This document shows, one piece after another, positions 1-64,000 of a stretch of DNA of 64,000 nucleotides. The stretch lies in NCBI RefSeq assembly GCF_008973715.1, contig NZ_WBOL01000010.1:62001-126000 (forward strand), written 5' to 3'. Within the stretch, counting starts at the first letter, position 1, and each line of letters opens with the position of its first letter. The position numbers and the translations under genes were made by a program. The notes beneath the pieces were generated by a model. It saw only the letters and a program-made list of their open reading frames with translations. It had not been told where the DNA came from and did not search any database. Source of the DNA: Nitrincola schmidtii. GTDB lineage: Bacteria > Pseudomonadota > Gammaproteobacteria > Pseudomonadales > Balneatricaceae.

Positions 1-420
1 TACATGAACGCAATCAAGAATATTCTGCAACAAAATGGCTTTGATATGAGCCGTTACCACGAAGAATCCTTCGGAGCGACACCTGTCGATGTCACGGTCG
101 ATGTGTTGGAGCAGGTAGAGCAGGCAGAACTGGCCGCTGAAGAAGTTCAGCCAGAGGATCTGCTTCAAGTGGAGTTTCTCAGCAGTGGTAAAAGTGTTCG
201 TATCTTACCCAACGAAACTGTTCATGCTGCCGCCGCCAAATTAGGGCTACATATTCCCAAAGCCTGCGGTATGGGTATTTGTGGTACCTGTAGAGTCGAA
301 CTTAAATCAGGCGAAGTGGATATGGAGCATAACGGTGGTATTACCGATGAAGATATTGAAGAGGGTTATATCCTCTCCTGCTGTAGCCGTCCCAAAGGCA
401 ATGTCGTTGTTGATTTCTGA
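1..420 (+). CDS. gbcB: Glycine betaine demethylase reductase subunit, C-terminal part
   Basis: The reading frame is open from the first base, so the gene starts outside the window and only about the last 139 codons are present. The fragment ends with a plant-type 2Fe-2S ferredoxin domain: counting from the Met at base 4, Cys88, Cys93, Cys96 and Cys126 form the C-X4-C-X2-C-X29-C ligand set. The preceding residues match the end of a ferredoxin-reductase NAD-binding domain followed by an acidic linker. GbcB is known to pass electrons from NAD(P)H to the Rieske oxygenase GbcA, which removes one methyl group from glycine betaine as formaldehyde to give dimethylglycine. The call rests on domain layout and on the glyA-soxBDAG-purU genes that follow, the P. 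aeruginosa arrangement. Another ferredoxin reductase of the same fold cannot be fully excluded without the N-terminal half. Confidence 0.8.
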   Translation, partial: YMNAIKNILQQNGFDMSRYHEESFGATPVDVTVDVLEQVEQAELAAEEVQPEDLLQVEFLSSGKSVRILPNETVHAAAAKLGLHIPKACGMGICGTCRVELKSGEVDMEHNGGITDEDIEEGYILSCCSRPKGNVVVDF

Positions 421-442
421 TAAGGTGATGTACTGATGATTT

Positions 443-475
443 TGTCGCAAATTGATATCTGTGTCGCAAATAGAT
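443..475 (+). promoter_or_regulatory. Direct repeat, candidate AraC-family (GbdR) operator
   Basis: TGTCGCAAATTGAT (443-456) and TGTCGCAAATAGAT (462-475) differ at one base and start 19 bases apart in the same orientation. Direct half-sites with about two helical turns between them are typical for AraC-family activators. A weaker copy, TGTTGCAACTGGCG, is at 527-540. The pair lies in the 182-base gap between gbcB and glyA, upstream of the glyA-soxBDAG-purU-sdaA run that GbdR would be expected to activate. Binding by GbdR is inference. Confidence 0.4.
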
Positions 476-602
476 CACCTGCTGACGGTGGCGCGTATCT
501 GATATTGGGGCACTAGGGCTAACATCTGTTGCAACTGGCGCTTGATGCCCTTGCTAGAGCAAACAGTCTCTCAGCTAACAGAATAAAAGACAGGAGATAA
601 GC

Positions 603-1898
603 ATGAATAGTCGTGATGGTTTTTCAAGAGTTGACTCGTTACAAAATTATGATGTTGAACTCGCCACGATGCTGCAAGAGGAACATAGCCGTCAAGAAGC
701 ACACATCGAGCTGATTGCTTCTGAAAACTACACCAGCGTTCGTGTGATGGAAGCACAGGGTGGTCAGTTAACCAATAAGTACGCAGAGGGTTATCCAGGC
801 AAACGCTACTATGGTGGTTGTGAAGCCGTAGACAAGGTCGAAGCCTTGGCGATTAGTCGTGCTTGTGAACTCTTTGGTGCCCGCTATGCAAATGTTCAAC
901 CTCACTCTGGCGCCCAAGCCAATGCTGCGGTATTTATGGCGATGGTTCAGCCTGGTGATACCATTCTAGGCATGAGCTTAGCGCATGGTGGTCATTTAAC
1001 GCATGGTGCTGCACCCAATTTTTCCGGTAAATATTACAAAGCGGTTCAGTATGGTTTAAAGCCAGAAACCGGTGAAATTGACTATGATCAGGTCGAAGCG
1101 CTAGCTCGTGAGCATCAGCCAAAAATGATTATTGCGGGTTTCTCTGCCTATTCGTTAATTGTTGATTGGGCTCGTTTTAGAAAAATCGCAGATGAAGTCG
1201 GTGCGATTCTATTTGTTGATATGGCACACATTGCTGGACTGGTTGCGGCGGGTCTTTATCCTAGCCCATTACCTTTTGCTGATGTGGTCACTACCACCAC
1301 ACACAAAACCCTTCGTGGCCCCCGTGGCGGCATGATTTTGACCGCCCGTGATGATGAAGCCTTGCATAAAAAACTGAATGGTGCGGTATTCCCCGGTCAG
1401 CAAGGCGGACCATTAATGCATGTCATCGCTGCCAAGGCTGTCGCTTTTAAAGAAGCGATGGAACCTGCCTTTATCGATTATCAAAAGCAGGTGCTAGAAA
1501 ATGCACAAGTGATGGCATCGGTATTCATTGAGCGAGGCTACGATGTTGTCTCTGGTGGTACTAAAGATCACTTATTCCTAGTCTCATTGATTCGTCAGGG
1601 CTTGACCGGTAAGGATGCTGATGCAGCTCTGGGTCGTGCTCATATCACAGTGAACAAAAACTCAGTACCCAATGATCCACAAAGTCCTTTTGTCACTTCC
1701 GGTCTTCGCATCGGCACGCCTGCCATTACCTCACGTGGTTTTGGTGTTAAGGAGAGTCGTGCGTTATCAGGCTGGATCTGTGACATTTTGGATGTGATGT
1801 CAGCTGGTCAGTCTACAGATGCGATAGAGGCTGGAGTGCGTGCCAAAGTGGCTGAGCTTTGCTCACGCTTCCCTGTTTACACCGAAACCCGCGCCTAA
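603..1898 (+). CDS. glyA: Serine hydroxymethyltransferase
   Basis: PLP enzyme that interconverts glycine plus 5,10-methylene-THF with serine plus THF. The 431-residue protein has usual family length, with the IASENYTS block at residues 38-45, the PLP-contacting Asp206/His209 pair, and the Schiff-base lysine at Lys235 in the [14 protein letters not shown] motif. An AGGAG Shine-Dalgarno sequence precedes the ATG. It is the first gene of a tight run with soxBDAG and purU, 21 bases before soxB. Here its probable job is to join glycine from sarcosine oxidation to the methylene-THF made by the same enzyme, giving serine for the dehydratase downstream. It is therefore likely the catabolic paralogue (GlyA1 type); a second housekeeping copy may exist elsewhere. 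Confidence 0.95.
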
Positions 1899-1919
1899 TC
1901 AGGCACAGGAGAAAATATA

Positions 1920-3170
1920 ATGCAGCGTTATTCCGGTTTTGGTTTAGCTAAACACGCGCTTACTCACAATGAAAATTGGCAGCGTATGTGGCGTAACCCA
2001 GTCCCCAAGAAAAAATATGATGTCATCATAGTGGGTGGCGGTGGTCATGGATTGGCAACCGCTTACTACCTAGCGAAAGAGTGTGGCGTTACCAATGTCG
2101 CCGTGATTGAAAAAGGCTGGTTAGGTGGCGGTAATACGGCACGAAATACCACCATTGTGCGCTCCAATTACCTATGGGATGAAGCGGCTGCATTGTATGA
2201 GCATTCCATGAAGCTTTGGGAAGGTCTTTCACTAGATCTGAACTATAACGTGATGTTCTCTCAACGTGGTGTATTGAACCTGGGTCATACCTTGCAAGAT
2301 ATGCGTGACATTCAACGTCGTGTGAATGCCAATCGCTTGAATGGTATTGATGGTGAGGTTCTGGATGCACAGCAGGTTAAAGAGATCTGTCCTGTTTTAG
2401 ATTGTTCACCTAACACCCGTTACCCTGTATTAGGTGCTTCATGGCAACCTCGTGGTGGTGTTGCGCGTCACGATGCAGTGGCCTGGGGTTATGCACGGGG
2501 TGCGGATGCCTTGGGTGTGGATCTGATTCAGCAAACCGAAGTGGTCGGTATGCGCATTGAAGACGGTCAAATTATTGGTGTGGAAACCACGCGAGGCTTT
2601 ATCGGTGCAGAAACCGTGGGCTGTGTTGCGGCTGGTAACTCCAGTGTACTGGCTAAAATGGCCGGTATTAAGTTGCCATTAGAATCGCACCCATTGCAAG
2701 CCTTGGTTTCTGAGCCTATTAAACCGGTATTAGATACCGTAGTGATGTCAAACCATGTGCATGGCTATTGCAGCCAATCTGACAAAGGCGATTTGGTGAT
2801 TGGCGCGGGTATTGATGGTTACAACGGTTACGGCCAGCGTGGCAGTTACCCAACCATCGAGCACACTTTGCAAGCCATTGTTGAGATGTTCCCAACGTTT
2901 TCTCGTGTGCGCATGAACCGTCAATGGGGTGGCATCGTGGATACTTGCCCTGATGCGTGTCCTATTCTGTCAGCAACCCCTGTCAAAGGATTGTTCTTTA
3001 ACTGTGGTTGGGGAACCGGTGGCTTTAAAGCGACTCCTGGCTCTGGAAATGTGTTTGCATGGACACTGGCGAAAGGTGTGGCTCATCCAATCGCAGCACC
3101 TTTCAGTATCGACCGCTTTGTCAGCGGAAAATTAATTGATGAACACGGCGCCGCCGGTGTTGCCCACTAA
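1920..3170 (+). CDS. soxB: Sarcosine oxidase beta subunit
   Basis: Catalytic FAD subunit of heterotetrameric sarcosine oxidase, which oxidises sarcosine to glycine with release of H2O2 and transfer of the methyl carbon to THF. The 416-residue protein has an N-terminal dinucleotide-binding GGGGHG motif at residues 39-44 and a DAO-type fold. His184 in the GGVARHD segment corresponds by context to the histidine that carries covalent FMN in the Corynebacterium enzyme; that assignment is inference. The gene follows glyA by 21 bases and precedes soxD by 15, in the canonical B-D-A-G order. The ATG is preceded by AGGAG. Confidence 0.95.
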
Positions 3171-3185
3171 TCTGAGGGAATTGTT

Positions 3186-3494
3186 ATGTTTCATATTTAC
3201 TGTCCCTATTGTGGGGAGCATCGAGAAGAAAACGAGTTTCGACCCAAAGGTCAGGCGCATATCATGCGTCCAAAAGATCCAGAATCCTGCTCTGATGAAG
3301 AGTGGGCAGATTATCTGTTCTTCCGCGATAACCCCAAGGGTATTCATCATGAGATGTGGGTTCACGCGACCGGCTGTCGTAAGTTTTTTAATATGACCCG
3401 CGATACCGTCAGTTACGAGATCCTTGAAGTTTATAAAATGGGTGAACAACCTAAGATTACTGCAGCCAGTCGTGTCGTTGGAGGCGAAAAATGA
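3186..3494 (+). CDS. soxD: Sarcosine oxidase delta subunit
   Basis: Small zinc-binding subunit of heterotetrameric sarcosine oxidase. The 102-residue protein has the N-terminal Cys6-X2-Cys9 pair and a second pair, His60 and Cys64 in the HATGC segment, which together form the family's single zinc site. Its length matches the family. The end overlaps the start of soxA by four bases (ATGA), so translation of the two is probably coupled. Two overlapping open frames in this stretch (one forward, one reverse) are shadows; this frame has the conserved cysteines and fits between soxB and soxA. Confidence 0.95.
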   Translation: MFHIYCPYCGEHREENEFRPKGQAHIMRPKDPESCSDEEWADYLFFRDNPKGIHHEMWVHATGCRKFFNMTRDTVSYEILEVYKMGEQPKITAASRVVGGEK

Positions 3495-6400
3495 GTCAAG
3501 CCAATCGTCTCAGTCAAGGCGGTCAAATTGACCGTAGCAAACAGATTAACTTTACCTTTAACGGATTGCGTTATACCGGTTATGAAGGCGATACCTTAGC
3601 TTCTGCTTTATTGGCTAATGGCGTAGATATCGTCAACCGCAGTTTTAAGTATTCCCGTCCACGGGGCATTGTCGCCTCTAATGCGGCTGAACCTAATGCG
3701 ATTGTTCAATTAGGAAGTACCGAAGCGACTCAAGTACCTAACGTCCGTGCGACACAACAGGCGCTGTACGAAGGGTTATCAGCGCGCAGCACCAATGGCT
3801 GGCCTAACGTCAATAACGATGCCATGGGCCTTGTTGGCAAGCTCGGTGGGCCGATGATGGGTCCGGGTTTTTATTACAAAACTTTTATGGCACCAGCATC
3901 CATGTGGATGACCTACGAGAAATTTATTCGTAAAGCCGCAGGTTTGGGTCGTGCGCCTAACGAGAATGATCCTGATATTTATGATCATTACAATCGACAC
4001 TGTGACCTGTTGATTATCGGTGCGGGTCCTGCCGGCTTAGCGGCTGCGTTAACGGCTGCGAATAGTGGTGCAAGAGTCATCATCTGTGATGAGCAAGAGA
4101 GTTTTGGTGGCTCATTACTGGAAACTGCTGACCCATTGAATGGCAAGCCAGCTTCTGAGTGGGTATCGCAAGTGGTAGAACAACTTGCCGCCAATAACGA
4201 TGTACTGATGCTGCCCAGAACGACCGCAAATGGTTATCACGATCATAACTTTGTAACCCTGCATGAGCGTCGCACAGAGCATCTTGCCGACAAAGCGCCG
4301 ATTGCGCATCAAGCGCGCAGTCGTATGCATCATATTCGTGCTAAACAGGTAATTTTGGCCACGGGTGCTCAAGAGCGTCCTGTGGTTTACGCAAATAACG
4401 ATGTCCCCGGTAACATGATATGCAGTGCGGTTTCTGCTTATATTCGCCGTTATGCGGTTGTACCCGGTCAAAAGCTGGTGGTAACCACCGGTAATGATAG
4501 TGGCTATCAAGCTGCATTAGATTGGCAAGCAGCTGGACGCGAAGTCGTGGCGATTGTCGACTGCCGCGCGAATCCTGATGGTGATTTGGTTAAACAAGCG
4601 CGTCAAAAAGGTATTCGCATCATTGCTGGTAGTGCAGTATTCGAAGCTAAGGGTAGTAAACGAGTGACCGGTGCGCGAGTCGCTGCAGTGGATCTAAATG
4701 CGTTTACACTCAAAGGTGATGTAGAAGATTTGGGTTGTGACACGATTGCCAGCAGTGGTGGTTTTAGTCCTGTTGTTCACCTTGCTGCACATACCGGTGC
4801 TCGTCCTGTCTGGAATGAAGAAGCTATTGGTTTTGTTCCAGGTAAAGTAAAAGGAGTGATTCCTGTCGGTGGAGTGGATGCGATCTATCCCTTAAATGAG
4901 GTGTTGCAATCAGGCCACCAAGCAGCAGTTCAGGCAATTGAAAGTTGTGGTTATACCTTAACGCCTCTTGAATTACCTAAAGCCACGGGTCGTGTTGAAG
5001 GCAAAGCTGCGGCACTTTTTCAAGTACCGCATCTAAAGTCGACCAGTCGTGCACCGAAACAGTTTGTTGATTTACAAAATGATGTCACTGCGGCGGGTAT
5101 CGAGTTAGCAACGCGTGAAGGTTTTGAATCGATTGAGCACGTTAAGCGATACACCGCCTTAGGATTTGGCACCGATCAAGGTAAGTTGGGCAATATCAAT
5201 GGCATGGCGATTACCGCCCGGTTGTTGGGACGCACCATCCCTGAAACAGGTACGACGGTATTTCGTCCCAACTACACCGGTATCACCTTTGGAGCGATTG
5301 CGGGGCGTCATGCCGGCGCTTTATTTGATCCAGAACGTTATACGGCTATGCATCAATGGCACCTGCAACGTGGCGCAAAGTTTGAGGATGTTGGTCAATG
5401 GAAGCGTCCTTGGTATTTCCCGATCGGCAACGAAACCATGCATGAGGCTGTGGCGCGTGAATGCCGAGCGGTGCGTGAACAAGTCGGCATATTGGACGCG
5501 TCAACACTGGGTAAAATTGATATTCAAGGTAAAGATTCTCGTGACTTTTTAGCGCGTGTTTATACTAATAAATGGGCGCAGCTAGGGCTTAACAAATGCC
5601 GTTACGGCTTGATGTGTAAAGATGATGGCATGGTGATGGATGATGGTGTGACCACCTGTTTGGGTGACAATCACTTCTTGATGACCACGACCACTGGCGG
5701 TGCTGCAGGTATTTTAGAATGGCTTGAACTATGGCATCAAACCGAGTGGCCTGAACTGGAAGTCTATTTCAACAGTGTCACCGATCATTGGGCAACCATG
5801 ACCATTACCGGTCCGAATGCCCGAGATCTGTTGTCAGAAATTACTGACATTGATCTAGCTAAAGACAGCTTTAAGTTCATGGAATGCCGCGAAGGAATGG
5901 TTGCGAATGTGCCTGCACGAGTGTATCGCATCTCCTTTACCGGTGAATTAACTTACGAAATAAACGTGCAGGCTAACTATGCTATGCATGTTTGGAAAGC
6001 CCTGTTTGAACATGAAGAAACCTATGGTCTGACGCCATACGGAACAGAAACCATGCACGTATTACGTGCAGAAAAAGGTTTCATTATCGTAGGTCAAGAC
6101 ACTGACGGGTCTGTCACGCCTGAAGATTTGGGAATGCAGTGGTGTGTGGGTTATGACAAACCTTTCTCTTGGATAGGAAAGCGTGCTTTATCGAGACCTG
6201 ATACACGTCGGAAAGATAGAAAGCAATTGGTCGGTTTATTGCCCAGTGATCCCAAGGTTGTTTTGGAAGAGGGCGCTCAAATCGTTTTCGATCCTAAACA
6301 GCAAGTACCGATGAAAATGAAAGGGCATGTGACCTCAAGCTATTACAGTCCAACACTGGGACAAGGTTTTGCGTTGGCACTGGTGATGGGTGGAGCAGAG

Positions 6401-6508
6401 CGGATGGGTGAAACCGTATTTATGCCGATGGCTGATGGTACTGTCTATGAAGCCAAAATCGTTAGCCCAATTTTCCTAGATCCTAAAGGAGAGCGCCAGA
6501 ATGTCTAA
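3491..6508 (+). CDS. soxA: Sarcosine oxidase alpha subunit
   Basis: Large subunit of heterotetrameric sarcosine oxidase, binding NAD+ and folate. In the 1005-residue product, residues 18-80 look like a ferredoxin-like fold without Fe-S cysteines. An NAD-binding Rossmann motif (GAGPAG) lies near residue 176, and the C-terminal third (about 620-990) is a GcvT/aminomethyltransferase domain that takes the oxidised methyl carbon onto tetrahydrofolate as methylene-THF. The gene overlaps soxD by 4 bases and soxG by 8. Length and domain order are those of a complete SoxA. The folate domain is what links this operon to purU and glyA: with THF present, little free formaldehyde should be made. Confidence 0.96.
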   Translation: MSQANRLSQGGQIDRSKQINFTFNGLRYTGYEGDTLASALLANGVDIVNRSFKYSRPRGIVASNAAEPNAIVQLGSTEATQVPNVRATQQALYEGLSARSTNGWPNVNNDAMGLVGKLGGPMMGPGFYYKTFMAPASMWMTYEKFIRKAAGLGRAPNENDPDIYDHYNRHCDLLIIGAGPAGLAAALTAANSGARVIICDEQESFGGSLLETADPLNGKPASEWVSQVVEQLAANNDVLMLPRTTANGYHDHNFVTLHERRTEHLADKAPIAHQARSRMHHIRAKQVILATGAQERPVVYANNDVPGNMICSAVSAYIRRYAVVPGQKLVVTTGNDSGYQAALDWQAAGREVVAIVDCRANPDGDLVKQARQKGIRIIAGSAVFEAKGSKRVTGARVAAVDLNAFTLKGDVEDLGCDTIASSGGFSPVVHLAAHTGARPVWNEEAIGFVPGKVKGVIPVGGVDAIYPLNEVLQSGHQAAVQAIESCGYTLTPLELPKATGRVEGKAAALFQVPHLKSTSRAPKQFVDLQNDVTAAGIELATREGFESIEHVKRYTALGFGTDQGKLGNINGMAITARLLGRTIPETGTTVFRPNYTGITFGAIAGRHAGALFDPERYTAMHQWHLQRGAKFEDVGQWKRPWYFPIGNETMHEAVARECRAVREQVGILDASTLGKIDIQGKDSRDFLARVYTNKWAQLGLNKCRYGLMCKDDGMVMDDGVTTCLGDNHFLMTTTTGGAAGILEWLELWHQTEWPELEVYFNSVTDHWATMTITGPNARDLLSEITDIDLAKDSFKFMECREGMVANVPARVYRISFTGELTYEINVQANYAMHVWKALFEHEETYGLTPYGTETMHVLRAEKGFIIVGQDTDGSVTPEDLGMQWCVGYDKPFSWIGKRALSRPDTRRKDRKQLVGLLPSDPKVVLEEGAQIVFDPKQQVPMKMKGHVTSSYYSPTLGQGFALALVMGGAERMGETVFMPMADGTVYEAKIVSPIFLDPKGERQNV

Positions 6509-7124
6509 TGTAGCTGTATTTGATCAAAACGCTGGCATCGGCGTACTGGCTGAATCACCCTTGGCACATGTCAGTGGTGTTAAAGGTGGTCACACCCCTG
6601 GCGTTGTTATTCATGAGAAAGCGTTTCTCGGCTACCTGACTTTACGAGGAAACTCTGCTGATTCCTCATTCTGTTCAGGTGTCGAGCAAGCATTGGGGAT
6701 GCCGCTTCCTACAGAGCCTCTTAGCCTGCATCAAAACCAACAAAAGGGCAGTAGTATCCAGTGGCTATCGCCCGATGAGTGGCTGATCGTGGTTCAAGGA
6801 GGAACCGAGTATGAAACTGAAATGGCACTGCGTACTGAATTATCGAGTCATTTTGCTGTGGTCAATATCAGTGGTGGCCAAACATTGCTAACCCTGAGTG
6901 GTTCGGCTGCACAAGACGTGTTACATAAGTCGACAGTGTATGATGTTCATCCACGTAATTTTCCAGTCGGTAAGGCAGTAGCGACAAACTTTGCCAAAGC
7001 TACCGCGATTATTCGTCGTCCTTCAGAAGGGACTTGGGAGCTGATCGTTCGTCGCAGCTTTGCAGATTATTGTTACCGTTGGTTAATCGATGCGAGCCAA
7101 GAGTTTGGAGTGGATTATGAGTAG
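6501..7124 (+). CDS. soxG: Sarcosine oxidase gamma subunit
   Basis: Fourth subunit of the sarcosine oxidase heterotetramer. The family shares a fold with the GcvT-like domain and has a structural role in the complex. The 207-residue protein includes the conserved segment around LSPDEWLIV (near residue 90) and the C-terminal RRSFADY block. It overlaps soxA by 8 bases and purU by 8 bases, so soxA-soxG-purU are probably translated together. Identification relies on operon position as well as sequence, since gamma subunits diverge quickly. Confidence 0.93.
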   Translation: MSNVAVFDQNAGIGVLAESPLAHVSGVKGGHTPGVVIHEKAFLGYLTLRGNSADSSFCSGVEQALGMPLPTEPLSLHQNQQKGSSIQWLSPDEWLIVVQGGTEYETEMALRTELSSHFAVVNISGGQTLLTLSGSAAQDVLHKSTVYDVHPRNFPVGKAVATNFAKATAIIRRPSEGTWELIVRRSFADYCYRWLIDASQEFGVDYE

Positions 7125-7986
7125 GGTTCGCACTAGTTGGATCTTTACCGCTCAGTGTCCCAGTCGTATCGGTACAGTAGATGTGGTGACCCGTTTTCTG
7201 CGAGAAGAAAACTGCTATATCACTGAGCTTAACTCCTTCGACGATCGCGATAGTCAAGGTTTTGTTATTCGGGTCGAGTTTAGACCCGAAACAGAAGGCT
7301 TTAATAGTGAAAGCTTCCTAGAGCGTTTTCAGCCAAGGGCAGTCGAATTTGATATGGATTTTGAACTGACGGCGCCCGGCACCAAAATGCCGGTTGTGAT
7401 TATGGTTTCTAAGTCAGATCATTGCTTAAATGATCTGCTATATCGTTATCGTACCGGTCAACTCTCTATCGATATTCGTGCCATAGTGTCTAACCATCCT
7501 GATCTGGAAACCCTGGCACAGTGGCATAACTTGCCTTACTACCATTTCCCTATCACTGCAGACACCAAAGCAGAGCAAGAGGCGCAAGTATGGCAGGTGG
7601 TGGAAGAAACGGGCGCAGAACTGGTTATTTTAGCGCGTTATATGCAAGTGCTTTCGGCTGAGATGTGCGAAAAACTTTCCGGTAAAGCGATCAACATTCA
7701 TCACTCCTTACTTCCCGGCTTTAAAGGTGCGCGTCCTTACCATCAGGCTTACGACAAGGGTGTTAAGTTGGTGGGAGCTACGGCGCATTACATCAATAAT
7801 GATCTTGATGAAGGACCGATTATTGCTCAGGGTGTGGAGCCGGTTGACCATACTCATTATCCAGAGGACTTGATCGAAAAAGGGCGTGATATTGAATGTC
7901 TAACCCTCTCTAGAGCGGTAAGTTATCATATTGAACGACGCGTGTTTTTGCTGCAAAAAGGGAAAACGGTCGTTTTTGCTAGTTAG
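7117..7986 (+). CDS. purU: Formyltetrahydrofolate deformylase
   Basis: Hydrolyses 10-formyl-THF to formate and THF. An N-terminal ACT domain (residues 5-85) is followed by a formyltransferase-fold domain with the catalytic triad Asn193, His195 and Asp231 in the INIHHSLLPG and DLDEGPII motifs. The open frame extends back to 7090, but the ATG at 7117 has GGAG six bases upstream and gives 289 residues, the usual length, so I prefer it. It overlaps the end of soxG. In this operon the enzyme likely regenerates free THF when methylene-THF from sarcosine oxidase builds up, with formate as the one-carbon outlet. This matches purU2 next to soxG in Pseudomonas. Confidence 0.95.
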   Translation: MSRVRTSWIFTAQCPSRIGTVDVVTRFLREENCYITELNSFDDRDSQGFVIRVEFRPETEGFNSESFLERFQPRAVEFDMDFELTAPGTKMPVVIMVSKSDHCLNDLLYRYRTGQLSIDIRAIVSNHPDLETLAQWHNLPYYHFPITADTKAEQEAQVWQVVEETGAELVILARYMQVLSAEMCEKLSGKAINIHHSLLPGFKGARPYHQAYDKGVKLVGATAHYINNDLDEGPIIAQGVEPVDHTHYPEDLIEKGRDIECLTLSRAVSYHIERRVFLLQKGKTVVFAS

Positions 7987-8031
7987 TCTAGCGTTGCTGT
8001 TGCCATAATAACGATAAAACTGAGTGTGACC

Positions 8032-9411
8032 ATGTCCATAAGTGTATTTGATCTTTTCAAAATTGGGGTTGGGCCATCGAGTTCACATACCGTTGGACCC
8101 ATGAGTGCCGCGTGTGACTTTGCCACCGTTCTTGATGCACGCAATTTATTGAACAGCGTTAAGCGCATAGAAGTTCGTTTGTACGGTTCTTTATCAGCGA
8201 CAGGTAAAGGGCACGCCACAGACAAGGCCATTATTATGGGGCTGATGGGGGAGCGTCCTGATCGAATCGATCCAAGCGTGATTAATGCTCGTGTTGAAGA
8301 ATTAATCTCCACTGAAACCTTGTTCCTGTATCAACATAAGCACATTCCTTTTATATGGGATCGAGACATGGTGTTTTTAGAGGAGGTGTTACCACGTCAC
8401 CCTAATGCCATGTCGATTACTGCCTATGATGATGAAAAAGCGCTGTACCAAAACACCTATTACTCCATCGGTGGTGGCTTTGTTATTACCGATGAAGAAG
8501 CTCAAGATGATAAGTTGGTGCTGCACACTTCCTCATTACCTTATGAATTTAATACGGCTGAAGAACTGTTAAGACTCTGCAAAGAACATCAGATGAGCAT
8601 CAGTGAGTTGATGCTGGAAAATGAAAAAGTCTGGCGAAGTGAAGCAGATATCCGTTCGGGATTATGGAAAATCTGGGAAGCGATGCACGAATGTGTGGAA
8701 AATGGCTTAAAGCATGGTGGTATTCTTCCGGGTGGATTGAATGTACGTCGTCGTGCGCCAGATTTCTTTCAACGGCTAAAAGCCGTTGAGCAAAACCCTA
8801 ATGTGATCTCGACCACTTTTTCAGTGATGGATTGGGTGAATGTTTACGCTTTGGCGGTTAATGAAGAGAATGCAGCCGGTGGTCGTATGGTGACTGCGCC
8901 AACCAATGGTGCCGCGGGCATCATTCCTGCGGTGTTGTGCTATTACGTTAAGTTTGAACCGACTTCCTGTGAAAAGCAGGTGGTAGACTTTCTGTTAGCC
9001 GCCGGTGCCGTGGGTATCTTATGTAAGAAAAACGCCTCGATCTCTGGTGCTGAAGTAGGCTGTCAGGGTGAAGTGGGTTCAGCTTGTGCTATGGCTGCTG
9101 CTGGATTATGCCAAGTCTTAGGAGGCACGCCTTCACAAGTCGAAAATGCCGCTGAAATAGGTTTAGAGCATAATCTAGGGTTAACCTGCGATCCGGTGGG
9201 GGGCTTGGTGCAAGTGCCTTGCATTGAACGAAATGCTATCGCGTCCATTAAAGCGATTAACGCCGCACAAATGGCATTACGTGGTGATGGTGAACACTTT
9301 ATCTCTCTTGATAAAGTCATCCGTACCATGCGCGATACGGGTCGTGATATGCAGGATAAGTATAAGGAAACTTCACGTGGCGGATTGGCCGTGAACGCTA
9401 TAGAGTGCTAG
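8032..9411 (+). CDS. sdaA: L-serine ammonia-lyase, iron-sulfur type
   Basis: Converts L-serine to pyruvate and ammonia, the exit from betaine catabolism. The N-terminal [11 protein letters not shown] segment and the C-terminal alpha domain are those of the single-chain bacterial enzyme. With the ATG at 8032 the protein has 459 residues; Cys344, Cys386 and Cys397 are the expected 4Fe-4S ligands and the last residue is Cys459. The Legionella enzyme has nearly the same spacing (343, 385, 396, 458), and its terminal Cys occupies the fourth iron site until serine displaces it. A GTG six bases upstream (8026) is an alternative start; neither has a strong ribosome site. The gene is 45 bases after purU and probably co-transcribed. 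It could equally be named sdaB. Confidence 0.94.
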
Positions 9412-9431
9412 AAATTCAGTACGCTTTAAGT

Positions 9432-9464
9432 ATACAGAACGCCCGCTTTGCGGGCGTTCTGTAT
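9432..9464. terminator. Bidirectional terminator between sdaA and gbdR
   Basis: A perfect 15-base inverted repeat (left arm 9432-9446, TTT loop, right arm 9450-9464) with a GC-rich core (CGCCCGC/GCGGGCG) lies between two convergent genes. The A/T-rich edges of the stem could serve as a short U-tract in either direction. Confidence 0.8.
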
Positions 9465-9479
9465 TAACGATAACAGTAT

Positions 9480-10616
9480 TTAGTGCAGCATGATGCTGGC
9501 AAAGGTCGGTTCATCACGTGCTTGGGCCAGTGCTTTCATCGCGGAAGAGACTCTTGGCTCTGAGTTAATAACTGGCGGCTGAGTCGTTGCATGACTCATC
9601 ACTGGAGTCACCGGTCGAAGATCCGACAGTCCTTGGCGTTCTTCTCTGGGTGGTAAACCAAAGTATTCACGATAACATTTGGAAAAGTGCGGTGTGGAAG
9701 CGAAACCACAAGCAGAAGCGACTTCAATAATGGATAGACTGCTCTGTTTCAGTAGTTGCCGTGCTCGCACTAAACGCAGTTTCAAATAGTAGCGCGAAGG
9801 TGAGCAGTGCAGATATTTCTGGAATAAGCGTTCAAGCTGACGTCTTGAAAGATGGGCATAGTTGGCCAGTTCATCCAAGGTTAGCAGCTCTTCAAGGTTA
9901 GATTCCATTAACGCAACAATTTCCAGTAGCTTGGGCTGAGTTGATCCGAGAACATGCTTCAACGGAACCCGCTGCTGGTCTTGCTCATTGCGTACACGGT
10001 CATAAATAAACATATCAGAGATGCCCGCAGAGAGTTGTTTGCCATGCTCTCGGGCAATCAGATTTAGCATCATGTCTAAGGGTGCCGTACCACCAGATGA
10101 GGTCATACGCTCACGGTCGATACTGAAGAGTTTGGATGACAATTCAATTTTGGGAAAGGCTTCTTTTAAAGAGGCGATACATTCCCAGTGTATACTGGCC
10201 TCAAAATGATCCAACAAACCCGCTTGTGCCAGTACCCAACTCCCTGTACAGATAGCACCCAGCGTTCTATGCTGCCTAGCCTGTTGTTGTAGCCAACTGA
10301 AATGCTCTTTAGTCGCGCTGTGTTGAGCCGCATAGCCACCACAGACAATGACGATATCCAGTTTAAGTTGTTCTTCCATCGCTGCATCAGGAGTCACGGT
10401 CAATCCATCACTGGCTTGAACCTGAACGCCACCCGGTGATAGCGTGAACCATTGATAGAGCTCTTCCCCACTAAGCTGGTTGGCCATGCGTAAGGGTTCA
10501 ATAGCGGATGCCAGCGATATCAATGTGAAGTTATTCATTAATAAAAAACCGATCGTGACGGTTTTAGGTTTTTTAGCAGCAGTGAGCGCAACAGCGCCTT
10601 TGGGAGTAGCAGACAT
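9480..10616 (-). CDS. gbdR: GlxA-family AraC-type regulator, probable GbdR
   Basis: An N-terminal DJ-1/PfpI-like glutamine-amidotransferase fold (about residues 18-190, with the AICTGSW block) is followed by a double helix-turn-helix AraC domain in the last 110 or so residues. This is the GbdR/ArgR/CdhR architecture. GbdR activates betaine and dimethylglycine catabolism genes in Pseudomonas when those compounds accumulate. The gene faces the glyA-sox-purU-sdaA operon across a shared terminator, supporting the role. The frame is open to an ATG at 10643, but only the ATG at 10616 has a good Shine-Dalgarno site (GGAG, 8 bases away), giving 378 residues. A paralogue of the same subfamily, such as a carnitine regulator, is the main alternative. 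Confidence 0.8.
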   Translation of the reverse strand: MSATPKGAVALTAAKKPKTVTIGFLLMNNFTLISLASAIEPLRMANQLSGEELYQWFTLSPGGVQVQASDGLTVTPDAAMEEQLKLDIVIVCGGYAAQHSATKEHFSWLQQQARQHRTLGAICTGSWVLAQAGLLDHFEASIHWECIASLKEAFPKIELSSKLFSIDRERMTSSGGTAPLDMMLNLIAREHGKQLSAGISDMFIYDRVRNEQDQQRVPLKHVLGSTQPKLLEIVALMESNLEELLTLDELANYAHLSRRQLERLFQKYLHCSPSRYYLKLRLVRARQLLKQSSLSIIEVASACGFASTPHFSKCYREYFGLPPREERQGLSDLRPVTPVMSHATTQPPVINSEPRVSSAMKALAQARDEPTFASIMLH

Positions 10617-10758
10617 TGACATAGCTCCAGGTTGTGGTGTCATTTAAGCATCAGAAAAATCTTCCAATGCTGTGACCTTTTATTGTTATTGTGTGGGTAG
10701 AGCAAAGCGGTATTGTTTCGCTCTACACTGAACCTCGATGTCGTTTTCGGGCACGTTC

Positions 10759-10792
10759 AACAGCAAATGTAATGCAAATGTCGTAAATAGGC
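10759..10792 (+). promoter_or_regulatory. GCAAAT-containing repeats upstream of gbdR
   Basis: TGTCGTAAATAGGC at 10779-10792 matches 11 of 14 bases of the direct repeat found before glyA. A weaker partner with the shared GCAAAT core starts about 20 bases earlier (10759-10772). GCAAATGTAAT and GCAAATGTCGT also stand in tandem at 10763-10784. The site is in the 267-base gap between gbdR and the LysR gene and could be used for autoregulation. Weak evidence, from comparison by eye only. Confidence 0.25.
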
Positions 10793-10825
10793 ATGTGTTA
10801 TTTCGTGTCTGTGTATAAAATAACT

Positions 10826-10841
10826 ATTGCTGTATGGCAAT
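10826..10841. promoter_or_regulatory. Inverted repeat before the LysR gene
   Basis: ATTGC-N6-GCAAT, which includes a T-N11-A pattern typical of LysR-type binding sites, lies 43 bases upstream of the LysR start. TATAAA at 10814-10819 may be its -10 box. An autoregulatory site is plausible but unproven. Confidence 0.3.
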
Positions 10842-10883
10842 AATCTCCATATTAATGACCTTCGTTTAAGGTGTCGCGTTTTA

Positions 10884-11768
10884 ATGAACCATTGGGACAG
10901 GATAGAAGCCTTTACAGAGGTGGTGCGATTAGGCACTTTCTCTGCTGCTGCACGTCATCTGAATGTGTCTGCATCTCATATTAGTCGTTTGATTGTGAAG
11001 CTAGAGCAGCACCTAGGAACACAATTGCTTTACCGAACGACGCGTAAGGTTCGCTTAACCGATGCCGGTAGAGTCTATTACGAACAGTGTCGACATCTGT
11101 TTGAAGGTTTTCGCGAAGCAGAAGCTGCCATTAATGATTTGCAAAGTAGCCCACGTGGCGTGCTAAAGATTACTGCGGGTTACACCTTCGGGGAGCGTTA
11201 TATCGTCCCCCTGCTAAACAACTTTATGCAGCAACATCCGCAGTTAGAAGTGAATTTACATTTGACCAATCGACGAGTGGACTTAGTTGAAGAAGGCTAT
11301 GACTTAGCCATTCGTGTAGGACCGATGGAAGATTCGTCGCTGATTGCACGAAAGCTCTGGTCACGGGAGGAGATTGTTGTAGGTTCGCCAGAATACCTAG
11401 CTCTCTATGGCGAGCCGATGCAATTACAAGAGTTGACCAAACATGAATGTTTGATCGGATCGCGTGATCGCTGGTTCTTTTTTGATAATGGAGTTCGCAG
11501 AGAGATACGCGTGAAAGGGCGTCTTCGTGCAAACTCGGGCAATGCGTTGCTGGATGCTGCGCTAAAAGGCATTGGATTGGTCCAGTTACCTGCATATTAC
11601 ATCAAAGAATATCTGGATAAGGGAGAGTTAAAGTCAGTGTTAGATGACTATGCTTACCGTGATTCCTCGGTTTGGGTCGTGTATCCACAACACAGACATT
11701 TATCGTCTAAAGTACGTATGTTTATTGACTATCTGGTAGAGAATATTGAACGCAATCAAGGACTGTAA
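10884..11768 (+). CDS. LysR-type regulator, probable formaldehyde-response regulator (GfnR-like)
   Basis: A 294-residue LysR-type protein: winged helix-turn-helix in residues 5-65 (with FSAAARHLNVSASHISRLI) and a type-2 periplasmic-binding-fold effector domain from about residue 90. The frame begins upstream at a TTG (10827), but the ATG at 10884 gives the standard start, with AAGGTG 11 bases before it. In P. aeruginosa the LysR regulator GfnR sits next to adhC-fghA and activates glutathione-dependent formaldehyde detoxification. Here the same neighbours follow after one gene, so I infer the same job. Its last 23 bases overlap the start of the COG0523 gene. LysR regulators are hard to assign, so the regulated genes remain an inference from position. 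Confidence 0.75.
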   Translation: MNHWDRIEAFTEVVRLGTFSAAARHLNVSASHISRLIVKLEQHLGTQLLYRTTRKVRLTDAGRVYYEQCRHLFEGFREAEAAINDLQSSPRGVLKITAGYTFGERYIVPLLNNFMQQHPQLEVNLHLTNRRVDLVEEGYDLAIRVGPMEDSSLIARKLWSREEIVVGSPEYLALYGEPMQLQELTKHECLIGSRDRWFFFDNGVRREIRVKGRLRANSGNALLDAALKGIGLVQLPAYYIKEYLDKGELKSVLDDYAYRDSSVWVVYPQHRHLSSKVRMFIDYLVENIERNQGL

Positions 11769-12777
11769 GCTTCCCGTCAATGTGATTACTGGCTTTTTGG
11801 GGAGTGGTAAAACCACAGCGATAAAACACTTATTAGCACAAAAGCCAGACAATGAACGCTGGGCAATTATTGTCAATGAATTTGGTGAAGTGGGTATTGA
11901 TACGCTCGCTGTTGAAAAAACAGATGAGCTAGAGTTGCTACCTCTGTCAGGTGGGTGTGTTTGCTGCCGTTTAGGTCCGCAACTCCATTCAAGTTTAAAA
12001 AGTTTACTGGCGTTGCAGCAGTTTGATCGTTTGATTATAGAGCCAACCGGTATGGGGCATCCCAGCGGTATCTTGGATACCTTGCTTAAGCCTTATTATC
12101 GACAAAGCTTAGACGTGCAAGCGATTATCTGTTTGCTGGATCCGAGAGATTTAGCAGATCAATCCTTGTTAAACGATCCCACCTTTGTTGATCAAATTAA
12201 TATGTCAGATATTGTCGTTGCGAATAAAGCAGATAGAGCGTCGGATGAAGTGATAGCGAATTTTTATCATCATATGCAGGGTATCTTTCCAGCGAAACAA
12301 CAACTCATTGTGACAGAGCATGGACAATTTGATGTTCAATTATTGGACATGATTCGACAGGGGCAATATCAGGCACAGACACCCGATGCACATGCTCATC
12401 ACCATCAACATCTTACTCAACCACAAATGAACAGTTCGCCTGAACCTTGTTATCCAGTGAGGTACACCAGTGAAGGCATGGGTTTAGTGAGTTGTGGATG
12501 GGTTTTTCACCAAGAAGATATTTTTGATTTTGATGCCTTAGAGGCTTTTCTCTCAAGCTTATCAGGTATTGTCCGCTTAAAAGGAGTGTTTCGACTCGGC
12601 GCTGCCTACGTGTTTATCAATCGAGTCAAAGATGAAATGGATTATGACGCAATCAGTTATCGACGCGACTCTCGTATAGAAATTTTGGCAGAACAGGCAT
12701 TGAACTGGGATGCCATTGAAACTGCCTTGATTGGAATAGCCAAACAGGGCGTCAATTCTCCTTATAGAGATCTCTAA
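11746..12777 (+). CDS. COG0523/CobW-family GTPase, putative metal chaperone
   Basis: A G3E GTPase with Walker A GFLGSGKT at residues 16-23, the family's metal-binding GCVCC motif (Cys71, Cys73, Cys74), an NKAD base-recognition motif near residue 159, a His-rich stretch (AHAHHHQH, about 214-221) and a C-terminal CobW_C domain. Relatives deliver zinc, cobalt or iron to client proteins. The start is TTG at 11746 inside the end of the LysR gene, preceded by GGTAGAG. No internal ATG leaves the P-loop intact. It lies 134 bases before adhC, a zinc enzyme, so a role in supplying zinc to AdhC is an attractive inference. Cobalamin synthesis is unlikely, as no cobalamin genes are nearby. Confidence 0.85.
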   Translation: MNAIKDCKLPVNVITGFLGSGKTTAIKHLLAQKPDNERWAIIVNEFGEVGIDTLAVEKTDELELLPLSGGCVCCRLGPQLHSSLKSLLALQQFDRLIIEPTGMGHPSGILDTLLKPYYRQSLDVQAIICLLDPRDLADQSLLNDPTFVDQINMSDIVVANKADRASDEVIANFYHHMQGIFPAKQQLIVTEHGQFDVQLLDMIRQGQYQAQTPDAHAHHHQHLTQPQMNSSPEPCYPVRYTSEGMGLVSCGWVFHQEDIFDFDALEAFLSSLSGIVRLKGVFRLGAAYVFINRVKDEMDYDAISYRRDSRIEILAEQALNWDAIETALIGIAKQGVNSPYRDL

Positions 12778-12857
12778 TGGATTTAATGGTGTTTGATTGT
12801 TTCTCAGCTGCAACAGTGATTTTCAATTCAAGTCACAATCCGCTGGCGACAAAAAAT

Positions 12858-12885
12858 TATAATCAACGTCTATTCAAATAGATGT
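12858..12885 (+). promoter_or_regulatory. Putative adhC promoter with operator palindrome
   Basis: A consensus -10 box TATAAT (12858-12863) has no recognisable -35 at normal spacing. Directly downstream, at 12866-12885, is an imperfect palindrome with nine-base arms (ACGTCTATT and AATAGATGT, one mismatch, two-base centre). It would overlap the transcription start, 27 bases before the adhC ATG. This fits a regulated promoter. Confidence 0.45.
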
Positions 12886-12899
12886 ATCACACGAAATGA

Positions 12900-14030
<1,131 letters not shown>

Positions 14031-14077
14031 AACAGGATGGGGCGATCAATCAGGTCGCCTCGGTAACAGGAGTTAGC

Positions 14078-14938
14078 ATGAACGAAAAGCTTGAATTATT
14101 AAGCCATGTACGTTGCTTTGAAGGTTGGCAAAACCAATATCAACATTACTCTTCTGCATTGAATTGTGATATGCAGTTTAGTGTCTATTTTCCTCCTTTG
14201 GCGGAAAAGCAAGCCGTTCCGGTTGTGTATTGGCTGTCAGGCTTAACCTGTACCGACCAAAACTTTTCTACTAAGTCAGGTGCTCAGCGAATCGCTTCAG
14301 CATTAGGTGTTGCATTAGTCATACCTGATACGAGTCCAAGGGGTGAGGGGGTGCCTGATGATCCAGAGGGTGCATATGATTTTGGTTTAAGTGCAGGCTT
14401 TTATGTCAATGCTACTGAAACGCCCTGGAAAGATCATTATCAGATGTATGATTACATCGTTGCAGAGCTGCCGACCTTGGTGAAAGCCAATTTACCCGTT
14501 GACCCCAATCAATGGTCAATTATGGGGCACTCCATGGGCGGTCATGGGGCTTTGATGATTGCGTTACGCAACCCTGAAATGTTCAAGTCAGTGAGTGCCT
14601 TCTCTCCGATTGTGAATCCATCAGACTGTCCTTGGGGGCAAAAAGCCTTCAGTCACTATTTGGGTAGTGATCTAGAGAGCTGGAAAATCTATGATACCGT
14701 GCAACTCGTTAAAGCAGGGCTTGTACCTCCGCCGATGTTGGTTGATCAGGGTACTGCAGATGTCTTTCTGGATGAGCAACTGAAAACTGAGGCATTAATC
14801 ACGGCTTGCCAAGATCAAGAGTTGAGCGTGGAGATACGCTATCAACAAGACTACGATCATAGCTTTTATTTTATTATGACCTTCTTGGAAGAACATCTAG
14901 GCTTTCATGCTAAGCATTTGGGTATTCAAAGCGCTTAG
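14078..14938 (+). CDS. fghA: S-formylglutathione hydrolase
   Basis: Hydrolyses S-formylglutathione to formate and glutathione. It is a 286-residue esterase-D-type alpha/beta hydrolase with nucleophile Ser152 in GHSMGG, acid Asp228 (GTADVF) and His261 (DYDHSFY). AGGAG precedes the ATG. The short gap after adhC indicates one operon; a small GGCGA/TCGCC hairpin (14041-14059) lies in that gap and its role is unclear. The stop codon overlaps the stop of the convergent acyltransferase gene, leaving no room for a terminator. Also called frmB. Confidence 0.95.
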   Translation: MNEKLELLSHVRCFEGWQNQYQHYSSALNCDMQFSVYFPPLAEKQAVPVVYWLSGLTCTDQNFSTKSGAQRIASALGVALVIPDTSPRGEGVPDDPEGAYDFGLSAGFYVNATETPWKDHYQMYDYIVAELPTLVKANLPVDPNQWSIMGHSMGGHGALMIALRNPEMFKSVSAFSPIVNPSDCPWGQKAFSHYLGSDLESWKIYDTVQLVKAGLVPPPMLVDQGTADVFLDEQLKTEALITACQDQELSVEIRYQQDYDHSFYFIMTFLEEHLGFHAKHLGIQSA

Positions 14939-16107
14939 TCACTTTCTTTATTCTTTGTCATTTCCTCTGTTTGCCGAAATGGCAAACCTTCACGCAACTC
15001 AAGTTGAAAACGCTTGAGTTGCGTGGCTTCCTCTTCGACAAACGACTTGACTGCCTGAGCGAATCCTAAGTCTTCGATATGATGAACTGACCAGGTTGGG
15101 ATAGGCTCAAAGCCTCTGGCGATTTTATGCTCACCCTGAGCACCCGGATCAAAACGCTTTAGACCTTCCTGAATAGCGTACTCAATGCCTTGGTAGTAAC
15201 AGGTTTCAAAATGGAGACTGTCATATTCTTTTGTAGAGCCCCAATAACGGCCATAGAGTGTTTGGCTGTCTTTAAAAAACAGTGATCCAGCAACAATCGA
15301 CTCTTGGTGGCTGGCGAAGCAAAACATCAGTTGATGACCTAGTTCATGCCTGAGCTTTTCAAAAAAAGAACGGGTCAAGTAGCCGCGTCGACCGCGCTTT
15401 AAGTGCGTCATTTGATAAAAAATCCAGAAATGCTCTAGCTCCTCTTCGCTGACTTCGTTTCCGCTGACCCAATGATGCGTAATGCCTTGTTGAGCAATTT
15501 TTTGTCTTTCCTTGCGCAGGTTTTTGCGTTTACGTGAGTTGAAATGGCTTAAGTAGTGATCGAAATCTTGATAGTCACGGTTAAACCAATGGTATTGCAG
15601 TCCCATCCTAGTAGAGCACTGAGGCTGAGCGAGGAGTTCCGTAGCAGCTGCTTTCAACGAATCATTTAGGAAAAGGCCATGCCAGCTACTGGCTCCCATT
15701 TGTTCAGCGAGTTGGCGTATGCCGGCATAAAATAAACCAAGGGCTTCAGCTTCAGGAAGTCGTGTACCCATGCGCGGCCCTTGAGCCGGTGTATAGGGAA
15801 TTGCAGTCACCAGTTTGGGATAATATTCCAATCCCTGTCGTGCCCAAGCATCCGCCCAACTCCAATCAAAGACATATTCACCATAGGAGTGATTCTTTAT
15901 ATAGAGTGGCATGACGCCAACCGTTTCCCCTTGGCGTACCAATGTCATGTGCATCGGTTGCCAACCTGTTTTAGCGGTGACGGAACCTGAGTCTTCCATG
16001 GCTTTCAAAAAAGCATGCTGAATGAAGGGATAGTCTGTATTGCACAGCTCATTCCATGTGCTTGCGGGTATCTTGTCTATACTGTCGCTAAAGCGTATTT
16101 GATACAT
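14935..16107 (-). CDS. FemAB-like/GNAT-type acyltransferase (DUF482, COG3146)
   Basis: A 390-residue protein recognised as the COG3146/DUF482 family, which has a duplicated GNAT-like fold related to FemAB peptidoglycan acyltransferases. Family hallmarks visible are FNSRKRKNLRKERQ near residues 190-203, the WIFYQMTHLKRGRRGYL segment, and the late FDPGAQGEHKIARGF block. No signal peptide or membrane segment is seen, so it is probably cytoplasmic. The substrate is unknown. It is convergent with fghA with overlapping stop codons and divergent from the HIT gene. No link to formaldehyde metabolism is apparent beyond proximity. Confidence 0.8.
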   Translation of the reverse strand: MYQIRFSDSIDKIPASTWNELCNTDYPFIQHAFLKAMEDSGSVTAKTGWQPMHMTLVRQGETVGVMPLYIKNHSYGEYVFDWSWADAWARQGLEYYPKLVTAIPYTPAQGPRMGTRLPEAEALGLFYAGIRQLAEQMGASSWHGLFLNDSLKAAATELLAQPQCSTRMGLQYHWFNRDYQDFDHYLSHFNSRKRKNLRKERQKIAQQGITHHWVSGNEVSEEELEHFWIFYQMTHLKRGRRGYLTRSFFEKLRHELGHQLMFCFASHQESIVAGSLFFKDSQTLYGRYWGSTKEYDSLHFETCYYQGIEYAIQEGLKRFDPGAQGEHKIARGFEPIPTWSVHHIEDLGFAQAVKSFVEEEATQLKRFQLELREGLPFRQTEEMTKNKESD

Positions 16108-16205
16108 GAGATGCCGTTTAGAATAAATTTAGAATCTGATTTAGTCATGTTATACGCTATTATCAGTCGATTCATATCATCAGGTTAGATCATAAGGAGC
16201 ATTCA

Positions 16206-16661
16206 ATGGATGAGCTAGAGTTAGAATTTAAACTACATCCTCAGCTTAAGGCAGATACCTGGGTGATCGGTGACTTTCCATTATGTCGATTGTTGATGAT
16301 GAAAGATGCCAATTATCCATGGTTTATTTTGGTGCCTAGACGTGCCGGTGTGACGGAAATATATCATTTGTCAGCCAAAGAAAGGGCGCAAATGATCGAA
16401 GAGTCGGCAGAGCTTAGTGAAACGCTCGCAGATCTATTTATGGCACGTAAAATGAATGTGGCGGCGCTAGGAAATATGGTCCCCCAGCTTCATCTTCACC
16501 ACATCGTTCGCTATGAAGATGATGTTGCTTGGCCGGGTCCCGTCTGGGGAGTGGCAGAAGCTAAACCCTATAGCGACGAGCAGGTGACGTCGATCTTTAA
16601 GAAACTTGATGTGTTGCTAGAAGGAGAGTTGGACTTTATTCTGGAGATTGATGCGCCCTAG
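16206..16661 (+). CDS. HIT-family nucleotide-binding protein
   Basis: A 151-residue histidine-triad protein. The signature region QLHLHHIVR (residues 94-102) follows the pattern Q-x-H-x-H, making His96 the likely catalytic residue and Gln94 the replacement of the first His, as in some bacterial HIT proteins. Such proteins hydrolyse nucleoside phosphoramidates, AMP esters or dinucleoside polyphosphates; the substrate here is unknown. AAGGAG precedes the ATG. The last 26 bases overlap the end of the convergent hydrolase gene. Confidence 0.85.
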   Translation: MDELELEFKLHPQLKADTWVIGDFPLCRLLMMKDANYPWFILVPRRAGVTEIYHLSAKERAQMIEESAELSETLADLFMARKMNVAALGNMVPQLHLHHIVRYEDDVAWPGPVWGVAEAKPYSDEQVTSIFKKLDVLLEGELDFILEIDAP

Positions 16662-17538
16662 CATAGGGTCTGATAGGAACAGCTTTGTGTAGAAACTGCA
16701 CCAGTTCGTCACCATGCTCGACAATACTAGGTGTGAGGTCATGTCCACCTTCAAGAATTTTCAGTAAAACCTCATCTGTTTTGCTGACAAGGGTGTAAAC
16801 ATCGTTAATCGGAATGACCTCATCATCTTCTCCATGGACGACCAATAAAGGGCAGCGGATGCCGGTAATGGATTTGATCGGAGCAATATCATCGAATTGG
16901 TGACCAATTACTCGTTCGACATAACCCAAGACATACCAACCGAGCGGAAAAAAGGGGATACCTTTTTCGCTAAGCCAGCGCTTCATCATATCCGCAGGAT
17001 GTGCAAAACTGGACAGGCTGACCACAGCGCTGATGTCATCACGGCGAGAGGCAGCAAGTAATGTCGCAGCGGCGCCCACCGAATGACCTAACAAGGCAAT
17101 CTTTCCGTTAGGGTGTTGTGTCTTCAACCAAGCAATAGCGGCATCGATATCTTCCGCAAAGCGTGGCATCGAAGAGAAAGTATCTTCATCACTATTGCCA
17201 TGGTTGCGAACATCGAAAAGCATCACGCTCCAACCGGCCTCCAGCAGTAAAGGGACTAAAGGCAATAACGCTGCTCTATTAGCCCCCCAGCCGTGAGTTA
17301 AAATAGCGTGTCGGTCGGTTTGTTGTCCCTGAATCCACCATCCTTCTAGGGTCAAATCGCCTTGGGTTGGAAATCGAATGGTTTGCGCCTGCACTTGATC
17401 GAGTTTAGGCAATTCAGTAATGGGAATGCGTGATGGGCTTAGTTGTTGATGCAGCCGTTGATGGAAAAGCCGAGTCACGACAAGGGTGGCAATCAGCGCG
17501 ATAAACAAAAATCCGATGGCATAGAGCCAAAAATCCAT
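16636..17538 (-). CDS. Membrane-anchored alpha/beta hydrolase
   Basis: A 300-residue serine hydrolase of the dienelactone-hydrolase/YfhR-like group. Residues 4-22 form one N-terminal hydrophobic helix, probably an uncleaved anchor. The oxyanion segment THGWGANR is at 81-88, the nucleophile Ser153 lies in GHSVGA, the acid is in the GEDDEV segment, and the final His is in EGGHD near residue 267. The substrate is unknown. The gene ends inside the end of the HIT gene on the other strand, and its start faces aspS across 139 bases. Confidence 0.8.
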   Translation of the reverse strand: MDFWLYAIGFLFIALIATLVVTRLFHQRLHQQLSPSRIPITELPKLDQVQAQTIRFPTQGDLTLEGWWIQGQQTDRHAILTHGWGANRAALLPLVPLLLEAGWSVMLFDVRNHGNSDEDTFSSMPRFAEDIDAAIAWLKTQHPNGKIALLGHSVGAAATLLAASRRDDISAVVSLSSFAHPADMMKRWLSEKGIPFFPLGWYVLGYVERVIGHQFDDIAPIKSITGIRCPLLVVHGEDDEVIPINDVYTLVSKTDEVLLKILEGGHDLTPSIVEHGDELVQFLHKAVPIRPYARAHQSPE

Positions 17539-17601
17539 ATTCTTTCCTTTAAAAGACGATTTCCAAGCATGACAGAGTCGATATTATATTCAGCTTTAGC
17601 G

Positions 17602-17630
17602 CTGTCAGCGATGTTAAATTAGGGTATAAT
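17602..17630 (+). promoter_or_regulatory. Sigma-70 promoter for aspS
   Basis: CTGTCA (17602-17607, four of six matches to TTGACA) and the perfect -10 box TATAAT (17625-17630) are 17 bases apart, 47 bases upstream of the aspS start. Confidence 0.6.
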
Positions 17631-17677
17631 TTCGCGCTAATTTGCAATAACCGTGACGGAAACAGGAAAGAGATATC

Positions 17678-19441
17678 ATGCGCAGCCATTATTGCGGCGA
17701 TCTTCGTATAGAACATATCGGCCAAGAGATAACACTAACAGGGTGGGTACACCGTCGTCGAGATCATGGTGGAGTTATCTTCCTCGATGTCAGAGATCGT
17801 GAAGGTATCACTCAAGTGGTCTTCGATCCTGATCGTGAAGCCAGCTTTGCGTTAGCGGATAGTGTGCGTAACGAATACGTGATTGAAGTCAAAGGTCTTG
17901 TCCGTGCGCGTCCTGAAGGCACCGAAAACAAAGAGATGCCGACAGGATCTATTGAAGTGTTGGGCAAAGAGCTGGTTATCTTAAACAAGGCTGATACACC
18001 GCCATTCCAGCTCGATGATCATCAGCAGGTCGGTGAAGACGTTCGTCTACGTAACCGCTTTATTGATCTACGTCGTCCTGAGATTCAACGCAAATTACGT
18101 TTCCGTTCTAAAATCACGCATTACATTCGTAACTACTTAGAAGAAAACGGCTTCCTCGATATCGAAACACCGATATTGACGCGTGCAACCCCAGAAGGTG
18201 CGCGTGATTACTTGGTACCTAGCCGTACCCATGAAGGTCATTTCTTTGCACTGCCACAGTCACCTCAGTTGTTTAAACAGTTGTTGATGGTGTCAGGTTT
18301 CGACCGTTACTACCAAATTGCCAAATGTTTCCGTGATGAAGATTTACGTGCCGATCGTCAGCCTGAATTTACACAGATCGATATTGAAACCTCTTTTATG
18401 GATGAAGAGGCAATTATCGCAATCACTGAAAAAATGATTCGTGGGTTGTTCCAAGAGCAGCTGAACGTGGATCTCGGTGATTTCCCTCGCATGCCTTATT
18501 CTGAAGCGATGCAGCGTTACGGTTCGGATAAGCCCGATCTGCGTATTCCGATGGAACTTGTTGATGTGGCCGATTTAGTAGCGGGCGTTGACTTTAAAGT
18601 CTTTGCAGCCCCTGCCACGGATCCCAAAGGTCGTGTAGCGGCATTGAGAGTCCCGGGTGGTGCTGAATTAACCCGTAAGCAAATTGATGACTACACCAAG
18701 TTTGTCAGCATTTATGGTGCGAAAGGCTTGGCGTGGATCAAAGTTAACGCCCTTGAAACCGGTGCGGAAGGTCTTCAGTCACCCATCGTCAAGTTCTTGG
18801 GTGAAGACGTTGCCTTGCAGATTATGCAGCGTGTCGGTGCGCAGAATGGAGACCTGGTCTTCTTTGGTGCGGATAAAACCAAGATCGTTAACGAAGCACT
18901 GGGTGCGTTGCGTATCAAGGTCGGTGAAGATCTGAATATGCTTCAGTGTGAGTGGGCGCCTTTATGGGTGGTTGACTTCCCCATGTTTGAAGAAGATGGC
19001 AAAGGTGGCTTAACCGCATTGCATCATCCCTTCACGTCGCCCAACTGTTCACCAGAAGAGTTGATTGCTGAACCTGAAGGTAAGCTGTCACGTGCTTATG
19101 ACATGGTATTAAACGGTACCGAGTTAGGTGGTGGTTCTGTCCGTATTCACGATCAAACCATGCAGCGTGCTGTCTTTAAGGTGCTGGGTATTACCGACGA
19201 AGAAGCCGAAGAGAAGTTTGGCTTCTTATTGAACGCATTACGTTATGGTGCGCCTCCGCACGGTGGTTTGGCCTTCGGTTTAGATCGCTTAGTCATGCTG
19301 ATGACGGGATCTGCATCGATTCGTGAAGTGATTGCTTTCCCGAAAACCCAGAGTGCGGCGTGTTTGTTAACCGATGCACCGGGTGAAGTCAGTGCTGCTC
19401 AATTACGTGAGTTGAATATCAAACTGCGCAAAACACCTTAA
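17678..19441 (+). CDS. aspS: Aspartyl-tRNA synthetase (probably Asp/Asn non-discriminating)
   Basis: Class II synthetase charging tRNA-Asp, 587 residues. It has an N-terminal OB-fold anticodon domain, motif 2 around [16 protein letters not shown], the bacterial GAD insertion, and motif 3 [12 protein letters not shown] near the end. In the anticodon domain, His30 (RRRDHGG) and Gly81 (RPEGTEN) correspond to the His/Gly pair reported for the non-discriminating P. aeruginosa enzyme, where the discriminating E. coli enzyme has Leu and Lys. I infer that it also makes Asp-tRNA-Asn, to be amidated by GatCAB; those genes are not in the window. A good promoter lies upstream and a hairpin follows the stop. 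Confidence 0.96.
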
Positions 19442-19482
19442 GGGTATGCAGCACTACTGATAGAGAGTAGCAGAATGAACTT

Positions 19483-19509
19483 AGGGGCTTGCGAGCCCCT
19501 TCTTTGTTA
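19483..19509 (+). terminator. Rho-independent terminator after aspS
   Basis: AGGGGCT (19483-19489), loop TGCG and AGCCCCT (19494-19500) form a perfect 7-base stem followed by TCTTTGTT. The tail is only partly T, so some read-through into yebC is likely. Confidence 0.65.
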
Positions 19510-19524
19510 GTGAGGTAAGGTGGT

Positions 19525-20262
19525 ATGGCAGGTCATTCCAAGTGGGCCAATATTAAGCATCGCAAAGCAGGACAAGACGCTAAGCGGGGCAAGATTTTTA
19601 CTAAACTGATTCGCGAGTTAACCGTCGCTGCTAAAGAGGGCGGCGGCAGTGTCGCTGATAATCCGCGTTTGCGTGCGGCGGTGGATAAAGCCCTCGGCGC
19701 TAATATGAAAAAAGACACTGTCGAAAAAGCGATTCAACGTGGTGTCGGTGGTAACGAAGCAGATAATTACGATGAGTTAACCTATGAGGGCTACGGTCCT
19801 AATGGTGTTGCGATTCTGGTTGAGTGCATGACCGATAACGTCAATCGTACCGTTTCACAGGTTCGGGCTGCGTTTAGTAAGCATGGTGGAAATCTAGGCA
19901 CCAATGGCTCTGTATCCTATCTGTTTGATAAAAAAGGTCAGATAAGCTTCGACTCTGAAGTGGATGAAGATCAATTGATGGAAGTTGCCCTAGAGGCAGG
20001 TGCTGAAGATATTATCACCAACGACGATGGTTCGATGGATGTTTTCACTACCGTGTCAGAGTTTATGGATGTTAAGCAGGCGCTTTTGGATGCTGGCTTA
20101 GAACCTGTTCATGCGGAAGTTGGGATGATTCCATCTACCTCCGTGGATCTGGATCTTGAAGGTGGACAAAAAGCGTTAAAGCTTTTGGATGCGCTAGAAG
20201 ATTTAGATGATACGCAAAACGTGTACCACAATGCCAATATTCCAGAAGAGGCGATGGAGTGA
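19525..20262 (+). CDS. yebC: YebC/PmpR-family translation or transcription factor
   Basis: A 245-residue cytoplasmic protein of the YebC/PmpR/TACO1 family, recognised by the N-terminal [20 protein letters not shown] block and by its usual length. Members act as DNA-binding regulators (PmpR) or help ribosomes through proline runs. The gene precedes ruvC as in many Gammaproteobacteria and overlaps it by four bases (GTGA), so the genes are probably translated in series. Confidence 0.94.
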
Positions 20263-20774
20263 TCTTTCTGGGTATTGATCCGGGTTCGCGCATTACCGGA
20301 TATGGTGTGATCAATACAGTGAATGGTCATAATGAGTATGTCGCCAGTGGTTGTATTCGTATACGAGATGGCGAATTGGCTGAACGATTACAGCAGGTCT
20401 ATGCTGGAGTGACCGAAATTATTGAGCGCTATATCCCGCAGGAATTTGCCATAGAGCAGGTGTTTATGGCACGTAACGCTGATTCTGCGCTTAAACTAGG
20501 TCAAGCCAGAGGGGTTGCTATTGTAGCCGCGGCCAATCAGTCACTGCCTGTTTACGAATATTCTGCGCGTAAGGTGAAGCAGTCAGTCGTGGGTTCTGGT
20601 GCTGCAGATAAAAGCCAAGTACAGCATATGGTCGCTCGATTATTAAAACTGCCGGGACTGCCGCAAGCCGATGCCGCAGATGCCTTGGCTATTGCACTAT
20701 GCCACGCCCATGCACGCAGCAGTTTGATAAGTTTGGCGGGTCAACATTCGGGTAAAGGAGGTCGTTGGCGTTGA
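20259..20774 (+). CDS. ruvC: Holliday junction resolvase RuvC
   Basis: Endonuclease that cuts Holliday junctions symmetrically during recombination repair. The 171-residue RNase H-fold protein keeps the four metal-binding acids Asp7, Glu66, Asp138 and Asp141. The start is GTG at 20259, overlapping the yebC stop. Unlike the usual ruvC-ruvA-ruvB order, another gene follows before ruvA. Confidence 0.96.
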
Positions 20775-21490
20775 TCTATCTTGATATTGAGCTTGAACGA
20801 TTTGTTTACTTCGCTGACCTCTTTGGTATCGCTGTTTTTGCTATCACTGGCGTGTTGGCGGCACGAGGAAAGCAGATCGACTTATTTGGTGTGATGGTAT
20901 TAGCCTTAGCGACCTCTCTAGGTGGCGGTACATTGCGAGATCTTGCACTGAACGCTCATCCGTTAATCTGGATCGCAGATCCTTTGTTGATCTGGACAGC
21001 GATTGGCGCTGCATTTATGACCTTTGTGTATTGTCGCTTCTTCAAGATGCCCAGACGAGCGATGCTGGTATTTGATGCGGCTGGTTTAGCATTGTTTGCC
21101 ATTGCTGGCGCCGAAAAAGCGATGGCACTTGGATTTTCACCCTTAATTGCGGTGATTATGGGTATCAGCACCGGCTGTGCTGGCGGCGTTATTCGTGATG
21201 TATTGACGGGTAAAATTCCAGGGATTCTTCAGCACGACGAGTTTTATGCCACCTGCGCTCTGATCGGTGCTACCTTCTATGTCTTGATGCACGGTCATCT
21301 AGATCCAAACCTACTAGCGTTCACCTCAATGGCGATTATTTTTGTGGTAAGGTTGATAGCGATCTATACCGGTTTACGTCTTCCCGTCTTTGTCGTTGCA
21401 GGCATTGATAGGACGCCTCGGCGTGTTTTGGGTTTTCGGCAAAAGCGTTGGACAGTTCGTCACATTAAACAGGATAAAGAAAGTAAATGA
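20771..21490 (+). CDS. TRIC-type cation channel family protein (UPF0126, YadS/YicG)
   Basis: A 239-residue membrane protein with about seven hydrophobic helices in two related halves, each carrying a glycine-rich segment ([14 protein letters not shown] and [17 protein letters not shown]), the hallmark of the UPF0126/TRIC family. Relatives are trimeric cation channels; in bacteria some have been linked to glycine or potassium fluxes, so the substrate is open. TTG at 20771 is the preferred start: it overlaps the ruvC stop as TTGA and has a strong AAAGGAGGT nine bases upstream (20754-20762). An in-frame TTG at 20765 is also possible. The end overlaps ruvA by four bases (ATGA), so the gene is embedded in the ruv operon. 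Confidence 0.85.
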
Positions 21491-22122
21491 TCGGATATTT
21501 GCGTGGCCGCTTATTGGAAAAGCACCCTCCGTTTTTGATTCTAGACGTTGCTGGAGTAGGGTACGAAGTTGAAGCATCGATGAACACTTTCTACCGACTA
21601 CCTGAGTTAGGCACTGAAGTCGCTATCTATACCCACATGGTTGTGAGGGAAGATGCTCAGCTTTTATATGGTTTTGTTGATCGTCAAGAGAGAAGTGTAT
21701 TTCGCGAGTTGATCAAAACCAATGGTGTCGGTCCAAAGCTTGCATTAACTATCTTATCTGGCAGCAGTGTGGAATCCTTTGTTCGTTGTGTGGAACATGA
21801 AGATATCGCTACCCTTGTTAAGTTGCCAGGGGTGGGTCGAAAGACGGCGGAGCGGTTAATCATTGAAATGAAGGATCGACTGAAAAATCTGACCTCTATT
21901 CCTCGCGGCCTGCAGCAGTCGAGTCATTCATCCTTGCCCGCTATGGAGCCCATGATTCCTGTGGTTGATGAGAAACGTGAAGCCGAGACCGCACTGATCG
22001 CTCTAGGTTATAAGCCTGTTCAGGCATCTAAAGCGGTTGAAACAGTGTGTCGAACCTTGGCGAAAGATGCGAGTGCTGAAGAGATTATACGTCTCGCTTT
22101 ACGTGGCATGATCAGTCAATAA
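21487..22122 (+). CDS. ruvA: Holliday junction DNA helicase subunit RuvA
   Basis: Tetrameric protein that binds four-way junctions and recruits RuvB. In the 211-residue product the N-terminal OB-fold ([12 protein letters not shown]) is followed by helix-hairpin-helix motifs (NGVGPKLALTIL and LPGVGRKTAERLI) and a C-terminal RuvB-binding helical domain with ALIALGYKP. ATG overlaps the stop of the channel gene. ruvB follows after 52 bases. Confidence 0.96.
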   Translation: MIGYLRGRLLEKHPPFLILDVAGVGYEVEASMNTFYRLPELGTEVAIYTHMVVREDAQLLYGFVDRQERSVFRELIKTNGVGPKLALTILSGSSVESFVRCVEHEDIATLVKLPGVGRKTAERLIIEMKDRLKNLTSIPRGLQQSSHSSLPAMEPMIPVVDEKREAETALIALGYKPVQASKAVETVCRTLAKDASAEEIIRLALRGMISQ

Positions 22123-22174
22123 TAGTAGATAGCACCCTATTGATATAACCTGAGTCAACAATCTGAGTGGCCCC

Positions 22175-23188
22175 ATGATAGAAGCGGATCGATTTATAAC
22201 ACCGATAGCGGCGAGTCCTGTTGAAGAGATACAGGATAGGACCGTGCGTCCTCAAACGCTTCAGGATTACGAAGGTCAACCGGTGGTGCGTGAGCAGATG
22301 GAAATTTTCATTCATGCGGCCCGTAAACGATCAGAGGCACTTGATCATACGTTGATTTTTGGCCCACCTGGGTTAGGGAAAACAACGCTGGCCAATATTA
22401 TTGCCAACGAAATGGGTAGCCAGATTCGCACGACGTCAGGCCCAGTATTGGAAAAAGCCGGCGATGTGGCCGCCATGTTGACGAATCTTGAAGCGGGTGA
22501 TGTTTTATTTATTGATGAGATACATCGACTGAGTCCTAATGTGGAAGAAATACTCTATCCAGCCATGGAGGATTATCAGCTGGATATCATGATCGGTGAA
22601 GGCCCTGCAGCCAGATCAATAAAGATTGACTTGCCACCTTTTACCTTGGTGGGAGCCACTACCCGTGCTGGCTTATTAACATCACCTTTACGAGATCGTT
22701 TCGGTATTGTTCAGCGCTTAGAGTTTTATTCTGTTGAAGATTTGACCAAGATCGTTAGTAGAGCCGCTCGTTTAACGGGGACTCCGATTGATCCTCAAGG
22801 TGCGCGTGAAATTGCACGACGTGCCCGTGGTACGCCACGTATTGCTAATCGCTTATTACGCCGTGCTCGCGACTATGCTGAAGTCAGAGGTAATGGGTCA
22901 ATAACACTTGAAATAGCTGACTTAGCATTGAATATGCTCAACGTTGATGAGCGTGGATTCGATCATATGGACCGACGCATGCTGCTGGCAATGATTGAAA
23001 AGTTTGGTGGAGGCCCAGTCGGTGTTGATAGTTTGGCCGCAGCAATCAGTGAAGAGCGCGATACCATCGAAGATGTCTTAGAGCCCTATTTGATCCAGCA
23101 GGGCTACTTGATGCGCACCCCTAGGGGAAGAGTCGTCACTGATCACGCTTATGAACATTTTGGTATTAAAAAACCCGTTAGCGAATAA
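22175..23188 (+). CDS. ruvB: Holliday junction branch migration ATPase RuvB
   Basis: AAA+ motor for branch migration, 337 residues. Walker A GPPGLGKT is at 63-70 and Walker B DEIH at 114-117, with an arginine-finger region after TSPLRDRFG and a C-terminal winged helix. Length and sequence are standard. In the 93 bases after it there is a palindrome CTTGATCAAG (23201-23210) but no convincing terminator. Confidence 0.97.
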
Positions 23189-23290
23189 GGTCAGCATGAT
23201 CTTGATCAAGGTTTAACAGCTTTGCCCTGATAATATTAACTTAAGTCTCAGTGCTTAATTAATACAGAAATTTAAAATAGGGTGGTTAAG

Positions 23291-23566
23291 GTGTTAGCTG
23301 TAGCTGAAGATCGATTTTTAAATGACTGTCGACGACAGTTAATAAAGTTGCATGAAACTCTGATGCAGGAGTTGACAGCAGCAAAAGGAAAAGAGGGTCG
23401 TCAAGCGGCTTTATTGGTTGAACTGCGTGCCTGTGATGAGGCGTTAAAACGCATTGATATAGGTAGCTTTGGTCGATGCCATCAATGTGGCGAAGCGATC
23501 GAGCTCAATCGCCTTAAAGCTGAACCAACGGTTACTTTATGCCTAAGCTGTAATATTGGTAATTAA
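23291..23566 (+). CDS. Short TraR/DksA-type zinc-finger protein
   Basis: A 91-residue protein with an N-terminal helical region and a C-terminal four-cysteine zinc finger (Cys63, Cys66, Cys84, Cys87) of the DksA/TraR type. It is much shorter than DksA (about 150 residues) and has no obvious acidic coiled-coil tip, so it may bind RNA polymerase differently or not at all. GTG at 23291 is preferred because GGTGG lies five bases upstream; an in-frame GTG at 23282 lacks spacing. It stands between ruvB and tolQ, where Pseudomonas and E. coli relatives usually have ybgC (E. coli without ruv). Confidence 0.75.
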   Translation: MLAVAEDRFLNDCRRQLIKLHETLMQELTAAKGKEGRQAALLVELRACDEALKRIDIGSFGRCHQCGEAIELNRLKAEPTVTLCLSCNIGN

Positions 23567-23695
23567 AGACAGATTTATTCGATGAATCACAGAAAAATTT
23601 AAATAATTCTGCGAATTCTTCGTGCCTGCCTACTTGTATAAATTTACGCTACTGCTAGAGTGAGCGCCTGCCTCATACTAGGTTAGGAGTGTATT

Positions 23696-24373
23696 GTGCA
23701 AGAAAAGCTTTCTATATGGTCGTTAATCGTAGATGCCAGTTTGGTCGTGCAATTGATCATGCTCGCGCTGGTAATAACGTCATTTATTTCCTGGGTTATG
23801 ATCTTTCAGCGTCGCTCCGCAATTCGAGCAGCACAGCGTTCAATGCGTGCATTTGAAGAGCGTTTTTGGTCAGGTGCTGACCTTGGACAACTCTATCGCG
23901 AAGTCAGTCAACACCCGAATGAAAACTGTGGCGCTGAAAATATATTTCGTGCTGGTTTAAAAGAGTTTACCCGTCTTACTCAGCAAGGAAAGGCTGACCC
24001 TGATGTCGTCATGAACGGTATTCAAAGGCGTATGCGTGTGGCTATGTCCCGAGAAGAGGAAAAGCTTGAAAAACATCTGCCTTTCTTAGCAACTGTTGGT
24101 TCTACTAGCCCGTATATGGGTCTGTTTGGAACAGTTTGGGGGATCATGAACTCCTTCCGAGGATTGGCAACTCAAACCACTGCAACCATTTCTGTTGTTG
24201 CGCCTGGTATCGCTGAGGCCTTAATTACCACCTCGATTGGTCTATTTGCCGCTATTCCTGCGGTTATTGCTTATAACCGTTTCACAGCCCAGTCAGAAAC
24301 TTTATTAAGCAACTACGAAACCTTTGCGGATGAGTTTTCTAGTATTCTTTATCGTCGTCTGCATGCACTTTGA
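23696..24373 (+). CDS. tolQ: Tol-Pal system proton-channel subunit TolQ
   Basis: Inner-membrane protein that with TolR forms the proton-driven motor for outer-membrane constriction. The 225-residue product has three membrane helices; the conserved segments GLFGTVWGIM and EALITTSIGLFAAIPAV carry the pore-lining threonines. GTG start with AGGAG six bases upstream. A first gene of the tol cluster, it precedes tolR by nine bases. ExbB is the main relative, but the tolA-tolB-pal context settles the name. Confidence 0.95.
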   Translation: MQEKLSIWSLIVDASLVVQLIMLALVITSFISWVMIFQRRSAIRAAQRSMRAFEERFWSGADLGQLYREVSQHPNENCGAENIFRAGLKEFTRLTQQGKADPDVVMNGIQRRMRVAMSREEEKLEKHLPFLATVGSTSPYMGLFGTVWGIMNSFRGLATQTTATISVVAPGIAEALITTSIGLFAAIPAVIAYNRFTAQSETLLSNYETFADEFSSILYRRLHAL

Positions 24374-24382
24374 GGTTTTATA

Positions 24383-24805
24383 ATGGAGATGGAGTGGCGT
24401 ACGCGGAAAAAACGAAATCTGAATACGGAAATGAACGTCGTACCTTACATAGAGGTTATGGTGGTTCTATTAGTCATCTTTATGTTGACAACTCCGATGC
24501 TAACTCAAGGTGTCGATGTCGATTTGCCTCAAGCCAGTGCTGTTCCTGTTGATTCTGACGAGCAAGAGCCATTAATAGTGTCTGTCGATCGTGATGGTAA
24601 CTTCTATATCAATGTCGGTGGTGATGATACGGTACCCGTCGAAGCTGACGTTATCATGAATCGTGTCAGCAGCGTTCTGAGCGAAAATCCTGACAAGTTG
24701 TTACTGGTTAGGGGTGACAAGAATGTATCTTATGAGCGTGTAGTTCAGCTGATGGTGCTTTTGCAGCAAGCAGGCGCTCCGAGTGTTGGCTTGGTGACTG
24801 AGTAG
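24383..24805 (+). CDS. tolR: Tol-Pal system subunit TolR with Glu at the conserved Asp
   Basis: A 140-residue protein with one N-terminal transmembrane helix (residues about 18-40) and a periplasmic domain, partner of TolQ. The TolR/ExbD family has an essential transmembrane Asp (Asp23 in E. coli TolR) in the VPxxD pattern; here the matching residue is Glu24 (codon GAG at 24452-24454, in NVVPYIEVMVVLL). This is chemically conservative but unusual. GAGG lies eight bases before the ATG. The rest of the protein appears intact and the neighbours are standard, so it is probably functional. Confidence 0.94.
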   Translation: MEMEWRTRKKRNLNTEMNVVPYIEVMVVLLVIFMLTTPMLTQGVDVDLPQASAVPVDSDEQEPLIVSVDRDGNFYINVGGDDTVPVEADVIMNRVSSVLSENPDKLLLVRGDKNVSYERVVQLMVLLQQAGAPSVGLVTE

Positions 24806-24813
24806 GGTCCGGC

Positions 24814-25869
24814 GTGGATAATTATCGCAGTTACGTATCGCCAGTCATTTTAGCAACACTGGTACATTTGGTGATGCTGTTGTTGCTGGCAGGCTATTGG
24901 TTTGATTTTAGAGAGCAAACTCGTGCACAGCCGCGTCATATGCAAGCACGCATGATTGACTTGAGTAATTTTCAGCCCGATCAAGCGGCTGCTCAACAAG
25001 CTGCAGAGCAGGCTCGTGCACAGCAACAAGCGCGAGAAGATGAACAGCGTCAACAAGCAGAAGCAGAACAACAGCGTCAAGCAGAACAACAGCGTCAAGC
25101 CGAACAGCAACGTCAAGCCGAGGCACAAAGACAAGCAGAAGCTCAGCAACAGGCAGAACAACAACGGCAAGCTGAGCAGCAGCGTCAAGCAGAACAACAA
25201 CGTCAAGCGGAACAGCAGCGACGAGAACAGGAAGCAGAAGCGCAACGCCAGCGAGAATTAACGGCTCAGCGAGAAGCAGAGTCTAGACTCAGGGCAGAAC
25301 AAGAGCGTCAGCAGCAACAAGAAGCTGAACGACTTGCTGCAGAGCAGCGTCGCGCAGAGGAACAAAAGCGTGCTGAAGAACAGAGGCGCGCAGAAGAACA
25401 GAAGCGTGTAGAAGAACAAAGGCGTGCTGAAGAACAACGCCGTGCGGAAGAACAAAAGCGTCAAGAAGAACAGCGCAGAGCTGAAGAGCAGCGACGTCAA
25501 GAAGCCGAGCGCCGTGCTCAAGAAGAAGCAAGGGCTGCCGCACAAGCTGCTGCTCAAGCTGCCGCTGAGGCCGCTATTGGAGATATAGGATCTTACATAC
25601 AAGCGATAGTAAGCCGAAATTGGAATATTCCAGCAACGGCAAGATCGGGTATGTCTGCAACGGTTGAGTTACAGTTAACACCTGCAGGTGATATTGTTGA
25701 CGTAAGAATCGTTCGTAGCAGTGGCGATTTAGCGTTTGATCGATCAGTTGAACAGGCGGTTCGTCGAACTGAACGGCTACCAAGAGTGTCAGAAGTAGAT
25801 CCGATGCTCTTTGAAAGGCGTCTTAGAAGAATGCAGATTGTTTTCACACCGGAAGGGTTGAGATGGTAA
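24814..25869 (+). CDS. tolA: Tol-Pal system periplasm-spanning protein TolA
   Basis: Links the TolQR motor to Pal and TolB. The 351-residue product has an N-terminal membrane helix (about 9-30), a long Gln/Glu/Arg/Ala-rich helical domain (about 55-250) built of RQAEQQ and RRAEEQ hexads, and a C-terminal TonB-like globular domain from about residue 255 (IGSYIQAIVSRNW onward). GTG start with AGGG upstream. The helical region is unstable repeat DNA, and its length may vary between strains. It ends seven bases inside tolB. Confidence 0.95.
   Translation: MDNYRSYVSPVILATLVHLVMLLLLAGYWFDFREQTRAQPRHMQARMIDLSNFQPDQAAAQQAAEQARAQQQAREDEQRQQAEAEQQRQAEQQRQAEQQRQAEAQRQAEAQQQAEQQRQAEQQRQAEQQRQAEQQRREQEAEAQRQRELTAQREAESRLRAEQERQQQQEAERLAAEQRRAEEQKRAEEQRRAEEQKRVEEQRRAEEQRRAEEQKRQEEQRRAEEQRRQEAERRAQEEARAAAQAAAQAAAEAAIGDIGSYIQAIVSRNWNIPATARSGMSATVELQLTPAGDIVDVRIVRSSGDLAFDRSVEQAVRRTERLPRVSEVDPMLFERRLRRMQIVFTPEGLRW
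25060..25503 (+). repeat. 18-base tandem repeats inside tolA
   Basis: Two blocks of imperfect 18-base units encode hexapeptides: RQAEQQ-type units at about 25060-25221 and RRAEEQ-type units at about 25345-25503. The repeats also create long antisense open frames that are not genes. Confidence 0.8.
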
Positions 25870-27170
25870 TGAACAAGTTAAAATGCTTAGTCTTTGCAGT
25901 AGTGATGTTATTCAGCGCTGGGTTAATGGCTCAGCAACTCGTTGTTGAAGTGACTCAGGGCGTTGATAGCCCTGTCCCTGTTGCTGTGGTTCCTTTTGGT
26001 TGGAGCGGTGATTCAGCATTGACTGAAGACGTTGCTGCTATTGTCAGCCAAAATTTGGCCCGAAGTGGCTTTTTCAGATCCATGAATCGTCAAAATATGC
26101 TGAGCTTCCCTAATCAGGAAGATCAAGTATTTTTTAGAGATTGGCGAATGGTTAACCAAGATTACTTGGTGATTGGTAGTATGCAGCCATTGTCGGCTGA
26201 TGAAGTAAGAGTCACCTTTGAGTTATATGACGTACTTAAAGAACAGAAAATGCTGACGCGTGAAGTCTCGGCAGGTCGCAATAACTTGAGAGATGCTGCG
26301 CATTTTATATCGGATGTGATTTTTGAAGAGATCACCGGTATTAAAGGTGCTTTCTCTACGCGTATCGTCTATGTCACCGCTGATCGTGGACAGGGCACTA
26401 ATCAACGTTTCCGCCTGCACATGGCAGATTGGGACGGCGAACGTGCTAGAACTATTTTGGAATCAAATGAACCTATTTTATCACCCGCTTGGTCGTTTGA
26501 TGGTTCGAAATTAGCTTATGTGTCTTTCGAAACGAGTCGACCTGTTGTCTATATTCAGCATTTGGCCACTGGGCAGCGTGAGCAGATTCAATCTTTCCCG
26601 GGTTTGAATGGGGCACCTGCTTGGTCACCTGATGGAAATCGTCTGGCTGTGGTGCTGTCAAAAGATGGAAATCCAGAGATTTATGTATTAGATTTGCGCT
26701 CTCGTGACTTGCAGCGCATGACACAGAATTCTGCCATTGATACCGAGCCGTTTTGGGCTCCAGATGGTAGATCTTTATTCTTCACCTCTGACCGTGGTGG
26801 TTCACCACAGATCTATCGGATGGATCTGGCCTCACGGGCAGTGGAACGTGTTACGTTTGAGGGCAGTTACAATGCTCGTGGACGTCTCACGCAAGATGGG
26901 CGATTCTTAACCATGGTTCACCGTGGCAGTTCGCGCCGATTCCAGATAGCTGTTCAGGATCTTAAGAGCGGTCGTGTGGATATTTTAACCAATAGCGATT
27001 ACGATGAGTCACCAAGCATTGCACCTAACGGAAGTATTGTAATGTACGCAACCCAAGAAGCTGGACGAGGTATCCTTGCAGCCGTGTCTCTTGATGGGCG
27101 TATTCGTTTCAATATGCCTGTCCCTCAGGGAGATGTTCGTGAACCGGCGTGGTCGCCTTTCTTGAAATAG
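25863..27170 (+). CDS. tolB: Tol-Pal system periplasmic protein TolB
   Basis: Periplasmic protein with an N-terminal alpha/beta domain and a C-terminal six-bladed beta-propeller (from about residue 200, with repeated SPAWSFDG, APAWSPDG and TEPFWAPDG blades). It binds Pal and TolA. A signal peptide is cleaved after Ala23 (LMA|QQ). ATG at 25863 overlaps tolA and has GGAAGGG five bases upstream; the ATG at 25869 is a weaker choice. 435 residues is standard. Confidence 0.96.
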   Translation: MVMNKLKCLVFAVVMLFSAGLMAQQLVVEVTQGVDSPVPVAVVPFGWSGDSALTEDVAAIVSQNLARSGFFRSMNRQNMLSFPNQEDQVFFRDWRMVNQDYLVIGSMQPLSADEVRVTFELYDVLKEQKMLTREVSAGRNNLRDAAHFISDVIFEEITGIKGAFSTRIVYVTADRGQGTNQRFRLHMADWDGERARTILESNEPILSPAWSFDGSKLAYVSFETSRPVVYIQHLATGQREQIQSFPGLNGAPAWSPDGNRLAVVLSKDGNPEIYVLDLRSRDLQRMTQNSAIDTEPFWAPDGRSLFFTSDRGGSPQIYRMDLASRAVERVTFEGSYNARGRLTQDGRFLTMVHRGSSRRFQIAVQDLKSGRVDILTNSDYDESPSIAPNGSIVMYATQEAGRGILAAVSLDGRIRFNMPVPQGDVREPAWSPFLK

Positions 27171-27222
27171 TTTGTATCAACCTTATAGTGTTTGCTGACA
27201 ATGGTCAGTAATGGAGAAAAAA

Positions 27223-27738
27223 ATGCGTTCAGTTCATTTCACAAAAGCTTTGGCTCTAGCGGCTGTTATGGCTATTGCTGCGGGTTGTAGTTCATCAGGC
27301 AGTAAAGGCGATTCTGGTGCCCTGACTGATACTGTGGGTGCTAGTTCTATCGGTGCTGGTTCTACTGGTGGCGTAACTCCTGGTAGCTGGGAAGAAGTTC
27401 AGCAGTTAAGAAATGTTTTCTTATTCGAATTCGACCGCGCAGTGGTTCGTCCAGAGTTTCTTCCTGATCTGGAAAAACACGCACGTTTCCTAGCTAACAA
27501 CCCATCTGCTCGTGTTCGTTTGGATGGTCATACCGATGAGCGTGGTACGCGTGAATACAACATGGCTCTAGGCGAGCGTCGTGCTCAAGCCGTTGAGCGT
27601 GTATTAATGGTTAACGGTGCTAACTCTGGCCAAATCGAATCCGTAAGCTACGGTGAAGAGCGTCCAGCCGTTGTTGGTAATCATGAAGGTGCATGGTCTC
27701 AGAACCGTCGCGTTGAACTGAGATACCTGAGCCGTTAA
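27223..27738 (+). CDS. pal: Peptidoglycan-associated lipoprotein Pal
   Basis: Outer-membrane lipoprotein that binds peptidoglycan through its C-terminal OmpA-like domain (about residues 65-171, with DGHTDERGTREYN and QNRRVEL). The lipobox is AIAAGC with Cys22. I place the start at 27223 because GGAG (27213-27216) is six bases upstream and gives a normal lipoprotein signal; the frame opens at an ATG at 27211 that lacks such a site. It closes the tolQRAB-pal set. Confidence 0.95.
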   Translation: MRSVHFTKALALAAVMAIAAGCSSSGSKGDSGALTDTVGASSIGAGSTGGVTPGSWEEVQQLRNVFLFEFDRAVVRPEFLPDLEKHARFLANNPSARVRLDGHTDERGTREYNMALGERRAQAVERVLMVNGANSGQIESVSYGEERPAVVGNHEGAWSQNRRVELRYLSR

Positions 27739-27745
27739 TTGCCAA

Positions 27746-28561
27746 ATGAAAATAACAGCGCTGAAATACATATTAGCGGGTTGTTTAGGCACTGTGCTGA
27801 CTCTGTCAGCACAGTTGCATGCGCAAGTTCCCGTTATCGAAGTTAGAAGTGGTGATCAAGGGTTGGGGCAATCGTCTCAATCGATAGGTGCCTCTAGTCA
27901 AAGTGAATTGATACTTCTAGTGCTGAGTTTGCAAGAAGAAGTCCGCTCTTTGCGTGGTGATTTAGAAACCGCTCAGAATAGACTCAATAGAATTGAAGCA
28001 GACGTCGTAGATCGATATCGAGATGTTGATCGTCGTCTAAGTGTGTTGATGCAAGCTGCGATGGAGTCAGATTCATTGCCACCCTTGTCTGGACCTTCTG
28101 ATTTAGCTCCAGCTAACACAGCATTACAAGAGCCTAGTGCTCCGTCCTCCTCTTCTGCACCATCGGTAGCTGCAGAACCCGCCTCTGCCAATGATCAAAA
28201 TGCTTATGATGAGGCCTTTGCCTTGGTCAGAGCCAGAGATTTTGATGCAGCCATAGACGCCTTTGAAAACTTTGTTGTTCGTTTTCCAGAACATGCCAAT
28301 ACGGCAAATGGTTATTATTGGTTAGGAGAGTTGCATCTAGCAAAAGAGTCTCCAGACCAGGCGAGAGTGGCATTTGAGACCGTCCTAGATCGTTTTCCAA
28401 GTCACCATAAAGTTCCTGACACACTGTATAAGTTAGGGGTGACCTTCTCACGTTTGGGTGAGCATGAACGTTCTAGACATATGATGCAGCGTGTTATTAA
28501 TGAGTTTCCACAAAGTACGGCAGCAACCTTGGCTCAAAGCTTTAGACCCGTAGGAACCTAA
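27746..28561 (+). CDS. cpoB: Cell division coordinator CpoB
   Basis: Periplasmic protein (older name YbgF) that couples peptidoglycan synthesis to Tol-driven outer-membrane constriction. The 271 residues comprise a signal peptide cleaved near Ala26 (QLHA|QVPV), a coiled-coil region (about 50-100), a Ser/Pro-rich linker and a TPR domain from about 150 (tetratricopeptides YDEAFALVRARDFDAAIDAF and later). LAGC at residues 10-13 looks like a lipobox, but the hydrophobic stretch before it is too short. The gene starts eight bases after pal. Confidence 0.92.
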   Translation: MKITALKYILAGCLGTVLTLSAQLHAQVPVIEVRSGDQGLGQSSQSIGASSQSELILLVLSLQEEVRSLRGDLETAQNRLNRIEADVVDRYRDVDRRLSVLMQAAMESDSLPPLSGPSDLAPANTALQEPSAPSSSSAPSVAAEPASANDQNAYDEAFALVRARDFDAAIDAFENFVVRFPEHANTANGYYWLGELHLAKESPDQARVAFETVLDRFPSHHKVPDTLYKLGVTFSRLGEHERSRHMMQRVINEFPQSTAATLAQSFRPVGT

Positions 28562-28578
28562 CTGGGAATTAGAATTCA

Positions 28579-29274
28579 ATGAATAGTGGTAAACGGGCAG
28601 TGGTTTTACTGTCCGGTGGTTTAGATTCTGCAACCGTATTAGCGATGGCCAAAGCCGAAGGGTACGACTGTTTTGTATTAAGTTTCGATTACGGACAGCG
28701 TTCGCTAACTGAGCTGAATGCGGCTAAGGCAGTCGCGCAAGAGCTTGGTGTGGTCGAGCATCGTGTGTTGAGGCTTAACCTTGAAGACTTTGGTGGTTCT
28801 GCATTAACCGATCACAGTCTGAGTATGCCTGAAGGCGATACTGAAGATGCTCCCGAAGAAGGCATACCCTTGACCTATGTGCCCGCAAGAAACACAGTAT
28901 TTCTATCCTTGGCGCTAGGCTGGGCAGAAGTCCTGGATGCAGCCGCTATCTTTATTGGCGTTAATTCGGTTGATTACTCTGGTTATCCTGATTGTCGTCC
29001 TGAATTTATCAAGGCCTTTGAGACGATGGCTGCATTAGCCACGCGTCAAGGAGTGGAAGGCGCCCCCATCCGTATAGAAACACCTCTAATTGATCTCACT
29101 AAGGCTGAAATTATTCAGGCAGGTGTGCGTTTGGGATTAGATTACAGTAAAACGGTATCATGCTATCAAGCTGACGATGACGGTCGTGCTTGCGGTCGTT
29201 GCGATAGTTGTCGGCTTCGTGCGGTTGGTTTTAAGCAAGCGGGCATACCTGATCCGACACGCTATCAAGGCTGA
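28579..29274 (+). CDS. queC: 7-cyano-7-deazaguanine synthase QueC
   Basis: ATP-dependent conversion of 7-carboxy-7-deazaguanine to preQ0 for queuosine synthesis. The 231-residue protein has the N-type PP-loop SGGLDSAT at residues 12-19 and a four-cysteine zinc site ([17 protein letters not shown]) near the C-terminus. It follows cpoB by 17 bases. In Pseudomonas queE lies between; no queE is seen here. Confidence 0.95.
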
Positions 29275-29375
29275 TTTTTGTTCATTTTAGCCTTTTTCAC
29301 TATGGTATACTGGTTTTTTCCTACTAGTGAATTCTGCTGGTAGATCTCTAATAAATTCGGAGCTCAGAACGATTC

Positions 29376-30419
29376 ATGTTATCGACACGAGAGTTGGCTG
29401 ATCGTATTTTAGTGCAGGAGCATTTTGCTCAAGAACACTTACCCGGCGCGTTAACGCATCAGCAGCAGGCTGAGTTAACACAAGAGATTCTTGATCTCAT
29501 CAAGCAAAAAGATGCTTGTCTTGTCGCACATTATTACACTGACCCCGTCATTCAAGCCTTAGCTGAGAAAAGCGGCGGTTGTGTTGCGGATTCATTAGAG
29601 ATGGCACGTTTTGGTAGTCAGCATCCTGCTTCGACTTTGTTAGTTGCAGGTGTTCGCTTTATGGGTGAAACGGCAAAGATACTTAGCCCAGAAAAGCGAA
29701 TTTTGATGCCAACACTCGAAGCCACCTGTTCTTTGGATTTAGGCTGTCCTATCGATGAGTTCTCTGCTTTCTGTGATCAATATCCAGACCATGAGGTTGT
29801 CGTCTACGCGAATACCTCTGCAGCGGTTAAAGCTAGAGCAGACTGGGTCGTTACCTCTAGCATTGCGCTAAAGGTTGTCGAGCATCTTCATGATCAAGGC
29901 AAGAAAATTATTTGGGCGCCAGATAAGCATCTAGGTGACTATGTTCGTCAGAAAACCGGTGCCGAGATGTTGCTTTGGGACGGTGCTTGCATCGTGCACG
30001 AAGAGTTTAAAGCTAAGGGCCTGATGGATCTCAAGAAAGTTTATCCGGAAGCGGCAATTCTTGTTCATCCTGAGTCTCCAGAAGCAGTGGTGGAGTTAGC
30101 CGATGTTGTGGGTTCTACCAGTCAATTGATCAATGCTGCGGCAACCTTACCCAATCCGATGTTTATTGTCGCAACGGATAGAGGCATTTTTTATAAAATG
30201 CAGCAAGCGGCGCCAGGTAAAGTGCTGATAGAGGCGCCAACAGGTGGAACAGGTGCTACCTGCCGAAGCTGTGCTCATTGCCCTTGGATGGCCATGAATG
30301 GTTTAGAAAACCTGCGTGATGTGTTGATCAATCATGATCAGGAAATTTTTGTTTCAGAGCACTTAATCGAGCGTGCTAGAAAACCTCTGCAGCGGATGTT
30401 GGATTTTCCACTCAAGTAA
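29376..30419 (+). CDS. nadA: Quinolinate synthase NadA
   Basis: 4Fe-4S enzyme that condenses iminoaspartate and dihydroxyacetone phosphate to quinolinate in NAD synthesis. The 347-residue protein carries the three conserved cluster cysteines, in the ATCSLDLGC region, around [10 protein letters not shown], and in [13 protein letters not shown]. The 101-base gap before it holds TATACT (29306-29311), a possible -10 box. An inverted repeat follows the stop. Confidence 0.95.
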
Positions 30420-30421
30420 TA

Positions 30422-30457
30422 GTTATACAAACTAGCTAAATCGCTAGTTTGTATAAC
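30422..30457. terminator. Inverted repeat between nadA and the M48 gene
   Basis: A perfect 15-base stem (GTTATACAAACTAGC at 30422-30436; right arm 30443-30457) with the loop TAAATC lies between convergent genes. It is AT-rich with no clear T-tract, so its strength as a terminator is uncertain; position argues for a bidirectional role. Confidence 0.55.
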
Positions 30458-30474
30458 AAAACGATACGATTGCT

Positions 30475-31941
30475 TTAGAAATCTTCTTTCAGCTGGCGGC
30501 GGATCTCGATCGTTTCTGCTTCCAGCTGTTCCAGTCTTGCAAGGTCGGCGGGCTGTAAATTACGTTCCCTTTTTGCAAAGGTGACTTGTTGCATAGCACT
30601 GTCGATATTGCCAGTGAGTAAAAAGTACTCAATTCTGGCTTCGTGAACTCCGGTAATATTACCTGCTAATCCCTCGGCTTCTGCTAACTGATACCAGCTG
30701 TCCACATCGGTTGGAAAGCTTTGTAAAATGCTACGGAAAACAGGCACTGCATGGGCAGGTTTGCCTGATTGATACAACACGGCTGCATGAACTTTCATCA
30801 CTGGATAGCTGCCAGGATAAAGTGACATCATGCGTTCAGAATGCTGCTGTGCTGTGGTGAAGTCTTGTTCAGCCAGTAATAGTTCAATTTCAGATAGCTG
30901 TACATAAAGATGCTGACGCCAAACGTTAGGCAGCTGTTCTAGCGCGTTTCTAGCCAAGCTTAATTCATTGGTACGTATTGCAGACAATAAAACCCCGTAA
31001 TGTCCTTTAGCAGCGTTATGATCACGGCTTTCCGCTAGAAATCTTTGCAACGATTCCCCCGGTTGGTTGCTTAAGTGCACCTCCATGCGTGTTTTAATAA
31101 GATCAAAATCTATCGAGGCAGGTCTAAGTGTGACTGGTGGTAAAGCTTCAGCTCGGTTAAGTGAGTCGGCAATACGAGATTCGGTAACAGGGTGGGTCAG
31201 TAAAAACTCTGGTGGTCGTTGACCATAGAAACGATAGCTGCGTTGAAGCCTAGAAAACATCTGTGGCATTGCGCGTGGATCACGATTGGCCGCAACTAAG
31301 GTTTGCATGCCGATTCGGTCCGCTTCTTCTTCATTACGTCGACTAAAATTGAGTTGTGACTGAGCTTGAGCTCCAATGGTGCCCGTTAATGCAGCGGCAC
31401 CACCTTCTGGGCTGGCCGATGCGATTAAAATACTGGCCAATACACCCGCCAGCACCATAGGGCGATTTCGGCGCTCTTCTTCTATGCGTTGTGCGTAGTG
31501 ACGTTGGCTTAAGTGAGCAATTTCATGTGCCAGTACTGATGCCAGTTCGTCTTCAGATCCGGCTGCAACAATCAATCCGCTATGAACGCCAATAATGCCT
31601 CCGGGTACCGCAAACGCATTAAAGGTTGGGTTATCAACCACGATCAGTTCTAGACGTCGATCTGACAGCTCGCTGTGAGGGACAAGATCCCAGAGTAATT
31701 CATCGATATAGTGAAAAGTGAGCGGGTCATTCAGTAAAGGAGCTCTGCCACGCAAAATCCTCGCCCAGTTTCGGCCTAATTGGTATTCCGTTGAGGCAGA
31801 TGCTGTCAGTGAAGGATTCGCCAGTGTTGGCAAGTTGGTGGAGGCTTGACTGGGTTGCGCAATAGCAAGCCCGATTGTCGGAATACTAATCAGAAGCCCC
31901 AAAAGGAAATTTTTCAAATCTTGTAGCCTATAGTTCATCAA
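30475..31941 (-). CDS. bepA: BepA-type M48 metalloprotease with TPR domain
   Basis: Periplasmic zinc protease involved in outer-membrane protein quality control. The 488-residue protein has a signal peptide (hydrophobic 11-28), a peptidase M48 domain with His139-Glu140-X2-His143 (HEIAH), the third ligand in NEEEADRIGM near 204, and a C-terminal TPR region (about 300-470). The start codons ATG-ATG at 31941/31938 have no strong ribosome site. nadA-bepA-tusA-perM matches the P. aeruginosa order (PA1004-PA1007), supporting orthology. Confidence 0.9.
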   Translation of the reverse strand: MMNYRLQDLKNFLLGLLISIPTIGLAIAQPSQASTNLPTLANPSLTASASTEYQLGRNWARILRGRAPLLNDPLTFHYIDELLWDLVPHSELSDRRLELIVVDNPTFNAFAVPGGIIGVHSGLIVAAGSEDELASVLAHEIAHLSQRHYAQRIEEERRNRPMVLAGVLASILIASASPEGGAAALTGTIGAQAQSQLNFSRRNEEEADRIGMQTLVAANRDPRAMPQMFSRLQRSYRFYGQRPPEFLLTHPVTESRIADSLNRAEALPPVTLRPASIDFDLIKTRMEVHLSNQPGESLQRFLAESRDHNAAKGHYGVLLSAIRTNELSLARNALEQLPNVWRQHLYVQLSEIELLLAEQDFTTAQQHSERMMSLYPGSYPVMKVHAAVLYQSGKPAHAVPVFRSILQSFPTDVDSWYQLAEAEGLAGNITGVHEARIEYFLLTGNIDSAMQQVTFAKRERNLQPADLARLEQLEAETIEIRRQLKEDF

Positions 31942-32049
31942 AGTTTAGTTGTAATAGCCTGTCCAGCACTTTAATCTAAGCGGATTATTGCCGTCTAGTA
32001 CGCTAACCATCATCAGTTAACACACAGTGCTTTTATTTTTGAGGTATAT

Positions 32050-32289
32050 ATGTCTAGTTTACCAGAGCCAGATCAACTCTTAGATGCATCCGGATTGAAC
32101 TGTCCTCTACCTTTATTAAAAGCTAAACAGGCATTAAATCGTATGCAGCCGAGCGAACTGTTGAAAGTGATTGCAACCGATGCTGGCTCAGTCCGCGATT
32201 TCAAAGCTTTTACTGATCAGTCAGACCATAGTTTGTTAGAGTCGTTCACCGAAGACGATCTTTATATCTACCTTATTCGTCGCGGTTAA
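32050..32289 (+). CDS. TusA/SirA-family sulfur-carrier-like protein
   Basis: A 79-residue single-domain protein with the CPxP motif (Cys18 in LNCPLPLLKAK) used in persulfide transfer. In E. coli TusA delivers sulfur for tRNA 2-thiouridine; the Pseudomonas protein at this syntenic place (PA1006) is tied to molybdenum and nitrate metabolism. Which role applies cannot be decided here. GAGGT lies upstream of the ATG. It is divergent from bepA and 25 bases before perM. Confidence 0.88.
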   Translation: MSSLPEPDQLLDASGLNCPLPLLKAKQALNRMQPSELLKVIATDAGSVRDFKAFTDQSDHSLLESFTEDDLYIYLIRRG

Positions 32290-32314
32290 TATTTTTACAT
32301 AGGTTTGGGGCTGC

Positions 32315-33409
32315 ATGTTTAAAATTATTAGTAAATGGATCCATCGTTATTTTTCTGACGAAGAAGCATTACTGCTTTTTGTGCTGTTGGCTGCATCATT
32401 AATTATTATTTTAACGGTGGGTAAAGCTTTAGCTCCGGTATTCTTCAGTATTATTTTGGCATTTTTAATGCAAGGTGCCGTTCAGCGTTGCTCTAACTAT
32501 ATGCCTCATAAAGTTGCGGTGTTACTTGTGTTTAGCAGCTTTATGGCGGCTTTTTTAGCGTTTATGCTGCTCGTTCTTCCTCAAGTCTGGCGACAGTTGC
32601 TGACATTATTAAATGAAGCGCCGCGTATCGTGACTGAAATTCAGAAATCACTACTGTTTTTGCCTGAACGCTACCCTGAATTGGTCACTGAAGAACAGAT
32701 TCGACAGTTAAGTTCTGTTGCGGCTGCTGAAATCGGTCGAGCCTGGCAATGGGCGTTAACTTTCTCGTTACATTCCATTACCAATATTGTTGCGTTACTG
32801 ATTTATCTTATTTTGGTGCCGATTCTGGTTTTCTTTTTTATGAAGGATGGCAACTATTTGGCTGGAAGTTTAACCACCTACTTACCCGAAAAGCGTGATC
32901 TGATGCGCCGAGTCTGGACAGAGATGGATGCACAAATTGCTAACTATATTCGTGGCAAAGTGATCGAAATTTTAATCGTAGGCGCCGTATCTTATGTCGT
33001 CTTTGTATTCTTCGGCCTGAATTACGCGGCATTATTAGCCGTGATGGTCGGTTTGTCGGTGGTGATTCCCTACATTGGTGCTGCAGTGGTGACCTTGCCA
33101 GTTGCGGGTGTCGCGTTTTTCCAGTGGGGGTGGGGAAGTGAATTTCTGACGCTAATGATCGCTTACTTTGTCATTCAGGCACTTGACGGAAACGTGTTGG
33201 TACCTATTCTTTTCTCTGAAGCGGTTAATCTGCATCCTGTATCGATCATCGTCGCAGTGTTGTTATTTGGCAGTATGTGGGGAGTATTAGGGGTGTTTTT
33301 TGCGATACCTCTGGCGACTTTGGTTAAGTCCATTGTCAATGCATGGCCAGCAGCGCTTGAACATGCATCAGAAAAGTCTCACGGACCACCAGAAGAGCAG
33401 GAGTCTTGA
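32315..33409 (+). CDS. AI-2E/PerM-family membrane protein
   Basis: A 364-residue integral membrane protein with about seven to eight helices, of the AI-2E transporter (UPF0118/PerM) family. Typical segments are the early paired helices (residues 17-90), a soluble middle part, and FFFMKDGNYL followed by the glycine-rich region GLSVVIPYIGA near 245. Substrates are mostly unknown; family members include Na+/H+ antiporters. It follows the TusA gene closely and converges on bcp with 36 bases between. Confidence 0.88.
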   Translation: MFKIISKWIHRYFSDEEALLLFVLLAASLIIILTVGKALAPVFFSIILAFLMQGAVQRCSNYMPHKVAVLLVFSSFMAAFLAFMLLVLPQVWRQLLTLLNEAPRIVTEIQKSLLFLPERYPELVTEEQIRQLSSVAAAEIGRAWQWALTFSLHSITNIVALLIYLILVPILVFFFMKDGNYLAGSLTTYLPEKRDLMRRVWTEMDAQIANYIRGKVIEILIVGAVSYVVFVFFGLNYAALLAVMVGLSVVIPYIGAAVVTLPVAGVAFFQWGWGSEFLTLMIAYFVIQALDGNVLVPILFSEAVNLHPVSIIVAVLLFGSMWGVLGVFFAIPLATLVKSIVNAWPAALEHASEKSHGPPEEQES

Positions 33410-33445
33410 TTGACTCCGTTCTTCTGAACAAAGTAATGATTGAAA

Positions 33446-33913
33446 TTAAAGCTGCTTTACACTCTCAAGAACCGCTTCAGCATGACCTTTGACCTTTACT
33501 GAACGCCATTCTTTGCGAAGAACGCCTTCTTTATCGATCAAAAAGGTACTTCGATCAATTCCTAAATATTCTTTACCATAGAGTTTTTTGAGTTTAATAA
33601 CGTCAAATAGCTTGCAGAGTTCCTCATCAGGATCGCTGATCAGTTGGAAAGGAAACGATTGTTTAGTGCGAAAGTTTTCATGGCTACGAAGACTATCGCG
33701 CGAAACACCGAAGATTTCCGTATCTAAAGCTTGAAATTCAGCGTAGAGATCGCGAAAGTCTTGGCCTTCCGTGGTGCAGCCTGGTGTGCTGTCTTTAGGA
33801 TAAAAGTAGATCACCACATTGCGACCTTTTAACTCACTCAAGCTTACTTGCATATCACTGGTGGCTAAGGCCTTAAAATCAGTGATGGGTTGGTCGATTA
33901 TTGGCGCTTGCAT
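33446..33913 (-). CDS. bcp: Thioredoxin-dependent peroxiredoxin, Bcp/PrxQ type
   Basis: Reduces peroxides by a reactive cysteine. The 155-residue thioredoxin-fold protein has the peroxidatic Cys46 in DSTPGCT. The usual resolving cysteine five residues later is absent (TEGQDFRD follows); the only other cysteine in the sequence is Cys97. It may therefore work as a one-Cys enzyme or with a distant resolving residue. In Pseudomonas gcvR lies between bcp and dapA; here none is present in the 186-base gap. Confidence 0.93.
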   Translation of the reverse strand: MQAPIIDQPITDFKALATSDMQVSLSELKGRNVVIYFYPKDSTPGCTTEGQDFRDLYAEFQALDTEIFGVSRDSLRSHENFRTKQSFPFQLISDPDEELCKLFDVIKLKKLYGKEYLGIDRSTFLIDKEGVLRKEWRSVKVKGHAEAVLESVKQL

Positions 33914-34099
33914 TATGGGCTCCTAAAAAAGTCTATTGAAAAACGTATCTACCACTACGCTAAAGGGGGGTACTTCGTTTAGAATGTTGGGTCATTCGAA
34001 TACGATAACGATAGCAGAAGTGGTTCAGTAGGTTAACCTTGCTTTTTACAGTTGCGGTGTTGAGTATCGCGGCATCGCCTGAATAATATGGAGAACACA

Positions 34100-34975
34100 A
34101 TGATTTGCGGCAGTTTGGTAGCGTTGGTCACCCCTATGACCCTAAATGGAGATATCGACTGGGAGGCGTTGAAGCGTTTAGTTGAATTCCATGTCGAAAA
34201 GGGAACTGCCTCCATTGTGGCCGTGGGTACAACAGGTGAGTCAGCAACCTTAGATTGTGATGAGCACACTGAAGCCATTCGATTTGTGGTAGATCAAGTG
34301 AATGGGCGCATTCCTGTGATCGCGGGTACGGGTGCAAATTCTACCCGTGAGGCGATTGAGCTAACTCGTGCTGCAAAATCCGTGGGTGCTGATGCCAGCC
34401 TTTTAGTGACGCCTTACTACAACAAACCCACTCAAGAAGGTTTGTATCAGCATTACTGCAAAATTGCTGAAGCTGTCGATATCCCGCAAATCCTTTATAA
34501 TGTTCCTGGTCGAACAGCATGCGATATGTTGCCGGAAACAGTACTAAGATTGATGTCAGTAACGAATATCGTTGGCATTAAGGAAGCAACGGGTAATTTA
34601 GAGCGCGCTCGTCAATTAATTGAAGCCACGCCCGATGACTTTGCTGTTTACTCCGGTGATGATGCTACCGCCATTGAACTGATATTATTAGGTGGTCAGG
34701 GTAATATCTCGGTAACCGCTAACGTCGCTCCAGCCGAAATGGCTGAGCTTTGCCGTCTAGGCTTGGCTGGAGAAGCAGAAGCAGCACGTGCTTTACAACA
34801 ACGTTTAATGCCTCTGCATACAACACTGTTTGTTGAAGCTAACCCGATACCGGTAAAATGGGCCTTAGCAGAAATGGGTTTGATGCAACAGGGTATACGT
34901 TTGCCGTTAACACAACTTTCTACACAATATCATGACCTTGTCCGTCAGGCTCTTAAAGACAGTGGAATTGCATGA
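34100..34975 (+). CDS. dapA: 4-hydroxy-tetrahydrodipicolinate synthase
   Basis: Condenses pyruvate and aspartate semialdehyde in lysine and peptidoglycan synthesis. With the ATG at 34100 the protein has 291 residues, and the Schiff-base Lys161 and Tyr133 have the same numbers as in E. coli. This start has GGAG (34090-34093) six bases upstream; the upstream in-frame ATG (34088) overlaps that site and is less likely. TTG-type segments such as VGTTGES and YYNKPTQEG are intact. bamC follows. Confidence 0.96.
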
Positions 34976-34989
34976 TTACAGGTGCTCAT

Positions 34990-36384
34990 ATGAACAGGAT
35001 TCCTTTACTAGTGCCAACCCTTGTGGTGTTGGCCTTGTCTCTCACAGGTTGTGGCTCGATTAAAAATCCTGTTTATGGAGAACATGGTTTAATTCGTGAC
35101 CGTAGTCAGGATTATGCTCTGGCTGAATCAGGTCAGCGTTTAGTGATTCCTGAAAATATTCAAGCTCGCGAAACGCGTGATCTACTGGTGGTCCCTCAGG
35201 TAGAGATGACGGCTAGTCGTTCAACAGGGCGTTTTCAAGTGCCTAGACCTGAGTTCTTCTACGCAGATCCAACTTCGGATTCTGTTAATCTAGCAAGACT
35301 TGAGGGTGAGCGAGTTATCTTCGTTGATGAGCCGATTGCCGACGTATGGAACAAAACACTGGATTTTTGGAATTATCATAATGTGCGTATTGCACGTACC
35401 GATCCACGTCAGGGCATCATAGAAACCGATTGGATTCGCACCGATGGCCGTGACTATGGTTTTGTTGATCGTTGGATTAAACGCTTAACCTTAACCCCTA
35501 TGGAGGGGCCTGCTGACAATAAACTGCAGGTTTTGGTGAGACCTGATCCTGACAACTACGATAGAACCTCTATCCGTATGCGTCATGTGCAGTTTGCCGC
35601 AGGGCAACAACCCGAACAGATTGAGTGGGATGGTTTCCAAAACGATATCGCTTATCAAAGTGATATGATGTTTGAGTTACTTAGATACCTCAGCCGTTCT
35701 ACGGCACCGACAACCGCCAATACACTCTTGGCGATGCAGCAGCAGGGTCAAACAAGTCAGCTCGGACGTGATGCTCGTGGAAATCCAGCGCTTAGAATCA
35801 ATACCTCACCTGATCAAGCATGGAATATGGTTGCACAGGCTATCGTTGATGCCGATCTAGATTTAGGCTCACAAGATCAAGGTCTGGGTAAGTTTTACAT
35901 GACTTACACCACCACAACGCCATTTGATGACACGCGTAAAATGGGGTTCTTTGAATGGTTACATTCTGATCGTGGTGAGATTAAGTTAGATACTGGCTTT
36001 ATATCTTCAGCACTTGGTTTTGGTGATTCTTCCGAACAAGATGCAATTTCTTACTCCTCCAGAGGCGCGAGAACATCCGCTGAGTTAGCTGGTGATGAGG
36101 ATATTGCTAACGATCTTAACGATCCAAATAATCCTGCTAACCAACCTGGTTATAAAATCTGGTTAGGTGGAAGAGTTATTTTCGTCTTTGGCGGAGGACG
36201 TTCAGGTGTACTGAATACCGATACGGGTCAGTATGAACATGTAGGGCGTTACCAAGTCGTTTTGAATCGTACCCGAACAGGTGTGATTGTGACGGTATTA
36301 ACTGATGAAGAGATCGAAGCGCCTGCAGTGGTTGCAGAAGAAATTCTTTGGCAGATAAGAGATCGGCTACCTCAGGTTCTATAA
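34990..36384 (+). CDS. bamC: BAM complex lipoprotein BamC
   Basis: Lipoprotein of the outer-membrane beta-barrel assembly machine. From the ATG at 34990 (AGGTG six bases upstream) it has 464 residues with lipobox LTGC at Cys21. An unstructured N-terminal segment and two helix-grip domains follow. It is longer than E. coli BamC (344), with an acidic, Asn-rich insertion near residues 350-385 of the protein. An alternative ATG at 34972 overlaps the dapA stop. dapA-bamC-purC is the conserved gammaproteobacterial order. Confidence 0.9.
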   Translation: MNRIPLLVPTLVVLALSLTGCGSIKNPVYGEHGLIRDRSQDYALAESGQRLVIPENIQARETRDLLVVPQVEMTASRSTGRFQVPRPEFFYADPTSDSVNLARLEGERVIFVDEPIADVWNKTLDFWNYHNVRIARTDPRQGIIETDWIRTDGRDYGFVDRWIKRLTLTPMEGPADNKLQVLVRPDPDNYDRTSIRMRHVQFAAGQQPEQIEWDGFQNDIAYQSDMMFELLRYLSRSTAPTTANTLLAMQQQGQTSQLGRDARGNPALRINTSPDQAWNMVAQAIVDADLDLGSQDQGLGKFYMTYTTTTPFDDTRKMGFFEWLHSDRGEIKLDTGFISSALGFGDSSEQDAISYSSRGARTSAELAGDEDIANDLNDPNNPANQPGYKIWLGGRVIFVFGGGRSGVLNTDTGQYEHVGRYQVVLNRTRTGVIVTVLTDEEIEAPAVVAEEILWQIRDRLPQVL

Positions 36385-36435
36385 GCCCTTCGTTTGAATG
36401 AGTCTTGAACCTCTTAATTTTGTTTAGATCATAAT

Positions 36436-36463
36436 AACGCCCAATCACTGGGCGTTGTTTATT
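36436..36463 (+). terminator. Hairpin between bamC and purC
   Basis: AACGCCCA (36436-36443), loop ATCAC and TGGGCGTT (36449-36456) form an 8-base stem followed by GTTTATT. It sits directly before the purC ribosome site (GGAG 36464-36467), so it may end bamC transcripts or attenuate purC. Confidence 0.6.
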
Positions 36464-36473
36464 GGAGAAATGA

Positions 36474-37187
36474 ATGGAAAAGCGTAACGAGCTTTATGCA
36501 GGCAAGGCGAAATCTGTTTTTACGACAGATGACCCGAATCTTATGGTGATGGTGTTTCGTGATGACACCTCTGCCTTCGATGGTAAGAAAGTTGAACAGC
36601 TTGACCGCAAAGGAATGGTCAATAACAAGTTTAATGCCTTCATCATGCAAAAGCTTGAAGCTGCTGGTATTCCTACCCATTTTGAAGTGCTGTTGTCGGA
36701 CACTGAAAGTCTTGTGAAGTGCTTAAAGATGATGCCGATTGAATGTGTAGTGCGTAACTATGCCGCCGGTTCACTCTGCCGTCGTTTAGGTGTGGAAGAG
36801 GGAATCACGTTGAACCCACCCACCTTTGAGATGTTTCTGAAAAATGATGCATTGGGTGACCCGATGGTGAATGAATCGCATATCGCCACCTTTGGTTGGG
36901 CCGATCCTGCCAATATTGAAATCGCTAAGCAACTGACCTTCAAAACCAATGAAGTACTGAAAAAGCTCTTTGATGATGCTGGCTTGTTATTAGTGGATTA
37001 CAAATTGGAATTTGGACTTTATCAAGGGCAAGTGGTTTTAGGTGACGAATTCTCACCTGATGGTTGCCGCTTATGGGACAAAGAAACGCGTGATAAGATG
37101 GACAAAGATCGCTTCCGCCAAGGTTTAGGTGGTGTCATAGAAGCCTACGAAGAGGTCGGTCGCCGCTTAGGTATCGATTTCGGTTAA
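36474..37187 (+). CDS. purC: Phosphoribosylaminoimidazole-succinocarboxamide synthase
   Basis: Purine pathway enzyme adding aspartate to CAIR. The 237-residue protein has typical length and the family segments [19 protein letters not shown] and [19 protein letters not shown] lies six bases before the ATG. A five-codon out-of-frame ATG reading (36470-36487) overlaps the start. It is the last gene in the dapA-bamC block. Confidence 0.96.
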
Positions 37188-37229
37188 GGTGTTATCGGCC
37201 GTATCAGCAAGATAAGTAAGGGGTAGGTG

Positions 37230-38177
37230 ATGAAGTGCGTTTTTCTGGATACCACCAGTTTAGATGATTTAGATCTGACAACGCTGGAAGCTAAGTTTGA
37301 TCAATTTGTTTCCTACCCCTCATCTCAACCTGATCAGGTTGCTGAGCGCATTTCTGGATTTGACGTTGTCATTACCAATAAGGTTGTTCTCAGCGCTGAA
37401 GTTATCCTTCAAGCCAGTGACCTAAAACTGATTTGTGTGGTAGCTACTGGGGTCAATAATGTTGACTTGGATGCAGCCAAACAAGCCAATATCAGCGTTT
37501 ATAACTCTCAAGCTTATGGCATAGATTCCGTTGCACAGCACGTGTTGATGCTGATGTTAGTGCTGCATACTAAGTTTGTTAATTATCAACAGTCGCTAAA
37601 ACAAGGCGATTGGCAAAAGGCGACTCAGTTTTGCTTGCTCGACTTTCCTATTCTTGAATTAAAAGGCCGCAGGCTCGGAATCATCGGCTATGGTGCCTTA
37701 GGGCAGCGAGTAGCTCAGTTAGCACAAGCGTTTGGAATGGAAGTGTTAGTTGCAGCACGTGCCGGTACAGAGCCTTCAGAGGGGCGATTAGCACTAAAAG
37801 ATCTTCTACCTCGTGTTGATGTGTTGAGCATTCATTGCCCTCTGACAGAACAAACCAAAAATCTAATCGACAAGGATGCGCTGTCCCTGATGCCTGAAGG
37901 TAGTTTTTTAGTCAATGCCGCACGCGGTGGTATCGTTAACGAAGAAGACTTAGCTGCTGCACTGCGTAGTGGGCATCTTTCAGGTGCTGCCACGGATGTG
38001 CTGACGCAAGAGCCACCTAAAGATGGCAATGTCTTGTTAGATGAGTCGATCCCCAATTTGATTGTCACGCCTCACAATGCTTGGGGATCTCGCCAGGCAC
38101 GTCAAACGATTATTAAACAAACCGTCGAAAATATTGAGTCTTGGCAGCAAGGCACCGACTTACGCAGAATTGTCTAA
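37230..38177 (+). CDS. D-2-hydroxyacid dehydrogenase, probable glycerate dehydrogenase/hydroxypyruvate reductase
   Basis: A 315-residue NAD(P)-dependent dehydrogenase. The nucleotide-binding motif GYGALGQ is near residue 150; the catalytic Arg is in VNAARGG, the Glu in TQEPP and the His in TPHNAWGS. The final HNAWGS rather than HxxG pattern is common in HprA-type glycerate dehydrogenases. Substrate remains an inference. ATG at 37230 follows a GTG at 37227; AGGGG lies upstream. It converges with rluA with a four-base overlap of stops. Confidence 0.85.
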   Translation: MKCVFLDTTSLDDLDLTTLEAKFDQFVSYPSSQPDQVAERISGFDVVITNKVVLSAEVILQASDLKLICVVATGVNNVDLDAAKQANISVYNSQAYGIDSVAQHVLMLMLVLHTKFVNYQQSLKQGDWQKATQFCLLDFPILELKGRRLGIIGYGALGQRVAQLAQAFGMEVLVAARAGTEPSEGRLALKDLLPRVDVLSIHCPLTEQTKNLIDKDALSLMPEGSFLVNAARGGIVNEEDLAAALRSGHLSGAATDVLTQEPPKDGNVLLDESIPNLIVTPHNAWGSRQARQTIIKQTVENIESWQQGTDLRRIV

Positions 38178-38794
38178 AAAGGGCAGGGTGATTCAAACTC
38201 TAGCCACTGACCGTTAACCGGATGCTTCAATGCCAGTTGATCGGCGTGAAGCATTAACCGTGGATACTTCTGATGTTCACCTTCTTCCGTGTAAAAGTTA
38301 TCTCCTAATATGGGATGTCCTATTGCCAGCATGTGGACTCTAAGCTGGTGTGATCGTCCCGTATGAGGATAAAGTAGCACTCGGCTCTGTTGATCATTCC
38401 GCTCTAGGCAAGTCCAGTGAGTCAGTGACGGTTTCCCGTTTTCTAAATCTACTTTAGAGCAGGGGCGGTTCTCCCAGTCTTGTGATAGAGGAAAATCGAT
38501 CATCCCCTCATCTTTTTCAAGTTTTCCGGTAACCAGTGCTTGATAGCGTTTTTTAGGAACGCGTTCTTGAAACTGTATGCTCAATGCTCGGTGAGAGCCG
38601 GCATTGAGTGCAAGTACCAGTAAACCCGAAGTAGAGTAATCCAGTCGATGTACGATTCGTATCGTTGGAAACTCAGCTTGTAAACGACTGACTAAACAAT
38701 CTTTTTTAGCGTCTCCGATTCCGGGAACCGAAAGCAGGTTGTCGGGTTTTGATACCACCACCATGACATCATCGGCATAAAGTAGATCGATCAT
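38174..38794 (-). CDS. rluA: Pseudouridine synthase RluA
   Basis: Makes pseudouridine in 23S rRNA (746) and some tRNAs (32). The 206-residue protein lacks an S4 domain, has the catalytic Asp52 in HRLDYSTSG, and shares RluA-specific blocks such as LSVPG, QDWENRPCSKV and HTGRSHQLRVHMLAIGHPIL. It is slightly shorter than E. coli RluA (219). It overlaps the end of rlmD by four bases (ATGA), so the two rRNA-modification genes are translated together. Confidence 0.9.
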   Translation of the reverse strand: MIDLLYADDVMVVVSKPDNLLSVPGIGDAKKDCLVSRLQAEFPTIRIVHRLDYSTSGLLVLALNAGSHRALSIQFQERVPKKRYQALVTGKLEKDEGMIDFPLSQDWENRPCSKVDLENGKPSLTHWTCLERNDQQSRVLLYPHTGRSHQLRVHMLAIGHPILGDNFYTEEGEHQKYPRLMLHADQLALKHPVNGQWLEFESPCPF

Positions 38795-40176
38795 TTCTTT
38801 GCCTCAAACAGCGCCATGGACTCAATATGAGAGGTGTTAGGGAACATATCTAATACACAGAAACGAGTTAACTGATAACCTGCGTCAACCAACGTTTGTG
38901 TATCTCTTGCCAGTGCTGCGGGATTGCACGCAATGTAGAGAAACTTCTTCGGCTTAAGGGGAAGAAGTTGTGGTAGTAGTTCAGCAGCGCCTGTTCTGGG
39001 TGGATCGAGTAAGACTAGATCGGGTTTAGATTGACGATACCACGCAGTTTCCTTGATAGGTTGGCTGAGATCGGCACAAAAGAAGCTAGCATTACTGATC
39101 TTGTTTGTTGCTGCATTCTGTGTTGCTCGCTTTACCATTTCAGCACTGCCTTCGATGCCAATGACCTGCTTGAAATGCCGAGCTAAGGGTAAGGAGAAAT
39201 TTCCTAACCCACAGAAAAGATCTAATAGAATTGCGTCAGAATCAGCGACTAACCACTCCTTTGCCCGAGCAATCATGGCGCGGTTAATTTCGGCATTCAC
39301 CTGTAAAAAATCACCCGGTTCAAAACTCAGTTGAGTCTCGCCATCGGCGCTAAAACTTAAATTGGCATTAGATGATAATGGGATAGAGCCGTGATTGTTT
39401 TCCTCTATCCACGCGCTTAGCTTGAGCGTCTGCGCAATATCAATGAGACGTTGTTTCATCTCTGCTGACGCAGGTTTGACTAAGCGAAAGCGCAAACTAC
39501 CATCGATATCACCTAGGCTAACCAGTACCTCAGTGATATTTCTGATGCCATCAAGATCAGCTAAGCCCTTATGGAGTTCGTTAAAAAGAGTATCAAGGCG
39601 ACTATCCAGCACTGGACAATGATCAATATCAAGTAGCTTTGCAGACTGACGTCTGCGAAATCCTGTTAATAACGCACCATCACGTTGACGTTGATTGATC
39701 CCTATCCTTGCGCTGCGTCTATAGCCTGTAGGCTTAGATAAGATTGGATCTTCAATATGGGCTGGTATGGCATTAGCGCTTCGCTTGAGCATCTCCAGTA
39801 CTAACTCTTGCTTGATACTGGGTGCCTTAGAAGGATTTAAATGTTGCAGATCACATCCACCACATTGGCCGTAATAAGGGCAGACAGGTGTGACTCTATC
39901 AATACTGGACTGTATTATTTCAGTGGCTACTGCTTCATCATAGCGCTTGTGAGTCGCTTCAATAGACACCTGAACTTGTTCACCTTGCAGTGCGTTACGA
40001 ACAAACACCGTTTTACCTGCATGAGTCGCAATGCCACGACATTCATTGCTGTAACGAACCACTTCAATGGCTTCACTGATGATGGGTAAGGTGTTATTTG
40101 GCTGATGATTAGCACGACGAGTCTTGTTGAGAGTTTGCTTAGATCGTGCTTGTTTTGATAGCAGCTTTTTGGACAT
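38791..40176 (-). CDS. rlmD: 23S rRNA (uracil-1939-C5)-methyltransferase RlmD
   Basis: SAM-dependent m5U methylase (older name RumA). After a basic N-terminal extension (about 30 residues) come a TRAM RNA-binding domain, a 4Fe-4S site with CPYYGQCGGC, and a Rossmann methyltransferase domain with LDLFCGLGNFSL; the catalytic cysteine is in YIACNPAALARD. The open frame begins at TTG (40188), but the ATG at 40176 is the better start, giving 461 residues. It is co-transcribed with rluA. Confidence 0.92.
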   Translation of the reverse strand: MSKKLLSKQARSKQTLNKTRRANHQPNNTLPIISEAIEVVRYSNECRGIATHAGKTVFVRNALQGEQVQVSIEATHKRYDEAVATEIIQSSIDRVTPVCPYYGQCGGCDLQHLNPSKAPSIKQELVLEMLKRSANAIPAHIEDPILSKPTGYRRSARIGINQRQRDGALLTGFRRRQSAKLLDIDHCPVLDSRLDTLFNELHKGLADLDGIRNITEVLVSLGDIDGSLRFRLVKPASAEMKQRLIDIAQTLKLSAWIEENNHGSIPLSSNANLSFSADGETQLSFEPGDFLQVNAEINRAMIARAKEWLVADSDAILLDLFCGLGNFSLPLARHFKQVIGIEGSAEMVKRATQNAATNKISNASFFCADLSQPIKETAWYRQSKPDLVLLDPPRTGAAELLPQLLPLKPKKFLYIACNPAALARDTQTLVDAGYQLTRFCVLDMFPNTSHIESMALFEAKK

Positions 40177-40303
40177 AATGCTCTGCAAAAATAGCGATTA
40201 TAACCCGCTTTTAAAGTTATTTGGGCTGTATATTGCTAAAAATCTACACTTCTTTGATCCACGTATCATCCATTAGAGAGGAAGATTGGGAATATCCGAT
40301 CAA

Positions 40304-40332
40304 TTTACTCGGAATTAAATTCAGTGTATGCT
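40304..40332 (+). promoter_or_regulatory. Sigma-70 promoter for nfuA
   Basis: TTTACT (40304-40309) and TATGCT (40327-40332) are 17 bases apart, 37 bases upstream of the nfuA start. Both boxes are moderate matches. No clear IscR site could be seen. Confidence 0.4.
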
Positions 40333-40369
40333 ATATCTCATCTATCTATGACGGTTGTGAGTAAAAAAG

Positions 40370-40963
40370 ATGATCATTACAGTAACAGATGGCGCCCAAG
40401 ATTATTTAGCCAGCTTGCTAGAAAAACAAAATGTTGAGGGTATGGCAGTTAGGCTGTTTGTCACTCAACCCGGTACGCCTTACGCTGAAACCTGCTTGGC
40501 CTACTGCCGTCCAGACGAAGTAAACGAAGCAGACGAAGTCATGGAAACCGTTAAACTGCGTTTTTATTTGGAAAAAAACAGTATTCCTTACTTAGAGGAA
40601 GCTGTAGTTGATTTTGCAGAGGATCGCATGGGTGGTCAGCTAACCATCAAGGCACCTAATGCTAAAATGCCGAAAGTGACTGCAGATAGTCCTATGCAAG
40701 ATCAAATTAACTATATTCTTTATTCCGATATCAACCCAGGTCTGGCTGCCCATGGTGGAGAAGTTAAACTGATTGAGTTGATTGAAGAGGATACCGGACA
40801 TACCGCTATTCTTAAGTTCGGTGGCGGTTGCCAAGGATGTAGTGCAGTAGATTTAACACTTAAAGATGGCGTTGAAAAAACCTTGATCGAGAGAGTTCCA
40901 GGGCTTGTTGCCGTTAAAGATGTCACAGATCACACCAATACCGCCAACGCTTACTACAAGTAA
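40370..40963 (+). CDS. nfuA: Fe-S biogenesis protein NfuA
   Basis: Scaffold or carrier of 4Fe-4S clusters under stress. The 197-residue protein has an N-terminal degenerate A-type (HesB-like) domain and a C-terminal NifU domain with Cys154-X2-Cys157 (GGGCQGCS). Length and domain order are those of E. coli NfuA. It precedes lon by 176 bases. Confidence 0.95.
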
Positions 40964-41034
40964 AGTGTGCTAGACGTAATTTTTACGCACCAAAGTTAGT
41001 TTCAAGCCGTATGAATGTGTAAAACAGGAAGCGG

Positions 41035-41060
41035 CTTGCAATTTACCATCCTGTCCCCAT
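41035..41060 (+). promoter_or_regulatory. Sigma-32 (heat-shock) promoter for lon
   Basis: CTTGCAA (41035-41041), a 13-base spacer, and CCCCAT (41055-41060) closely match the RpoH consensus CTTGAAA-N13/14-CCCCAT. It is 79 bases before the lon ATG. lon is a classic sigma-32 target. Confidence 0.75.
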
Positions 41061-41139
41061 TGACTGATACTATCAAACTGATATTTTCAAAAGAGCTCAG
41101 TCCAAACCGGGCTGATACGCAGCACAGAGGCACAGAATT

Positions 41140-43584
41140 ATGGATCATTACGAAGCAAAAGATGATAGCAACGTGAAAGGCCGTGTTGATATTGAGCTTC
41201 CAGTATTGCCACTTCGTGATGTCGTGGTTTATCCGCATATGGTTATTCCTTTATTTGTTGGTCGCGCTAAGTCGATTCGTGCGTTAGATAATGCCTTAGC
41301 ACATGACAAGCAAATACTCCTTGTCGCGCAAAAAAGTGCATCTGAGGATGAGCCTGTTGCGTCTGACCTTTTCCATGTAGGTACCGTTGCAACCATTCTT
41401 CAAATGCTGAAGTTACCTGATGGTACCGTGAAGGTGCTGGTTGAAGGTGAGTATCGTGCTCGCATTGCCTGTCTCACCGACACAGGAGAAAGCTTCAATG
41501 CAAGTTTGGAAGTCATGGCGACAGAAGAGGCAACCGAAGCTGAAAGTGAAATTTACAAACATACAGCGCTAGATCAGTTTGAACGCTTTATTCAGATCAA
41601 TAAGAAAATACCAACTGAAGTGCTAAATTCACTGCAAAACATTGATGATATTGGTCGTTTAGCTGATACCCTTGCAGCGCATATGTCATTGAAACTTGAG
41701 GATAAACAGAAAGTTCTCGAGATGCCGAGTAGTCGTGATCGCCTTGAATATCTGATGGCCAAAATGGAAACTGAAATCGACTTGGTTGAAGTTGAGAAGC
41801 GTATCCGTGGCCGCGTGAAAAAACAGATGGAAAAAAGTCAGCGTGAGTATTATCTGAACGAGCAAATGAAAGCGATTCAGAAAGAGCTGGGCGATATGGA
41901 TGAAAGCGGTGGCAATGATATGGACGAGTTACGTCGTCGAATTGAAGCTGCAGAAATGCCAGAAGATGCACTGAAAAAGACGCTCGCTGAGCATAAAAAA
42001 TTGACCATGATGTCGCCCATGAGCGCCGAAGCAACCGTAGTCCGTGGTTATATTGATTGGATGCTTCAAGTGCCATGGAAGAAGCGTTCGAAAGTCCGTT
42101 TAGATATGCAGCGTGCTCAAAGTATTCTTGATGAAGATCATTTCGGCTTAGAAGAAGTTAAAGAACGCATCATTGAATATCTCGCTGTTCAAAAGCGTGT
42201 ACGTAAGCTGAAAGGGCCTATCCTTTGCTTGGTTGGACCTCCTGGTGTGGGTAAGACTTCACTAGGTAAGTCAATCGCTCGAGCGACCAACCGAGAGTAT
42301 GTGCGGATGGCGTTAGGCGGTGTGCGTGATGAAGCTGAAATTCGTGGTCATCGACGTACCTATATCGGTTCAATGCCCGGTAAATTGGTGCAGAAAATCA
42401 CTAAGGCTGGCGTTAAAAATCCACTTTTCTTACTTGATGAAATCGATAAGATGGGTATGGATCATCGCGGTGATCCCTCCTCAGCATTGCTAGAAGTGTT
42501 AGATCCAGAACAAAACAGCACCTTCAATGATCATTATCTAGAAGTAGATATGGACTTGTCAGATGTGTTGTTCGTCTGTACCTCTAACTCAATGAATATT
42601 CCTGGTCCACTGCTGGATCGTATGGAAATTATTCGTATTCCAGGATATACCGAAGACGAAAAGCTCAATATAGCGAAAAAATATCTGATTACTAAGCAGA
42701 TGAAACAGAGTGGCTTAAAAGACAAAGAGCTAACCTTTACCGACGAAGCCATATTAGACCTGATCCGTTACTACACTCGTGAAGCTGGTGTGCGTGGCTT
42801 AGAGAGAGAAATAGCCAAAATCTGTCGTAAAGCGGTTCGAGAATCAGCCTTAGGAAAAATGACTGCAGATTTACAAGCGGTAACGTCTGAAAATCTTGAG
42901 CATTACTCCGGTGTGCACAAGCACAGCTATGGAAAAGCGGAAGAAGAAGATCTAATTGGTCACGTGACTGGATTGGCATGGACTCAAGTAGGTGGAGAAA
43001 TTCTCAGTATTGAAGCGGCTATCGTTCCCGGTAAAGGTCGACAAATTAATACCGGTTCGTTGGGTGATGTAATGAAAGAGTCGATTCAGGCCGCATTGAC
43101 CGTGGTTAGAAATCGCTCTTTGCCTTTGGGTATTCGTCCTGATTTTCATGAGAAGCAAGATATCCACATTCATGTACCCGAAGGCGCTACGCCAAAAGAT
43201 GGTCCCAGTGCAGGTATCGGTATGTGTACTGCGTTAGTCTCTGCACTCACAGGTATTCCTGTGCGTTCGGATGTGGCCATGACAGGTGAAATTACCCTGC
43301 GCGGTCAGGTACTTCCGATTGGTGGTTTGAAAGAGAAATTGTTGGCTGCACATCGCGGTGGAATCAAAACCGTTATCATTCCCGATGAAAATAAACGCGA
43401 TTTAAAAGAAATACCTGAAAATATTAAGGCAGACCTAGATATAATCGCGGTAAAATGGATTGATGAGGTTTTGGAGGTTGCTTTAACCAGAGTACCTGAA
43501 CCTCTTGACGACAAAGAGGCTGAAATTGTTGCTAAAGAAAGCTCAGGCGTAAAAGTTGAGCCAGGGCAATTAAGTACTCATTAA
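41140..43584 (+). CDS. lon: ATP-dependent protease Lon
   Basis: Cytoplasmic AAA+ serine protease for misfolded and regulatory proteins. The 814-residue product has an N-terminal substrate domain, a coiled coil (about 180-280), Walker [10 protein letters not shown] near residue 367, and a protease domain with the catalytic dyad Ser690 (KDGPSAG) and Lys733 (GGLKEK; assigned by spacing to E. coli). A sigma-32 promoter lies upstream and a hairpin terminator follows. lon-hupB-ppiD is conserved gene order. Confidence 0.97.
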
Positions 43585-43591
43585 TCGCTGT

Positions 43592-43614
43592 AGCCCCCAT
43601 AAAAAGGGGCTTTT
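43592..43614 (+). terminator. Terminator after lon
   Basis: AGCCCC (43592-43597) and GGGGCT (43606-43611) form a 6-base stem across a CATAAAAA loop, followed by TTT. It directly precedes the hupB promoter. Confidence 0.6.
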
Positions 43615-43617
43615 CAG

Positions 43618-43647
43618 TTGACACCGCAATCTGAGTGTTGGTATAAA
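43618..43647 (+). promoter_or_regulatory. Sigma-70 promoter for hupB
   Basis: A perfect -35 box TTGACA (43618-43623) and TATAAA (43642-43647) are separated by 18 bases, 68 bases before the hupB start. A strong promoter fits an abundant nucleoid protein. Confidence 0.7.
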
Positions 43648-43715
43648 GTGGCCTGAAGTGTGACTGGGCATGCCACGCGAACAGAACAAAATAACGATGC
43701 ATTAAGGGGAACAAT

Positions 43716-43991
43716 GTGAATAAGTCAGAATTGATCGATGCGATTGCAGCTTCTGCTGATCTACCAAAAGCAGCTGCAGGCCGTGCATTGGATGCGACGC
43801 TCGAAGCAGTGACTAAAGCTCTACAGAACAACGAATCGGTTGCGCTAGTTGGTTTTGGTACTTTCTCTGTGAAAGAGCGTGCAGCTCGTACAGGCCGTAA
43901 TCCACAAACTGGCAAGCCTATCGAAATTGCTGCGGCTACTCTGCCTACGTTCAAGCCGGGCAAAGCGCTTAAAGATGCGGTAAATAAGTAA
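43716..43991 (+). CDS. hupB: DNA-binding protein HU-beta
   Basis: A 91-residue nucleoid protein with the HU fold: helices at the N-terminus ([11 protein letters not shown]), the [22 protein letters not shown] beta-arm region (residues 47-68) that inserts into the minor groove, and the final helix. The start is GTG with AAGGGGA five bases upstream. An ATG two bases earlier (43714) reads directly into TGA, so it cannot encode the protein. A strong terminator follows. Confidence 0.96.
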
Positions 43992-44011
43992 TCTGACCTT
44001 TCTGGTCTAAG

Positions 44012-44042
44012 AAAGCGCATTCCGATGAGTGCGCTTTTTTTT
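44012..44042 (+). terminator. Strong rho-independent terminator after hupB
   Basis: AAAGCGCATTC (44012-44022), loop CGAT and GAGTGCGCTTT (44027-44037) form an 11-base stem with one G-U pair, followed by a run of T to 44042. Confidence 0.9.
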
Positions 44043-44068
44043 ATGAAAACATAAGGTAATTGTAAACA

Positions 44069-45949
44069 ATGCTTCAAGCCATCAGGGACAACTCAAAAGG
44101 CATTATCGCCAAGGTCATCGTAGGTCTTATTGCGGTCACGTTTGCGCTGTTTGGTCTAGAATCGTTGGTCGGTCTAGGATCAAAAGAAAAACCAGCAGCA
44201 GAGGTCAACGGCGAAGATATTGCCGTTATTGATTTAATGCGAGGCGTCGACCTGCAACGTCGTCAAATTTTGATGCAAATGGGACCGGATGCAGATCCAA
44301 CATTGCTCGATGATAATCTACTTCAGCGTGGGGTATTGGAAAGCCTTATTGAACAAGCATTATTAGTTCAATCGGCCGAGAATCAGGGGCTATTTCTTTC
44401 AGAAGAGATGATTGATCAGTTGATCGTATCGACGCCAGAATTTCAGATAGATGGTCGTTTTGATCGTAATCAATTTGAGATGGTTCTGCGTAACGCAGGC
44501 TTTACGCCATTGATGTATCGTGATCTGCTGCGTAAAGAAACCCTCATGGATCAAGAAAGAGCAGCATTCTTGTTGTCTTCATTTACTACGAGAGATGAAG
44601 TTGATCGCATTGTCCGCCTTGATCAACAAACCCGAGATGTTGCTTGGGTCAGAATTCCATTGCTAACGATTTTAAATGAAACGGAAGTTAGCGAAGCTGA
44701 AATACAAGCTCTATATGATCAGCGTACTTCCAGCTTACAAACCCCTGAACAGGTGGTTTTAGATTACGTGCTATTGGATCGAAGCGATTTTGTTGACCCC
44801 TCGATCGTCAGTGATGATGAAGTTCGTGAAATTTACGAACAGATGATGGCTGAGTTTGTTTCTCAAGAACAACGTGCGGTCTCCCATATCCTGATTGAAG
44901 TGGATGGACAGCGTGACGCGTTAGCCGCTTTAGCTCTAGCACAAGAGATCTTTCTTGAGCTACAAGACGGAGCTGATTTTGCTGAGCTAGCAGGGCGATT
45001 CTCTGATGATCTGGGTTCTGCTTCACAAGGTGGATCATTAGGTTTGTTGACTCGTGATTCGCTGGTAGATGAATTCGCTGATGCGTTGTTTGAGATGTCA
45101 TCACCGGGTGATATCAGTCATCCCGTTGAAACCCAGTTTGGTTATCATATCATTCGACTAGATGAGATACGTCAAACTGAGCGTCCAAGCTTTGAGCAGG
45201 CTGCTTTTGATCTTCGCCTAGAGATAGCAGAGCGTGATGCAGAAATGCGCTACGTGGAGCAGATGGAGCGCTTGGCGGATCTATCTTTCTCTGCTGCAGA
45301 TTTGATTGTTCCTGCTGAAGAGCTAGACCTGATTATCGAGCGTTCACAACCGATCAGTCGTGAGGGTGGCAGTGACTTCTTAGGAAGAAACTCTCGTGTA
45401 GTTGAAGCTGCTTTCAGTAGTGACTTATTACGTGAGCGTTTAAATAGCTTACCAATCGAGTTAGATCGTGAAAGAACAGTAGTAGTGCGTGTTAACGAAC
45501 ATCTTCCAAGCCGTCAGTTGGCCTTTGAAGAAGTGCGTGATGAACTCGAACTGGAATTGATTACGGCTAAAGCAACAGAAACGCTGCAGCAAAAAACCTC
45601 TGAGTGGCTCGCTGCTTTGCAACAGGGTGAAGCTTTAGAGAATCTAAATGATGATCTGGCGTGGAGTGAAGTGGTTGAAGCAGGAAGAGCTGACTCTAGA
45701 GTGCCTTCTGAGATACGCAACCGTTTGTTTGCGATGTCAGCAAACGAAACGCCTCGATTCGACCTGCTGCAGTTGCGTGACGGGAGTTTTGCGCTACTTC
45801 GCTTAGATGCAGTTCAGCACAAAGACAATCAGTTGAATGAAGATGAGATGGCGCTTATGATGTCGATTCTGGGTGCGACGTTAGGACAGCAAGAATATCA
45901 AAATCGTGTCGACAGCTTACGCGCTCAAGCAACGATTAAACGTAACTAA
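44069..45949 (+). CDS. ppiD: Periplasmic folding chaperone PpiD
   Basis: Inner-membrane-anchored chaperone near the Sec translocon. The 626-residue product has one N-terminal membrane helix (about 12-34), a SurA-like chaperone domain, a parvulin PPIase domain (about 268-365, with RAVSHILIE and GQFGYHIIRL-like segments), and a C-terminal SurA-like region. AAGG lies upstream of the ATG. It stands immediately after the hupB terminator. In Pseudomonas fabI follows; here an ABC gene converges directly with only five bases between. Confidence 0.93.
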   Translation: MLQAIRDNSKGIIAKVIVGLIAVTFALFGLESLVGLGSKEKPAAEVNGEDIAVIDLMRGVDLQRRQILMQMGPDADPTLLDDNLLQRGVLESLIEQALLVQSAENQGLFLSEEMIDQLIVSTPEFQIDGRFDRNQFEMVLRNAGFTPLMYRDLLRKETLMDQERAAFLLSSFTTRDEVDRIVRLDQQTRDVAWVRIPLLTILNETEVSEAEIQALYDQRTSSLQTPEQVVLDYVLLDRSDFVDPSIVSDDEVREIYEQMMAEFVSQEQRAVSHILIEVDGQRDALAALALAQEIFLELQDGADFAELAGRFSDDLGSASQGGSLGLLTRDSLVDEFADALFEMSSPGDISHPVETQFGYHIIRLDEIRQTERPSFEQAAFDLRLEIAERDAEMRYVEQMERLADLSFSAADLIVPAEELDLIIERSQPISREGGSDFLGRNSRVVEAAFSSDLLRERLNSLPIELDRERTVVVRVNEHLPSRQLAFEEVRDELELELITAKATETLQQKTSEWLAALQQGEALENLNDDLAWSEVVEAGRADSRVPSEIRNRLFAMSANETPRFDLLQLRDGSFALLRLDAVQHKDNQLNEDEMALMMSILGATLGQQEYQNRVDSLRAQATIKRN

Positions 45950-45954
45950 GCTAG

Positions 45955-47556
45955 TTATGCGCAAGGACGCGCAGTGTCACCAAACGCTGCTTTTAACAGT
46001 TGTTGAGTGTAAGGGTGTTGAGGATGGTTAAAAACATCACTCGCATCACCCTGCTCAACAGCCACTCCTGACTTCATCACCAAAAGCTGATGGCTTAAGG
46101 CTCGAACCACGGCTAAATCATGGCTAATAAACAAATAACTCAGCTGGTAGCGAGCTTGTAAGTCGCGTAATAGCTCAATAATTTGTTTTTGAACGGTTCG
46201 GTCTAGCGCTGATGTAGGCTCATCCAATACGATCAATTCAGGTCGTAATACTAAGGCTCTAGCGATCGCAATCCGTTGACGTTGACCGCCTGAAAACTCA
46301 TGTGGATAGCGGTTTCTGATATCAGCCGGTAAACCGACATCTTCTAATGCTTGAATCACACGCTTTTCAATCTCTGCGGCATTGGTAACACCATGAACTT
46401 CCAGCCCTTCTGCAATGGATTCGCCAACCAGCATTCTAGGGCTGAGGCTGCCAAAAGGGTCTTGAAAGACGATTTGCATCTGCTTACGCAGAGGTTTCAC
46501 TGCCTTTTGTGGTATTTGGTTCAGATCCTGGCCTGCGAAATGAATTTGACCAACAGATTTAGTTAATCTAAGAATCGCAAGGGCTAGCGTAGTCTTACCT
46601 GAACCTGACTCACCGACAACGCCCAGTGTTTCACCACGCTTTAAGGTCAAATTAATATCATTGACTGCTTTGTGGTGATCCTTAACCCGCTTAAATAAGC
46701 CACTTTGTATTGGAAACCAGACTTTAAGGGCATCTGTTTTAAGAATCACTTGGCTATCCACAGGGATGGTTGCTGGCTTTCCATCCGGTTCCGCTGCCAG
46801 CAGTATCTGTGTGTAGGTTTCTTTAGGCTGAGCAAACAGGTCTGCTGTAGACGCCGTTTCCACTAAATGGCCTTGATTCATCACATAGACGCGATCAGCA
46901 AAGCGTCGGACGATATTCAGATCATGAGTGATCAGCAGTACTGACATATTGAGCTTTTGTTGTAAGCTCTTTAACAGTTCCAGTATTTGTTGCTGAATCG
47001 TGACATCCAGTGCGGTGGTTGGCTCATCAGCGATCAGTAGCTCTGGTTCGTTCGCTAGAGCCATTGCGATCATCACGCGTTGCCGTAAACCTCCAGATAG
47101 CTCGTGCGGATACTGCCTTAGACGTTTTTCTGGTTCAGGTATGCCTACCAAGTCTAATAGCTCTAAAATCCGGCCACGTGCTTTTTGTCGGCTCATGGCG
47201 GCATGTAATTGCAGACTTTCACCAATTTGCTTCTCCACTGTATGTAATGGATTCAGCGATGTCATAGGCTCCTGGAAAATCATACTAATGCGATTGCCGC
47301 GTATCGCACGTAGTTGAGGTTCTTTGAGTTTCAGTAGATCAACATCATTGAAGAATATTTCTCCGGAGGGATGGCTGGCCAAAGGGTAGGGAAGTAAACC
47401 CAGCACGGAAAGAGCCGTTACGGACTTTCCTGAACCGGATTCACCCACCAAGGCAACACATTCTCCCGATCCCACCTGAAGATCGATATCCTCTACAACT
47501 GTTTTACCAGTAAATGCCACAGAAAGGTTGCGGATGTTCAGTAAAGGATGATCCAT
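45955..47556 (-). CDS. Peptide-type ABC transporter ATPase with two nucleotide-binding domains (YejF-like)
   Basis: A 533-residue protein with two complete OppD/OppF-type ATPase domains. The first has Walker A GESGSGKS at 38-45 and signature HELSGGLRQR; the second, from about residue 270, has GESGSGKTT and HEFSGGQRQR. Both have DEPT Walker B segments, so both sites look active. YejF/DppDF fusions normally serve oligopeptide or microcin importers with two permeases and a binding protein, but none are adjacent. In Pseudomonas the relatives PA1807-PA1811 form a full set near ppiD. The upstream gene is a kinase-like protein 14 bases away, so its start is close to that stop. Confidence 0.9.
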   Translation of the reverse strand: MDHPLLNIRNLSVAFTGKTVVEDIDLQVGSGECVALVGESGSGKSVTALSVLGLLPYPLASHPSGEIFFNDVDLLKLKEPQLRAIRGNRISMIFQEPMTSLNPLHTVEKQIGESLQLHAAMSRQKARGRILELLDLVGIPEPEKRLRQYPHELSGGLRQRVMIAMALANEPELLIADEPTTALDVTIQQQILELLKSLQQKLNMSVLLITHDLNIVRRFADRVYVMNQGHLVETASTADLFAQPKETYTQILLAAEPDGKPATIPVDSQVILKTDALKVWFPIQSGLFKRVKDHHKAVNDINLTLKRGETLGVVGESGSGKTTLALAILRLTKSVGQIHFAGQDLNQIPQKAVKPLRKQMQIVFQDPFGSLSPRMLVGESIAEGLEVHGVTNAAEIEKRVIQALEDVGLPADIRNRYPHEFSGGQRQRIAIARALVLRPELIVLDEPTSALDRTVQKQIIELLRDLQARYQLSYLFISHDLAVVRALSHQLLVMKSGVAVEQGDASDVFNHPQHPYTQQLLKAAFGDTARPCA

Positions 47557-47570
47557 GTAAGTTCTACCTG

Positions 47571-48995
47571 TTATGATCCAAGAGGATTCGTGTCACTATT
47601 TAAGCCTAATTGCATGTGGAAGGTTGTCCCTGAGCTGGCATCAGATGTCACTGCCATGTGACCTTGATGCTGATCAGTAATAATAAAATAAGCAAATGAT
47701 AGGCGCTTGCCTGCATCACTCGTTTCCGATGAAGTGATGTCAGAGCTAAAAAATGGCTCAAACAATGACATTTGTTCTTCTTCGTTTAATGGCTTGCCAT
47801 TATGGTTAATACGAACCCATAGACTGCCATAGGATTCGCTAATATCTATTTTAATTTTGGGTGTAACACTGTCAGCTTGCTCCATTAATGCATCAAAACA
47901 ATGCCTAAATAGACTTAAGAAAGCTTGCTGTAGTTCAATGTTATAGCAGCTTAGTTTTGGCAACTGATCGGCGTAATGTTTTTCGATCTCAAAGTCGCTA
48001 AATCTGATGTTGTTTGCTGAGATAAGCACGTCACCAGCCAGTTCAAGCGCATGTTCCATCAGTTCAGCCACATCAACAAGAATTTTTTTATCGGTACGTT
48101 GACGAGAAAAGTTCAATAGGTTGTTGATGATGGCGGTAACATTGCGGCCTTTCTCGGAGGCATCTTCTAACAGGTGGTTCAAACGCTCCACCTCTTTGCC
48201 GCATTCGCTATCTTGCTGCATCAAGCGTCCATTCGATAGCAAGCGTTGGAAACTACTCAGATCGAAGAGAATGCCCTGCAGCGGTGCGTTAATGTCATGA
48301 GCCATGGTAGCTGCTAACTCACCCATCGACGCCATCTTGTCATTATGCACCAGCATATTTTCAGCGAGTATCTTCTGAGTAACATCATCGATTAGCAAAA
48401 CCGCTCCACCATTTTCCAGCTCTTGGAGTGGATAGATGATAATGTTGAAGTAGTAAAGGCCACTCTGGCTTTGTTTGATGTGAATAGGTTCTTGTTGCTT
48501 AATCGACTGCTCTATTTGTGCCGGCGTAATACTGATAGTGGGGTAGATTTGCCATAAGTCTTTACCTAGCGCATCTTGTGTTGATACCCCTGCAATCTCC
48601 TCAGCTTGGCGATTCCAATGAGTAATTTGGCATTGCTTATTTAATCCCACCAGCATGATTGGAAGCGAGCGAAGAATATTGGCAACGTAAGACTCTGACG
48701 CTTTAAGTTCAGCCGTGCGCTGTTCTACGCGATTTTCTAATTCGTTACGAATGTCAGTGAGTTCTCGGTTGGCATGATAAGCTCTGCGCCAGGTGAGGAG
48801 TAAAAAGATGGCGACAATCGACAGGGTGATGATAAGAACGCCACTAGAAAAATTAGCGACATACTGCCAATTAGTGCTGCCTTCTTCGTCTTTAAAATAC
48901 TGTATGAGATTCAGCTGAGCATGAGCGCTAGACGATAGCAGAATGAGCACGGATGCTAGAAGCGAATATAAAAAGTGCCGAACCGTATGCCACAT
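47571..48995 (-). CDS. PAS-containing sensor histidine kinase with degenerate ATP-binding domain
   Basis: A 474-residue protein: signal-like helix (about 8-26), short periplasmic stretch, membrane helix (about 51-69), coiled coil, PAS domain (about 100-210), and a dimerisation region with the phospho-acceptor candidate His233 in MAHDINAPLQG. The catalytic domain is worn: the N-box reads QQAFLSLFRHCFDAL with no Asn, the DxGxG motif is INHNGKP, and the GxGxG motif is GKRLSFAY. ATP binding is doubtful, so it may be a pseudokinase. No response regulator is adjacent. ATG at 48995 is preferred to a TTG three bases upstream. Confidence 0.8.
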   Translation of the reverse strand: MWHTVRHFLYSLLASVLILLSSSAHAQLNLIQYFKDEEGSTNWQYVANFSSGVLIITLSIVAIFLLLTWRRAYHANRELTDIRNELENRVEQRTAELKASESYVANILRSLPIMLVGLNKQCQITHWNRQAEEIAGVSTQDALGKDLWQIYPTISITPAQIEQSIKQQEPIHIKQSQSGLYYFNIIIYPLQELENGGAVLLIDDVTQKILAENMLVHNDKMASMGELAATMAHDINAPLQGILFDLSSFQRLLSNGRLMQQDSECGKEVERLNHLLEDASEKGRNVTAIINNLLNFSRQRTDKKILVDVAELMEHALELAGDVLISANNIRFSDFEIEKHYADQLPKLSCYNIELQQAFLSLFRHCFDALMEQADSVTPKIKIDISESYGSLWVRINHNGKPLNEEEQMSLFEPFFSSDITSSETSDAGKRLSFAYFIITDQHQGHMAVTSDASSGTTFHMQLGLNSDTNPLGS

Positions 48996-49076
48996 CAAAG
49001 GCTGTCTCCCTGATTTCGATCAATAGATTATTCTATATTCTAGCATTTTTCTTTAAAAATTCAGAAGCTTGATTGA

Positions 49077-49703
49077 TCAGCAATCGTTTCGACGGGTATC
49101 ACATAAGCGACTACGGTTAACCTGGTTTAGCCAAAACTGGATCTCATCCTCGGGTAAACCGATGGCTTCAACCGAGCGAAAGGGGATAGTTCGCCAAGAT
49201 TTATTCAGGCTATAGAGGGTGTTTTCTCCTGAGATAATGCGCGTTAACACGATTTCTCCCCACTGCGCTCCGGCGACTTGACCACACCAGCTAATTTGCA
49301 CCGCTTCACTGTAATGCGAGTTTACAGAACCTGAAAGTGTCCGAAAATGACTAAATTCACAGCTTTGGCTTAGCGCTTGCTTTAATTGGTCAAGGTAAGC
49401 ATTGGGTGGCATTCTGACTTTATCAATTACCTGAAAAGCCAACATTTCTCGCCAGTTAATAATGGTTTGATCAGCAGGAACGACCTCTTTAACGCCACGA
49501 TTATCCAACCACTCTTTGTGAACGGTGTGCCATGAAGGTGGTAAAAAGACCTGTAGAACTTCACCTTCTTCAGAGTTAAGGACTTCTGGCGTCGCTAAAA
49601 GGCTAAATTCACTGCTATTTTGAGCCACTGCATGAGAAGCTAAAATCATCGCGGTGGTAGATATTATGCTGAAAAAAACAGACCTGAAAAGAAATCGATT
49701 CAT
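49077..49703 (-). CDS. Secreted protein of unknown function
   Basis: A 208-residue protein with a clear signal peptide (hydrophobic 8-26, cleavage after Ala27 in AVA|QN). The mature part has four cysteines (in QSCEF, SWCGQ, RLCD and the last residue), which could form two disulfides in the periplasm. No family is recognised. It lies on the minus strand between the kinase-like gene and the TauE permease with its own gaps of 78 and 46 bases, so operon membership is uncertain. Confidence 0.65.
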   Translation of the reverse strand: MNRFLFRSVFFSIISTTAMILASHAVAQNSSEFSLLATPEVLNSEEGEVLQVFLPPSWHTVHKEWLDNRGVKEVVPADQTIINWREMLAFQVIDKVRMPPNAYLDQLKQALSQSCEFSHFRTLSGSVNSHYSEAVQISWCGQVAGAQWGEIVLTRIISGENTLYSLNKSWRTIPFRSVEAIGLPEDEIQFWLNQVNRSRLCDTRRNDC

Positions 49704-49749
49704 GACGCATCCTTTGTTGTAAATAAATGGCCAGATAGCAGCGCTATTA

Positions 49750-50508
49750 TTACATATAATGCTGCCAGATAAGCCTTAGGCTAATGATCAGAGAGATCCC
49801 TACTAATAACGGACGGATCAATTTAACACCATGACTGACAACCATTCTTGATCCAACCCGAGCCCCTAAATATTGACCCACTGCCATCGCCAAGCCCACT
49901 GACCATAGTACATGACCGCCGAGCGCAAAAAACAGTAAGGAGGCAATATTAGAGGTAAAATTTAACAGTTTCGTATGCGCAGTTGCTTTGGCAAGGCCAA
50001 AACCAGCAAGAGCAACAAAGGCTATTGCAAAGAAAGAGCCGGTTCCTGGACCAAAGAATCCATCATAGAAACCGACGCTAGTGCCTATAACAAAAGCAAA
50101 CAAGAGGGGTGAAAGGCGCTGCTCACTATCATCGTTACTGATACGAGGAGAAAAAAGGAAATACAATGAAAAGCCAATGAGAAGAAATGGGAGTAGTTTA
50201 CTGAGTAGGGTGGGGTCAATATGCTGAACCAGCAAAGTACCTACCGCGCTACCACAAAAAGTACAGATGATATGGGGCCATAATTCGCGAATTTTGATGA
50301 GGCCTTGGCGCCAAAAATATAAGGTCGCGGTGAAAGAGCCAAAACAACTTTGTAGTTTATTGGTACCCAATGCTAGAGCAGGAGGCATGCCAGTGGCTAA
50401 CAAAGCGGGAACAGTAATGAGTCCGCCGCCACCGGCGATGGAATCTATAAAGCCAGCTGCTAAGGCAGCTAGCATTAATAGAAGAATGACGGAGAGCTCT
50501 AGCTCCAT
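49750..50508 (-). CDS. TauE/SafE-family (TSUP) sulfite-exporter-like permease
   Basis: A 252-residue inner-membrane protein with about eight helices in two homologous halves. Family segments are GFIDSIAGGGGLITVPAL (residues 19-36) and GFYDGFFGPGTGSF (about 150-163), with ALGTNKLQS between. Members move sulfite, sulfoacetate or other small organosulfur anions; the substrate is not clear here and no sulfur genes are adjacent. The M23 gene lies 37 bases upstream on the same strand. Confidence 0.88.
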   Translation of the reverse strand: MELELSVILLLMLAALAAGFIDSIAGGGGLITVPALLATGMPPALALGTNKLQSCFGSFTATLYFWRQGLIKIRELWPHIICTFCGSAVGTLLVQHIDPTLLSKLLPFLLIGFSLYFLFSPRISNDDSEQRLSPLLFAFVIGTSVGFYDGFFGPGTGSFFAIAFVALAGFGLAKATAHTKLLNFTSNIASLLFFALGGHVLWSVGLAMAVGQYLGARVGSRMVVSHGVKLIRPLLVGISLIISLRLIWQHYM

Positions 50509-50545
50509 TTATAAAGACGTCATGATATCAAACAGGTCGTCTTGA

Positions 50546-52084
50546 TTAGGTGCCAGGTTGAGATTCATTTCTGCGCATAGCAAATTGTTCTTCTCTCGCA
50601 ACTTCCATCACTGACACAAGCTCGTCAACACGTTTATTGAACTCGGCAAGCTGTTCTTTAGGTACTGAAGTAGCTAAGGGTAGATTTGCTGTCATAGGGT
50701 TAACGGGTCTACCGTTAACATGAAGTTCAAAATGTAAATGCGGTCCTGTGACACGACCCGTCGCACCAGAGAGACCGATGCGCTGACCACGCTTGATGGA
50801 GTCACCACGGCGAACATCGATGCGGTGCATGTGAAGGTAGCGAGTTGCATAGGTACTGTTGTGGCGAATTTCTAAATATTTACCAGCAAAGGGGTGGTTT
50901 TCCACACGAGTAACGACCCCATCACCGATGCTAACAATCGGAGTGCCTGTCGGCATCGCAAAATCGGTACCGTTGTGGGGCGCGACACGACCTGTAACCG
51001 GGTGTCTACGGGTAGGGTTATATTGAGAGCTGATTCTGAAGTTTTGATTGTGCGGTAAGCGGCGGAAAGCTCTGGTTAAGCTATCACCGTTGCTATCATA
51101 GTAATTGCCATCTTCAAATAAAAACGCGGTGTAAGACTTACGACTCTGTTGAAGTCTGATCGCTTCAATCGAGGTTTGTCCGGTGAACTCATCACCGACA
51201 TACTGAGCATTACGAACGACTTGGAAACGATCGCCCGCTTGAATTTGGCGGTTAAAGTCAATCTGTTCACTTAAAAGCTTGTTGATTTCATGGATCTCGG
51301 CTTTGGTTAAACCAGCACGTATGGCAGATACGTAAAAACTGCCATAGATTTCACCTGCAATAATTTCTTGTTCCCAATCGCCTTCATGTATCACTTCTTC
51401 AAATTCGAAGTTTTCATTATCCACGCGACGATAAATGACTTGCTTACCTATATGAACATAGAGTTCCATTTCCTCTAAATCATGAGTTTCTGGATTTTTG
51501 CGGAAAGTCAGTAGATTACCGGGTCTTAAAATATCCAAAGCCAGAAGTTGCTCGTCTGCTGATAGAATCTGATACATCACCGTCTGACCAACACTAGCTT
51601 GATCAAACAAGGTGCTTAGAGTGTCGCCTTCGTCTATGGTTAGGCGGAGCTCTAATTCAACTTCTGGTAATTCTGTATCTTCTTCAATTGCTGCCAGAGA
51701 TTCATCGTCGAATGCGACATGATTGTCGTAGTCAAATTCAGCATAATCATTATTGAGTGTGTCGGGATCATTTTCTGGCAGGGATTGAGTCAACTGCACA
51801 GTTGATGTGTCGCCTTCATACTCGGTTTGATTTTCAGATCGATAACGTATTTTCGGAGAGATATGGGTTGTCGCTTGATTGCTTGGACTTGCAGAGTCAT
51901 TTACAAGGTTATCTGTTGATGAAGATCGTGAACTTGCTACTGAGTTTTGAGTCTCAGAAGTATCACTATCAGGCCAGAAAGCCGCAGTCACAGTGACAAT
52001 AACGGCGAGACTTAATGCGATAATATGTGTCGTAGGAATGCCCTTAGCGCTGAGAGCTGATGAATCGGTTTTCCTCAGTTGCAT
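50546..52084 (-). CDS. M23-family murein endopeptidase (MepM-like)
   Basis: A 512-residue membrane-anchored peptidoglycan hydrolase. It has one N-terminal helix (about 18-36), a Ser/Asp/Glu-rich linker, a LysM-like/OapA-like domain (about 145-190, LRLTIDEGDTLSTLFDQA), an intermediate Csd3-type domain, and a LytM domain with zinc ligands in HNGTDFAMP (His, Asp) and HLHFELH (His). The full active site suggests a DD-endopeptidase that opens cross-links during growth. It is divergent from the DUF294 gene. Confidence 0.9.
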   Translation of the reverse strand: MQLRKTDSSALSAKGIPTTHIIALSLAVIVTVTAAFWPDSDTSETQNSVASSRSSSTDNLVNDSASPSNQATTHISPKIRYRSENQTEYEGDTSTVQLTQSLPENDPDTLNNDYAEFDYDNHVAFDDESLAAIEEDTELPEVELELRLTIDEGDTLSTLFDQASVGQTVMYQILSADEQLLALDILRPGNLLTFRKNPETHDLEEMELYVHIGKQVIYRRVDNENFEFEEVIHEGDWEQEIIAGEIYGSFYVSAIRAGLTKAEIHEINKLLSEQIDFNRQIQAGDRFQVVRNAQYVGDEFTGQTSIEAIRLQQSRKSYTAFLFEDGNYYDSNGDSLTRAFRRLPHNQNFRISSQYNPTRRHPVTGRVAPHNGTDFAMPTGTPIVSIGDGVVTRVENHPFAGKYLEIRHNSTYATRYLHMHRIDVRRGDSIKRGQRIGLSGATGRVTGPHLHFELHVNGRPVNPMTANLPLATSVPKEQLAEFNKRVDELVSVMEVAREEQFAMRRNESQPGT

Positions 52085-52127
52085 CCTGTACCCTGCTATA
52101 CCTTGATCATCAATGGTCTATAAAAAG

Positions 52128-52154
52128 TATAATTGAACGCGATTATCACGTGAT
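52128..52154 (+). promoter_or_regulatory. TATAAT box and ATCACGTGAT palindrome in the 233-base divergent gap
   Basis: The gap 52085-52317 separates the M23 gene from the DUF294 gene. It contains TATAAT (52128-52133) with TTGATC 19 bases before it, and a perfect 10-base palindrome ATCACGTGAT at 52145-52154. If used, the DUF294 mRNA would have a long leader of about 180 bases. The rest of the gap shows nothing recognisable. Confidence 0.3.
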
Positions 52155-52317
52155 TTAGGACCTGATTGCAACGGTAATGCATAACCTAAGTTAAGTTTTT
52201 GCTGATTTCTATCGATTTTTATGCGCTAGATCAGTTTTTCATCGCCTTTAGTGTTAAAGACAAAGCGAGTTTAAGGAGCTAGGCTGATAGTCAATATAAT
52301 AAAAAAGAGATCAGAAT

Positions 52318-53433
52318 ATGACGCAGTCTGGATGGCGAACCCTCTTTGCCAATGATAGCTTGCCGGACACATCTCACTGGCCTGATTGCCTATCTGAATT
52401 AAAAACGGCTTTCTGTGCTATTCAATCAAGTCAGGATCTTGCCACTCTTAAAGGTTGGCAGCCAGAGCTTGTCAGCGCGCTTCAGGCGATCGATATTCCT
52501 GCATGGCGAATTAGTCAGGTTGTCAGTGATCATAATGATTGGATCTATCGTTTTGCTATAAGAGAATCCCTGGATGAAATGCTTCAGCAAGGTTGGGGGC
52601 ATCCTCCTTGTGATTTTTGTGTGCTGACGCTTGGCTCAGGCGCACGTCATGAGAGTCTACTCGGGCCTGATCAAGACAATGCCATGATATTGCAAGACTA
52701 CCCCCAAGATCGTCACGTCGAAATAGATACTTGGTTTCAGTCATTGGCAGAACGTTTCACTGATAAGTTACACCATGCAGGCATTCCACTCTGCAAAGGT
52801 CATGTGATGGCACGTTGGCCTTTGTGGCGAAAACCTTTAAAAGAGTGGTGTGAACAAATGCGTCTCTGGAGTGGTCGGCGCACGGTGAAGCTGGTTCAGC
52901 TATCCAATATTTTATTAGATTTTGCTCCAGTTTACGGCAATGCTGTGTTGGCTGAGCAGTTCAGGCAATATTTGATTGAGCTGATGCCCAGTGCAGGCCT
53001 TTTTCTAGATGAGATGAATGCATTACAGGATGAGACGCGCGTTGCTTTGGATAGATTTGATCGCTTAGTGGGAGATGATCAAGAAGCTCCTCATCAACAT
53101 GCAATCAATCTGAAGCGCCAAGGTTTGCTTCCGCTGCAAGCGGCGTTGCGGTTATTTTCTTTAAGAAAGGGAATTGCACAGCAAGATTGTCGAGGAAGAC
53201 TGTTAGCGCTGAAATCGATGGGTCTTCTCAGTGCTTCTAAGGCCGAATCCTTAGAAGAAGCCTTATCCTTATTGTTGGCTCTATTACTGGAGTCGCAAAT
53301 GAAAGCCGTTGAATTGAACCGTACACCTGATGGTTGGGTGGATCGGCGCGAGCTGTCAGAAAGTCGTCTGGTTCAGTTAAAAATGGCGCTTATAGAGATT
53401 CGCAGTTTACAAAAACAGGCAGCCACAGCATAA
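52318..53433 (+). CDS. DUF294 putative nucleotidyltransferase without CBS or cNMP domains
   Basis: A 371-residue protein. The first 95 residues are helical; then comes a nucleotidyltransferase core with GSGAR (106-110), Glu112 and the Asp118-X-Asp120 pair (GPDQD), related to the GlnD nucleotidyltransferase fold. A helical DUF294_C region fills the last 140 or so residues. Better-known relatives near acetate-permease genes carry cyclic-nucleotide-binding and CBS domains in front, lacking here. The reaction is unknown. It converges with the symporter-kinase gene (28-base gap), and DUF294 genes accompany this kinase type or ActP in other Gammaproteobacteria, so a shared pathway is likely. Confidence 0.85.
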   Translation: MTQSGWRTLFANDSLPDTSHWPDCLSELKTAFCAIQSSQDLATLKGWQPELVSALQAIDIPAWRISQVVSDHNDWIYRFAIRESLDEMLQQGWGHPPCDFCVLTLGSGARHESLLGPDQDNAMILQDYPQDRHVEIDTWFQSLAERFTDKLHHAGIPLCKGHVMARWPLWRKPLKEWCEQMRLWSGRRTVKLVQLSNILLDFAPVYGNAVLAEQFRQYLIELMPSAGLFLDEMNALQDETRVALDRFDRLVGDDQEAPHQHAINLKRQGLLPLQAALRLFSLRKGIAQQDCRGRLLALKSMGLLSASKAESLEEALSLLLALLLESQMKAVELNRTPDGWVDRRELSESRLVQLKMALIEIRSLQKQAATA

Positions 53434-53461
53434 GAAGTGTCTTGATAGGTGTTAGATCATT

Positions 53462-56233
53462 TTAGTGTTCGTTAATTGTCTCGCTCGCTTGCTGATCTGG
53501 CGCTTCAGTTTGCGCTAGCTCCATGATTAAGCTTGCGCCACCGAGTTTCTCTGGATCATCAACCCAGAGTTTTCCGCCCAGATGCGTCAATATCCCTCGG
53601 CAGATAGGTAATCCCAGCCCTGTGCCTTTGGGTCGGCCACGTGGCTGTTCTTTGCTGCCTTGCTCGACTTGATGGAACTTCTCAAAAACTCGATCACGAT
53701 GATCAACAGGGATTCCTGTGCCATTATCTTCAACACGAACGCGATACTGATCCCCTCGTGCGGTTAAAGAAACATGTACCTTGGGTTGGTCTTCAGCAGC
53801 AAATTTACGCGCATTTTCCAATAGATTAATCAGCACTTGTTGTAAACGATCTACATCCGCGATAACCCAGGCAACATCAATATCCAGTTGTAGGGTTAAT
53901 TCAACATTTCGCTCTTCATAAAGACGTGTCACCGCATCGATGGACTGCTTAACAGCCGCAGCAAGATCGATATGCTGAGGTTTGAGTGTCATGCGACCTG
54001 ATTCCAGTCGAGCTAGGTCAAGAATTTCTTCAATCAAGCGTGACAAGCGCTCACTTTCTCTAACGATTACCTCAAGAAAGTGCTGTTGTTTTTCTATCGG
54101 GATACCTTGGTTATCTTTTAGAATCTCAGCAAACGCTCTGATCGAGGTGAGCGGTGTGCGAAGTTCATGACTCACCATCGCCACAAATTCATCTTTTAGC
54201 TTATCTAACTCGCGTAAACGATCATTGGCTGCACGAAGTTCGTTACCGATCCGAGCGAGTTCATTTGATTTCTGTTCTAAGCGTCGATTGTATTCTAGCG
54301 TTTGTGACGTGGTATCGAGAATGCTCAATACTGCTTGAATATCCAGAGCTTCGCCGCGGACAACAGAATTAATCAATACCCTGGCTGAAGAGCTTCCAAG
54401 CGCGCCTGCCAGTTGTTTTTCTGCTCTACTAACCATATCTGGGGACGCTGGCGCTTCATCTTTGATGTTTTTATCTGCATCATTGAAGGCTTTAAAAAAT
54501 CGCTGAGTCGCGACAGGTCCCAGATAACGGGTAAGCAACTGTCTTAGCTCGCCACGACTGGTATGACCTTGCCATAGGTTGGTATGTAAACGATCTTGGC
54601 TAAACGCTTGGGTAAATAACGCCGCCTGAGTTTGTTCCAGGTTCGTTTGGCGAGTGAACTGTGACACCAATAAAATCAAACCCACATTCACAAGCATGCT
54701 CCAGAAAAGTGCATGAGTATGAATATCCAATCCAGTTAAGCCGAATAATTGATAGGGACGAAGCCATTCAATGCCCCAAGGACCTTCGGTAATCAATGTC
54801 AAGGGAAGCCATCCGGACTGAGCAAATCCCGGAATAAGAAGAGTATGACACCAGATAATAAATCCACCGATTAACCCTGCTGCTGCAGCTGTTCGTGTCG
54901 CGCCTCTCCAAAACATACCGAGTAACAGCGCTGGAGCAAATTGTGCGGCCGCTGCAAAGGATACCAAGCCAATCGTGACTAAAGAGTAAGAATCACCGAT
55001 CAAGGCGACATACAAATAGCCTAATAACAGAATAAGAATAATCGCGACTCGGCGAATACTCAGTAGCCATCCACTTAAATCGCTAGTTTGATCCAAATGC
55101 AATCTGCGCCAACGAAGGAGCACAGGCATGACCAGTTGGTTACTGATCATGGTCGATAGTGCAATGGTTTCAACAATAACCATGCTTGTTGCTGCAGATA
55201 ACCCGCCAATAAAAACTAATAATGGCAGATATTCCAATCCCGCAGAAAGGGGCAGGGTCAACACAAAGCTATCGGGTGCGCCGGCTGCTTCTCCTAGCAG
55301 TAACCCAGCGAGGGCGACAGGAATTACGAAAATATTGATAGCTAACAGGTATAAAGGAAATAACCAAGAAGCACGTTTGATATGGCGTTCGTCAACATTC
55401 TCTACCACCAATACCTGAAATTGTCTTGGAAGCGTTAAGAACGCTAGTGTGGCTAACAGCAGTAAGCCGACCCATCCAGCCGCACCGCCTGGTACATTCG
55501 CCATGCCAAAGGTGCCTGCGATATCAGGATGGGCAGCCGCTTGCGCAAAGAGGTCAGTGGGGCCGCCATACATAACAAACACCACAAAAATACCGACAGC
55601 CATAAAAGCGAGTAGCTTAATTAGTGACTCGAAGGCAATAGCCGTGACCATGCCTTCGTGACGCTCACTGGCATCCAGTTGTCGGGTACCAAAGAGGATA
55701 ATAAAAATTGCAAGGACGATAGAGATCCAGAAAGACTGATCCAGTAAAAAGGAGATGTTAGCACCGCTTTGGCGCCCATTCATCTGATAACCCGTGAGGA
55801 CATCAAAACTCACGGTGATGGCTTTCAGTTGCAGCGCGATATAGGGAATGATGCCAATTACCGCAATGCCTGCGACTAATGCACCGATTCCTTCACTTTT
55901 GCCATAACGCGCACTGATAAAGTCAGCAATCGAGGTAAGTCGCTGAGCACGTGCAATTCGAACCATTTTACGAATTAACATCCAGCCGATTAGCATCGCA
56001 ATCGTAGGGCCAAGGTAGATCAGCAGGAAGCTAGGTTCAGCTTCAGCGGCTCGTCCAACACTGCCGTAAAAAGTCCAAGCGGTACAGTAAACAGCGATAG
56101 AGAGCGCATAAACCGTTGACGAATTAATGACCGATCGACCTTGTTCGGCTCTTTTGTCACCCCAAGCAGCAATTAAAAATAGCAATGCTAGGTAACTAAA
56201 AGCGACAAAGAGAACCAGTAATTCATTCTTCAT
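53462..56233 (-). CDS. Symporter-histidine kinase fusion, CrbS/MxtR type
   Basis: A 923-residue protein. The N-terminal half is a sodium/solute symporter (SLC5/SSS) domain of about 13 helices; residues about 560-640 look like the STAC linker domain; then comes a coiled coil and a kinase core with His689 in VSHELRTPLTS, N-box QQVLINLLENA, DNGTGIP and GTGLGLPIC, all intact. CrbS and MxtR kinases of this layout control acetyl-CoA synthetase and acetate use; CbrA is a related amino-acid/carbon sensor. The ligand here is inferred only by similarity. ATG at 56233 is preferred over GTG at 56236 because of GGAG seven bases upstream. The start overlaps the end of the small membrane gene. Confidence 0.9.
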   Translation of the reverse strand: MKNELLVLFVAFSYLALLFLIAAWGDKRAEQGRSVINSSTVYALSIAVYCTAWTFYGSVGRAAEAEPSFLLIYLGPTIAMLIGWMLIRKMVRIARAQRLTSIADFISARYGKSEGIGALVAGIAVIGIIPYIALQLKAITVSFDVLTGYQMNGRQSGANISFLLDQSFWISIVLAIFIILFGTRQLDASERHEGMVTAIAFESLIKLLAFMAVGIFVVFVMYGGPTDLFAQAAAHPDIAGTFGMANVPGGAAGWVGLLLLATLAFLTLPRQFQVLVVENVDERHIKRASWLFPLYLLAINIFVIPVALAGLLLGEAAGAPDSFVLTLPLSAGLEYLPLLVFIGGLSAATSMVIVETIALSTMISNQLVMPVLLRWRRLHLDQTSDLSGWLLSIRRVAIILILLLGYLYVALIGDSYSLVTIGLVSFAAAAQFAPALLLGMFWRGATRTAAAAGLIGGFIIWCHTLLIPGFAQSGWLPLTLITEGPWGIEWLRPYQLFGLTGLDIHTHALFWSMLVNVGLILLVSQFTRQTNLEQTQAALFTQAFSQDRLHTNLWQGHTSRGELRQLLTRYLGPVATQRFFKAFNDADKNIKDEAPASPDMVSRAEKQLAGALGSSSARVLINSVVRGEALDIQAVLSILDTTSQTLEYNRRLEQKSNELARIGNELRAANDRLRELDKLKDEFVAMVSHELRTPLTSIRAFAEILKDNQGIPIEKQQHFLEVIVRESERLSRLIEEILDLARLESGRMTLKPQHIDLAAAVKQSIDAVTRLYEERNVELTLQLDIDVAWVIADVDRLQQVLINLLENARKFAAEDQPKVHVSLTARGDQYRVRVEDNGTGIPVDHRDRVFEKFHQVEQGSKEQPRGRPKGTGLGLPICRGILTHLGGKLWVDDPEKLGGASLIMELAQTEAPDQQASETINEH

Positions 56234-56420
56234 CACTACGCTCCATTACCCAAGCGGTCAGAAGAATCAGGACAAGCCAGCTAGCGAACAACCAGATAGG
56301 CAGCATTGAAAAGCCGTAACTGCCTGGTCTATCAAACAGCAGAACCAGCGGCGGGATAAAAAACAGTAACCCCAGTAGCGTCAAGGAGACAAGACGGCTG
56401 ACCAGAGAAGGGCCTTGCAT
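56223..56420 (-). CDS. Small two-helix membrane protein
   Basis: A 65-residue protein with two hydrophobic segments (about 9-28 and 39-59) joined by FDRPGSYGFSM. No family is named with certainty, but its size and place directly before a symporter-type domain recall the small companion subunits (DUF485/DUF997-like) of SSS permeases. It overlaps the kinase start by about ten bases and follows the exonuclease fusion start by two bases on the same strand, so all are probably one operon. Confidence 0.7.
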   Translation of the reverse strand: MQGPSLVSRLVSLTLLGLLFFIPPLVLLFDRPGSYGFSMLPIWLFASWLVLILLTAWVMERSDEE

Positions 56421-56422
56421 AG

Positions 56423-58459
56423 TTAACCCACCCTCACAGTTTCAGCCGTCGCTTGAAAATCCAGCGCCTGTTGTAGTGTTGTGATTCCGCGAGCTTCAAG
56501 TCGAGGGATAAGGTTTAGCAACAACTCTGCGGTAACTCGCGCATCTCCTAATGCGGTGTGGCGTGTGCCTGCTGGAAAAGTGATCTGAAAGCGATCCGAA
56601 AGAGCATCCAGTCCATGAGTTTCCAAGTCAGGATCGATAGCCCGCGAGAGCAATAACGTATCCAGTACCGGCATGTCGAATTGAAGACCCGCATCTTTTG
56701 CCGGAAGATCCAGCGCCAGAATATCGAAAGCGGCATTGTGAGCAACTAAAACCGCTTGACCTACAAAGTGACGAAAACGCGGCAGAACTACACGCATCGG
56801 TGGAGACTGCTTCACATCTTGCTCATGAATGCCATGTATCGCTGTGCTTTCTGCCGGTATATCTCGCTCGGGATTCACTAATTGGTCAAAGTGCTCATTC
56901 GCCAGTAGCCGGCCATTTAAAATTCGGCAAGCACCAATACTGATGACTCGGTCACCATCACGCAGTTTAAGCCCCGTCGTTTCTGTATCAAAAACCACCA
57001 TTTCGAGCTGGCTGAGCAATTGATTACCTAGTTCTGCATCGGGTGGTGGCAGTTCAGCAATACTGAAATCGTGGAACTCAGGTCTAGAAGTATACTGACG
57101 TTCGGGTTCCGCATAACGATCCGTTGCTGGTAAGGGGATGCGTAAACGGGAATGTTCGCGATCATGATCGGGCAAACACCACCAATCCGAATTATGTTGG
57201 CTTAGAACATCACTAATGCGTGGTGCTAAGGGTTGTTCACTTAGGGGTAGAGTGCGCCACGAATCTAACTGGTGTTGAGAGATAGGGACGCCTAGCCAAA
57301 CAATATCTAAGTAAACTCGTTTATTGCCAAGGCAAAACTCTATTTCGAATGAAGTGCGTTTGCATGCTTGGCGTAAAGCGGGCAGCAAAACCTCCAGCAT
57401 AACTAGTAACGTAGGGCTGTCGGCTCGAAACCATGCAGGGATTCCAATCGGAACCACATCTATCTCACTACTTTCACAGATATCGGTTAAAGCAGCAGTG
57501 AGATCACCTGACCAAGTATCGGTTAAACAGGTTTGATCTAATTGAATCGATTCAAGCACTCGAGAGAGTTGGTCAATTAAATCTCCCATCACTTGGCTTT
57601 CTTCATGCATCGCTTTTTCTAGGCGTGGGCGGATATCACTTTGCTGTGGTGCTCCGCTTAAGGCTTCGGCGGTAGTGGTTAAGCTAGCGGTATGTCCACG
57701 TAACTGAGGTAACAGGTTTGCTAAAGGTTGACGCCAGCGTTGGTGACTTGCATGGGCTTCGGTAGTATCGCTTAAGGTGATTAATGCTTCGCCTTGAGTA
57801 GCGCTCACACGGCGTAAATCGCAGCGCAGCCAGCGATCTTCGTGATGCAATAGAACTTGTCGAGGGCTACCATCCGTGGGGAGTTTTTTTAGTGTTTCAG
57901 CCAAGTTAGGCAGTGGTAAAAGCTGCCCAAGATGCCTGCCTAACCCTAACGCAGGGTGATTACTGAAAAACGCCTTAGCCGCCGGGTTTAACATCAGTAC
58001 GCGTTGATGACGATCACACAAGAGTAGGGGTACTTCTAACACCTCAAGCACCGCTTCTAACTCGTGACGAATGCGAGCAGCATCTTGTGCTCCCGCTTCT
58101 CTGGCAGAGTTGAGTTTTTCTCTATCCTGTCGCCAGCCTTCCCGTAAACGTGAAAAATCCTGACCTAAGTTGCTTAACCACCCTTCTGGTAGAAAGTCAT
58201 CTTTTGCATCAGGATTGGCAGCGAGACGGGCGAATTGGATTTGTAAGTGTCGCAATGGGGCAAAGAGTTTTCTCTCTAACCACACGCCGGCGATTAAGAG
58301 TAATGTGGGTAAAATGGCAACCAGTATCCACAGTATTGTGCGCGACTGAGGGTCGTCGCTAAGTTTGCCATCTAGCAGGGCACCAAATATTAAGCCAGCA
58401 AAGGTAACAAGACCTGTTGCCAACATCCAGATTCCAAGAAGAAACTGTCGTTTAGGCAT
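56423..58459 (-). CDS. Membrane PAS/kinase-like protein fused to a DnaQ-type 3'-5' exonuclease
   Basis: A 678-residue protein: two N-terminal membrane helices (about 8-29 and 42-61), a HAMP-like linker and coiled coil, a PAS domain (about 135-235), a region resembling a kinase dimerisation and ATPase domain without the phospho-acceptor His (the site reads HQRWRQPLANLL, about 239-250) and without ATP-binding boxes, then a DEDDh exonuclease domain (about 485-655). The five exonuclease residues are present: Asp491, Glu493 (FDTETTGL), Asp579 (HNAAFD), His634 and Asp639 (RHTALGDA). It may degrade DNA, RNA or a small nucleotide in response to a signal; substrate unknown. It lies between the response-regulator and symporter-kinase genes. 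Annotated relatives as PolC/DnaQ-like exonucleases exist beside ActP/CrbS-type genes. Confidence 0.85.
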   Translation of the reverse strand: MPKRQFLLGIWMLATGLVTFAGLIFGALLDGKLSDDPQSRTILWILVAILPTLLLIAGVWLERKLFAPLRHLQIQFARLAANPDAKDDFLPEGWLSNLGQDFSRLREGWRQDREKLNSAREAGAQDAARIRHELEAVLEVLEVPLLLCDRHQRVLMLNPAAKAFFSNHPALGLGRHLGQLLPLPNLAETLKKLPTDGSPRQVLLHHEDRWLRCDLRRVSATQGEALITLSDTTEAHASHQRWRQPLANLLPQLRGHTASLTTTAEALSGAPQQSDIRPRLEKAMHEESQVMGDLIDQLSRVLESIQLDQTCLTDTWSGDLTAALTDICESSEIDVVPIGIPAWFRADSPTLLVMLEVLLPALRQACKRTSFEIEFCLGNKRVYLDIVWLGVPISQHQLDSWRTLPLSEQPLAPRISDVLSQHNSDWWCLPDHDREHSRLRIPLPATDRYAEPERQYTSRPEFHDFSIAELPPPDAELGNQLLSQLEMVVFDTETTGLKLRDGDRVISIGACRILNGRLLANEHFDQLVNPERDIPAESTAIHGIHEQDVKQSPPMRVVLPRFRHFVGQAVLVAHNAAFDILALDLPAKDAGLQFDMPVLDTLLLSRAIDPDLETHGLDALSDRFQITFPAGTRHTALGDARVTAELLLNLIPRLEARGITTLQQALDFQATAETVRVG

Positions 58460-58468
58460 GGCTTATTC

Positions 58469-58834
58469 CTATTCCTGAAGAAGGTTCCTAACTTTTTGAA
58501 CCAGCGCTTGGGTTGAAAAAGGTTTGGTGATGTAGTCATCGGCACCCAGTGCCATACCTTTTTCTTTTTCAACCTCACGACCATGAGCCGTCAGCATAAT
58601 CACCGGAAGTCGAGTAAAGCGCTCATCTTTGCGCAAATGTTCGAGTACATCAAAACCACTAATGCCCGGTAAGCTGATATCCAATAGCACTAAATTCGGC
58701 TCGATTTCGCTGATACGTTGAAGCGCGGTTTCTCCATCCTCGGCAGTGGTGACATCAAAGCCTGCCTGCTGCATTAAGAATTCAAGTGATAAGAGGATGT
58801 TAGGTTCATCATCCACAACCAGCACTTTGGTCAT
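58469..58834 (-). CDS. Single-domain response regulator
   Basis: A 121-residue CheY-like receiver with acidic pocket Asp8/Asp9, phospho-acceptor Asp52, Thr82 and Lys104, all intact, and no output domain. GGAG precedes the ATG. As the first gene of the operon with the exonuclease fusion (9-base gap) and the symporter kinase, it is the natural phosphorylation partner of that kinase. CrbR/ErdR, the usual partner of CrbS/MxtR, is a LuxR-type DNA-binding protein, so this regulator would act by protein contact instead. Confidence 0.9.
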   Translation of the reverse strand: MTKVLVVDDEPNILLSLEFLMQQAGFDVTTAEDGETALQRISEIEPNLVLLDISLPGISGFDVLEHLRKDERFTRLPVIMLTAHGREVEKEKGMALGADDYITKPFSTQALVQKVRNLLQE

Positions 58835-58918
58835 ATGGGCTCCTTATTGTTTTTATTTTCAGTCTAGTGCGGATTGATGGAAGTTGAAAGGGCGACCTAG
58901 GTTTAATAAGTCGAGATA

Positions 58919-59611
58919 TCAGTCGACACTTTTTAACAGGAGGGCAAAGCGATTGCCGTTAGGTTCCACTTGTTCCAGGCGAACAACAAGATAATCCAGT
59001 TCAGGAGCAAACCAAATCAGTGTCTCTCTATCTGAGCCTTCACCACGATCGCGCTCAACACGGACTGCAGTGTAGGTACCCGCTGGAGTTTCTACTTCGT
59101 CTTCACCGGTTACTTGGAAACGATAAACCTGTTTTTGGCCGCCATCAGCGACCACATACTCAAGTGTTGTTAAGCCTGCTTTAAGGTCGAAAGGCATCTG
59201 CAGTTGATAACTGAGCTTGTCATGAATGCCAGGTTCAATAGCCATGCGCCATGGCTTGTCATCTATGTCTGTGGTCACGTGTCCTGCATCCCAGTCAAAA
59301 CGTAACTGAGCTTCACGATTACGTGTCAAAATCTTGCGTTTGTAATCATATTGAATGGGTAAAATCTGGCCATCTTCCAGCTTGATTCGACTGGATTCAC
59401 GGATGTTGGCCATCATGGCTGAAGCTTCGACGGAAATTTCCCAGGTGAAGTCATCCAACCGTTTCATCTCTCTGATCGCTTCACCGCTAAATGAAATAGC
59501 GGCATCCACACGATTGGTATAGGTTGCACGGTAAGGCTCGAAGGTCACTGGAGAGGCTAGGGACAACGTCGTAATACTGGTCATAACAAGTGCAATCAAA
59601 AAAGAACGCAT
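58919..59611 (-). CDS. DUF3108 periplasmic protein
   Basis: A 230-residue protein with a signal peptide (hydrophobic 3-18, cleavage near SLA|SP) and a beta-rich DUF3108 domain (FEPYRATYTNRVDAAIS to the end). Function is unknown; the family is common next to purN in Gammaproteobacteria. The open frame runs on to 59719 inside purN, but the ATG at 59611 starts the signal peptide and has AGAGGG upstream, so the extra part is rejected. Confidence 0.85.
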   Translation of the reverse strand: MRSFLIALVMTSITTLSLASPVTFEPYRATYTNRVDAAISFSGEAIREMKRLDDFTWEISVEASAMMANIRESSRIKLEDGQILPIQYDYKRKILTRNREAQLRFDWDAGHVTTDIDDKPWRMAIEPGIHDKLSYQLQMPFDLKAGLTTLEYVVADGGQKQVYRFQVTGEDEVETPAGTYTAVRVERDRGEGSDRETLIWFAPELDYLVVRLEQVEPNGNRFALLLKSVD

Positions 59612-59631
59612 GATGCCAAACCCTCTTGAAA

Positions 59632-60276
59632 TCAGTTTTCTAGCTGAAAGCCAGACGCAGGTAGAAGCGATCCATCCAATAGAACGCCTTCCTCGCATTG
59701 TTCTAATCGACCAGCACAAAACCAGCTGACCGCTAATGGGTAGATCTGATGCTCTAATGCATGAACCTTGGTTTGCAACGAGTCGATAGTATCAGACGTT
59801 AGAACCGTGATTTTGGCCTGAATCGCTAAGGGGCCGCCATCCAGTTCTTCTGTCACAAAATGAACCGTGCAGCCATGCTCAGAGTCTCCGGCTTCTAATA
59901 CCCGTTGATGAGTATTAAGTCCTTTGTAGCGTGGAAGTAGAGAAGGGTGAATGTTGAACAGTTTTCCAGTGTAGTGTCTTACAAAATCGGCACTGAGAAT
60001 GCGCATAAAACCAGCCAAGACCACTAAGTCAGGTTGGTAAACGTCAATCTGTTGTATTAACGCTTGGTCAAAATCCTCTCTACCCTTAAAGGATTTGTGA
60101 TCAATGAAGTGGCCGGGAATTCCAGCCATTTCAGCGCGCTTCAGTCCAAAGGCATCATCTCGATTGCTGATGACAGCAACGATCTGTCCATCAATACTAC
60201 CCTGCTGACAATGATCCAAAATTGCTTGAAAATTGGAGCCACTGCCAGAGATTAGTACGACAATCCTTTTTTTCAT
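59632..60276 (-). CDS. purN: Phosphoribosylglycinamide formyltransferase
   Basis: Transfers formyl from 10-formyl-THF to GAR in purine synthesis. The 214-residue protein has SGSGSNFQ (10-17) and the catalytic Asn108, His110 and Asp146 (FNIHPSLLP and EELDGGPL). It overlaps purM by four bases (ATGA), the conserved purMN pair. Confidence 0.96.
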
Positions 60277-61334
60277 GCAGCAGTCCCGTTGCGCATTTCT
60301 ACTTGTGGTTCGTCACCGTTACGGCTTTCGATCGAACCAATTTCCCAAGCGGTTTCACCTAGGCTTGTTAATAAAGCAAGCGCTTCGGCTTTGTGTTCTT
60401 CAGGAACCACAATGACCATACCCACGCCGCAGTTGAAAGTACGATACATCTCGTTCATTTCAACGTTACCAGCTTTTTGCAACCATTCGAATACTGGCGG
60501 GAATGTCCAAGAGTTAATGTTCAGCACCGCTTTAGCATCGTCAGGCAATACGCGTGGAATGTTTTCCAACAAACCACCGCCAGTGATGTGCGATAGTGCA
60601 TGCACTGGTAAAGTTTTGATCAGCTTAAGCAAAGGCTTAACATAGATGCGCGTTGGCTCTAACAGCGCTTTAGCTAATGTCGTGTCACCCATTGGCTGCT
60701 GTAAATCGGCCTTACTAAATTCGATGATTTTTCGAATTAGAGAGTAACCGTTGGAGTGCGCACCAGAGGAAGCCAGAGCTAACAGTGTGTTACCTGCTTT
60801 AACCTTGGAACCATCAATGATTTCGTCTTTTTCAACGACACCCACACAGAACCCTGCTAGGTCGTAATCATCACCTTCGTACATGCCTGGCATTTCAGCG
60901 GTTTCACCACCGACCAGCGCAGCACCAGCCAGTTCACAACCTTTGCCTATGCCCGTAACGACGTCTGCAGCCATATCCACATTTAAATGGCCGGTTGCAT
61001 AGTAGTCTAGAAATAGTAAAGGTTCTGCACCCGCAACCACCAAGTCATTGACACACATGGCAACAAGGTCGATACCGATCGTGTCATGTGTTTTTAAGTC
61101 CATGGCCAAGCGTAGCTTCGTACCTACACCATCGGTTCCAGAAACTAAAACAGGTTTGCGATACCCTTCAGGTATCTCGCAAAGGGCACCAAAACCGCCC
61201 AAGCCACCCAGGACTTCAGGACGAGCAGTGCGCTTGGCAACGCCTTTGATACGCTCGACTAAGGCATTGCCAGCATCGATATCGACACCCGCATCTTTGT
61301 AACTAAGAGAGGTTTTTGCAGAATCTGTAGACAT
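60273..61334 (-). CDS. purM: Phosphoribosylformylglycinamidine cyclo-ligase
   Basis: AIR synthetase of the purine pathway. The 353-residue protein has the full PurM length with [10 protein letters not shown] near residue 64, ETAEMPGMY, and [16 protein letters not shown]. It starts the purMN operon; a 140-base divergent gap separates it from the DUF2066 gene. Confidence 0.96.
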
Positions 61335-61474
61335 GTTGTATCCGACCTTTAGATCACGGATGAGAAGAAATTCAGTGCGTAAGTTTATCAGGTTGATGGT
61401 GGCTGGGCTATTGTGTGTTAAAGTTGTTGCGTATTTTTATCGATTAAATTCACGAAAAAACTAGGCACATTATA

Positions 61475-62263
61475 ATGTCCATGACACGAAGCTCAACGAC
61501 ACGAGTCAGTGCGAAGAAGTTTTTACTGTCTTTTTTACTATTGTTTTCAAGTAGTTCGGTGACAGCAGATACCCTATTAATTTGGTTGGCAGAAGAGCGT
61601 GCTGGCGTAAGAGATCTGGCCGCTATATCTCACCCGGTTGTCAGAGAGTTGCGTGCGCAACTCCCGCCGTCGTTAACCTTACTAACCCCTTTGATGGATT
61701 TGACCGATCAAATGTTTATTGATGCGGATATTCTTTGGCAGGGCGATCAAGACACCATTCAAAGTGCTTCCGCACGTTATTCTACCGAGCATATTCTGGT
61801 TGCACGAATTATCGAAGGTGCTCGCCCACTCACTGAGTGGTTAATCTGGTTATCAGGTGATCGTAAAACTATCTCTACCCAAGGCGAATGGTCAGCGCAA
61901 GCTGCTGACGTCATAGCCTTTATTGCCGAAAATGCTGATCTTTCATCTACGGAAGATGTGACTAACGACACTTTTAGTGATGAGGCTGAAGCCCAGCCTT
62001 TAGATCTTGCCCCTATACCGAGTTTGGCCGGTTATCAAGTGATTGTATATAACTTGATCATGCCGATGGATTTTTTGGATGCTACTGAAACGTTGCGGGA
62101 AATGTTTGGTGAATCCGCTGTCCGAATGATCAGCTTCAACGCTGGTATTTTGCGAGTCAATATCGATTATGAAGGCGCTTTAAGTGGATTGCAGCGAGAG
62201 CTTCAAGCACATCCTCGTTTTAGTGAAATATCAGACGCTCGATTGGAATTTACTTGGAACTAA
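61475..62263 (+). CDS. Short DUF2066 protein
   Basis: A 262-residue protein with a signal peptide (hydrophobic 16-30, cleavage near VTA|DT) followed by the middle and C-terminal part of a DUF2066 domain (LLIWLAEERAGVRDL, LLTPLMDLTDQ, SARYSTEHILVARI). From memory of the family, about 100 residues of the usual N-terminal half are absent, but the signal peptide leads directly into the retained part, so this looks like a shortened working form rather than a broken gene. The ATG choice (61475 or 61481) is unsure because no ribosome site is visible. purM-DUF2066-hda is conserved order. Confidence 0.8.
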   Translation: MSMTRSSTTRVSAKKFLLSFLLLFSSSSVTADTLLIWLAEERAGVRDLAAISHPVVRELRAQLPPSLTLLTPLMDLTDQMFIDADILWQGDQDTIQSASARYSTEHILVARIIEGARPLTEWLIWLSGDRKTISTQGEWSAQAADVIAFIAENADLSSTEDVTNDTFSDEAEAQPLDLAPIPSLAGYQVIVYNLIMPMDFLDATETLREMFGESAVRMISFNAGILRVNIDYEGALSGLQRELQAHPRFSEISDARLEFTWN

Positions 62264-62266
62264 GTG

Positions 62267-62974
62267 ATGTCTGAAATGAACTTACCTGTTCAGTTGCCAT
62301 TAGGCATTTCGCTTCGTGAAGAAGCGCGCTTTGAAAACTTTATTCTGGGTGAAAATGGATTGTTATGCGAATCGCTCAAATCCTCAGCCAGAGGAGAAGG
62401 AGATCCGGTGGTGTATCTTTGGGGTGCGTCCGGCAGCGGGCGATCACATCTTCTGCAAGCAGTATGTCATCAAGCGGATGCGTTAAATCGCCAAGCGGTA
62501 TATCTACCAATGGCTGAACTCATTGAGTTCGACTCTTCCTTATTTGAAGGGTTAGAGCAAATGGATTTGGTCTGTATCGATGATCTTGAGTGTTTAGTTG
62601 GTCATCGAGTTTGGGAAGAAGCGATGTTTCATCTATTCAATCGCTTACGTGCAGCGAATGTACGTTTAATCCTCGCGGCTTCTGAATTGCCTGCAAGATT
62701 AAATTTCTCCTTAGCTGATTTGACCTCACGTTTGCAATGGGGATTGGTTTTTCAGGTACAGCCCATTCAGGAAGATGAAAAGATAGAAACGCTAAAAGCG
62801 CGTGCTATCAGTCGTGGGTTTGAACTTAGCGATGAGGTGTTGCGCTACATCATGCATCATGGCAAGCGGGATTTAACCGATTTATTGCGTGTGCTAGACC
62901 AGTTAGACCATGCATCTTTAAGCGCGCATCGACGTATTACCGTTCCTTTTGTAAAACAGGTGATGGGATGGTGA
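62267..62974 (+). CDS. hda: DnaA regulatory inactivator Hda
   Basis: AAA+ protein homologous to the DnaA core; with the sliding clamp it converts DnaA-ATP to DnaA-ADP after initiation. The 235-residue product has an N-terminal clamp-binding peptide (QLPLGISL), a nucleotide motif GASGSGRS at 53-60 where the Walker Lys is Arg, and a DDL Walker B. ATG at 62267 follows a GTG at 62264; both are just after the DUF2066 stop. It overlaps tcdA by seven bases. Confidence 0.93.
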   Translation: MSEMNLPVQLPLGISLREEARFENFILGENGLLCESLKSSARGEGDPVVYLWGASGSGRSHLLQAVCHQADALNRQAVYLPMAELIEFDSSLFEGLEQMDLVCIDDLECLVGHRVWEEAMFHLFNRLRAANVRLILAASELPARLNFSLADLTSRLQWGLVFQVQPIQEDEKIETLKARAISRGFELSDEVLRYIMHHGKRDLTDLLRVLDQLDHASLSAHRRITVPFVKQVMGW

Positions 62975-63807
62975 TAGATGTAAACACCTCTGTACCCTCT
63001 GCAGAGGAAGATGCCGCACTACGTTTTGGTGGTATTCAACGACTTTATGGCAAAGCAATCAGTGACTTCTATCGTCAAGCGCATGTCATCGTTGTCGGCA
63101 TTGGTGGCGTTGGATCATGGGTTGCAGAAGCTCTGGCTAGAACAGGAATAGGTGAAATCACCTTAATTGATCTAGATGACATCTGTATTAGTAACATTAA
63201 TCGCCAAATTCATGCGACCGATGAAACTATCGGGCAGATGAAAACTGAGGTGATGGCTGCGCGGATAAAGTCGATTAATCCTTATTGTAAGGTCAATGCT
63301 AAAGCTGCTTTTCTGCAAGCGAGTAACTTAGCCGAGTTGATCTTAGATGATGTTAACTATGTGGTTGATGCCATCGATAATGTTCGCGACAAAGCCGCTT
63401 TGATTGCGTGGTGTAAGCGCCGAAAGATTCCGTTGATCACCATTGGCGGGGCGGGTGGACAGATAGATCCGACACAAATTCGAGTGGCGGATCTCACTAA
63501 AACTTCGCAGGATCCTTTGGCTGCTAAATTACGATCGGTGTTAAAACGTCATCATGGTTTTAGCAAAACCGATAAGTTTGGTATCGACTGCGTCTACTCC
63601 ACCGAGCAGTTACGCTATCCTCAGCCGGATGGAACAGCCTGCCATCGCAAACCCGAAACGGACGGTCCAACCCGTTTAGACTGTGCTGGTGGCTTTGGTG
63701 CATCAACCTGTGTAACAGCGACCTTTGGATTTGTTGCGGTGGCGCACCTGCTGAAAAAAATGGAGGCTCGTTTTTTAAGGCAGCAAGAAACGTTTACCCC
63801 TAAATGA
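62968..63807 (+). CDS. tcdA: tRNA threonylcarbamoyladenosine dehydratase TcdA
   Basis: E1-like enzyme that cyclises t6A37 in tRNA to ct6A. The 279-residue protein has the ATP-binding GIGGVGSW motif at 44-51, the Asp/Arg pair in LIDLDDICISNINRQ, and C-terminal GFGASTCVTATFG. No terminator follows before the next gene. Confidence 0.92.
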   Translation: MVIDVNTSVPSAEEDAALRFGGIQRLYGKAISDFYRQAHVIVVGIGGVGSWVAEALARTGIGEITLIDLDDICISNINRQIHATDETIGQMKTEVMAARIKSINPYCKVNAKAAFLQASNLAELILDDVNYVVDAIDNVRDKAALIAWCKRRKIPLITIGGAGGQIDPTQIRVADLTKTSQDPLAAKLRSVLKRHHGFSKTDKFGIDCVYSTEQLRYPQPDGTACHRKPETDGPTRLDCAGGFGASTCVTATFGFVAVAHLLKKMEARFLRQQETFTPK

Positions 63808-63859
63808 TTGCCACAGTTCGTTAATACCATCGATTTAAAAAAGTAGAGGCTCAGATTTA

Positions 63860-64000
63860 ATGAATGCTTTACCCAGAATCTTTATCTTAAGCGTGTTGCT
63901 AGTTTTTTTAGTGGGTTGTTCCGATAAAACCCCCGTTGATCCCATTAAGCGCATAGAAGGTAGCATTTTTGGCACTTTTTGGATGGTAAGCATCGCTGAT
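63860..64000 (+). CDS. ApbE-like lipoprotein, N-terminal part (cut by window end)
   Basis: An open frame of 47 codons runs off the window. It starts with a lipoprotein signal (lipobox FLVGC, Cys20) and continues to a GSIFGTFWMVSI segment like the N-terminal signature of ApbE FAD:protein FMN transferases. AGAGG lies 11 bases before the ATG. The catalytic part is outside the window, so the call is tentative. Confidence 0.6.
   Translation, partial: MNALPRIFILSVLLVFLVGCSDKTPVDPIKRIEGSIFGTFWMVSIAD

Follow-up and report, generated by a model that had tools for sequence, protein, structure and literature searches.

A conserved two-component gene module in Nitrincola schmidtii with a possible nuclease output

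The accessible literature describes the SLC5-STAC kinases CrbS, CbrA and RpuS as exerting their output through DNA-binding regulators. The CrbS/CrbR (MxtR/ErdR) acetate switch pairs a hybrid kinase carrying PAS and receiver domains with a LuxR-type DNA-binding regulator, and the CrbR regulon, as given in the accessible portion of its description, contains actP along with a gene for a CBS-nucleotidyltransferase (PMC5715377). According to the accessible text on P. putida, the ErdR target pp_0354 shares an operon with the exonuclease gene pp_0353; loss of pp_0353 impairs growth on pyruvate, as loss of actP-I does, and loss of pp_0354, which encodes a CBS protein, produces no pyruvate growth defect (PMC9927547). 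The same text presents the pair as controlled by transcription, describes pp_0353 as a putative exonuclease of the RNase_T family, mentions no pseudokinase, and speculates on mRNA decay while calling the precise role unclear. In the CbrX-CbrA/CbrB system, the kinase has a PAS domain and a sigma54 regulator as its partner. The small two-helix protein CbrX, whose gene overlaps that of the kinase, binds the SLC5 domain according to the accessible part of a cryo-EM preprint (PMC13022988; PMC6591292 for the CbrX system). DivL of Caulobacter is, in the accessible text, a pseudo-histidine-kinase with PAS domains that has tyrosine at the phospho site, keeps its N and G boxes and reads the phosphorylated receiver DivK (PMC4211667).

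Here we describe a locus that resembles each of these systems in part. We propose, with a probability of roughly 45%, that it encodes a two-component module acting through a nuclease in place of a DNA-binding regulator, the exonuclease opposing a DUF294 nucleotidyltransferase. No published description of the module was found in the literature searched, outside of which most subscription journals fall.

Gene content of the locus

The window, by which we mean the whole stretch of 64,000 nucleotides analysed, contains four minus-strand genes and a convergent DUF294 gene, and the coordinates in the original prediction are all correct.

58469..58834, minus strand: lone receiver (response regulator, 121 aa); Pfam Response_reg 4-116
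56423..58459, minus strand: fusion of two membrane helices, PAS, predicted pseudo-histidine-kinase and DEDDh 3'-5' exonuclease (678 aa); Pfam PAS_4 and RNase_T
56223..56420, minus strand: two-helix membrane protein by hydropathy (65 aa), CbrX-like by position and shape
53462..56236, minus strand: SLC5-STAC-histidine kinase (924 aa); HisKA and HATPase_c, match to PDB 10ed_A
52318..53433, plus strand: DUF294 nucleotidyltransferase, short form (371 aa); Pfam DUF294 and DUF294_C only

The minus-strand genes are as tightly packed as had been claimed, with 9 nt between receiver and fusion, 2 nt between fusion and peptide, and an overlap between the peptide and kinase genes. The DUF294 gene, being convergent, is not co-transcribed with this set. 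Acetate genes are absent near the module in the window. Scans for promoter-like sites (8 versus 9.3 expected) and terminator-like sites (10 versus 6.7 expected) were uninformative.

The kinase matches PDB 10ed_A, a 606-aa histidine kinase chain, over residues 9-623 (E 2.2e-70) and has 13 helices by hydropathy; together with HisKA and HATPase_c, the only Pfam domains above cut-off, this supports the SLC5-STAC-histidine kinase assignment, and the Pfam symporter model SSF gave no match. Motifs of the H, N, G1 and G2 types are all present (SHELRTPL at 689, NLLENARK at 804, DNGTGI at 837 and GTGLGL at 871). The further assignment to the CrbS/MxtR type was not supported, since the protein has neither the PAS nor the receiver domain of CrbS and the genome encodes a CrbS-type kinase elsewhere, to which it is 42% identical over residues 7-675. 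At that separate locus (L198), a 1311-aa kinase that carries both domains is accompanied by a LuxR-type regulator, Acs, DUF4212 and an ActP-like symporter; the locus also has a DUF294-exonuclease pair of its own, and its CrbS-type label rests on architecture and neighbourhood. We therefore rejected the possibility that the kinase in the window is the CrbS of this genome. At another locus (L200), a 459-aa regulator follows what we take, from its position, to be a CbrA-like kinase.

The 65-aa protein has two hydrophobic helices, and its gene overlaps that of the kinase, both as in CbrX. It belongs to a conserved family (alignment A3 of 20), with no Pfam family above cut-off in the 10 of 10 members scanned. 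Assignment to DUF3311 or DUF4212 was rejected, as one member of ten matches DUF3311, below cut-off (E 0.021). A MAP17 match of another member was likewise below cut-off (E 0.011) and was given no weight. The protein has no significant sequence match to CbrX: comparison with the genome's own CbrX-like open reading frame scored 4.3 bits (bias 15.1), and neither the peptide nor its family profile matched 10ed_X. It is best seen as a CbrX-like kinase subunit, judged by position and shape. Unlike CbrA/CbrB, the module has no PAS domain in its kinase and no adjoining DNA-binding regulator.

The regulator encoded in the module is a lone receiver, with Response_reg as its sole Pfam domain above cut-off, in agreement with the original prediction of a regulator without an output domain and in contrast to the LuxR-type CrbR. 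Residues D8, D9, D52, T82 and K104, read from the translation, are present.

The fusion protein begins with two membrane helices by hydropathy, followed by PAS_4 (138-236) and, near its C-terminus, RNase_T (488-647, E 5e-30). The kinase-like part noted in the original prediction is present, and its nature can be sharpened to a HisKA-HATPase region without its phospho-histidine: residues 225-478 align with the core of the neighbouring kinase at hhalign probabilities of 99.2 (local) and 99.6 (global), a fold relation by which we identify the middle of the protein as a decayed histidine kinase. Alignment A2 comprises 52 fusion proteins out of 118 and includes the one from L085, a twin of L103. 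All but one of these 52 sequences have another residue in place of the phospho-histidine, the window copy included, most often by Glu (29) or Pro (11), and histidine occurs in L165 only. The ATP boxes (N and G) are largely lost. An active kinase was accordingly rejected, the phospho-accepting histidine being replaced in 51 of 52. By contrast with the tyrosine and intact N and G boxes in the accessible description of DivL, the decay here is extensive, so the analogy with DivL is only partial, and DivL lacks the exonuclease carried by the fusion. All 52 aligned fusions retain the five DEDDh residues, D491, E493, D579, H634 and D639.

Conservation across genomes

Fusion loci were drawn from a whole-genome set of 38 loci, which includes ten other genomes of the window's genus, and from a scan of named genomes with exonuclease-domain patterns. 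The scan returned at least 587 stretches, at least 513 of them encoding some relative, probably with ordinary exonucleases among them; the best 80 of these at least 513 were kept, which favours closer relatives, and all 80 score as fusions. Loci were labelled with profiles derived from the first locus set, and L085 was left out of the neighbourhood counts because it lies on the same contig as L103.

Among the 79 fusion loci flanked by 6 kb or more on each side, a receiver lies within 6 kb in 70 (any receiver above 80 bits, on either strand), a kinase in 61, the peptide in 60, DUF294 in 56 and an acetate gene in 27, the last being a likeness to the CrbS/CrbR acetate switch. For the 48 named-genome loci with 6 kb flanks, the figures are 38 for a directly upstream receiver, 34 each for kinase and peptide, 33 for DUF294, 21 for an ActP-like gene and 14 for Acs; Azonexus hydrophilus (L150) is one host in which Acs and ActP-like genes adjoin the module. 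Of the 38 loci in the whole-genome set, only 3 have an acetate gene at a distance of 6 kb or less. A receiver, kinase or DUF294 gene occurs within 1.4 kb in 91 of 98 fusion loci, versus none of 12 control loci with ordinary DEDDh exonucleases (flanks of at most 1.5 kb, one shorter on one side). Of 369 genomes of the class, 15 have both kinase and fusion, versus 1.03 expected (p 3e-19, with genomes counted as independent and kinship uncorrected). The gene arrangement is not due to chance.

Receiver, fusion, peptide, kinase and DUF294 recur together in several orders, and the module is present in Alpha-, Beta- and Gammaproteobacteria and in metagenome-assembled genomes titled as other phyla. Co-occurrence thus extends outside close relatives, the absence of which would have counted against the original prediction, and a conserved signalling module is supported, with DUF294 included in most loci. 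The spread is patchy; besides the window genome, the module was found in all 10 genomes examined from the genus, in 7 of 25 from the family and in none of 21 from the order's other families. In five of the 79 loci, receiver, kinase and DUF294 are all missing; two of these (L093 and L094) are second fusion copies in module-bearing genomes.

At the thresholds used, the kinase is missing from 4 of the 19 genomes with a fusion, and the fusion from 5 of the 20 genomes with a kinase. In 87 of 118 loci (29 of 38 and 58 of 80), a receiver is encoded immediately upstream of the fusion, on the same strand and at most 300 bp away, and 71 of 85 receiver-fusion pairs overlap or are at most 20 bp apart. In all five kinase genomes without a fusion, the kinase or its peptide still has a neighbouring receiver that matches the same profile, and in loci L108, L111 and L112 receiver and fusion are paired with no kinase within the fetched stretch. 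Because it pairs with the kinase without the fusion and with the fusion without the kinase, the receiver is the shared link. Lone receivers often act as shuttles, and the protein could instead signal mainly elsewhere, to a distant transcription factor or phosphotransfer protein, with the fusion as a parallel sensor of the same metabolism. The five genomes with receiver and kinase alone would suit such an arrangement, which we nevertheless consider quite improbable given the three loci in which the receiver stays with the fusion and the close spacing of most receiver-fusion pairs.

DUF294 and its exonuclease partners

The DUF294 protein in the window has its motif, GSGARHESLLGPDQD, at 106, and lacks the CBS and cNMP-binding domains that the genome's two other copies both have; it had no sequence match among solved structures up to E 10. 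The GSx(A/G)RxE...DxD motif is intact in all 81 copies that reach more than 200 bits against the profile. The genome's two other DUF294 genes each have a DEDDh exonuclease 4 or 5 bp away, and such an exonuclease adjoins DUF294 in 12 of 17 sampled loci, in L214 the fusion itself (the sample covers 17 of 23 strong DUF294 places; three of the six omitted are the window genome's own). In a relative (L231), a CBS-DUF294 protein is joined to an exonuclease-like domain that has lost catalytic residues and is not called by Pfam. The pairing of DUF294 with DEDDh exonucleases thus extends beyond the four-gene module.

This pairing bears on what the exonuclease may act upon. The phosphorylated receiver could switch a membrane-tethered 3'-5' exonuclease that shortens or breaks down carbon-metabolism mRNAs or tRNAs, with DUF294 as a mere neighbour or acting on the same RNA ends. 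An RNase_T/DnaQ-type domain with all five catalytic residues would suit RNA decay, and the accessible text on P. putida speculates in this direction for a comparable exonuclease (PMC9927547). We nonetheless regard this explanation as unlikely, as it leaves unexplained both the repeated DUF294-DEDDh pairing and the natural joining in L231. Alternatively, DUF294 could make a soluble nucleotide messenger and the exonuclease destroy it. In other systems, polymerase-beta-fold cyclases and DEDDh exonucleases can make and destroy messengers, and here both enzyme types occur together, with the DUF294 motif intact in the 81 high-scoring copies. No messenger receptor was recognised in the module, however, and one of ten DUF294 copies scanned showed a weak likeness of its DUF294_C domain to the GlnD uridylyltransferase family (20.1 bits, cut-off 21), which points to protein modification; a soluble messenger therefore seems to us a doubtful product.

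Named defence systems were rejected. PADLOC returned single models for the DEDDh domain, the receiver and, weakly, the kinase ATPase, and none for DUF294 or the peptide.

A possible route from carboxylate sensing to the exonuclease

We propose that the kinase, probably in a complex with its two-helix subunit, responds to a small carboxylate or its flux by passing phosphate to the lone receiver. Once phosphorylated, the receiver may dock on the pseudo-histidine-kinase of the fusion, by partial analogy with phosphorylated DivK on DivL, and docking would switch the attached DEDDh exonuclease. The exonuclease would strip what DUF294 adds, whether this is a protein-bound nucleotidyl group or a nucleotide product, and uptake or activation of acetate-like substrates could thereby be set without transcription. 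The proposal of an exonuclease output builds on observed gene content and its conservation, on the loss of the phospho-histidine beside an intact exonuclease site, on the DUF294-DEDDh pairing, and on acetate genes near roughly one locus in three.

Aryl-NMP esters, which are substrates of DnaQ-type exonucleases, are similar to nucleotidylated tyrosine. We infer, in line with the original prediction, that the output may be a nucleotide signal or a modified protein. The genetics of the P. putida pair lends this some support: in the accessible account, RNase_T-family and CBS genes under an SLC5-STAC kinase are likewise linked to actP-I and pyruvate use (PMC9927547). An exonuclease opposing DUF294 fits the finding that on pyruvate the pp_0353 mutant resembles the actP-I mutant and the pp_0354 mutant has no defect, and the latter is also compatible with pp_0354 having no role under the tested conditions. 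More specifically, a pseudokinase-exonuclease controlled by the phosphorylated lone receiver might erase nucleotidyl marks placed by DUF294 on a transporter, enzyme or small partner in acetate or pyruvate assimilation, and might represent a widespread, undescribed class of two-component output. Carboxylate uptake would then be under quick and reversible control that bypasses transcription, much like GlnD-PII-AmtB in nitrogen control. We offer this fuller version tentatively, judging it on the unlikely side.

CBS/DUF294 proteins and their partner exonucleases are orphan enzymes in carboxylate use. If the proposal is correct, the module would give them a control pathway and would add a nuclease output to two-component signalling.

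Gene content of the module

The gene arrangement of the original prediction, four adjacent minus-strand genes with tight gaps or overlaps beside a convergent DUF294 gene, is borne out by the coordinates. The receiver and fusion genes are separated by 9 nt and the fusion and peptide genes by 2 nt; the peptide gene overlaps that of the kinase.

Module genes in the window
58469–58834, minus strand: receiver, 121 aa; Pfam Response_reg alone above cut-off
56423–58459, minus strand: fusion, 678 aa; Pfam PAS_4 and RNase_T above cut-off
56223–56420, minus strand: peptide, 65 aa; two membrane helices by hydropathy
53462–56236, minus strand: kinase, 924 aa; Pfam HisKA and HATPase_c above cut-off
52318–53433, convergent to the other four: DUF294 protein, 371 aa; Pfam DUF294 and DUF294_C

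The Pfam scan gives no family above cut-offs for the 65-aa peptide. The regulator, with Response_reg as its sole domain, does lack an output domain as predicted; the proposed placing of the kinase in the CrbS/MxtR type is not supported. The module resembles CrbS/CrbR and CbrA/CbrB in its working but is neither of them, because the window kinase has neither a PAS nor a receiver domain and its regulator is without an output domain.

The kinase matches PDB 10ed chain A over residues 9–623 (E 2.2e-70); chain X of this entry is a 58-aa protein. From its size and content, we take 10ed to be the CbrA–CbrX structure of PMC13022988. That paper gives CbrA 13 membrane helices, the number that hydropathy predicts for the window kinase. 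A CbrA-like kinase also occurs on contig C10 of the window's genome (L200), where a 55-aa CbrX-like two-helix ORF (4531–4698) overlaps the start of the kinase gene and matches the small chain 10ed_X weakly (E 0.34). The peptide of a Caldilineaceae MAG (L125:5436–5636) has a sub-threshold match (E 0.011), probably due to chance, to MAP17, a human membrane protein associated with SLC5.

The fusion as a predicted pseudokinase–exonuclease

Judged from its sequence, the fusion is a pseudokinase–exonuclease. Residues 225–478 align by hhalign to the HisKA–HATPase core of the adjacent kinase's family, with a probability of 99.2 in local and 99.6 in global mode, and the phospho-accepting histidine is substituted in 51 of 52 aligned fusions, with Glu at the site in 29/52 and Pro in 11/52, including the window protein. 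Among these 52, His occurs only in the fusion at L165, where the context is odd. Asn does not rank in the six most frequent residues at the two N-box positions of the aligned fusions, and no G-box motifs appear on the fusion side of the hhalign output. Exonuclease residues D491, E493, D579, H634 and D639 are kept in 52/52; among solved structures, those of PolC-type and epsilon exonucleases are nearest in sequence. In genome G006 (87% complete) a stop splits the fusion gene (L067:7200–9237), through either decay or sequencing error.

Distribution and genomic context

Counting only matches that extend past the exonuclease domain, the fusion is present in 10/10 other genomes of the genus (broken in one), 7/25 genomes of the family, 0/21 genomes from other families of the order, and 19/369 genomes sampled from the class (E ≤ 1e-40; window's own counted). 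From named genomes, the best 80 of at least 513 relatives were kept; these include Alpha-, Beta- and Gammaproteobacteria and Magnetococcales, and also MAGs titled Nitrospirota, Acidobacteriota, Caldilineaceae and Desulfatitalea, whose titles or contigs are possibly wrong.

Of the 369 class genomes, 20 contain a kinase orthologue (E ≤ 1e-180), and 15 of the 20 also belong to the 19 fusion-bearing genomes (1.03 expected). The remaining five kinase genomes lack the fusion, and in every one of them a receiver that fits the same profile adjoins the kinase or its peptide. At L233 and L234 the receiver, peptide and kinase genes sit, by eye, downstream of an apparent ABC transporter operon; another receiver-type gene lies on the opposite strand, and the fetched stretch contains neither the fusion nor DUF294.

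Across 118 fusion loci (window counted, one duplicate contig left out, named-genome part restricted to the best 80 of at least 513), partners within 6 kb are the receiver in 97, kinase in 74, peptide in 74 and DUF294 in 78; receiver, kinase and DUF294 are all absent in 12, several of them on short contigs. Co-occurrence is kept beyond close relatives, in several proteobacterial classes. Among the 79 loci flanked by 6 kb or more on each side, the receiver is found in 70, kinase in 61, peptide in 60 and DUF294 in 56, with receiver, kinase and DUF294 together in 44 and none of the three in 5. The receiver and fusion genes lie within 20 bp or overlap in 71/85 measured pairs, the overlaps hinging on the start codon chosen by the script. 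At least one partner falls within 1.4 kb in 91/98 fusion loci; for control DEDDh genes of the ordinary kind from the same search, partners were found in 0/12 (flanks ≤1.5 kb).

In L123 and L129 the kinase comes ahead of the receiver and fusion. L108, L111 and L112 have the receiver and fusion near DUF4212 and an ActP-like gene, with the kinase absent from the fetched stretch. DUF294 is divergent in L112, convergent in L097 and co-directional in L129. Such variable gene order speaks for genes that belong together by function, not for a single frozen operon.

ActP-like, DUF4212 or Acs genes lie within 6 kb in 24/48 named loci with 6 kb flanks (from the best 80 of at least 513), and acetate genes in 27/79 of all loci with such flanks. 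L123 and L132 share the order Acs, peptide, kinase, receiver, fusion, DUF294, DUF4212, ActP-like, which recurs in L158 except that an opposite-strand receiver-type gene intervenes. The ActP label comes from BLAST against the ActP-like protein of the window's genome; those of L123, L129, L132 and L158, at 42–48% identity over the aligned part, could be another monocarboxylate carrier. No acetate gene lies near the module in the window's own genome. Its contig C6 (L198) encodes a kinase of 1311 aa that has PAS and receiver domains and whose SLC5-STAC part matches the window kinase, together with a LuxR-type regulator, Acs, DUF4212, SSF-family symporters, a cNMP-CBS-DUF294 protein and a small DEDDh exonuclease.

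DUF294–exonuclease pairs and a proposed output

The window's genome has three DUF294 genes including the window copy, and next to each of the other two, at a distance of 4 or 5 bp, lies a DEDDh exonuclease gene. One such pair, on contig C1 (L201:6897–11207), adjoins a BCCT (betaine/carnitine/choline family) transporter, so such pairs are not limited to SLC5 transporters. A class sample of 58 genomes gave 23 strong DUF294 places; in 12 of 17 loci examined a DEDDh exonuclease gene is next to DUF294 (inside the stretch of about 0.9 kb available beyond the gene, or just upstream), the exonuclease being the fusion itself in one (L214), and the other five have none in the fetched stretch. L231:3177–5270 encodes a single protein joining CBS-DUF294 to an exonuclease-like domain (44.7 bits with a profile made here, no Pfam call, catalytic residues missing), which could be a record of an exonuclease–DUF294 complex. 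In L135, L138, L157 and L170 a short DUF294 gene directly follows the fusion gene and is itself followed by a second, long in L135 and L170; the two copies possibly divide the work.

Published genetics in P. putida KT2440 bear on this pairing. According to PMC9927547, the MxtR/ErdR target pp_0354 (CBS protein) is in an operon with pp_0353 (RNase_T family). Growth on pyruvate is impaired by deletion of pp_0353 or actP-I and not by deletion of pp_0354, growth on this substrate is also delayed in mxtR and erdR mutants, and none of the pp_0353, pp_0354 and actP-I deletion mutants has a defect on 20 mM acetate. We infer by analogy that pp_0354 carries a DUF294 domain, because Pflu5625 is described in PMC5715377 with cAMP-binding, CBS and nucleotidyltransferase domains. 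The mutant pattern would be expected if the exonuclease undoes a DUF294 action restraining uptake. Sections 7 and 8 of PMC9927547 speculate on mRNA decay and do not propose this opposition.

The likeliest reading of the module is a chain from a carboxylate or its flux to removal of a mark or product of DUF294. The SLC5-STAC part, together with the two-helix subunit, would sense a carboxylate or its flux and signal through the kinase to the receiver, a half that draws on family knowledge and conservation. The phosphorylated receiver would then dock on the pseudokinase of the fusion, by analogy with DivK~P on DivL (a precedent described in PMC4211667), and docking would alter exonuclease activity. 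Finally, as gene pairing and one mutant set suggest, the exonuclease would remove what DUF294 has made, either a nucleotidyl mark or another product. The parts belong to known families, and no description of their combination was found in the literature searched, which takes in a minority of subscription journals. We regard the module as a variant among two-component systems whose kinase is of the SLC5-STAC type, possibly one with a new class of output.
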